This document shows positions 1 through 30,252 of a DNA stretch of 30,252 nucleotides, piece by piece (positions within the stretch are counted from its first letter, which is position 1; each line of letters begins with the position of its first letter). The position numbers were made by a program, and so were the translations under genes. This DNA is from a virus. The notes beneath the pieces are model-generated. The model saw nothing but the letters and a program-made list of their open reading frames with translations. It was not told the origin of the DNA and searched no databases. The DNA lies in IMG/VR virus record IMGVR_UViG_3300020172_000826, positions 1 through 30,252 of that record; one strand, 5' to 3'.

Positions 1-2
1 CA

Positions 3-510
3 ATTGCCGGCTTAGGCACAGGCATAAATACCGGAACAGGCACAGGCACTAGTGGAGCAACAACTTCGTTGCAGTTTGATCCATTACAGTATGATACCGG
101 TGTACCTGCTATTGATAGTGGACTTGTTGATCTTGCTGGAAAGTATGCAGATCCTTATGCAGGTGCATTTGTCGGACCTATGCCACAAAGTGATCCTTAT
201 GCAGGTGCATTTGTCGGGCCTATGCCACAAAGTGATCCTTATGCAGGTGCATTTGTCGGACCTATGCCACAAAGTGACCCTTACGCAGGTGCATTTGTCG
301 GACCTATGCCACAAAATGCTACAGACTCAACGATTGCCGGCTTAGGCACAGGCATTACCACTCAAGACACTATAGACTCAACAATTGCCGGCTTAGGCAC
401 AGGCATAAATACCGGAACAGGCACAGGCTTAGGCACAGGCACTACCACCCAAGACACTATAGACTCAACGATTGCCGGCTTAGACACAGGCGTAAATACC
501 GGTGTTACTA
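3..510 (+). repeat. Dispersed STIAGLGTG coding repeats around the 42-bp array
   Basis: The peptide DSTIAGL(G/D)TG is encoded at 324, 375 and 462, and a fourth, cut copy opens the window at base 3. Copies are separated by short Gly/Thr-rich runs (INTGTGTG and TTQDTI). The window therefore begins inside a repeat tract, and the copy number to the left is unknown. Confidence 0.85.
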
Positions 511-3455
511 GCGCACCTGCGGTTGCAGTTGATGTTGATGTTGAAGGCGGCGGTGATGGCGGTGGCCCTGGTGGGTGCTTCTTAACCACTGCGGCTGTGT
601 CTCACATGAACCAGAAAGATAACGGGGAGGTACTTAACACGCTTCGTGAGTTTCGCGATTCATACATGCGTAAAAACAAAGAAAAATCCAAAGACGTTGC
701 GTGGTACTACGAAAACGCCCCGCATATTGTGGCTGCACTTGATAAGCGCCCAGATGCGGATAAAGTATACAAAAAAATGTACCGTGACTTTATTAAGCCT
801 GCTTACAACGCCATTCAAAAAGGGAACGAAGCACGTGCGTATGAAATCTATAAAGACGGGATTGACTTTGCCAAAAAACATTCTGGCATAGATACAAAAG
901 AGCTTACCCCTCGTTATGGGTCTAATGCTATGGCCACTGGTTATGCTCATGGTGGCCCTGTTACTCACTATCAAATAGGTGGAGATGTTATGGGGAATAT
1001 GGCTGAAGCTGAAAAATTGATTAAAGCATTGGAAAGTGGAAAATTAACAGGATATGAGCGCGAAGATGCTTTAAGTAGACTTGCAGAAATTTATAGAAGG
1101 CTTGATGGTGGTTCAAACGCCCCTGGTGATTATGCTGGTTCAAACGCGCCAGGCGGTTTAGGGGTTGGCCCTGGACAAGGGATCAATTCTACAGCTCAAA
1201 GTATAGCACTAGGGTTAATGGCGTTTGCAGATAAATATCCGGTATTGGCTCCTCTAGGCTTTGCAGCTAAAGGTTTGGGATTCCTTGGTGGGAAATTAGC
1301 AGATTCTCAAATAGATAAAATGGCAGAAGCACAAAAAGCATTGGAAACAATCGATAAACAAAACGCTGCCGCATTAGCAAGTAGCTCCTCAAGATCATTT
1401 GATCCTTACGGCGGCACAAAAGGTGTTATGTCCGTAACTGATGTAAATGGAAATGTTAAATCATTTGATCCTTATGCTGGGGATTCTGCTAAAGATGCTG
1501 GCCGTAGTGCAAATCAAGCTACTGCAGCTGATACCGCTGCAGCTGATACATCTGGTACAGGAGGCTTTACTTCAGGTGCAAATGCTGATGGTTATGGCGG
1601 TGGTGATTTAGGAGCGTTCCTTGCAAAAGGCGGCTACATAGGCCGCTACGCACATGGTGGTGCAGTTCGCCACTATCAAGCTGGCGGAGATGTTATGTCA
1701 AGTATGGCCGAAGCAGAGAATCTAATTAAAGCATTAGAAGGTGGAAAATTAACAGGATATGAGAGCGACGATGCCCTGAGTAGAGTTGCAGAAATTTATA
1801 GAATGTTGGATGAGAGGCCATCTGGTATGGACTTAATTCAGCCAATGCCGGAGTCGATAAAACTTACACCCGTAGAGATCAAGCAAGCTATTGCCAATGC
1901 ATCACCGTTGACAGCGTTGAAAGAAACGGTCAGCAATAAACCAATTACAGTAGAAGGCGCTCCACTGGTTAGGCAGGTAGACCCTAGGCTCTACGGTGAA
2001 ACTGACGAGGTTGCTACTGGCCCAGGGTACTCAGCGCCTGTCACCGCCCGAGCTGCACCCCCATCAGTAGACCGAAAATTATTAGACTTAGCAGCAAAAT
2101 ATACAACGCCGGGGTTTACCCCTACATTTGCCGTAGGTAGTGTTGACCCTGGCAAAGACCGAATGGCTCTAATCTCACAGAATGCAATCAAAAACAAAAT
2201 TGCTAACCCTGTAGTCAATATTCAACCTGAGTATTCTGATGACTCGGCTGATCGGTTGTCTATGGTTAAGCCTAGAGACACTGCAATCCCAATGAGTCCA
2301 AACATGGCTGCACTGGAGCGAATGTTGATGGCTACACAGTCTGAAGCGTCACCCTATGCAGTTGAATTGCGTCTTGCTAGGGCTGAGGCAACCGCACAAA
2401 CTGCAGCTTTTAACAAAATGCTGGAGAACGCAATTAAGGGCCAAGACGATAACAAACCATCTAAAGCTGAAATGTACTTTCGGCTTGCGGCTGCATTTGG
2501 TGCACCTACAAAGACGGGGCACTTTGCTGAGAGCCTTGCCGAAGTCAACAAGAGCATGGCAGACCAAGCCAAGGAAACTAGGTTGGCAGGCAAAGCAGGT
2601 CAGGCACTCAAGCTGCAACTTGGCTTAGAAGGTGCCAAGGCCGGTATGACTGCAGCAAAAGAAGATGTTAGGGCACTGCAAGGATTGACCAGCGAAGAGA
2701 TGAAAGAAAAAGCAATCTATAAACGTGAATTGATTAAGGAATATTTTAAATCTGGCGAAGCCCAATCAACTGCTGGAAAGCAAGCACAAGACGAAGGCTT
2801 GACCCCAGGGACTCCGCAATATCAAGCTCGCGTAAAAGCAATCTCTGATGAACAGTTTAAGAGGCTGACCGCCGGGGTGGATGCTGCTGTTGCTGCTGCT
2901 AAAGCAAGTCAGGCACAAATTGAGGGGGCTGCGGAAAATAGAAGACTTGCTAAAGAAAAGTTTGACGCAGCTAAAGATAAAACAAAAGCAGACGCTGCCA
3001 AACTGTCCCCGCCTGAGTTGAAACTTAAGATAGAAACCGAAGATATGATTGGCACGACTCAGCAAGCTATGGATAACTTGCGCCGTGCCTATGCGCTTAA
3101 CCCTACGACATTTGACAATTCACTGCCTGATCTTGCACAACGTAAAATTCTCGAGGCCGCTGGTAGTAAAGATCCCAAAGTTATAGCTACGCGAGAGCTG
3201 GAAAACATTCTTGAGAAAGCAGCACTTTCGGCCCTCAAAGCTACGTTCCCAGGTGCAATCAGTGACGGTGAACGCAAGGCTCTAATGAACACTGTGGGCT
3301 TGGGTTCAAAGAGCATAGAAGAAAGAAAGCTGATTATGGAGAGTGGCTACGAGGCACTTAAATCTGTTTCTGAACGAGCCAAGAAACGTCTAAAACTCAT
3401 CAATGAGGGTCTCTACCGCACTACCACTCCAGCAATTGCAGAGGAGACTGAATAA
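3..3455 (+). CDS. Repeat-rich virion-type protein with CFI-box motif, 5' partial
   Basis: The reading frame is open to the left edge, so the true start lies outside; at least 1150 residues are present. The N-terminal 170 residues are low-complexity repeats: a 14-residue unit (core DPYAGAFVGPMPQ) in four copies, then several copies of DSTIAGLGTGI. Around residue 192 a glycine-rich stretch leads into GGCFLTTAAV, followed by TLREFRDSYM, which resembles the CFI-box domain seen in phage and bacterial surface proteins; its function is unknown. A module (AHGG.V.HYQ.GGDV, then LTGYE..DALSR.AEIYR) occurs twice, near residues 315 and 549. The C-terminal third is rich in Ala, Lys and Glu and probably helical. 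No enzyme motif was seen. Position at the end of the late block, and the following gene, suggest a tail or internal virion protein; this is inference. It overlaps the next gene by one base (TAATG). Confidence 0.8.
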   Translation: MAGLGTGINTGTGTGTSGATTSLQFDPLQYDTGVPAIDSGLVDLAGKYADPYAGAFVGPMPQSDPYAGAFVGPMPQSDPYAGAFVGPMPQSDPYAGAFVGPMPQNATDSTIAGLGTGITTQDTIDSTIAGLGTGINTGTGTGLGTGTTTQDTIDSTIAGLDTGVNTGVTSAPAVAVDVDVEGGGDGGGPGGCFLTTAAVSHMNQKDNGEVLNTLREFRDSYMRKNKEKSKDVAWYYENAPHIVAALDKRPDADKVYKKMYRDFIKPAYNAIQKGNEARAYEIYKDGIDFAKKHSGIDTKELTPRYGSNAMATGYAHGGPVTHYQIGGDVMGNMAEAEKLIKALESGKLTGYEREDALSRLAEIYRRLDGGSNAPGDYAGSNAPGGLGVGPGQGINSTAQSIALGLMAFADKYPVLAPLGFAAKGLGFLGGKLADSQIDKMAEAQKALETIDKQNAAALASSSSRSFDPYGGTKGVMSVTDVNGNVKSFDPYAGDSAKDAGRSANQATAADTAAADTSGTGGFTSGANADGYGGGDLGAFLAKGGYIGRYAHGGAVRHYQAGGDVMSSMAEAENLIKALEGGKLTGYESDDALSRVAEIYRMLDERPSGMDLIQPMPESIKLTPVEIKQAIANASPLTALKETVSNKPITVEGAPLVRQVDPRLYGETDEVATGPGYSAPVTARAAPPSVDRKLLDLAAKYTTPGFTPTFAVGSVDPGKDRMALISQNAIKNKIANPVVNIQPEYSDDSADRLSMVKPRDTAIPMSPNMAALERMLMATQSEASPYAVELRLARAEATAQTAAFNKMLENAIKGQDDNKPSKAEMYFRLAAAFGAPTKTGHFAESLAEVNKSMADQAKETRLAGKAGQALKLQLGLEGAKAGMTAAKEDVRALQGLTSEEMKEKAIYKRELIKEYFKSGEAQSTAGKQAQDEGLTPGTPQYQARVKAISDEQFKRLTAGVDAAVAAAKASQAQIEGAAENRRLAKEKFDAAKDKTKADAAKLSPPELKLKIETEDMIGTTQQAMDNLRRAYALNPTTFDNSLPDLAQRKILEAAGSKDPKVIATRELENILEKAALSALKATFPGAISDGERKALMNTVGLGSKSIEERKLIMESGYEALKSVSERAKKRLKLINEGLYRTTTPAIAEETE
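150..317 (+). repeat. Four tandem 42-bp coding repeats
   Basis: Four in-frame units start at 150, 192, 234 and 276, each encoding DPYAGAFVGPMPQ plus one linker residue (Ser three times, Asn in the last). The units are nearly identical at DNA level, differing at a few silent positions such as gga/ggg and gatcct/gaccct. This indicates recent expansion or homogenisation rather than ancient duplication. The number of units is probably variable between related phages. Confidence 0.95.
945..1812 (+). repeat. Duplicated HYQxGGDV module in the first gene
   Basis: Two copies (945-1107 and 1647-1812) encode AHGG-V-HYQ-GGDVM, MAEAE-LIKALE-GKLTGYE, DALSR-AEIYR-LD. They differ at several silent and replacement sites. 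The spacing residues between them are Ala/Gly/Ser-rich. Confidence 0.88.
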
Positions 3456-5440
3456 TGGCTGATAAAGTTGTACCTGACCCCTACCTCAACACTGCTCGAG
3501 CAGTGTTAGGTCAAGGTTTAGGCATGGGTTGGGGCGACGAGGCTGAGGCTTGGTTGCGGTCAAAGTTGGGCAATGAATCTTACGAGACTGTGTTGCCAAA
3601 AATACGGGAGGAGTACGGCCAGTACGCTAAGCAGTACCCCATCACCCAGGGCGTGTCTGAGTTCGTTGGCGGCGCTGCCCCAGGTATTGGTATGATGTTT
3701 GTGCCAGGCATGCAACCGGCAGGTTTAATGCGGCTAGGAGCACTAGGTGCAGCAACTGGAGCCGTATCAGGTGCTGGCTCAGCAACCGAAGGCGACCGTG
3801 CAAGCGGAGCAGGCGGTGGCGCGTTAATTGGCGGTGGGCTAGGTGTTGGTCTGCCAATAGCCTTACGAGCCTCTGGCGGTGCTCGTAAGTGGCTTAGAGA
3901 GCGTCTTCTTCCAACTCCAAAAGTTGTGGAAGACCGGGCACTAGAAAAAATAACTGCGGCTATGCGTGACGCCAAGGTTAATCCCCGGGACGTTCAAGTA
4001 AAAATGGCACAAGACCGGGCAATCGGCGTCCCGTCGGTCATGGCCAATGCAAATCCTGCGCTACGTGACTTGGCTGAAGCAGTGGCTCAGCGTACAGGGC
4101 CGGGTAGTCACGTTATTGAAAATGCATTGACAGCCCAAAAACTTGGCGCACGAGACCGTGTTCAAGCTCAAACAAAAAAAGCGCTAAAGCCGGTTGATTA
4201 CTATGGCATGGAAGACAGTCTGACTGCACAGCTGAGAAATAATGCAAAAGGTCTGTACGAAAAAGCATATGCTCATGGAGACGTTGATGACCCTAGGATT
4301 GTTGAGGTACTTAAAAACCCACAATTTAAAGCGTTTTTTGACAAAGCTCGGTCCATAGCTGACACTGAAGCTCAAACAGCAAAGCTCAAAGGTGAAGACC
4401 CACTTAAGTTTGCATTGCCTGAAATCTACAAGCCTTCTGGTAGGTTTGACGCCAAGGGCAACGAGATATTAGACCTTGTCAAACTGCCTGATGTACGGAC
4501 ATTGGACTACATCAAGCGCGGTATTGATGCCACGATTGATTCTGGATTCCGGGGTCAAGGTATGAGTACAGCAGAAGCCTCAGCACTTAGGGATTTGCGC
4601 AAGCAGTTTGTCAATGCCATTGATGAAAACGTGCCTGATTACAAACTTGCTAGACAAACATATGCTGGTGACTTAGAGATTTTGGATGCTTTGCGTATGG
4701 GTAAAGACCAGTTTAAGAGTCTTGACCAAGAGCAAATCAAGAAGATGGTTGACGCAATGGGGTCTGGCGAAAAAGATGCCTTCCGAACCGGCGTTGCGCG
4801 CAGCATTTATGACATCATCATGGTGCCGTCAAACAATCCAAATACGGCGCAGCGAGTCATTGGCTCTCCAGACATGCAAAAGAAGTTGTCGGCCTTGTTT
4901 GACGATCCTGCTGAGTTTGACCTATACAAAGCCGCGCTAATGCGTGAGTCTCAATTGTTTGGGGAATCCAACAAAATTCTAGGTAATTCTGCAACTGCAA
5001 GACGCCAAGAACTAGGCAAGTCTTTAGAAGATGATACCGGGATGATTGAAAGTGCAATGGCAGCAGCCACAGGCAACTTTAGTGGTGCATTGAGTAACAT
5101 GGTCATGGGTGCGATCAGGTCGGGCCAGATGTCCAAAGCACGTGCTGAAAAACTAGCCGAGATGCTGATGGCCAAAGAGCCAAATGAAGTTGCTGCTGCA
5201 GTGCAAATGATTGAAAACTATGCAGCCAAGCAAGCACCTAAACAGTTCCGGGCCACACTAGGTGAGGCAGGCACTGTCACCGGTACAAGTACTGCAATCT
5301 ATCCAGCACCAGCTGCTACAGCGTTTGACATCATGTCACCTACTAGCGACATTGAGAGAGCTTTGCAAGATCGCGATGAAAGTCCAATTCAAGGCCCAGA
5401 CATTGAAGAAGCATTGAAAAACCGCAACAAAACAAAGTAG
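3455..5440 (+). CDS. Internal virion-type protein, 661 aa
   Basis: The ATG overlaps the stop of the preceding gene by one base, so the two are translationally coupled. The N-terminus reads YLNTARAVLGQGLGMGWGDE, a sequence type common at the start of large phage internal or injected proteins; residues 55-150 form a long Gly/Ala-rich, weakly hydrophobic stretch (GAATGAVSGAGSATEGD, then GGGALIGGGLGVGLP) that could associate with membranes. The rest is charged and probably helical, with a final low-complexity tail. No catalytic motif was recognised. It is the last gene of the late block and is followed at 26 bp by an intrinsic terminator. A role as an ejected or internal virion protein is an inference from context and composition. 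Confidence 0.75.
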   Translation: MADKVVPDPYLNTARAVLGQGLGMGWGDEAEAWLRSKLGNESYETVLPKIREEYGQYAKQYPITQGVSEFVGGAAPGIGMMFVPGMQPAGLMRLGALGAATGAVSGAGSATEGDRASGAGGGALIGGGLGVGLPIALRASGGARKWLRERLLPTPKVVEDRALEKITAAMRDAKVNPRDVQVKMAQDRAIGVPSVMANANPALRDLAEAVAQRTGPGSHVIENALTAQKLGARDRVQAQTKKALKPVDYYGMEDSLTAQLRNNAKGLYEKAYAHGDVDDPRIVEVLKNPQFKAFFDKARSIADTEAQTAKLKGEDPLKFALPEIYKPSGRFDAKGNEILDLVKLPDVRTLDYIKRGIDATIDSGFRGQGMSTAEASALRDLRKQFVNAIDENVPDYKLARQTYAGDLEILDALRMGKDQFKSLDQEQIKKMVDAMGSGEKDAFRTGVARSIYDIIMVPSNNPNTAQRVIGSPDMQKKLSALFDDPAEFDLYKAALMRESQLFGESNKILGNSATARRQELGKSLEDDTGMIESAMAAATGNFSGALSNMVMGAIRSGQMSKARAEKLAEMLMAKEPNEVAAAVQMIENYAAKQAPKQFRATLGEAGTVTGTSTAIYPAPAATAFDIMSPTSDIERALQDRDESPIQGPDIEEALKNRNKTK

Positions 5441-5456
5441 AATATTGATGCAGTTG

Positions 5457-5636
5457 TCAATCTTTAACCCCGCTTCGGCGGGGTTCTTTTATGAGCGTTC
5501 GGTAGGCCTCAATCGCATCCTTCAAATCGCACCGCAACTGCTCTAGCTGGTCTTGCTGTTCTTGCAACCGCAGGTAGGCTTCAAGCGCAAACTTGTCCAG
5601 TGTCGCCCTGTCCCAGGTGCTGAAGGTAGGGGTCAT
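5457..5636 (-). CDS. Small coiled-coil-like protein, 59 aa
   Basis: The start ATG (5636) forms an ATGA overlap with the stop of the upstream gene, and this decides the start over longer in-frame options. The 59-residue product begins MTPTFSTWDRATLDKF and continues as a Leu/Gln/Glu-rich amphipathic helix (LRLQEQQDQLEQL), likely a short coiled coil. No family was recognised. It is the last gene of the minus-strand small-gene operon. Its final ten codons are read through the stem of the plus-strand terminator. Confidence 0.75.
   Translation of the reverse strand: MTPTFSTWDRATLDKFALEAYLRLQEQQDQLEQLRCDLKDAIEAYRTLIKEPRRSGVKD
5466..5490 (+). terminator. Intrinsic terminator of the late operon
   Basis: A perfect 8-bp stem (AACCCCGC / GCGGGGTT) closes a TTCG tetraloop and is followed by CTTTT. 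It lies 26 bp after the stop of the last late gene. The T-run is only on the plus-strand side, so the element is directional. The hairpin also encodes the last codons of the convergent minus-strand gene. Confidence 0.93.
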
Positions 5637-5863
5637 GATGGGTAGGGACAATCGTCTGGCACAAAAGCCAAACAGTGAATAGATGTGAATCGGTTTTTGA
5701 ACGGGGTCCACCTATCAATGTAAACATCAGGCATCAGCGCCAATGAGCGATTGATTTGTGATACCTCAACATCTAGCAGCAACGCAATTTGATGGGGAGT
5801 GAGCCCATCTGGAGCCTGGGCTAGGGTGTCCCGGATGCGTTTTGACAATACAGTAATAGTCAT
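5633..5863 (-). CDS. Small winged-helix/HTH-like protein, 76 aa
   Basis: The ATG at 5863 is chosen because it lies 4 bp after the upstream stop; an extension to TTG at 5887 would overlap that gene for no gain. The product has a helix-turn-helix-like segment (LTPHQIALLLDVEVSQINRS, residues 24-43) followed by MPDVYIDRW, a pattern I associate with short phage proteins that resemble replication or transcription regulators. DNA binding is inferred from the HTH; the target is unknown. The stop overlaps the next start (ATGA). Confidence 0.75.
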   Translation of the reverse strand: MTITVLSKRIRDTLAQAPDGLTPHQIALLLDVEVSQINRSLALMPDVYIDRWTPFKNRFTSIHCLAFVPDDCPYPS

Positions 5864-5867
5864 AATT

Positions 5868-6062
5868 TTAAAAAGGTGCGTCTTCAAAGTTTTGCGGGTT
5901 GAACGGTATCGGCTTGCTTGGCAAAAGTTTGGGCAACTCGGTAGGGAAGGGCCAAATCAATTTGGTAATGTCTGCCAAAGCAATTTGTTCAGATTCCGTC
6001 AATACTTTTGGCGGTGCAATAAAAGATTGCACCAACGCATTAAATTGTTGTTGGTCAGTCAT
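5868..6062 (-). CDS. Hypothetical small phage protein, 64 aa
   Basis: The ATG overlaps the preceding stop (ATGA). The protein is 64 residues, starts MTDQQQFNALVQSF and has a Pro-rich C-terminal half (LLPSKPIPFNPQNF). No signal peptide, membrane segment or known motif was seen. Its reality rests on tight packing in the operon. Function unknown. Confidence 0.65.
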   Translation of the reverse strand: MTDQQQFNALVQSFIAPPKVLTESEQIALADITKLIWPFPTELPKLLPSKPIPFNPQNFEDAPF

Positions 6063-6637
6063 TTGTTGCGCTCCCTAAGTTGAGTTTCTGCCCACACCGC
6101 ACCTTGTGCAAACGTATCCAAAGCTGTGCCTTTCCTGTTGTGAATCTGCTCCCAATCCTCCTCCGTCAGCCCTACCCACGGGCGCTGGGGTGGGGTGGTG
6201 TAAAGGGGCTTTCCTTTCTGCCCACTGTAAAACTGTAGTGCCCACTTATCCGCAATCTTTCCGTCCGGCATCGCCCAAAGCACAGGCTCCTGCTGCTGGG
6301 GTGGGGTGACATAGCCAAATAGTTCAGCGAACTCCCGCAGCATATATGTCCCGCGAGAGCCATCATCAAACGTAATGTCTGGCGACCCTCCAGCGGTCAA
6401 GGACTCCACCGTTCCGAGGCTTTCGTCCTCTAAACAAATCACTTTGTCGCCTACCCGTGGCATACGCATCTTGGCTTTCTGCTCCAGCGCGGTGCGTAGG
6501 GCGGCGATGGCCTGTTCGTGCATGGCATAGCAATCTATTGGCTCAAACCCACGCGCATACACTTTCCCATTTTTAGGCTCAACCGCAGAGCACAACGCCT
6601 CCAGCGCCTGCTGCGCGGCTTGCCGTAATGTGGTCAT
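6059..6637 (-). CDS. Hypothetical phage protein with PWVGLTEED motif, 192 aa
   Basis: The ATG overlaps the preceding stop (ATGA). The N-terminal 50 residues are helical (LRQAAQQALEAL, AIAALRTALEQ) and are followed by a small beta-rich section beginning VGDKVICLEDESLGTV. Near residue 150 it carries PWVGLTEEDWEQI. A very similar tag (PWVGLTDEE) occurs in the 74-residue protein encoded upstream at 7013-7237. This kind of small modular protein is frequent in phage early regions; none has an assigned function that I can name. Confidence 0.7.
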   Translation of the reverse strand: MTTLRQAAQQALEALCSAVEPKNGKVYARGFEPIDCYAMHEQAIAALRTALEQKAKMRMPRVGDKVICLEDESLGTVESLTAGGSPDITFDDGSRGTYMLREFAELFGYVTPPQQQEPVLWAMPDGKIADKWALQFYSGQKGKPLYTTPPQRPWVGLTEEDWEQIHNRKGTALDTFAQGAVWAETQLRERNK

Positions 6638-6837
6638 GTCGTTCCCCTTGCTCGGATGCGCTCACCGACTTCTTCGTCCCAAACGTTACGGTCGTCAAAC
6701 ATTGCAGCACAAGCCTCACGCTCGGCAGCGGCAACAAGGGCGGCAAATTTAACAACAGACGAATCGAACCAATTTGTGTCATGGTTTGGGTTATCAGTTG
6801 CAATTTTCCACATATGTTCAATTTTTTTGATGTTCAC
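6634..6837 (-). CDS. Hypothetical small phage protein, GTG start, 67 aa
   Basis: A GTG start at 6837 overlaps the preceding stop as GTGA, matching the ATGA junctions of its neighbours. An internal ATG at 6813 is possible but would break the coupling. The product (VNIKKIEHMWKIA..., then FAALVAAAEREACAAMFDD) is a small, mostly helical soluble protein. No family recognised. Confidence 0.65.
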   Translation of the reverse strand: MNIKKIEHMWKIATDNPNHDTNWFDSSVVKFAALVAAAEREACAAMFDDRNVWDEEVGERIRARGTT

Positions 6838-7016
6838 GGTGTTCCCTCCTTAATCATCTTCGCAACATCATCCACAGTAAGTCCAAGCGCCTCTAAATCT
6901 GATGGTCGGAAAATAAGTTTGGTTGGTGTCAATTTAATCTTTTCGCCAGTCTCATCCATATGTTTGCGGATTTCTATGAGCGCGGCTTCCAAGTTAGCTT
7001 CTGTTAATTCAGTCAT
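6834..7016 (-). CDS. Hypothetical small acidic protein, 60 aa
   Basis: The ATG overlaps the preceding stop (ATGA) and the stop overlaps the next start (GTGA). The 60-residue product starts MTELTEANLEAALIEI and continues KLIFRPSDLEALGLTVDDV, which looks like two helical segments joined by a short strand. No motif was recognised. It is supported by operon packing only. Confidence 0.65.
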   Translation of the reverse strand: MTELTEANLEAALIEIRKHMDETGEKIKLTPTKLIFRPSDLEALGLTVDDVAKMIKEGTP

Positions 7017-7237
7017 GTGTTCTTCTCCTTGAGTTTGGCTTCGATGGCATCGGCGTAAACGTGTGTGTCTTCAGTTACAAAATCACGGTTTGTCACCACG
7101 CACCAGATGTCGCTTTTCTCCTCATCCGTCAGCCCCACCCAAGGTTTGGCATAGACCTGCGTGTCGTCATCGTCCTGCGCTGCTCGGCGCAGAGCCTCGC
7201 GTTCGATGCGCCTGAATTCGTCTTCCTCGCTATTCAT
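7013..7237 (-). CDS. Hypothetical phage protein with PWVGLTDEE motif, 74 aa
   Basis: ATG 7237 is preferred to a TTG four codons upstream because it overlaps the preceding stop (ATGA) and has GGGGGA five bases upstream. The protein has an acidic N-terminus (MNSEEDEFRRIEREALRRA, then QDDDD) and carries PWVGLTDEEKSDIW near residue 32, shared with the 192-residue protein of the same operon. Function unknown; the shared motif suggests a common partner or common origin. Confidence 0.72.
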   Translation of the reverse strand: MNSEEDEFRRIEREALRRAAQDDDDTQVYAKPWVGLTDEEKSDIWCVVTNRDFVTEDTHVYADAIEAKLKEKNT

Positions 7238-7356
7238 AGCATCCCCCAAACAAATCCAGCCAGCCCAGCGATGCCGACCAGGGCAAACAGCACCAAAATG
7301 CAGGTAGCAATTGCGTACATCAAATTTGCCAGTCCATAGTCGTCATCGTCATTCAT
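7234..7356 (-). CDS. Small single-pass membrane protein, 40 aa
   Basis: This short frame has an ATG at 7356 that overlaps the stop of the upstream gene (ATGA), and its own TGA overlaps the start of the downstream gene (ATGA), so it fills an otherwise unexplained gap of about 100 bp. The product starts MNDDDDYGLANLMYAIATC and continues as one hydrophobic helix (ILVLFALVGIAGLAGFVWG). The acidic head followed by one membrane helix suggests an inner-membrane microprotein. Holin-like or host-takeover roles are possible but not shown. Confidence 0.75.
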   Translation of the reverse strand: MNDDDDYGLANLMYAIATCILVLFALVGIAGLAGFVWGML

Positions 7357-7565
7357 AGCGTTACCTTTCGAGTCTTAAATCCCCTGTGTGTGTAGCATTG
7401 AATGCTGCCATCTGCAAGCAACTTCCAGCCTGCGTTCTCTCCGCACAGCTTCTGAATCCGCTCCTCCGCCGTATCTATCCGTGCCTCATGTTCGGATGGA
7501 CCGTCGAGCAGGTAAGCTGCTGACATAACTAGGGCAATTAGTGCCGCTGCAATCCAGTTTAGCAT
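7353..7565 (-). CDS. Small membrane-anchored or exported protein, 70 aa
   Basis: The N-terminal 20 residues (MLNWIAAALIALVMSAAYLL) form a membrane anchor or signal-like helix. A soluble domain follows, with two cysteines in a compact C-terminal part (LCGENAGWKLLADGSIQCY), then a basic tail (HRGFKTRKV). Two cysteines 16 residues apart after an export signal suggest a periplasmic disulphide-bonded domain. I associate this sequence type with proteins from phages of Betaproteobacteria; function unknown. It overlaps the preceding gene by 7 bp. Confidence 0.78.
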   Translation of the reverse strand: MLNWIAAALIALVMSAAYLLDGPSEHEARIDTAEERIQKLCGENAGWKLLADGSIQCYTHRGFKTRKVTL

Positions 7566-7711
7566 TCTCCTTCTCCTTTACAAACTGGGCAAATCGAACC
7601 ATCATATTGACCTTCTCCTGAGCCGGAGCAAGTTGAACAGATGCCTTCCTCTAAAACTTCTGGGCCGTCATCAGCCATATAACTGGCATAGTCGTCGTCA
7701 TAGTCAATCAT
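7559..7711 (-). CDS. Small DnaJ-type zinc-finger protein, 50 aa
   Basis: The start is ATG 7711, overlapping the end of the preceding gene by 8 bp; the longer upstream frame only shadows that gene. The C-terminal half has two CxxCxGxG knuckles (CSTCSGSGEG and CPVCKGEGEC), the pattern of the DnaJ cysteine-rich zinc-binding domain. The N-terminus is acidic (MIDYDDDYASYMADDGPE). It likely binds one zinc ion. Zinc binding follows from the motif; a chaperone-like or structural role is speculation. Confidence 0.82.
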   Translation of the reverse strand: MIDYDDDYASYMADDGPEVLEEGICSTCSGSGEGQYDGSICPVCKGEGEC

Positions 7712-8162
7712 TGTTGGCTCCAAAGAATTCTTGTAGGCGTTTGTACAAGGCAAATGCTTTGGAGAGGGGCATCTTTTCAATGTCCAGCTCAAACAATTCA
7801 GCAGTCCGCACAGGCTGCTGTTCAACATCAACCGGGGCTGGCAGTTTAGCTTTTGTGGTAGGTAAAACGGGCAACAACTCATACTCCTGCCCAACAGCTG
7901 CCCAATGCGCAATAGGGCGGTTAATGCTGGTGCCGCGTGGCCCTTTTAAGCGAGTCAGCTCGTGCCTGGCAAGGGCAATCATCCCGCGTGAGTACATCGA
8001 GTTTATTGCCGAACTGACGTTGCCGTTCGGCACATGCAGCATGTTTGCCACACAGGTTGCGGAGCGGGGTATCTTTGAGTCGTGTAGTACTTGCCAAACA
8101 CGCTGTGTAAGGGGTGGGAGCTTAACACCGGCTTGCGCTAACGCTGACGAGATCTGATTCAT
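7704..8162 (-). CDS. HTH/winged-helix regulator-like protein, 152 aa
   Basis: This is the first gene after promoter cassette A, with AAGGA upstream of the ATG at 8162. Residues 18-70 look like a winged helix: LTQRVWQVLHDSK, then ATCVANMLHVPNGNVSSAIN as the helix-turn-helix and MYSRGMIALARHE as wing. The remainder is Pro/Glu-rich and ends in a short helix (ALYKRLQEFFGA). It may be a regulator of the small-gene operon or of late expression. DNA binding is inferred from the fold; the target is unknown. Confidence 0.75.
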   Translation of the reverse strand: MNQISSALAQAGVKLPPLTQRVWQVLHDSKIPRSATCVANMLHVPNGNVSSAINSMYSRGMIALARHELTRLKGPRGTSINRPIAHWAAVGQEYELLPVLPTTKAKLPAPVDVEQQPVRTAELFELDIEKMPLSKAFALYKRLQEFFGANND

Positions 8163-8175
8163 AGGTTTTCCTTAT

Positions 8176-8244
8176 AACATTGAGACGGCGAGGCTGCCGT
8201 GAGTGCATTGTACAACACTTTTTTGAGTGACATACAATTATTTT
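8176..8244 (-). promoter_or_regulatory. Promoter/5'-hairpin cassette A
   Basis: One of four related cassettes. On the minus strand the -10 is TACAAT (8207-8212) and the -35 is weak (TTGTAT, 19 bp away; degenerate compared with the other copies). The stem ACGGC/GCCGT lies at 8185-8200 with loop GAGGCT in plus-strand reading. The downstream start codon is 13 bp beyond the cassette. The stop codon of the polymerase gene lies inside the -35 part. Confidence 0.75.
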
Positions 8245-10019
8245 GTGACCCCCAGGTCATTAAGCATGGCATGGGCTTTTTTGATGTACCAACCATGGTC
8301 AATGTCATCAGGCAAAGAATCCGGCAGAATCATGAGCGGCTTAGCCCCATCGGTCATAGCAACCTTGTTGCCATTCTTCTTGTAGTGTATGGCTCCTAGC
8401 TCTTCTTTGGCATAGTACCAACGGACTGCTTTACCTAGGTACTCATTGTTCTTGACGGCTCCTCCGGTAACGGCTCTGACTGAGATGAACTTACGAATCT
8501 CTGTACACTCATGGATTGTGGTCTCTATCGGAATGTCAAGCTGTAAGTAATCCACAACGGCCTGCGTACAGATCTGAGTTGTTGGTGTTTTGGACAGGTT
8601 TTCATCGGCATAAACACCTTTGACTTTATAGCCACCATTGCGCTTAAATGCAATGTAGTTGTTGATGTCACGCGAGTAGACTGCAGAATAAGACGTCTCT
8701 TCAGTGCCAAAGCCTGTTGTTCTTTCCCATCTGGCAACAATGGTCTCCATGGCCGCTTGGTTGCGCTTGTGGTAATAGATGATGATGCCATCAGTATTAG
8801 CACTCACAACACTAATCCCTTGTTCTTCAAGGGCCTCAATAAGCATTAGCAAGCTTAGCTGCCCAGTCACTGTTGTTTGAATAAGTAGGTTTGGTCCATA
8901 GAGGGCTGACCACCGTGATCCAAATTTGCCAAAGCTTCCGTTGATCGTAACTTTAAGGGCCTCGTTGACAACCTTGTTGCCTTCTCTTTTTGCCTTGATC
9001 CTTTTCTCCACAAGGGACTTGTAGACAGTTAAAAAGTCAGGCCCGATGTGTTCAGGATAAAGCTTCTGGTTCAGAATGATGCTGGGATAGTAGCTAGTCA
9101 CATCACGGTCAACAATGATGTGGTCGTTGCCGGCTATATAGTGGACCTTTTTCTCGCAAGAATGAATCCCGCCAATGCCTAGTTGGTAGGTGCTAGACCC
9201 GACCTTGATCTTAAGTTTGCCAACCTCTAAGGGTTCAGCAACATCCCCTTTTTCATCGAGTGTAAATGGCTTGGTCTTAAAAATGTCTAAGGCACGGTCT
9301 AGCTCTGGGTGTTTAAACGCAACGAACAACGGAGGGACATAGTTGAATGAAAAGTCTTTAGGCAGACTAGGTCGATAAACTTTCTCTCCCCTGATTGCCT
9401 CAATTTGCTTCTTGATGACTGATTCAGCTATTTGTGCATCTGACTTTGAACGCAGCTCCAAGCGGTACTCTTTGCTCATCTGTTCACGCAGCTCAATCTG
9501 TTCACTGAGCCGGCCGTATAGGTCAACGGTTGTATCTAGGTCGTTGATGCAATAGCTACTTAGTAAGTCTCTTTCGTTTTGCTTGATTGTTGCATTTGGT
9601 TCTATTGGCAAGTCTTGCATGCGCTTACTGTGCAAGCGACCGCCATAAATCTTTAAACTTGCCTTGCCTGGAGCCACCTCAATCAAATCGATGTGATCGA
9701 TGTACATGCACTTGGGTAAGTTGTATTTTGATTCTGCATCCCAAGCTCTAAGGTCCTTGACGATGATGTCATCTGACAGAGCCTTCAGCGTTTGTGAATC
9801 AAAGCCAGCAATGGATCCTTTAAGCAGCAGCAAGTCATAGCGATTGCCATTGAACGTGATGATTGTGTACTTGGACAAAAGGCTTTTAAGTTGCTCAACG
9901 TCAAAGTCTTCCCAGTCTGAGCGTTCAAACGTTGCTATCTTGCCATTAGCAACAGACTTAATGGCAATCAAAAAGTAGTTGACATAGCACTCGATGTCAA
10001 GTACGGCTTTATTCCGCAT
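8238..10019 (-). CDS. Family B-like DNA polymerase with 3'-5' exonuclease, 593 aa
   Basis: The phage replicative polymerase candidate. ATG 10019 is chosen because GGAG lies six bases upstream; a longer frame to 10088 has no such support. Exonuclease motifs: VLDIE (D8, E10), FNGNRYD (N57, D62) and YCIND (Y156, D160). Polymerase motif A is DVTSYYP (D306), motif B is KVTINGSFG (K356-G364) and motif C is ANTDG (D410). The first Asp of the usual DTD is Asn here, while the second, metal-binding Asp is kept. At 593 residues it is short for the family, with little sequence outside the core. It overlaps the dCMP deaminase gene by 11 bp and is the last gene of the cassette-B operon. Confidence is high for a DNA polymerase and good for family B. 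Confidence 0.9.
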   Translation of the reverse strand: MRNKAVLDIECYVNYFLIAIKSVANGKIATFERSDWEDFDVEQLKSLLSKYTIITFNGNRYDLLLLKGSIAGFDSQTLKALSDDIIVKDLRAWDAESKYNLPKCMYIDHIDLIEVAPGKASLKIYGGRLHSKRMQDLPIEPNATIKQNERDLLSSYCINDLDTTVDLYGRLSEQIELREQMSKEYRLELRSKSDAQIAESVIKKQIEAIRGEKVYRPSLPKDFSFNYVPPLFVAFKHPELDRALDIFKTKPFTLDEKGDVAEPLEVGKLKIKVGSSTYQLGIGGIHSCEKKVHYIAGNDHIIVDRDVTSYYPSIILNQKLYPEHIGPDFLTVYKSLVEKRIKAKREGNKVVNEALKVTINGSFGKFGSRWSALYGPNLLIQTTVTGQLSLLMLIEALEEQGISVVSANTDGIIIYYHKRNQAAMETIVARWERTTGFGTEETSYSAVYSRDINNYIAFKRNGGYKVKGVYADENLSKTPTTQICTQAVVDYLQLDIPIETTIHECTEIRKFISVRAVTGGAVKNNEYLGKAVRWYYAKEELGAIHYKKNGNKVAMTDGAKPLMILPDSLPDDIDHGWYIKKAHAMLNDLGVTK

Positions 10020-10437
10020 ACTGACTCCACGCACGACCTGCCAAAACCCACAATTCTTTGCCACTGGATGGGTAGTCTTGATCGGCAACGATGCGCTTTA
10101 TGCTTGTGCATAGTGCAAGTTTTGTGCAGCTTACACATGGAGCAGTTGTGCAGTACAAAGTGTCGGCTTCATCGACTTGACGCAATCTTGCTATTGCGTT
10201 CTGTTCAGCGTGGGCTGACATACACGAGTCAAGTCCAGTGCCGCTAGGCAGTCCGGCTCCTGCACAAGGCACATCAATGCAATGTTGTGACCCTGGGAAA
10301 GACCCGTTGTAGCCGGAAGACAAGATGTATCCATTGCCCGTTATAACAGCTCCAACTTGCCTTCTGGAACAAGTTGCTCTTTTGGCAAATTCCCTAGCAA
10401 CTTGCATGTACGTCTGGTCTAGCGTTGGTCTGGTCAT
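10009..10437 (-). CDS. dCMP deaminase-like enzyme, 142 aa
   Basis: Catalyses dCMP to dUMP deamination in the cytosol, supplying the substrate for thymidylate synthase or dUMP hydroxymethylase. The zinc site is clear: HAEQNAI (H76, proton-shuttle E78) and PCVSC (C101, C104). The N-terminal part SRRQVGAVI and the Gly-rich loop with a further Cys (CIDVPCAGAG) are typical of phage dCMP deaminases. Length is usual. The start overlaps the preceding stop (ATGA). Next to a thymidylate-synthase-like gene, it points to a dUMP-based route to a modified pyrimidine. Confidence 0.93.
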   Translation of the reverse strand: MTRPTLDQTYMQVAREFAKRATCSRRQVGAVITGNGYILSSGYNGSFPGSQHCIDVPCAGAGLPSGTGLDSCMSAHAEQNAIARLRQVDEADTLYCTTAPCVSCTKLALCTSIKRIVADQDYPSSGKELWVLAGRAWSQYAE

Positions 10438-11552
10438 GATGGTTGCCGACCTTCTCTATGCTTGATGTGATTTATGTTAAATATTTTTGAGCGGTCTACG
10501 CTGTCATAGCCTCGAGGCTGGATGTATTGCTCACAGTACCGAATCAAGTCACAACCTGGGGCAGCATCTTCAACGTCCATTGGTCTAGAGTTGAACAAGT
10601 CACAGAACATTCTTGTGCCGGCATCATAAAAGCTTTGTTTGCCCATTTTGCTTATAGGCTTAAAGACCAGCTCAAGGGCTGCGGTTGCGTTTGCGCCATG
10701 ATAGCAGTTTGAATTCTCATCAACAAGTTCTGGAAAGTATTCAGCAATGTCCATGACCCACGCGGTCAATACAAACTTGAACCTTCTCCATCCGTGCAGT
10801 GTCTGCCAATCCAAACACCAGTCAACAGCGGATTGGATTTTTATCGGTTCGGATTGGTCAACTAACCAATTAAAAAAGTCTTGTGCAAGCTTAGGGGCTA
10901 TGTCAACCAGGTACTCACGGCCTCCTTGACTGTAACTAGAAGAAGGCTTGTTGAATGACGGAATTTGATTGCCCATTGAACTAAACATTGGGCCTTCAAA
11001 GTCTTTGATCAACCGCCTAATTGAGTCTGCTCCATCTGCATTCTTGCAGAGGTAAGGAACGGGCGAGTTGTACCAGCCGTGAGGTGGCAGCTTAGCATCG
11101 CCAATCATGGCAAAGCTCGCACCTGAGCCACAAATCCTGTGCACAAGAAAAATGTAGAACCATTCTGCATCATTGAACTTGTCAGCGTAACCTTCACACG
11201 CATAGCCATGTTTAATGTTCCATTTGTGTTTTGGATTGTCTTTGCCTAAAAACATTTCTTGCGGAACGTTTGAAAAGCCAGCAGCCCATCGGCTGACTGT
11301 GTCATAAATGTGGATGTTGTCTTGTAAAGGGCAGCCACTCTTAGTAGACTCAGGCAACAAGCCAACATTACGGTCTTGCAGCAACTTAGCTCTATGATGA
11401 TACGCAACGGCTTCTAGGAAGTAAATCGACGGCTCTAGGTTGTAGTCTGCGCAAAGATCCCATTCTTTGTTCAGTGCGTCACGATATGGATGCCTATCAA
11501 TTTCATGCAACTCCAATGAGTGCAATAGTTCAGGACTATGGTTTAGCATCAT
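10434..11552 (-). CDS. Unrecognised 372-aa protein, candidate DNA-base modification enzyme
   Basis: A mostly helical soluble protein with conserved-looking motifs: FLVHRICGSGASF (about residue 134), PPHGWYNSPVPYL (about 156) and DWCLDWQTLHGWRRFKF (about 244). No P-loop, PLP-lysine or metal motif is evident. The HRICGSGAS plus HGWYN pattern and the neighbours remind me of the helical glycosylase-fold enzymes of phage thymine hypermodification (amino acid:DNA transferases and alpha-glutamyl/putrescinyl-thymine pyrophosphorylases). That is a weak, memory-based resemblance, not a demonstrated homology. It is coupled by ATGA on both sides, to the PLP enzyme gene and to the dCMP deaminase gene. Coding status is very likely; function is tentative. 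Confidence 0.85.
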   Translation of the reverse strand: MMLNHSPELLHSLELHEIDRHPYRDALNKEWDLCADYNLEPSIYFLEAVAYHHRAKLLQDRNVGLLPESTKSGCPLQDNIHIYDTVSRWAAGFSNVPQEMFLGKDNPKHKWNIKHGYACEGYADKFNDAEWFYIFLVHRICGSGASFAMIGDAKLPPHGWYNSPVPYLCKNADGADSIRRLIKDFEGPMFSSMGNQIPSFNKPSSSYSQGGREYLVDIAPKLAQDFFNWLVDQSEPIKIQSAVDWCLDWQTLHGWRRFKFVLTAWVMDIAEYFPELVDENSNCYHGANATAALELVFKPISKMGKQSFYDAGTRMFCDLFNSRPMDVEDAAPGCDLIRYCEQYIQPRGYDSVDRSKIFNINHIKHREGRQPS

Positions 11553-12475
11553 GGTCCACGCTCCAAATCAGACATGTCACCCCATTCCCGCTGGCTTTTT
11601 AAAGGAATGTATTGGACTTGTTTATACTGAGCCACAACTTTGTCATCGGTGCCGACGTTTATGAAGATTGAATCATCAATGCCAAAATTTTCAAAGTCTT
11701 CCCAGCACTTAGCATCATAGTTTGCTGTTGACGGAAAAGGAGGTCGTTTGTTTAGCGGTACGTCTTTTAAAAATGGCTCAGATGCTGACCATAGAATTGC
11801 GTTGCCGATTTCCCCGTCATGCATATTGCGGGCAACAATTACTCCATGACACGCTGCTTTAGGCCAAGCTATTTGCAATGCACGAATGGCTGTTCCAGTA
11901 GACACTGACATCCAAATCTCGCTAGGATCTTTACCTAGTTGTTCAGTGATAAGTCCTGCAAGATTGATGATGCCTGCTGTCACCAATGGCGTTTTGCCTA
12001 GTCCAAAAGGCAAGTACTTTGCTCCATGCTTTTCAGCCCACTTTTTAGCGTAGCTGTTTAAGGTTGGCATTGCTGCAATTTTGATAAAACGCAAGTCAGA
12101 CCCGTAAGACAACAATGCTTTTTGATGCATTGAAGGTTCACCTGATGCTGGACAAAAGAACACGCAATGTTTGCCATAAAGTTTGGCAAGGGTTGCAATT
12201 GCATCCATAGCCATACCTACACGAGGTGCACAATAGACCAAGACGTCTTCTTTGCACTCGGCTATCAACTGCTCAGCACCATAGCCTTTCAAGCTGCTTG
12301 CACTGGCATCGCCTCTGAATACCCACTTTTTGCCGTGGACTTGGACTACTGGGGCTGACAACTTTGACTTAAAGTCATTGCGCATTGCAATGTAGTAGGA
12401 CCTTGCATCATGTCTGCCCCAGCCCGCCGGGATGTCCATGTTTGACTTGCTTGTTGTGCATGTAAAAATGCTCAT
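11549..12475 (-). CDS. PLP-dependent fold-type-II enzyme (tryptophan synthase beta/ACC deaminase-like), 308 aa
   Basis: ATG 12475 overlaps the preceding stop (ATGA), so a TTG four codons upstream is rejected. The layout fits fold-type-II PLP enzymes: an early Lys in SASSLKGYG (K63, candidate Schiff base), an alternating beta/alpha core (VLVYCAPRVGMAMDAIATLA, CVFFCPASGEPSMHQKALL) and a phosphate-binding-type loop SVSTGTAIRAL (190-200). At 308 residues it matches ACC-deaminase- or cysteine-synthase-like sizes. Such enzymes catalyse beta-replacement, elimination or deamination of amino acids. A PLP enzyme beside a pyrimidine hydroxymethylase candidate suggests amino-acid chemistry on a modified base; this is inference, and the Lys assignment needs a structure-based alignment. 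Confidence 0.82.
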   Translation of the reverse strand: MSIFTCTTSKSNMDIPAGWGRHDARSYYIAMRNDFKSKLSAPVVQVHGKKWVFRGDASASSLKGYGAEQLIAECKEDVLVYCAPRVGMAMDAIATLAKLYGKHCVFFCPASGEPSMHQKALLSYGSDLRFIKIAAMPTLNSYAKKWAEKHGAKYLPFGLGKTPLVTAGIINLAGLITEQLGKDPSEIWMSVSTGTAIRALQIAWPKAACHGVIVARNMHDGEIGNAILWSASEPFLKDVPLNKRPPFPSTANYDAKCWEDFENFGIDDSIFINVGTDDKVVAQYKQVQYIPLKSQREWGDMSDLERGP

Positions 12476-13428
12476 AGTTGACCCCAATCAAAACGACGGT
12501 AAAAGGGCGGTGCAATGTGCACCGATGAGTTAAGCTCCATAAAAATGTTGGCGTACTCTTCAGGGTCTACAGAGTACCAGCTGCTTGGCGGACTGATCAA
12601 GCATTGTTGGCTCATTTTGTCCATGAACAATTCAGTCCAACACTTCCTTTGATCTACAGTCCCGCTGAATGGTGTTCCTTTATAAAAACCTGTTTGAGGA
12701 ATCTTGCGCTTTTCCCATTCGATTGGTACAGGGGCGGCAATCTCAACTTGGACGTCATACTCATCCGCTAAAAAGTCGGCCACATCTGAGTAGTTGCTGC
12801 ATAAGTCAATGATGGCTTGTTTAGGGGCGCTCTGTCGACCGATATGATGTCGGATGTCTATTGATCCACAGACTAATGTTACGCGCCTTGGTTTGTGAAC
12901 CAAGCGGCCTATTTGCTCAACAAAATGGCCTTTTTGCAATGCCCCATGCAAAGTTAGTCCGTTGGTCCGGATTACACCAGATCCGCTATCTGCAAAGGCT
13001 GTTGAGTGACTGTCACCGATTGCAACTACGTCATTTTTAAGATCTTGCTGAGTCAGTGTGGTCGAGGCTTGAAGGCGTGCATCCAAGTTGGCCAAAAGGG
13101 CAGACGTCAGCCTAGTTGAGCATGTGGCTTGGCCTAAGCGTTTAGACAATTGATGAGCATAGTTTGGCATAGGCCAGTCTAGACTAACCAACTGGCCTTT
13201 GTAGTTTGCCAACTCTTCAAGCTTGTCAACTAAGCTTTCACTGACCCCTCCAAACAGATTGAGTACCCCGCCAAAATTGACGCCGTGCTCAATGTATAGG
13301 GTTGGGCAAGTTAGCTGGTCAGTTGGCTTTGCAACAGGCACACCAAGGCATTCTGCCCAGTGTATAGCCCAACCACGCACATGTGACTTAGGCCTTATTG
13401 GTATGTTTTGAAATGGGTTGTAAATCAT
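12472..13428 (-). CDS. SGNH/GDSL-like phage protein, 318 aa
   Basis: Residues 133-142 read DVVAIGDSHS, matching SGNH block I (GDSxS), and residues 184-195 read TLVCGSIDIRHH, resembling the later G-x-(N/D)-D block of phage and bacterial SGNH proteins. The C-terminal part has WYSVDPEEYANIF and VHIAPPFYRRFDW; a His here could be the catalytic one. The known family hydrolyses esters or moves acyl groups. The substrate is not evident. It sits between the hydroxymethylase-like and PLP genes with ATGA overlaps at both ends, so a part in nucleobase or nucleotide modification is more likely by context than a cell-wall role. Fold call is moderate; function is unknown. Confidence 0.75.
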   Translation of the reverse strand: MIYNPFQNIPIRPKSHVRGWAIHWAECLGVPVAKPTDQLTCPTLYIEHGVNFGGVLNLFGGVSESLVDKLEELANYKGQLVSLDWPMPNYAHQLSKRLGQATCSTRLTSALLANLDARLQASTTLTQQDLKNDVVAIGDSHSTAFADSGSGVIRTNGLTLHGALQKGHFVEQIGRLVHKPRRVTLVCGSIDIRHHIGRQSAPKQAIIDLCSNYSDVADFLADEYDVQVEIAAPVPIEWEKRKIPQTGFYKGTPFSGTVDQRKCWTELFMDKMSQQCLISPPSSWYSVDPEEYANIFMELNSSVHIAPPFYRRFDWGQL

Positions 13429-14162
13429 TTGACAAGCCCGATGTGTCGTGGATAAATGTGTAGAGAGCCTGCATTCCAGTGCATGTTGCCTTTGACTAAG
13501 TCAGGGTAAGTTTGTTGCAACCTGATCAAAGCAAAGTCATGGACTAAATTTTGCCAAAAGTAGTCCCCCTTGAAGCCATAGACTGCATCATTGGAACGCA
13601 TGTTGACAATGTGGTGCAACTGACCGGCACGAATGAGCAGCTGGGTACTGTATGTGCACATGAAGTCACGCATGCCGTCGATGACCGAGTCTTCGTGCAT
13701 TGAAGGTCGGATGTAGATGATCACGGCTTGTCGGCTTTCTTTGTTTGAGACAAGGGAGTCAATTGCTTTATGGAATTGATAGCCGTTCTCAGCGCTGAAG
13801 ACACACCATCCATAGTTTGAGTTGATCAGTCCTTTTGAACTTGCAACTTGTTGCCAGACTGCAGGCACAGGTGGTGCAATGTCATTGATGTTCAATGACT
13901 GACTCACGTACCAACGAAGCTCACGGGCATTCCATTCGGCATTCACCTCACCAAAAATGGATGGCTCATCGGCAATGAATGATGCATTGACAATCTCCAA
14001 CATTCCAGATTCGTCTGGCTTCATGGCCTTAAACTGGTCTCTGATTCTTTGGACTGCTGTAAGGTATGGTTTAACAGGTTTGAAAGGCTCAATCTGGTCA
14101 AACATTTTCTTTCCACGTTCGTAGAATTCTTTGTCTTTTCCGGTGTTGTTATCTTTACTCAT
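13425..14162 (-). CDS. Thymidylate synthase-like dUMP/dCMP hydroxymethylase candidate, 245 aa
   Basis: Recognisable ThyA-family core: the catalytic Cys in MCTYSTQ (C169, with Gln five positions later as in CHxxxQ), then MRSNDAVYGFKGDYFWQ (189-204), which aligns with RSxDxxLGxPFNIxxY, and SLHIYPRH near the C-terminus (family HxY). R143 in SRQAVI fits the phosphate-binding arginine. Two differences from true thymidylate synthase: the His after the catalytic Cys is Thr, and the Asn that reads the base (E. coli N177) is Asp200, as in dCMP hydroxymethylases. This favours 5-hydroxymethylation of a pyrimidine dNMP using methylene-tetrahydrofolate. Whether the substrate is dCMP (suggested by Asp200) or dUMP (suggested by the nearby dCMP deaminase) is open. 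Coupled by ATGA to both neighbours. Confidence 0.87.
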   Translation of the reverse strand: MSKDNNTGKDKEFYERGKKMFDQIEPFKPVKPYLTAVQRIRDQFKAMKPDESGMLEIVNASFIADEPSIFGEVNAEWNARELRWYVSQSLNINDIAPPVPAVWQQVASSKGLINSNYGWCVFSAENGYQFHKAIDSLVSNKESRQAVIIYIRPSMHEDSVIDGMRDFMCTYSTQLLIRAGQLHHIVNMRSNDAVYGFKGDYFWQNLVHDFALIRLQQTYPDLVKGNMHWNAGSLHIYPRHIGLVK

Positions 14163-14959
14163 TTTTGAACCCCTACAAAGCGGTCGTCTTTATCTTTGTT
14201 GTGAGTTGTGTGCTCCATCAAGATAAAGAGTTGGGTTCCAGCATGGGCAAGGTGAGGCAGCCCTGATTCTGGATCAATGTCTTCACCTTGCCAAAAAGCA
14301 AAAAGGTGCCTTAGTATTGACCCATAAGTACGTGACCAAGCAACAGTCTCGCCTTGACGGTATGAGTTGGCAAAGTACTTCTTGGCACCAAAGCCAAACA
14401 CATTGGCAACCTGCATCATTGGATCTATCGGCAGCAGGTCTACTCGCACCTTTGTTGAGTCAAACTTAGGTGCAAAGCCATCTACAATATTGCCATCTGA
14501 ACTAGGTGCTATGGTCCCATCTGAACTAGGTGCAATCTTGATATTGCTGAGCAAGTTTTCAAGTTTGTGAGTTGCAGGAACTCGGTCAATGATTTGTTTG
14601 AGCTCTTCTTCAGGGCCAACCCAACCTTTAGGTTTGACTAGGTCACGCTTGAAGCCACCCCGCTTCTCACCATTTTGGCCAACCTCTTTGGCCATGTTTG
14701 CTTTCATGACTTTCTCAAAGCCTTCAAGCAATGGCAGTCCTTGTCGGTCAAGTGTACCGACAGCAAATACGATCAGATCGAGAAGGGCATCATACTCGTC
14801 GACCAATGTTGTTGCTGCGTTGTACTCATCAAGTTCCTCTTGCAAGGCTTTGACTCGGAATGCTTTTTCATGAGGTTCAAGATGCCAAGGTAGACCGGCA
14901 CTGGTCAAACCAAATTTCTGATGCATGGCCTTGACAAGGCCCATAATCCTGCTTTCCAT
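14159..14959 (-). CDS. MazG-like/dATP-dGTP diphosphohydrolase-type fusion, 266 aa
   Basis: Two nucleotide-hydrolysis modules in one chain. Residues 1-105 are MazG-like, with the helical acidic pattern LQEELDEYN...DEYDALLDLIVF that binds metal in this family. Residues 163-260 match the dATP/dGTP diphosphohydrolase N-terminal-type domain of phages (KFDSTKVRVDLLP, FGAKKYFANSYRQG, ILRHLFAFWQGEDIDPESG, LPHLAHAGTQLFIL). The linker holds two copies of IAPSSDG. A strong AAGGAG precedes ATG 14959. Such enzymes hydrolyse (d)NTPs and reshape the nucleotide pool, which would fit making DNA with a replaced base. The stop overlaps the hydroxymethylase start (ATGA). Confidence 0.87.
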   Translation of the reverse strand: MESRIMGLVKAMHQKFGLTSAGLPWHLEPHEKAFRVKALQEELDEYNAATTLVDEYDALLDLIVFAVGTLDRQGLPLLEGFEKVMKANMAKEVGQNGEKRGGFKRDLVKPKGWVGPEEELKQIIDRVPATHKLENLLSNIKIAPSSDGTIAPSSDGNIVDGFAPKFDSTKVRVDLLPIDPMMQVANVFGFGAKKYFANSYRQGETVAWSRTYGSILRHLFAFWQGEDIDPESGLPHLAHAGTQLFILMEHTTHNKDKDDRFVGVQK

Positions 14960-15031
14960 AACTAACTCCTTCGTATTGATTGAACGGGCTTTTCACCCGA
15001 TCGACGCATTGACCTGCGCTAAGGTTTGTCT

Positions 15032-15556
15032 TTAGCCAAGCAAGTCAGCGTCTTCTTTGGCAAAGTTGGCAAAGTCATCAGATGCATCAGTGCGACCACT
15101 AAAGGCTTCACCGTCTTTGACCTTCATGATGTTGTCCAAAGCAATCGACACACCTTTGCCACCAGTCGGATGCTCCCAAGCGTAAGCTCGGATTGAAGCT
15201 CTGTAGTAAGCACCGCTGTAGATCTCATTGGCATCCATGATGGGTTTCAGAGCTGCATCAACAATGCCGGGCTTGTTGTTTGACGTGGCTTGCACGCTAT
15301 AGCAACCTGCAAATTCTGGCCGATCTTCTTCGTCTCCATTTTTGACAGGTGACTTCATTTTTGGAGGAATTTTGCCCCATTTGGCTTTGCCTGTATCGTC
15401 AACCAATTTGTTGAGATCAGTCCAGAATGCATGCTTTTTAGGCAGCGGGATTGTGATTTGATAACGAGCCTTTGCACCTTCGACACCTTTGATGGCATGC
15501 GGTTCAAGAATGTGCACAAAAGATCCACGGAACTCAGGGGTAACCAGCTTTGACAT
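15032..15556 (-). CDS. DUF2815-type single-stranded DNA-binding protein, 174 aa
   Basis: The N-terminus (RGSFVHILEPHAI, then AKARYQITIPLPK) and central part (SGAYYRASIRAYAWEHPTGG, KGVSIALDNIMKVKDG) match DUF2815 proteins, which resemble T7-type ssDNA-binding proteins with an OB-like core. The acidic C-terminal tail (DDFANFAKEDADLLG) is typical of SSBs and recruits replication partners. AAGGA precedes the ATG. It sits between the DUF932 gene and the nucleotide-metabolism genes of the same operon. The SSB role is well supported by family knowledge, not by a visible catalytic motif. Confidence 0.85.
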   Translation of the reverse strand: MSKLVTPEFRGSFVHILEPHAIKGVEGAKARYQITIPLPKKHAFWTDLNKLVDDTGKAKWGKIPPKMKSPVKNGDEEDRPEFAGCYSVQATSNNKPGIVDAALKPIMDANEIYSGAYYRASIRAYAWEHPTGGKGVSIALDNIMKVKDGEAFSGRTDASDDFANFAKEDADLLG

Positions 15557-15613
15557 TTTTAGTCCTTAAAACGTTGATGAAAATGGGAGTCTTTCCTCCC
15601 TGTCATTTGGTCG

Positions 15614-16582
15614 TTAAACCACATCCATTAGCAACTCACGTGCTTTGTTCTTGAGAGTATTGCCATAGCCAAACCATGCTGCATTCTGGTTAAGGCCGTG
15701 ATCAACGTGCTCAGTCACAGCATTGAGCAAACCCCAAGCTGTGCCTTCTGCTTCTGGCAGCTCATTGCCGATGGCTTGTCCATTGAACAAAGCCATGATT
15801 GATTGAAAGGCTTTTGTCTTTTCTACTGGCACAACTTCCATCTTTTTGATGCCATCAACAAACTTAGTTGATGTTGCGGTAGGCAACAGCTTTTTAAGGA
15901 ACTCAACTGCAAAGGTTGCATTGATTTGTTGCTTTGCCAGACGGCGTGAGTCGATCAAGAACTTTTCAAAGCCATTGAGAGCAATGCCAAGATCCAGTGC
16001 TGCATCCTTTGCGCTAAACTCTTTTGAATGATTAATACGGACCGTGTCGCCAGCCTCAGCTGATGCATAGCCGAGTGTGTTGCTGCACACAACACGGACT
16101 GAAGTGAATCGCGCCGTGGTTGCAAGAGTACCGTCATATGATGTTGCCAACAGGACATAGGGTTTAACAACATCCTGGCCAACTATGGTGGCTCCATCAT
16201 TGACTTTGGCCATTGCCCAGATACGTTTGCCGCCTGAGAGTGCGCCGGCTGATTCCAGTTCAAAGTGATTGTTCTCAGCAAGACGTGCAAAGAAGTCTAA
16301 AACATCTGCTGGCTGGACAATGTTGTAGTCTTTGCCAACAACGCCGAGAGGGGCCAACGTGTCTGACCGGTAGAGAACATCCCTGCTAACGTGTGGCATG
16401 ATGCCAGATTCGGTATTGTACTGGACTGTCGAGCGGTTGACCGTGTGGGTCAAGCCTGCAGCTTTTGCCCATACTTCAATAGACTGACCTGCTTCGAGGA
16501 TCTGACCGAGGCCGTGCCATGCACCTTTTTTAGCAAGTGCAACGTTAGCTTGACCGTTTGAGAAATCTAGTTCATGTGCCAT
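15614..16582 (-). CDS. DUF932 (TIGR03299-type) phage/plasmid protein, 322 aa
   Basis: First gene after cassette B; AAAGG lies upstream of ATG 16582, and the longer frame to 16750 only runs through the promoter. Family marks: MAHELDFSNG, AWHGLGQIL near the N-terminus, GVVGKDYNIVQPADVLDFF, and FTSVRVVCSNTLGYA in the middle. DUF932 proteins are common in phages and plasmids beside recombination and replication genes; their biochemical role is not settled, but they are often placed with ssDNA-annealing or anti-defence functions. The following SSB and upstream nuclease fit that setting. Confidence 0.87.
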   Translation of the reverse strand: MAHELDFSNGQANVALAKKGAWHGLGQILEAGQSIEVWAKAAGLTHTVNRSTVQYNTESGIMPHVSRDVLYRSDTLAPLGVVGKDYNIVQPADVLDFFARLAENNHFELESAGALSGGKRIWAMAKVNDGATIVGQDVVKPYVLLATSYDGTLATTARFTSVRVVCSNTLGYASAEAGDTVRINHSKEFSAKDAALDLGIALNGFEKFLIDSRRLAKQQINATFAVEFLKKLLPTATSTKFVDGIKKMEVVPVEKTKAFQSIMALFNGQAIGNELPEAEGTAWGLLNAVTEHVDHGLNQNAAWFGYGNTLKNKARELLMDVV

Positions 16583-16594
16583 TTTAGACCTTTT

Positions 16595-16662
16595 AACATT
16601 GAGACGGCGACATTGCCGTGATTGCATTGTACAACACTTTTTGGTCTGTACACAACTATTTT
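16595..16662 (-). promoter_or_regulatory. Promoter/5'-hairpin cassette B
   Basis: On the minus strand: -35 TTGTGT (16650-16655), an 18-bp spacer, and -10 TACAAT (16626-16631). The predicted start is next to a stem ACGGC/GCCGT at 16604-16619 with loop GACATT in plus-strand reading. The start codon is 12 bp beyond the cassette. The stop of the upstream nuclease gene (TAG) is within the element. Confidence 0.85.
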
Positions 16663-17765
16663 GAGCTTTTTGCAAAATCTTTTTTTGCGGACTGACTTTT
16701 GTCCACAGATGACCTCCGGTCTTTCTCAGGGGCAATGGTTGGTTGGCCAACGTCTACTTTGATCAAGGCTGTCATGTCTAGGCTCTCAGCTTTAAGAGCA
16801 ATCTCCATTTGAGCCACGCTGAGCAAAACTGACTTTGTATAGATCTGGTCATAGCCTTGTTTTTTCAACCACAACTCAGTTTTTGGCACGTCTTGCCATG
16901 ACCTAGTCTTACGGCCTTCAACAACTTTCCAGCCAGGTATCAGGCCTCCGGTCAGTAAGATGTCTTTTGCTTTAGCTTCCACGGCTTCAACAAACGCGCT
17001 GAGCACTGACAACTTAGGCAACCACTCCTCTATGACATCCATTCCAACTGGCTTAGTCTTGAAGTCAATGGCTGCGGCCTCATTGGCTAAGCGGTTCATC
17101 TCTGGGCATTTGGCTTTTGCACGGCACCATTTGCAGGCCTTCTCGCTAGCCACAAACTTGTTAGGTTCGTTCTGAATTGCTGCGTAAGAACGCTTTAGTT
17201 CTTCAGCAAATGCTAAGAGTTCCTTTAGTTCAATGGTCCAGCTATCGATGCTGTTCATCGGTGGTTGGACGATAGTCATTGTGATTGCGTCTATGTCATA
17301 AACAAGGCTGTATTTGAGGTATGCACCCAATGCATAGCAGAGCAATTGAGTGTTGCCATCAGCCTCTACGCGCACCCCGCTGCCGGTCTTGAGGTCAATG
17401 ACTCTCATCAAAGAACCATCAATGATGATGGCGTCTGCTGTACCCCAGCAATCATTGATGACCTCTGCAAGTGTGACCTTCTCTTCGTAAAACTTGTCAC
17501 CATTGAGTGCTTGGATATAGTTGACATAGACTTGAACGAGCTCAGCCATTTCACTTGTGATGATGTGGCTGTTGATCGTCTTGCCGACAAACCAGTTTGG
17601 TTCAAGGCCTTTAGTCAAGCACAGATCAGACACCTCATGCATTGCAGTGCCCTTCTCTGCATAGATGCTTGAGTCGCCACCTTTGATGTCAGGTTCCAGA
17701 TGGACGCTGCCAGGGCAAGTCATCCACCTAGAGCTAGCACTCGGTGAGAGCTTAGCGTGCTTCAT
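16656..17765 (-). CDS. RecB/Cas4-like PD-(D/E)XK nuclease (DUF2800-type), 369 aa
   Basis: ATG 17765 overlaps the end of the SNF2 gene by 14 bp and gives the family's usual opening (KLSPSASSRWMTCPGS). Nuclease motifs: AEKGTAMHE (H43), GTADAIIID (D111) and RVIDLKTGSG (D124, K126). Four Cys (C17, C211, C214, C220, the last three in CKWCRAKAKC) match the AddB/Cas4-type 4Fe-4S cluster layout. It probably degrades or trims DNA ends in phage recombination, working with the SNF2 helicase, SSB and DUF932 protein encoded next to it. The nuclease call is strong; the iron-sulphur cluster is inferred from Cys spacing. Confidence 0.88.
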   Translation of the reverse strand: MKHAKLSPSASSRWMTCPGSVHLEPDIKGGDSSIYAEKGTAMHEVSDLCLTKGLEPNWFVGKTINSHIITSEMAELVQVYVNYIQALNGDKFYEEKVTLAEVINDCWGTADAIIIDGSLMRVIDLKTGSGVRVEADGNTQLLCYALGAYLKYSLVYDIDAITMTIVQPPMNSIDSWTIELKELLAFAEELKRSYAAIQNEPNKFVASEKACKWCRAKAKCPEMNRLANEAAAIDFKTKPVGMDVIEEWLPKLSVLSAFVEAVEAKAKDILLTGGLIPGWKVVEGRKTRSWQDVPKTELWLKKQGYDQIYTKSVLLSVAQMEIALKAESLDMTALIKVDVGQPTIAPEKDRRSSVDKSQSAKKDFAKSSK

Positions 17766-19284
17766 TGACCAATTCCATAGTTTGTGAGAATTGCTCTTCA
17801 CCGATCTCGCTGACCTTCTTGACTCCAAGTTCAGCCAGAATCTCAAGGGCTCTATCACGCTTGCCCGCTCCAATCAATTTGGCCATTGCTTGGCGAATGT
17901 GGTCAAGTGTGAAGGCTTCAATCTCCACTTGCTTAGGTGCTGCTGCCTTTTGCTCAACGGCTTTAGGGGCTTCTTGCTCAATGGCCTTAGGTGTTGGTGC
18001 TTCTTGTTCAACTAGATCAAACAATTCGGCCAGCTCACGCAGCTTGGCTGCAATCAATTTTTCATTCATGTCCGTAGACTCCTTAATGACACTATCAATG
18101 ACATCCATCTTGGTCAATATCTTGTGTAAGATAATTTCATCGATGGACCCGGTTATCGTCAACAAGTCAATAGTGACATTGTCTTGTTGACCGATTCTAT
18201 GGCAGCGGTCTGCTGCCTGTTGAAGATCTGAAGGAGACCATGGTGCTTCAACAAATACGACATGGCTTGCTGCGGTTAGGGTCAAACCTACTCCGGCAGC
18301 TTTGATGTTGCCTACAAAGACCCTACACTTGGGGTCATTTTGGAATGTTTGGACTGCGGCATGCCTGTCTTCATTCTTGACTGCGCCTGTGACCATGACC
18401 GGTTCAAACTCTTTAAAGGCGTCCACCAGCCCATCAATGATGTGGGTGTGATGAGCAAAGACTACAACCTTGTCGATCTGTTCAAGACAGTCTTTGATAT
18501 AGCTTATAGATTGGTCTAGCTTCCGCTCTGCATTGAGGCGCCTGATGTCACTGATGGCTTCAAACGGAATCGAATCAGGCTTATCAATCTGATCTTGACT
18601 GAACTGCTTCTCACGCTTGTCAACTGGCAAATCAAGGGCAATGACCCGATAGCTTTTTGATGGCAAGTCAATGCATTCAGCTTTTGTCATCCGCAGCATG
18701 AACGGTTCTAACACTTTGATCAACTCAGCTTTACGGCTTGAGCCACTGAAGTCGTAAGTGTCCCAGGGTGTTTTCCATCCTGCACAGAACCTCATACCAA
18801 ACTCGAAGTAGCCTAGCTTTGTGGCTCCAATCGAATAGAGTAGAGTCCACAGCTCAATAGGTCGATTGACTATCGGAGTGCCTGTCAACAGGCTGACATT
18901 GGTTGTAGTCTTGATCAAACCCATCAACAGTTTGGTACGCTTGGCTTTGTAGTTCTTGATGTAGTGAGCTTCGTCCACTATCAAAGTGACCGGTCTAGGC
19001 AGGTCAAGTTTGCCTAGTATGTCATAGTTGACAATGGTTACGTCAAGGCCTTTGATTGGGTCCTTGGGGCTGCGAACAACCTGCACGCTAAGCTCAGGCC
19101 TCCACATCTTGAGCTCGGCTTGCCAGTTGAGCTTGAGTGACGCAGGGCACACAACCAATGCAGGCACAGACAAGTCTAGGCTAGACACACCTGTCTTGCC
19201 TAAGCCCATGTCAAGCGCAAGAATGGCTTTAGGTCTTTGTCCTAGCCACTGAACGGCTTGGACTTGATGAGGGTACAAGTTCAT
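17752..19284 (-). CDS. SNF2-family DNA helicase/translocase, 510 aa
   Basis: ATG 19284 overlaps the preceding stop (ATGA). Motif I is DMGLGKT (25-31), motif II DEAH (104-107), motif III LLTGTPIVN, and motif VI QAADRCHRIGQ, the SNF2 arrangement of two RecA-like domains. The architecture is like the compact SMARCAL1-type phage helicases (annealing or fork remodelling). Residues from about 415 form a Pro/Glu/Ala linker with repeated EQEAP/EQKAA, followed by a small helical domain (ALEILAELGVKKVSEI). ATP-driven DNA translocation in replication or recombination is expected. Confidence 0.93.
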   Translation of the reverse strand: MNLYPHQVQAVQWLGQRPKAILALDMGLGKTGVSSLDLSVPALVVCPASLKLNWQAELKMWRPELSVQVVRSPKDPIKGLDVTIVNYDILGKLDLPRPVTLIVDEAHYIKNYKAKRTKLLMGLIKTTTNVSLLTGTPIVNRPIELWTLLYSIGATKLGYFEFGMRFCAGWKTPWDTYDFSGSSRKAELIKVLEPFMLRMTKAECIDLPSKSYRVIALDLPVDKREKQFSQDQIDKPDSIPFEAISDIRRLNAERKLDQSISYIKDCLEQIDKVVVFAHHTHIIDGLVDAFKEFEPVMVTGAVKNEDRHAAVQTFQNDPKCRVFVGNIKAAGVGLTLTAASHVVFVEAPWSPSDLQQAADRCHRIGQQDNVTIDLLTITGSIDEIILHKILTKMDVIDSVIKESTDMNEKLIAAKLRELAELFDLVEQEAPTPKAIEQEAPKAVEQKAAAPKQVEIEAFTLDHIRQAMAKLIGAGKRDRALEILAELGVKKVSEIGEEQFSQTMELVNEAR

Positions 19285-19394
19285 TTGGCAATGGCCCAAT
19301 TCCAAATACGAAAGATGAGCATGTTAGCTGCCATACCTAATAAAAGGAATGGCACTAAAACCGCTATGGCAATGAGTGCTAAGAAAACTTTCAT
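19281..19394 (-). CDS. Small membrane protein, 37 aa
   Basis: A short frame with ATGA overlaps at both ends (start 19394 with the preceding gene, stop with the SNF2 start), explaining a gap of about 110 bp. The product is one hydrophobic helix (MKVFLALIAIAVLVPFLLLG) followed by a short amphipathic tail (NMLIFRIWNWAIAK). Probably an inner-membrane microprotein. Function unknown. Confidence 0.72.
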   Translation of the reverse strand: MKVFLALIAIAVLVPFLLLGMAANMLIFRIWNWAIAK

Positions 19395-19552
19395 TTGATC
19401 AAGTTCAAGCATTCTTTTGCACACTGCTTGAGCTCACGAGTTGAGCTGCTGCCAAACGAAATGCCTGTTTCCATCATCTTGTATTGCACGTCTAGTGCAA
19501 GCTCAACATCAATCTTGAGCCACTTCATGATGTCTCTAGTGAGGGCGTTCAT
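19391..19552 (-). CDS. Hypothetical small protein, 53 aa
   Basis: The frame runs from ATG 19552 (ATGA overlap with the preceding stop) to a TGA that overlaps the next ATG. The product begins MNALTRDIMKWLKIDVEL and ends ELKQCAKECLNLIK, with two Cys four residues apart in a helical tail. No family recognised. Supported only by coupling and lack of other explanation for this stretch. Confidence 0.65.
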   Translation of the reverse strand: MNALTRDIMKWLKIDVELALDVQYKMMETGISFGSSSTRELKQCAKECLNLIK

Positions 19553-19752
19553 GCAAGCTCCAAGGCAGTTTGCTTGACTTCGATCTTGTAGCCGAGGGCT
19601 TGTGCTTGCTTGAGTGTGTCGCGGCTCAAGGTTGCCTGCCGAGCAATGTCAGCAAAGATCTGTGCAACCGAGTTGGCAGGATAGATCATCTCTTTTCCAT
19701 AGACATTTTTGATGGTGACGATGAGCGGGTTGTTGGCTGTGAGGACGGTCAT
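19549..19752 (-). CDS. Hypothetical phage protein, 67 aa
   Basis: First gene after cassette C; GAAAG precedes the ATG. The product begins MTVLTANNPLIVTIKNVYGK, then has YPANSVAQIFADIARQATL and RDTLKQAQALGYKIEV. The sequence looks like a small alpha/beta protein of the type often found in phage early regions. I recognise it as a recurrent small phage protein but know no function. The stop overlaps the next ATG (ATGA). Confidence 0.72.
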   Translation of the reverse strand: MTVLTANNPLIVTIKNVYGKEMIYPANSVAQIFADIARQATLSRDTLKQAQALGYKIEVKQTALELA

Positions 19753-19763
19753 GATAGGCTTTC

Positions 19764-19832
19764 AACATTGAGACGGCGAGACTGCCGTGAGTGCATTGTA
19801 CAACACTTTTTGAGTGCTGCACAACTATTTTT
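19764..19832 (-). promoter_or_regulatory. Promoter/5'-hairpin cassette C
   Basis: On the minus strand: -35 TTGTGC (19819-19824), 18-bp spacer, -10 TACAAT (19795-19800). Stem ACGGC/GCCGT at 19773-19788, loop GAGACT in plus-strand reading. The start codon is 11 bp beyond the cassette. It would drive three small genes, the SNF2 helicase and the nuclease. Confidence 0.85.
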
Positions 19833-19835
19833 AAT

Positions 19836-20051
19836 TTATTTTGCGGCAATCATGCGCCGGCACTCAGCGCAGTCACACGGTTCGACCGAGTGCTTGAGGT
19901 CTGCCCGCAGCTCCTTCATTGAGTCATATGCATAAGTATGGCATAAGTCAAACAGGTCATGGTTGAACTTCCATCCGCCTGGCAGATTCATGATGAATAC
20001 TCCAGGTTCATCAGTGTCTACGTCCCTAGCGACATCGAGTTTGAATTTCAT
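19836..20051 (-). CDS. Hypothetical small Cys-containing protein, 71 aa
   Basis: Lies alone between cassettes D and C. AAGGA is upstream of ATG 20051; the longer frame to 20126 only crosses the promoter. The product starts MKFKLDVARDVDTDEPGVFI, is acidic in the middle and ends CDCAECRRMIAAK, with three close Cys (CxCxxC) that could bind a metal. No family recognised. A promoter of its own suggests early, strong expression. Confidence 0.72.
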   Translation of the reverse strand: MKFKLDVARDVDTDEPGVFIMNLPGGWKFNHDLFDLCHTYAYDSMKELRADLKHSVEPCDCAECRRMIAAK

Positions 20052-20065
20052 GCTTGATCCTTTAC

Positions 20066-20133
20066 AACATTGAGACGGCGATACTGCCGTGAGTGCATTG
20101 TACAACACTTTTTGCTTTGTACACAACTATTTT
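20066..20133 (-). promoter_or_regulatory. Promoter/5'-hairpin cassette D
   Basis: On the minus strand: -35 TTGTGT (20121-20126), 18-bp spacer, -10 TACAAT (20097-20102); predicted start near 20090. Stem ACGGC/GCCGT at 20075-20090, loop GATACT in plus-strand reading. The start codon is 14 bp beyond the cassette. The distal motif CAACTATTTT is duplicated just outside the element. Confidence 0.85.
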
Positions 20134-20137
20134 GCAA

Positions 20138-20395
20138 CTATTTTCTTTTAGCCATCGGGGTCCAGTCCTTGATGTCTGGTCTGAGCTGCTCTTTTGTGAA
20201 TGGTATGGCCTTCATTGAGCCAAATTTTTTGGCCGCAACACGGCCGATCTGGCCTCGTGTGAACCAGTAGGAAACGGTGTTCCGGCTCATCTTGGCTTGC
20301 CGTGCCATCTCGGCTTTAGTGCCTATGTGGACTAGGAGGAGGTCTAAGGCTTCTTGACAGTCGGCCTTAAAAGGTTTAAGTTTTTTTTCAATCAT
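20138..20395 (-). CDS. Cro/YdaS-like HTH repressor, 85 aa
   Basis: Small DNA-binding protein with a helix-turn-helix at residues 24-45 (GTKAEMARQAKMSRNTVSYW), followed by QIGRVAAKKFGSMKAIPFTKEQLRPDI, the layout of Cro/YdaS-type phage regulators. It is transcribed divergently from the plus-strand replication genes, and its start codon directly adjoins an inverted repeat, so it probably binds there and controls both directions. Cassette D lies just beyond its 3' end. Whether it belongs to a lysis/lysogeny switch is unknown; no integrase is seen here. Confidence 0.87.
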   Translation of the reverse strand: MIEKKLKPFKADCQEALDLLLVHIGTKAEMARQAKMSRNTVSYWFTRGQIGRVAAKKFGSMKAIPFTKEQLRPDIKDWTPMAKRK

Positions 20396-20430
20396 GATGT
20401 ATTGTACATCGGTTTTTTGATGTATGATGT
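20396..20430. promoter_or_regulatory. Divergent operator/promoter region
   Basis: GATGTA-N3-TACATC (20396-20410) is a perfect inverted repeat, and a third half-site GATGTA lies at 20419-20424. On the plus strand TATGAT (20423-20428) can be a -10, with TTGTAC 15 bp upstream as a weak -35. On the minus strand TACAAT (20401-20406) sits only about 6 bases before the repressor ATG, which would give a leaderless or near-leaderless repressor mRNA. The sites overlap both promoters, as expected for autoregulation. Confidence 0.6.
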
Positions 20431-20467
20431 CAATGGGCTTGGGACGAACTAGCTATTCGGCCGACAA

Positions 20468-20493
20468 GGATGCTTTCCCCTTTCACAGCATCC
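20468..20493 (+). other. Stem-loop in the leader of the plus-strand operon
   Basis: A perfect 7-bp inverted repeat GGATGCT/AGCATCC with a 12-base loop lies in the leader between the divergent promoter and the first plus-strand gene. There is no T-run after it, so it is not a standard terminator. It may be an operator or an mRNA structure. The rest of 20431-20532 shows nothing else clear. Confidence 0.5.
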
Positions 20494-20532
20494 GCCCAAC
20501 ATACACTTGTGAATGGGCATTGAAAGAAAACC

Positions 20533-20736
20533 ATGGACTCTCCGCAGCCAACCTCTTCAATAGAAGGCCGCGTTTATGACAGCTGTGACGCAACCCGCAT
20601 TTATCTCTCTGAAGCCATAAAGGCTACATCCAATTTGCCAAAAGGTATGAACAGAACGGCTTTGATCGTTGCGTTCATGGAGATTGGTGTGGCGGCACTC
20701 CTTGCCGACCAAGCAAGGGGAAGCCATGCAAACTAA
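20533..20736 (+). CDS. Hypothetical small protein, 67 aa
   Basis: First plus-strand gene after the divergent control region; it overlaps the primase-helicase gene by 11 bp. The product starts MDSPQPTSSIEGRVYDSCDA and then has LSEAIKATSNLPKGMNRTAL, which could be a small regulatory or ribbon-helix-type protein. No strong Shine-Dalgarno is visible. Function unknown; position suggests a replication accessory or regulator. Confidence 0.65.
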   Translation: MDSPQPTSSIEGRVYDSCDATRIYLSEAIKATSNLPKGMNRTALIVAFMEIGVAALLADQARGSHAN

Positions 20737-23098
20737 ACCTACAGTTTTAGCAGTCTTACCAGAATTTATCCCTCAGGCTCTTAAGGCCATCCCTAGATGG
20801 GTCGTTTGGAAGCTAGTGCTTGACGGTAAGAAGTGGAAAAAAATACCGTATCAAACAAACGGTCGAATGGCAAAGAGTACAGACCCTAGTACATGGTCAA
20901 CGTATGAAGATGCACTAGATGCCTATTTTGTGGATGGTTTTGATGGCATAGGCATCACAATCGATGGCTCTGGTGACTTCCAAGGCATAGATCTAGATGA
21001 CTGCATCATTGATGGCAAAATGAACCATGTGGCCAATGAGCTGCTAGACCGGGTTGATGGCTATGCAGAGACCAGCCCTTCAGGTGCGGGCATCAAACTG
21101 TTCACTCGATCAAACTTAGCCAAGTCAGGCAAAGTTGGTGACATTGAGGTTTATAAGGAGGGTCGCTACTTCACAGTAACAGGTCACACCTTGAACGGTC
21201 ACGGCCTTTTGCCGGACACTATCCAAGATGTAGGTTGGTTTGTTGAAAAGCATTTTGGGTCTAACGAGGCTCTTGGCCTTGAGTCCTATAAGCCTCAACT
21301 GTCAGACTGGGATCTTGAGCGGGTAGAGATTGAGTTGCTGCCATTCATAGGTGACCTTGAGCCATACGACTTATGGCTTCAACTCGGTATGGCTTTGCAC
21401 CATCAGGGCAGAGGCGGTGAGGAATGGATGGAGTTATGGGATAAAGCCAGCCGAGAAACCGGTTCATACGATCGCCGTGAGTTGGAGTCTAAGTGGGACT
21501 CATTTAGTGAACAACACGGTTCAGGAGGCGGTGCCATAACCCTTGCCTCGATCATCAAAAAGGTCATTGAGTTCAAGAAGGCTGAGCAGACCAGGACTTT
21601 TGATCGGTGTAAGGCTTTGATTGTTGACGAGACTGATCTTGAGCAGCTCAAGACGGTGGTAGTTGAGGCAATCAAAGCCGAACTTGGTCTTGACCACATC
21701 AGTCGCAACGTTTTGGCAGGCATCCTAAAGACCAAGTTCAAGGACCTGAACTTTCCAATCTCGATTGGTGACGCAAAGAATCTGATCAAACCAAAGATTC
21801 ATGAGGGTGTACCAGAATGGTTAGGTGATTGGGTTTATGTCACACATGAAGACAAGTTCTTTAATGTGAATAGCAAAAGGAAAGTCTCGCAACAAGGTTT
21901 TGGTGCAATGTTCAACCGGTTTTGTGGTGATGACTCAGCAGCTACATTGTCCTTGGATCTGTTTAGGATTCCTACTCCGGACAAGATCATCTACTTGCCT
22001 GCTGCTGATGATCTGTTTGAGCTCAATGGGATTGAATGTGTCAATGAATACAACAAGAACAGTCCGCCAGATGTGCCTGCTTCTTTGAGTGCAGGCGATC
22101 TTAAAGCCATTCAGGTTGTGCAAGCCCATCTGTCAATGATCTTGATTGAACAACATGCCGTAGAGATCATGCTTAGTTGGATGGCTTACTGCGTTCAGAA
22201 TCCAGGGTCTAAAATTCGATGGGCTCCGTTGATCAAAGGCATTGAGGGCGATGGCAAGTCGGTGCTTGGCAACTTGATGATGGGTGTGATGGGTATGGCC
22301 AACGTAGGCATTGTGTCACCCAGTGTATTGGCAACTGGCTTTACGAGTTGGGCAGCAGGCAGGTGCGTCAACGTGCTTGAGGAGATTCGGATGGTTGGTC
22401 ACAACCGTCACGACGTGCTGAATACCATAAAGCCGTACATCACCAATGATCAGGTCACAATACACCCGAAAGGGATCAACGAGTATGTGGCACCAAACAC
22501 GGTCAACTACATTGCATTCACAAACCACCATGATGCCCTTCCACTTGAGGATACGGACCGCCGATGGTGGGTTCAATTCACACCTTTTAATGACCAACAT
22601 GAGTTGCTCAAGGTTGCTGATTCGGACTACTTCAGCAATCTGTTCAATGCCATAAAAGATCATTCACCTGGACTCAGGAAGTGGTTGCTTGAGTACCAAC
22701 TCAGCCCATTGTTCAATCCGAAAGGCCAAGCACCATCATCTTTAGCTAAAGACCAGATGGTCAGTTTGAACGTAAGTGAGGATTTTGGGGTTGTAAAAGA
22801 ATTACTACTAGAAGGTGGTTACGGCTTTAATGATCAAATTTTGTCTAGCCGCCACTTCACAACAGCGCTAAGTTTTGTTGAAAATATTGAAGTGCCAAAG
22901 ACCATTTCGTTGAACAAAATCTTCATGAAACTTGGCTATTCTGCGCTTGGACACCCTGTTAAATGGGAAGGGAAGGCTTGCACAATATGGCTAAAAGGTT
23001 CGTACTTGAAAATGTTTAAAGGGATGGAAAAATCTGAAGTGAACGAACAAATTAGAAATTTATTGGAAAAAACGCAAGGCAAAGACCTTTTAAGCTGA
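20726..23098 (+). CDS. Primase-polymerase/SF3 helicase (NrS-1 polymerase-like, DUF5906), 790 aa
   Basis: ATG 20726 is chosen because AAGGGGAAGCC directly precedes it; the upstream frame is an overlap. The N-terminal 190 residues look like an archaeo-eukaryotic primase/PrimPol domain: PRWVVWKL, GIDLDD (D89, D91), ETSPSGAGIKLF and RYFTVTGH (H154). Residues about 195-290 match a primase C-terminal (PriCT-2-type) domain (LGMALHHQGRGGEEWMELWD). The C-terminal part is an SF3-type helicase with Walker A GIEGDGKS (505-512), Walker B VNVLEEIR and a sensor-type AFTNHHDALPLEDTDRRW. It should prime and unwind at the phage origin; the iteron region follows its stop directly. Confidence 0.9.
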   Translation: MQTKPTVLAVLPEFIPQALKAIPRWVVWKLVLDGKKWKKIPYQTNGRMAKSTDPSTWSTYEDALDAYFVDGFDGIGITIDGSGDFQGIDLDDCIIDGKMNHVANELLDRVDGYAETSPSGAGIKLFTRSNLAKSGKVGDIEVYKEGRYFTVTGHTLNGHGLLPDTIQDVGWFVEKHFGSNEALGLESYKPQLSDWDLERVEIELLPFIGDLEPYDLWLQLGMALHHQGRGGEEWMELWDKASRETGSYDRRELESKWDSFSEQHGSGGGAITLASIIKKVIEFKKAEQTRTFDRCKALIVDETDLEQLKTVVVEAIKAELGLDHISRNVLAGILKTKFKDLNFPISIGDAKNLIKPKIHEGVPEWLGDWVYVTHEDKFFNVNSKRKVSQQGFGAMFNRFCGDDSAATLSLDLFRIPTPDKIIYLPAADDLFELNGIECVNEYNKNSPPDVPASLSAGDLKAIQVVQAHLSMILIEQHAVEIMLSWMAYCVQNPGSKIRWAPLIKGIEGDGKSVLGNLMMGVMGMANVGIVSPSVLATGFTSWAAGRCVNVLEEIRMVGHNRHDVLNTIKPYITNDQVTIHPKGINEYVAPNTVNYIAFTNHHDALPLEDTDRRWWVQFTPFNDQHELLKVADSDYFSNLFNAIKDHSPGLRKWLLEYQLSPLFNPKGQAPSSLAKDQMVSLNVSEDFGVVKELLLEGGYGFNDQILSSRHFTTALSFVENIEVPKTISLNKIFMKLGYSALGHPVKWEGKACTIWLKGSYLKMFKGMEKSEVNEQIRNLLEKTQGKDLLS

Positions 23099-23340
23099 AT
23101 GTCCCGAACTAAAGCTATCTCGAACCTCAATTCGAACCTGAATTCGAACTAGCTTAAGCTATTGATTTTTATACATATTCTACTTAAAAGGTTCGAAGTT
23201 CGAAATAATACTATAAAGTTGACAGCCGGCAGGAATGTATATATGAACCAAAAATAGTATATATATCTGCCGGTGGGGATGGACTTCAATAAACCTCGAA
23301 CCCCGAACCCCGAACCTGGAAATTTAGTGACCGAAAATAA
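23099..23340. repeat. Iteron-like CGAAC intergenic region, candidate origin or control region
   Basis: This 242-bp non-coding, AT-rich stretch has seven direct CGAAC copies (starts 23105, 23121, 23133, 23145, 23297, 23304, 23311) and two inverted ones (GTTCG at 23191 and 23198). By chance about 0.5 would be expected on both strands. The left set has 12-bp phasing, the right and middle sets 7-bp phasing. A perfect 10-bp palindrome AGCTTAAGCT (23151-23160) and TTCGAA sites are also present. Repeats next to a replication initiator-type gene suggest an origin, but operator function is equally possible. Confidence 0.7.
23219..23247 (+). promoter_or_regulatory. Sigma70-like promoter within a 7-bp dyad
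   Basis: Consensus -35 TTGACA (23219-23224), 17-bp spacer, -10 TATGAA (23242-23247). The perfect inverted repeat CCGGCAG/CTGCCGG (23226-23232 and 23267-23273) spans the spacer and the start region, so a bound dimer or a looped complex could control it. It probably drives the VRR-NUC and packaging genes. Confidence 0.6.
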
Positions 23341-23757
23341 ATGGTTGTATACAAACAAGTTAAGTCTAAGTCAGAGTCTAGCGAGCAAACGACCCTAGTT
23401 GCCAGGGTGCGCAGCTTCCATCCTGACCTGGTTTTTATGAGCATTCCAAACGGAGGCAAAAGGGAAATCCGAGTAGCTGCGCAGATGAAGCGCGAAGGCG
23501 TTTTGGCCGGCGTGCCTGACCTCTTTCTGGCAGAACCGAGGCGCGGTGCTCACGGTTTGTTCATCGAGATGAAGAAGATTGGCGGTCGAACAAGCAACAA
23601 TCAGGATTCGATCATCGACAAGTTGAAAGAGAAAGGGTATTGCGTGGTAGTATGCGAAGGCGCAGACGAGGCTTACAGTGAGTTTCTGCGGTATGTCTAT
23701 GGTGATCAACCTCCTGCGTGGCTTAAGCGCTTCGTGGATCATCCTGGCAAGACCTAA
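23341..23757 (+). CDS. VRR-NUC domain nuclease, 138 aa
   Basis: Matches the stand-alone phage VRR-NUC nucleases of the PD-(D/E)XK superfamily. Key marks are SIPNGGKR (35-41), GVPDLFLAEP (D60), GLFIEMKK (E76, K78; the ExK pair) and a C-terminal GYCVVVCEGADEA. Related phage enzymes cut branched DNA such as Holliday junctions, which resolves replication intermediates before packaging. Placement between the primase-helicase and terminase genes fits. No clear Shine-Dalgarno precedes the ATG, which lies directly after the iteron region. Confidence 0.9.
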   Translation: MVVYKQVKSKSESSEQTTLVARVRSFHPDLVFMSIPNGGKREIRVAAQMKREGVLAGVPDLFLAEPRRGAHGLFIEMKKIGGRTSNNQDSIIDKLKEKGYCVVVCEGADEAYSEFLRYVYGDQPPAWLKRFVDHPGKT

Positions 23758-23782
23758 GCCATAAAGCGTGGTGCTACATTTG

Positions 23783-23791
23783 TGATAAAAT
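23783..23791 (+). promoter_or_regulatory. Possible extended -10 promoter before terminase genes
   Basis: TGA followed by TAAAAT gives an extended -10 (TGN-TATAAT type) 36 bp before the small terminase ATG. No good -35 is needed for such promoters and none is seen. AAAGGG lies 8 bp before the ATG. Confidence 0.35.
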
Positions 23792-23826
23792 CTAAATTAG
23801 AACGTCTGGCCGAAAGGGTTTGATTT

Positions 23827-24267
23827 ATGACACAATTACGAACAAAAGGCACGCCTGGTAACAAACCAGGTAGCCAAAAAATGCCCGGTTCAGGGCGACA
23901 AGTTGGATCGGTAAATAAAGTGACGCTGACTGCAAAGTTGGCGATAGCTGAGTTTGTCGACGGCAATGCGCACAGGCTCGAAGGTTGGCTTGACAAAGTT
24001 GCTAACGGAGATGTGCTGGTTGACAAAGATGGCAAACAAGTCTACGATCAAGACGGCAACACGATCTACGTGACTCGGCCAAACCCTGAACGTGCGTTCA
24101 ACTTGTTCCAATCGGTGGTTGAGTACCATGTGCCTAAGCTGGCTCGCAGCGAGATCAGCGGGCCTGGCGGTGGTGTGATACCGATTGCTGCAGTCGATCT
24201 CAAGGGACTGAGTGACGTAGAGCTTGACACGATGCAAAGATTGATGAGCAAAGCAGCAGGCCAATGA
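23827..24267 (+). CDS. Terminase small subunit-like DNA-binding protein, 146 aa
   Basis: A Gly/Lys/Pro-rich basic N-terminus (KGTPGNKPGSQKMPGSGRQV, then GSVNKVTLTAK) leads into helices and a conserved-looking VVEYHVPKLARSE segment, followed by a Gly-rich linker and LSDVELDTMQRLM. This is the usual make-up of small terminase proteins of podovirus- and siphovirus-type phages, which recognise the packaging site and regulate the large subunit. The stop overlaps the large terminase start (ATGA). The basic N-terminal tail probably contacts DNA. The call rests partly on position. Confidence 0.82.
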   Translation: MTQLRTKGTPGNKPGSQKMPGSGRQVGSVNKVTLTAKLAIAEFVDGNAHRLEGWLDKVANGDVLVDKDGKQVYDQDGNTIYVTRPNPERAFNLFQSVVEYHVPKLARSEISGPGGGVIPIAAVDLKGLSDVELDTMQRLMSKAAGQ

Positions 24268-25841
24268 ACGCACCACTCAGCCCGGTTGCAATGCTTGACA
24301 TGATCAAGCATGAGCAAGACCGCCGCCGAGCTGAGGGTTGCTTGTATGACTTTGTCAAGCAATCGTGGCATGTCGTAGAGCCGGGCATACCGTTTGTTCA
24401 GAGCTGGCACATTCAAGAGATCTGCGAACACCTTGAAGCCATCTCGTCTGGCGACATTCGGCGGCTGCTTATCAACATCCCGCCGCGGCATTCAAAGTCG
24501 ACCATCGTCAGCGTCATGTGGCCGATGTGGGAATGGCTGACAACGCCAGAACAGAAGTTCCTGTGTGCAAGCTATGCAGGCAATCTGAGCATCCGTGACA
24601 ACCTGAAGGCACGGCGCTTAGTGCAGTCTCCTTGGTATCAAGAACGTTGGGGCAGCCTGTTTGAACTGTCAGGCGACCAGAACGCCAAGCAACGGTTTGA
24701 GAACAGCAAGACCGGTTATCGCATAGCCACATCGCCTGGCGGCACGGCAACAGGTGAAGGCGGTTCTCGTTTGGTCCTTGACGATCCGCACGGAGCACAA
24801 GAAGCCCAGTCAGACGCCATGCGTGAGAGTACTTTGGATTGGTTTGACATGGTCTGGTCGACACGGCTGAACAACCCCAAGACTGATGCAATGGTGGTTG
24901 TGATGCAGCGACTGCACGAGCGTGACATCAGCGGCCACATCCTTGATGACATCAAAGGTTGGGAACACGTTTGTATTCCTGCCGAATGGGATGGCAAGGT
25001 GCGCAGGACCGTGCTAGGTCCATACGATCCGCGCACAAAGAAGGGTGAACTCATCTGCCCTGAGCGCTTTGGAGAGAAAGAGATTACAGCCCTCAAGCAG
25101 CTACTCGGCACATACGGTACAAGCGGGCAGCTGCAGCAAGATCCTGTGCCGAGTACCGGCGGCTTGCTCAAGACATCCTTCTTTGAGCAGTGGCCACATA
25201 ATGAGCGATTGCCACAATACGAGTACATACTGCAAAGCTATGATTGTGCATTCACGGAAAAGACCACAGGCGACCCGACGGCATGCACGGTCTGGGGTAT
25301 TTTCACTCACAAGAAAGAGCGGCATTGCATGCTGCTTGATGCTTGGGACGAACATCTCAGCTACCCTGACTTAAGAACCAAAGCAGTCAAGGACTGGACA
25401 ACTGAGTACGGAGGCGACAATAACAACGGAGCCGGCATGCCAACCCGGGCTCGACGACCTGACCGCATCTTGGTTGAGGCCAAAGCCAGCGGGCAGTCGC
25501 TACTTCAAGACTTACGTTTAGCCAGAGTGCCTGCTGTAGGGTATAATCCTGGCAACGCAGACAAGATCAGCCGTGCGCATCAAGCCGCACCCACTTTGGA
25601 GCTTGGACTATTGTGGATACCCGAGTCAAAGCGCAACCCTGGACAGCCTGTCAGCTGGGCAGCGGCGTTCATCAAACAGCTTACCAAGTTCCCTTTGGCC
25701 GAGCATGATGACTATGTTGACACGTTCACGCAAGCCATCATCTACCTCAAGGATGATGGATGGTTCGAGCTGCCACAAGCCAAAGACGTTGATGAACCAC
25801 GGCCTAAGAGCAAAGACAAGGTGAACCCCTATGCCGCTTGA
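24264..25841 (+). CDS. terL: Terminase large subunit, 525 aa
   Basis: ATP-driven packaging motor and nuclease. The ATPase half has a Walker A-like NIPPRHSKST (71-80), Walker B RLVLDDPH (D173, D174) and VMQRLHERD coupling motif. The RNase H-like nuclease half has QSYDCAF (D327), ILVEAKASG (E405) and HDDYVD (D483, D486), the expected three acidic sites. Length is usual. It is coupled by ATGA to the small subunit and overlaps the next gene by 11 bp. The class-specific packaging mode (headful or cohesive ends) cannot be read from sequence alone. Confidence 0.97.
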   Translation: MNAPLSPVAMLDMIKHEQDRRRAEGCLYDFVKQSWHVVEPGIPFVQSWHIQEICEHLEAISSGDIRRLLINIPPRHSKSTIVSVMWPMWEWLTTPEQKFLCASYAGNLSIRDNLKARRLVQSPWYQERWGSLFELSGDQNAKQRFENSKTGYRIATSPGGTATGEGGSRLVLDDPHGAQEAQSDAMRESTLDWFDMVWSTRLNNPKTDAMVVVMQRLHERDISGHILDDIKGWEHVCIPAEWDGKVRRTVLGPYDPRTKKGELICPERFGEKEITALKQLLGTYGTSGQLQQDPVPSTGGLLKTSFFEQWPHNERLPQYEYILQSYDCAFTEKTTGDPTACTVWGIFTHKKERHCMLLDAWDEHLSYPDLRTKAVKDWTTEYGGDNNNGAGMPTRARRPDRILVEAKASGQSLLQDLRLARVPAVGYNPGNADKISRAHQAAPTLELGLLWIPESKRNPGQPVSWAAAFIKQLTKFPLAEHDDYVDTFTQAIIYLKDDGWFELPQAKDVDEPRPKSKDKVNPYAA

Positions 25842-28800
25842 CCCTCTTGACGAGTTCTCGCCCCCACGCTATCGGTCTGCTGGCCGTAGGCCTGAAGCCA
25901 ACAACGACAGAATTGCCTCCGCCAATGCCCCACTATCTGCACTCAGAGGATACGCCGCAGGAACCGCAGGATTGCCCGGAGACATTGAAGGACTACTGCG
26001 TTCAGGCATCTCCCAACTGCCGCCACAACTATTGACAGCCTTTCCTGCGCTCCGTGCATTTGGCATTGGCAGCCGCGCAGACCCTACGCCGCAGCTACCA
26101 ACCACAGATTTCTACAACGAATATCTTCCTGGTGCCAATCTAAATCAAACCCCTACCGGTAAAGCATTTACTTCAGCCGGCAACTTGCTTGGCGGCACGG
26201 GGGCTACAAGCATTGCTAGGCTAGGCATTAAGAGCACCGCCGAGTTGGCTGACTTGGCTGCAAGGATAGCCGCTGAGGCACCCCGATCAGGCAGCCGCGC
26301 GGCACAGTTAGGTGTTATTAAGTTACCTGGCGGTAACCAATTAAAGGGTAGTTTTGAGAATTCGTTGAAAGGGTTAAAAACCGATGTACCTGCGTTTGAC
26401 TTTTCTGAAGGCAGAAATATAAAACAAGCGGAAGGCAATTTTATTGAACAAAACTTTCCAGGAATCAATCAGGAATACTCGGACGCTTTTCGTGCTTCTG
26501 GAATGCACTCAATGCACTACGCAAAAAACCAAATTCCATGGTTAAAAGAAAATCATCCAGAAATCATAGAGTCGTTATTGACAGGCAAAACAAAAGATCA
26601 GGCACTCAACAATTGGATTGACAAACAACTAACCAGCTATATGAAGAACGATATGGCTACCCCTGGCGACCCAATCCGGGCCTTAGCTGAGCGGGGTATA
26701 ACCTATGCTGAAATGGCGCCGCTTAATACTTATTTGAGCGACGTACTGGGCCGTCGTCGAGAATCCGTTGGCTTTCCTGCTAAGGGTTTTGGGCAATCAG
26801 AAGCAGCTCAACGTTGGGAAGCAGCTGCTGACGAGGCTATTCATAATGCCCCTGCTAGGGAACGGCTCAATACTACTATTTCAGCATCAGAAAAAAACCT
26901 ATTGGAAAACCCATGGTTAGCTAAAGTTCCACCAGAGACAATGACGTATGGTGCTTACGCTAACTCCGGACAACAGTTAGGTTTCTCGCATCTCATAGAC
27001 GAACTTCGTAATGCTACAGATTTAGCCAGTGGTCTGCCGTCTAATTTACGTTTAAAATCTAGTAGCTTGCCACAATTAAGTGTACCTCAAGCTGTTGAGC
27101 GTGTCAGCCAGATCAACGCGTGGCGTGCTGCAGAAGCCATTAAAGCTGAAAAAGCAGGCATGATGGGCAACCTTAGTGCAAATTCCCGTCTTGAAGATCC
27201 AACAACGCAACTGTCGTTTGTTGACAAGCCCGGAATGAAATGGGTCGACATTCCAGAAACAACTGACAAGATTGGGTTGAACCTATGCACTACCATTGGT
27301 AAGCAAGGTGGTTGGTGTACTCAAGGCGAAGGGCGAGCTAAGAGTTATGGCTCTGGACCCAATAGACTCACTACTTTGATAGATGCCGATGGTCGTCCCC
27401 ATGCACAAGCAAAGATTACATCCATCCCTTATAGCGGGGACATCATGGATGACGTTGACGACATAATGCAAACAATGTCTGCAGCAGAACAGCGCAAATT
27501 CAATAAGTATATAGGCTCTGACGAATTTGCACCGCATGGTGACGTTGATACGGAAGAAGTATTGGCATGGTTGCAAAGCAACATGCCTAAATCTTACAAG
27601 CGCTACCTTGCATCAATAAGCGGTCCACCCAATATTACCGAGATGAAGCCTGTTGAGAATACTTTCTCCAGTGAACGAGCACTAGAGTACAAGAGTCGCG
27701 ACCCACAATATCAAAACAAAATCACAAACTCAACGTTAAAGTTCCTCAACTCCGGTGAATGGGGCAGTGTAACTGATTTGGACCACTTCAACATTGTTGA
27801 TTTAAAGGATACCCATAGCGTTCAGAAGGCGTTAAGAGAAATTCTAGACACTGACCTGCCAAAAGATCGGATTGACAAGTTTAATTACGCAGTTAACTTT
27901 AATCCTGAAGCAAATCGGTTTATGTCAACAAGACAGTTTTCTGAATTTCTTGAGCCGCCTGAAGGCTTTGCCAAAGGCGGCTTAGTCCATATGGCTAAAG
28001 GCGGCGCAGTCCACATGGATGAAGGCGGCGCAGCCTTTGGCGTGTTCCCGCAGATGAAATCACGTCGTGCGCAGCAAGACAGAACCGCTGCAGCTAATGC
28101 ACCATTGTCAGCACTGAGGGGTTGGCTAGCAGGCACCGCAGGATTGCCAGGGGACATTGAAGGATTGGCTCGTGCAGGCATCTCCCAACTTCCTCCACAA
28201 CTATTGACCGCCTTCCCTGCACTTCGCGCATTTGGCATTGGTAGCAGGGCTGATCCTACCCCTCAGCTGCCCACCACCGAGTTCTACAATGAGTACCTGC
28301 CTGGTGCTCAGCTTAATGAAACCCCGACAGGCAAGGCGTTCACCACTGCAGGTAACTTGCTTGGCGGTGCAGGCTCTACAACGCTTGCTAGGTATGGTAT
28401 TAAGAGCGCAAAGGCAGCAGGCCAAGCATTAGGGCCGACAGCTGTGCGAATTGGTGAGGAATATTTGCAACGGCAAGGGCTGATGCCCGGCGTCATTAAA
28501 GATCCGGGCGGGAACTTTCTTAAGGGCGACATTGAAAATATTGTTAGGCCGATGAAGCGAGTCAACTTAGCAGACCCTGAATTGTATTTTCAGCAAACCG
28601 GGCAGCGTATGCCCATGGCTCAAATAAATCAAATCGAAGCCCTCAACACCTTCATTGATAAGAAGATTGTGCCATACGTTAAGAATGAGATGGCCACACC
28701 TGGCGACCCGTTGCGTGCTATGGCCGAGAAGTATGCCGTGGACAAACCTGTCAAGTTGGCTGAGGTGCAAGGCCGAATTGATGCCTTTGCCGCCAAAATG

Positions 28801-30249
28801 GAACAGACGGCTAGGGAACGTGGAGTGCCTGTTGGGGATCTAACCTCTATGCGCCAACAGATGATTGGCTTGGAGAAAGAAAAGGCATTGGTGGAAGCTA
28901 GGGAGGGGTTGCACTTTACGCCTGATGAAGAATCTTATCAACAGAACTACTATGCTAATCGCAAAAAAGCAGGTACGTCACCCGGCGGCATCGGCCAATC
29001 CCCATTGGCTCAAAGTTGGGAGAATGTATCCGATTCAGCTTTGACTGTTGATACTGCCGGTAAATTGTTAAATTATAAAAGTGAATATCCTGAAACATGG
29101 TTAGCTAAAGTCCCACCGGAGACAAAAGTTTATTCGGCACGCGGCACGCTTATTGAACGCGCAGGCTTTGACCACTTAGTTGACGAGCTACGCAACGCTA
29201 CCAACCCTGAATCTGGATTGCCTAAAAACCTGCTCATTGACCCTGCTGACTTGGGCAAACTCACTATGCCGCAAGCCGTTGACCGTGTAGCTGACATCAA
29301 TGCTTGGCGTGCCACTCAGAAGATTGAAGCCAATCAGGCAATTGCCAACAATGCAGCTACGCAAGTGGTCAAGGAGTATCCTGAGCAAGGTTTGAAGTGG
29401 GTGGAGTTGAGGGCTCCTAAAGATGCAAAAAAGGAAACCAAAGCAGCATTAACAGATAGTGATAAAGACAACATTCGTGCAGAAGCAGAAGAAGAAGCAT
29501 GGACATTAAAAGACGACGGAGACACCCGCGAAATTGAAGATATCTACAATGACGTTTACGCACGTATTGAAGCAGATTTCTCTCCATCTTACCAGTATGA
29601 CAGTGTAAAAGTTCTTGAAGACGCCCTCAAATACGAAGGCGACACCATGCAGCACTGCGTTGGCGGGTACTGCCCCGATGTGGTTGAAGGTCGCTCCCGC
29701 ATCTACAGCCTGCGTGATTCCAAAGGCCAGCCTCGTGTGACGATTGAGGTGAGTTCAGTAAGTCAAGATGTGCAAGACGCAGGTAATATTCATGATTTTG
29801 CTATGAACAGAGGGTTGTTGGTAAGACAACCTAGTACGAAAGCAGCTTACGAGCAGTATCTAGCTGAAAACAAATTACCTCAAGAGAGTATTGTTCAAAT
29901 CAAAGGCTTCAGGAACAAAAAACCCGCTGATGAGTTCTTGCCATTTGTGCAAGACTTTGTCAAGTCAGGCAATTGGTCTGAAGTTAATGACTTGAAAAAT
30001 GCAGGGCTACATGATGCCAGGGCTGCTGGTAAGGCTATAGAAGGTCGCCCCGCATTCATGACTGATGAGGAGCTAAAGGCGTTTCAGGCTGAGTTTGCCC
30101 CTAAGCCAGAAGGTATGGCCCAAGGCGGCTTAGTCTCAAACCATTTTGACCCGATTAAAATCAAACAGATCATTGCCGGCTTGGATGATGAGTATGATCC
30201 TGAAAACATCCAGCAAATAATTGCGCAACGTGAAAGTGCATATGCCTAA
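25831..30249 (+). CDS. Giant duplicated virion-type protein with PcfJ-like motif, 1472 aa
   Basis: AAGGTGA precedes ATG 25831, which overlaps terL. The protein is a head-to-tail duplication: residues 32-740 and 756-1472 share NAPLSALRG, GLPGDIEGL, SQLPPQLLTAFPALRAFG, DPTPQLPTT, NEYLPGA, MATGDP-like MATPGDP, PWLAKVPPET/TWLAKVPPET, HL(I/V)DELRNAT and INAWRA. The offset is 724 residues. The second half has a PcfJ-type signature, MQHCVGGYCPDVVEG...IYSLRDSKGQPR (H1275, C1276); the first has a degenerate match with C486 and C496. Each half ends in a Gly-Gly tag (KGGLVHMAKGGAVH; AQGGLVSNHF). It follows terL, where a portal gene is more usual. A virion role is inferred from position and the tag; PcfJ activity is unknown. 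Confidence 0.85.
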   Translation: MPLDPLDEFSPPRYRSAGRRPEANNDRIASANAPLSALRGYAAGTAGLPGDIEGLLRSGISQLPPQLLTAFPALRAFGIGSRADPTPQLPTTDFYNEYLPGANLNQTPTGKAFTSAGNLLGGTGATSIARLGIKSTAELADLAARIAAEAPRSGSRAAQLGVIKLPGGNQLKGSFENSLKGLKTDVPAFDFSEGRNIKQAEGNFIEQNFPGINQEYSDAFRASGMHSMHYAKNQIPWLKENHPEIIESLLTGKTKDQALNNWIDKQLTSYMKNDMATPGDPIRALAERGITYAEMAPLNTYLSDVLGRRRESVGFPAKGFGQSEAAQRWEAAADEAIHNAPARERLNTTISASEKNLLENPWLAKVPPETMTYGAYANSGQQLGFSHLIDELRNATDLASGLPSNLRLKSSSLPQLSVPQAVERVSQINAWRAAEAIKAEKAGMMGNLSANSRLEDPTTQLSFVDKPGMKWVDIPETTDKIGLNLCTTIGKQGGWCTQGEGRAKSYGSGPNRLTTLIDADGRPHAQAKITSIPYSGDIMDDVDDIMQTMSAAEQRKFNKYIGSDEFAPHGDVDTEEVLAWLQSNMPKSYKRYLASISGPPNITEMKPVENTFSSERALEYKSRDPQYQNKITNSTLKFLNSGEWGSVTDLDHFNIVDLKDTHSVQKALREILDTDLPKDRIDKFNYAVNFNPEANRFMSTRQFSEFLEPPEGFAKGGLVHMAKGGAVHMDEGGAAFGVFPQMKSRRAQQDRTAAANAPLSALRGWLAGTAGLPGDIEGLARAGISQLPPQLLTAFPALRAFGIGSRADPTPQLPTTEFYNEYLPGAQLNETPTGKAFTTAGNLLGGAGSTTLARYGIKSAKAAGQALGPTAVRIGEEYLQRQGLMPGVIKDPGGNFLKGDIENIVRPMKRVNLADPELYFQQTGQRMPMAQINQIEALNTFIDKKIVPYVKNEMATPGDPLRAMAEKYAVDKPVKLAEVQGRIDAFAAKMEQTARERGVPVGDLTSMRQQMIGLEKEKALVEAREGLHFTPDEESYQQNYYANRKKAGTSPGGIGQSPLAQSWENVSDSALTVDTAGKLLNYKSEYPETWLAKVPPETKVYSARGTLIERAGFDHLVDELRNATNPESGLPKNLLIDPADLGKLTMPQAVDRVADINAWRATQKIEANQAIANNAATQVVKEYPEQGLKWVELRAPKDAKKETKAALTDSDKDNIRAEAEEEAWTLKDDGDTREIEDIYNDVYARIEADFSPSYQYDSVKVLEDALKYEGDTMQHCVGGYCPDVVEGRSRIYSLRDSKGQPRVTIEVSSVSQDVQDAGNIHDFAMNRGLLVRQPSTKAAYEQYLAENKLPQESIVQIKGFRNKKPADEFLPFVQDFVKSGNWSEVNDLKNAGLHDARAAGKAIEGRPAFMTDEELKAFQAEFAPKPEGMAQGGLVSNHFDPIKIKQIIAGLDDEYDPENIQQIIAQRESAYA
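25924..30249 (+). repeat. Internal tandem duplication of about 2.2 kb within one gene
   Basis: The second unit begins with the same NAPLSALRG-coding segment at 28096 (25924 in the first). Amino-acid identity is very high in the first 100 residues of each unit and patchy afterwards. The DNA differs at many third codon positions, so the duplication is not recent; the N-terminal section has been kept by selection. Confidence 0.85.
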
Positions 30250-30252
30250 AAA

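Follow-up and report, generated by a model that had tools for sequence, protein, structure and literature searches.

A candidate pathway for cytosine hypermodification encoded by a recurrent gene cassette of uncultured phages

To our knowledge, amino acid-derived hypermodification of DNA is known only for thymine. The thymidine hypermodification set of Pseudomonas phage M6 comprises gp51 (ADDT), gp52 (PALP), gp54 (HMUDK), gp55 (HMUDK_hel), and gp58 (TS), and in the M6-type pathway a pyridoxal phosphate (PLP) decarboxylase reportedly acts on the DNA-bound amino acid. For cytosine, synthesis of 5-hydroxymethylcytosine (5hmC) in phage T4 engages a dCMP hydroxymethylase (gp42), an NTP pyrophosphohydrolase (gp56), and a dCMP deaminase (cd). 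Cassettes encoding a 5hmC carbamoyltransferase have been described with MetaGPA (PMC8670742), and the Aeromonas phages 44RR, 31, and 25 have a hydroxymethylase but no glucosyltransferase (PMC2993671).

The stretch of DNA analyzed here, the window, spans positions 1 to 30,252 (30,252 nt) of IMGVR_UViG_3300020172_000826 and is a fragment. It carries six ORFs, all on one strand and in the order MAZ-HM-SGNH-PLP-HEL-dCD, which are listed in Table 1 together with the gene that comes next. On balance, we favor the view that this cassette replaces cytosine by a hypermodified cytosine, where 5hmC is made and an amino acid-like group is then attached by HEL and SGNH and trimmed by PLP. The cassette very probably represents a previously unrecognized cytosine counterpart of the known thymine-modifying system, common in uncultured phages.

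Table 1. Genes of the candidate cassette and the adjoining polymerase gene in the window
Feature	Coordinates	Strand	Basis
MAZ, MazG-like (PRA-PH) domain fused to dGTP_diPhyd_N domain	14159..14959	-	PF01503, PF18909
HM, predicted dCMP hydroxymethylase, ThyA fold	13425..14162	-	PF00303, Asp D200, relatives
SGNH, GDSL/SGNH-fold protein	12472..13428	-	Invariant residues, model
PLP, fold-type-II pyridoxal-phosphate enzyme	11549..12475	-	PALP, phrog_7093, M6 gp52 profile match
HEL, helical protein, predicted DNA-glycosylase-like fold	10434..11552	-	Structure model
dCD, dCMP deaminase	10009..10437	-	PF00383 (E 3.1e-20), phrog_174 (E 8.6e-36)
DNA polymerase, next in operon	8238..10019	-	phrog_1252 (E 2.7e-201)

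This arrangement agrees with a sequence-only reading of the same DNA, which had described six contiguous, translationally coupled genes in this order directly before the DNA polymerase. Each neighboring pair overlaps by 4 nt, at 14159-14162 (MAZ/HM), 13425-13428 (HM/SGNH), 12472-12475 (SGNH/PLP, where an ATG at 12475 is preferable to the listed TTG at 12487 as the start of PLP), 11549-11552 (PLP/HEL), and 10434-10437 (HEL/deaminase), and the polymerase, with its ATG at 10019, overlaps dCD. Since the same gene set was found again in many independent contigs, the cassette is not a chance assembly, and the dN/dS values of all six genes, calculated between the window and its near relative L009 (0.035 to 0.145), indicate purifying selection. 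Family scans agree with the earlier assignment of a MazG-type hydrolase, a ThyA-like protein, a fold-type-II PLP enzyme, and a dCMP deaminase, with PLP matching Pfam PALP (E 4.4e-6) at 26.7 bits, below the cutoff of 35. MAZ matches PF01503 (PRA-PH, E 3.4e-6) and PF18909 (dGTP_diPhyd_N, E 2.5e-28), and MazG-type or DUF6378 genes recur as neighbors in most cassettes. By analogy, we propose that MAZ is a dCTP-removing pyrophosphohydrolase playing the role of T4 gp56.

HM matches the Thymidylat_synt family (PF00303, E 6.9e-13), and its closest relatives are T4-type dCMP hydroxymethylases, with 44 to 50% identity. Its catalytic Cys, C169, is invariant in the cassette homologues, as is D200 (22 of 22 cassette-linked homologues), which occupies the position of Asp179 in T4 gp42. 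An Asp at this position, corresponding to Asn177 of E. coli TS, marks a dCMP-type hydroxymethylase (PMC6400193, PMC8670742). Of the same Asp type are the hydroxymethylases found in long cassette contigs and gp42 of the Aeromonas phages 44RR, 25, and avDM9-HANS, and of the Asn type are those of M6 and ViI and both TS homologues of G024. Because HM is nearest to the T4 dCMP hydroxymethylase and keeps the specificity Asp, it is predicted to be of the dCMP type, and the base modified is, judged by this residue and these relatives, cytosine and not thymine. The dUMP hydroxymethylase logic of the sequence-only reading is thus abandoned with respect to the base, while its broader proposal of a pyrimidine hypermodification pathway sharing the logic of thymine systems is supported.

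A thymine (5hmU) pathway of the M6 or ViI type, whose kinase gene lies elsewhere, would fit the PLP family held in common and the similar gene logic, but besides the Asp of HM it is contradicted by the 54- to 62-kb relatives G001, G007, G025, and G026, where none of HMUDK, ADDT, and HMUDK_hel was found, and by G013, G014, and G022, where neither ADDT nor HMUDK_hel was found. On these two grounds we rule it out, with next to no probability left to it. As to the suggestion that a kinase might lie elsewhere in the genome, no match to the 5-hmdU DNA kinase (PF18748) was obtained in the window or in seven relatives, records that may be fragments, while M6 was positive in a like search. As had been noticed before, the window contains no P-loop DNA kinase: the sole P-loop motif found belongs to the primase/helicase ORF at 20669-23098, and a P-loop base kinase was likewise not found in two 54- to 56-kb relatives. 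The related idea that the second step may be new is retained, with the SGNH-HEL-PLP module present instead of a base kinase. Some cassettes do include a P-loop kinase, and this may phosphorylate either nucleotides or DNA bases.

When PLP sequences were clustered at 80% identity, SGNH and HEL were located near the PLP gene in 27 of the 30 clusters, counting the SGNH-HEL fusion of L025. SGNH was not found in the records behind the three exceptional clusters, namely, L002, L003, and, for the third cluster, G024 and G030, both of which carry the HMUDK kinase, ADDT, and HMUDK_hel. From this conserved context we reject a role of SGNH and PLP in surface polysaccharide modification, the kind of function that had earlier been weighed against the pathway for the middle proteins.

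No Pfam match was obtained for the window SGNH in the family scan, and no useful hit came from a profile search of solved structures. Its structure model (pLDDT 94) matches GDSL esterase structures with Z scores of up to 12, and G138-D139-S140-H141 and H304 are invariant in 41 sequences. In place of the block III Asn found in most relatives (GNID), the window SGNH and its clade have Ser (GSID). According to the model, SGNH has the fold of the GDSL/SGNH hydrolase superfamily, with the Ser in GDSx and the C-terminal His, which bears out its earlier description as SGNH-like, and we propose that it works on the 5-hydroxymethyl group or on its adduct. ORF233c of Aeromonas phage 44RR shows homology to the protein in its N-terminal half, and in 44RR (E 0.0009) and avDM9 (E 0.0022) SGNH is fused to an HMUDK_hel-like domain; because of these fusions and that of SGNH to HEL in L025, SGNH is deemed to be tied to a transferase-like domain. 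It can also occur without HEL, since Aeromonas phage 25 has an unfused SGNH, beside UDP-galactopyranose mutase, and no HEL match. Among 84,980 bacterial species genomes SGNH was found in just 14 contigs, mostly titled as metagenome-assembled bins, which could possibly be phage DNA.

The sequence-only reading had listed HEL as an unknown helical protein, which holds insofar as the window HEL has no Pfam match in the family scan; by its fold, however, HEL resembles the amino acid:DNA transferase group. Its model (pLDDT 88, pTM 0.89) suggests a DNA-glycosylase-like fold, and Foldseek against viral structures retrieved proteins named "Amino acid:DNA transferase" in UniProt (E 9e-21 and 1.7e-4) and, more weakly (E about 0.1), HMUDK_hel of PhiW-14 and HMUDK of SP10. 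Foldseek against the PDB returned noise only, and a profile search of solved structures gave nothing useful. Neither the 31 HEL members nor the cassette genomes searched matched PF18724 or PF18723, and profile-profile comparisons of HEL with HMUDK_hel or ADDT were weak (pairwise E 0.086 and 0.12). Among solved structures, the AGOG 8-oxoguanine glycosylase and DUF2419 were matched with a Z score of 8.4 (rmsd 5.2 to 5.8), a value that unrelated helical folds can also reach. The AGOG match would suit a HEL that works as a DNA glycosylase against host or unmodified DNA, with SGNH and PLP serving other host-takeover roles and the phage DNA containing plain 5hmC, but we regard this as very unlikely, given that amino acid:DNA transferase proteins are among its close viral models, that SGNH-HEL-PLP is tightly conserved, and that HEL is exchanged within the operon. 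This exchange is seen in the comparison of the window with L058 and L061, where PLP is 77%, the deaminase 82 to 87%, and HEL 31 to 32% identical and the trees conflict. Judged by these sequences, HEL is swapped between related operons, as expected for the part setting the attached group. From its fold and context, we propose HEL to be an amino acid:DNA transferase. HEL was absent, with two different queries, from 50,697 isolated-phage records, and the search accordingly turned up no cultured phage that encodes the full module.

The PLP enzyme, which could previously not be placed in a described route, is, according to profile comparison (E 1.8e-11), distantly related to gp52, which represents the PALP family in the M6 cluster; the two are only about 21% identical in pairwise alignment. 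A 60%-identical copy of the window PLP occurs in the thymine-set phages G024 and G030. PLP also matches the PHROG "threonine dehydratase" phrog_7093 (E 2.3e-44), K67 (counting from the TTG at 12487), the proposed Schiff-base Lys, is invariant, and 484 viral contigs were matched in a single PLP scan. We propose that PLP tailors the appended amino acid. Alternatively, it may act on a free metabolite, making a small donor, for example a nonstandard amino acid from O-acetylserine, which HEL and SGNH attach to 5hmC. The closest matches to the PLP profile among solved structures, O-acetylserine sulfhydrylases (cysteine synthases, E 1.6e-7), point in this direction, the presence of the same enzyme in cytosine and thymine systems fits a donor maker as well as base-bound tailoring, and in 44RR, 25, and avDM9 SGNH is present but PLP has no match. 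However, gp52, its nearest placed relative, belongs to a pathway whose PLP decarboxylase is said to act on the DNA-bound amino acid, and an Erythrobacter phage in which a PLP domain is fused to a DNA methylase suggests action at DNA, so that we consider a donor-making PLP unlikely, if a serious competitor. Beta-replacement is carried out by fold-type-II enzymes of the cysteine synthase kind, and PLP might therefore attach serine directly: the hydroxymethyl oxygen of 5hmC would add to an aminoacrylate formed from O-acetylserine or phosphoserine, giving a serine ether with no base kinase, with HEL presenting the base and ester editing or hydrolysis left to SGNH. Such chemistry would account for the missing kinase, but G024 and G030 have both the PLP enzyme and the kinase, which PLP does not replace there, and we deem it improbable.

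In the pathway we favor, which builds on family membership and on the cytosine-specific Asp and takes the MAZ substrates and the order of steps from the T4 analogy, MAZ would remove dCTP, HM would convert dCMP to 5-hydroxymethyl-dCMP, and the phage polymerase would put the triphosphate into DNA, with the dCMP deaminase supplying the dUMP/dTMP pool as in T4. After replication, HEL, as a predicted DNA-glycosylase-fold protein of the amino acid:DNA transferase kind, would bind 5hmC and, in concert with SGNH, join an amino acid or a comparable group with an amine to the 5-methylene carbon; PLP would then trim this group, like the related enzyme supposedly acting on 5hmU-derived bases in M6. The group is probably amino acid-derived, the final product being what we infer from these steps. 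The least certain step is that of SGNH, which, in place of the P-loop base kinase of thymine systems, might form an ester to activate the hydroxymethyl group. We tentatively suggest, as a possibility with the odds against it, a kinase-free route to amino acid-derived cytosine in which SGNH replaces that kinase by activating or acylating 5hmC in DNA, the swappable HEL sets the group, and a like enzyme decorates the 5hmC of 44RR and 31.

If true, an amino acid-derived cytosine would add a new kind of base to DNA, and SGNH enzymes would gain a role in nucleic acid chemistry. It would also offer a candidate answer to a question left open in the 2010 review of T4 genomes (PMC2993671), namely, how DNA is protected in Aeromonas phages with a dCMP hydroxymethylase and without glucosyltransferase, and this is testable at once since the phages concerned are in culture.

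Compared with the described systems, the cassette shares with M6 a ThyA-fold hydroxymethylase, a PLP enzyme from the same family, one or more helical enzymes for DNA modification, and a DNA polymerase nearby, but its hydroxymethylase is of the Asp type and, at the sequence level, SGNH and HEL stand instead of HMUDK, ADDT, and HMUDK_hel. The three enzyme activities of T4 5hmC synthesis are all predicted here, whereas the operon has SGNH-HEL-PLP where T4 uses glucosyltransferases, and no T4 gp1-like kinase was seen in the window. The MetaGPA cassettes resemble it in their neighborhood of Asp-type TS, PRA-PH, and dCMP deaminase and differ in SGNH-HEL-PLP, with no carbamoyltransferase detected among the window operon proteins in family scans. 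Finally, no HEL or PLP match was found in 44RR, 25, or avDM9-HANS, but the Aeromonas phages 44RR, 31, and 25 share with the window a homologous SGNH and, in 44RR and 25, a gp42 with the Asp.

In the window, successive cassette genes overlap by 4 nt when ATG 12475 is taken as the PLP start, and the DNA polymerase gene follows with its ATG at 10019, which bears out the sequence-only reading of six coupled genes before the polymerase. Its naming of the MazG-like protein (MAZ), the ThyA-fold hydroxymethylase (HM), the fold-type-II pyridoxal-phosphate enzyme (PLP) and the dCMP deaminase agrees with our family scans, in which the window SGNH protein and the helical protein HEL had no Pfam match; 4 of 42 SGNH relatives matched Lipase_GDSL weakly. 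Each cassette gene has a dN/dS of 0.035 to 0.145 between the window and its near relative L009. The window, a 30,252-base virus record, may be a fragment; it also holds a 1128-aa ORF without a PHROG match at E 0.001.

According to its hydroxymethylase, the modified base is predicted to be cytosine. The nearest relatives of HM are T4-type dCMP hydroxymethylases (44 to 50% identity), and its specificity column holds Asp (D200). The corresponding Asp179 is the cytosine-specificity determinant of the T4 enzyme (PMC6400193), while in thymidylate synthases (TS) the change of Asn177 to Asp switches preference from dUMP to dCMP, and Asp is the common residue at this position in contigs with modified cytosine (PMC8670742). 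All 22 aligned cassette-linked HM homologues carry Asp here, many being only 19 to 30% identical to the window HM, and additional hydroxymethylases from long cassette contigs are also Asp-type; Asn occurs in M6 gp58, ViI gp60 and both TS homologues of the genome G024. The earlier idea of pyrimidine hypermodification keeps its hydroxymethylase, but D200 points to cytosine and not thymine as the base.

Uncultured viruses were searched with HEL and with PLP, and the neighbouring genes were then classed. The 121 PLP loci formed 30 clusters at 80% identity, in 26 of which both SGNH and HEL lay within the 6-kb neighbourhood limit of PLP; L025, where SGNH is fused to HEL, raises this to 27 of 30. SGNH, HEL and PLP are a conserved three-gene module. 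The exceptions are the PLP-DNA methylase fusion of an Erythrobacter phage, a Microcystis phage in which PLP adjoins ParB/sulfiredoxin genes, and the L065 group. The first two, in neither of which a ThyA homologue was found, represent another PLP-dependent DNA-modification context. Some cassettes, among them L078, L083 and L098, have the order SGNH-HEL-HEL-PLP (see table).

Coordinates of the cassette and of related loci
Record	Positions	Feature
Window	14959-10009	six cassette genes, minus strand
Window	69-3455	1128-aa ORF
L002 (Erythrobacter phage ZS04)	2326-4764	PLP domain fused to N6/N4 DNA methylase
L003 (Microcystis phage Mae-JY30)	7387-9705	PLP domain after two ParB/sulfiredoxin genes
L012	4706-5475	MAZ as two separate ORFs, one per domain
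L013	10623-11666	cassette-linked P-loop kinase
L014	11050-11985	cassette-linked P-loop kinase
L018	6628-7629	cassette-linked P-loop kinase
L077	7890-8867	cassette-linked P-loop kinase
L110	7738-8733	cassette-linked P-loop kinase
L078	4736-7005	second, more distant HEL-like gene after first
L083	4725-7000	second, more distant HEL-like gene after first
L098	4725-7000	second, more distant HEL-like gene after first
L233 (Aeromonas phage 25)	267-3538	unfused SGNH, UDP-galactopyranose mutase (GLF, E 5e-54), 358-aa ORF of no assigned family
L234 (Tenacibaculum phage PTm1)	6566-7585	SGNH homologue flanked by ribonucleotide reductase genes

The PLP profile, whose nearest solved structures are cysteine synthases, matches M6 gp52 (E 1.8e-11), a PALP protein by Pfam that adjoins ADDT (gp51) near HMUDK (gp54) and HMUDK_hel (gp55). 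PLP enzymes of thymidine pathways are said by Lee et al. (NAR 2021) to decarboxylate the DNA-bound amino acid. The L065-group genomes G024 and G030, in which no SGNH was found, carry the thymine kinase (PF18748), ADDT (PF18724) and HMUDK_hel (PF18723); their PLP is 60% identical to that of the window, and in the PLP tree both belong to a ten-member group with full support. By this identity and common grouping, one PLP enzyme has been shared by thymine-type and cytosine-type systems. The 101.8-kb record G024 has two copies each of thymine-type TS, HMUDK, ADDT and HMUDK_hel, which could reflect duplication or two joined genomes.

HEL, previously an unknown helical protein and still such for Pfam, resembles amino acid:DNA transferases in its AlphaFold2 model (pLDDT 88, pTM 0.89): in the viral structure library, proteins so named in UniProt are its second (30% identity, E 9e-21) and fourth (E 1.7e-4) matches, and the PhiW-14 HMUDK_hel protein and the SP10 5-hmdU kinase match at E about 0.1. 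Just two PDB entries, with four chains between them, aligned at Z > 2: AGOG 8-oxoguanine glycosylase and DUF2419, a queuosine enzyme, each at Z 8.4. Against the HMUDK_hel profile the expected motifs line up in an alignment that is not significant. Compared with loci L058 and L061, the window is 77% identical in PLP, 82 to 87% in the deaminase and 76 to 80% in HM, but only 31 to 32% in HEL; in the HEL and PLP trees, its HEL groups with those of L012, L018, L013, L014 and L110 (100/99), whereas its PLP pairs with that of L058 (99/97). HEL alone has been replaced inside related operons, as expected for the part deciding the attached group.

The earlier label "SGNH-like" proved apt, as the model (pLDDT 94) matches GDSL esterases with Z scores reaching 12, and S140 and H304 are invariant among aligned SGNH sequences; in the window clade the block III Asn is replaced by Ser. 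We tie SGNH to the transferase step because it occurs in two kinds of fusion, with HEL and, in Aeromonas phages, with an HMUDK_hel-like domain (44RR, E 0.0009; avDM9-HANS, E 0.0022; both below Pfam's cut-off). Since no P-loop kinase was seen in the window, as previously claimed, or in the longer genomes G001 and G007, and no HMUDK or cassette-type kinase was found in their relatives, SGNH may stand in for the base kinase. Against this count the thymidylate kinase-type kinase of some cassettes, a protein which could equally make 5hm-dCDP, and the unfused SGNH next to UDP-galactopyranose mutase in Aeromonas phage 25. The cassette-linked P-loop kinases listed in the table end in an additional domain of some 150 aa, and the L013 kinase was not matched to HMUDK in Pfam.

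Among isolated phages, HEL had no match in 50,697 records, and records with SGNH numbered 38 for Aeromonas, 2 for Stenotrophomonas and 3 for Tenacibaculum. According to a 2010 T4-genome review (PMC2993671), the Aeromonas phages 44RR, 31 and 25 have a dCMP hydroxymethylase and no glucosyltransferase, and we read that gp42 of 44RR and of phage 25 has Asp at the specificity column. In phage 25, SGNH may act with a sugar: it is unfused and adjoins the UDP-galactopyranose mutase gene, which, like the 358-aa ORF, is marked as not conserved in 44RR. This gene set suggests a different, perhaps sugar-based, decoration of 5hmC in phage 25. Phage PTm1 has, elsewhere in its genome, a divergent TS homologue with Asp at the specificity column, in an unsure alignment.

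Beyond the directly established gene set, cytosine-type hydroxymethylase residue, module and folds (the last as models), the overall scheme is probably that MAZ would remove dCTP, HM would form 5hm-dCMP, the derived triphosphate would be built into DNA, HEL with SGNH would put an amino-acid-like group on 5hmC, and PLP would trim that group. No account of a phage whose DNA contains amino-acid-derived cytosine turned up in a literature search, with most subscription papers outside its reach. We file the cassette as a variant, cytosine-based form of pyrimidine hypermodification with putative product, donor and SGNH step. Its neighbourhood of TS, PRA-PH and dCMP deaminase is that reported for phages with modified cytosine. 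Aeromonas phages 44RR and 25, in which HEL was not found, resemble the window in pairing an Asp-type hydroxymethylase with SGNH. The thymidine hypermodification of Pseudomonas phage M6 has a PLP-family enzyme in common with the window but differs in the TS residue, Asn in M6 and Asp in the window.
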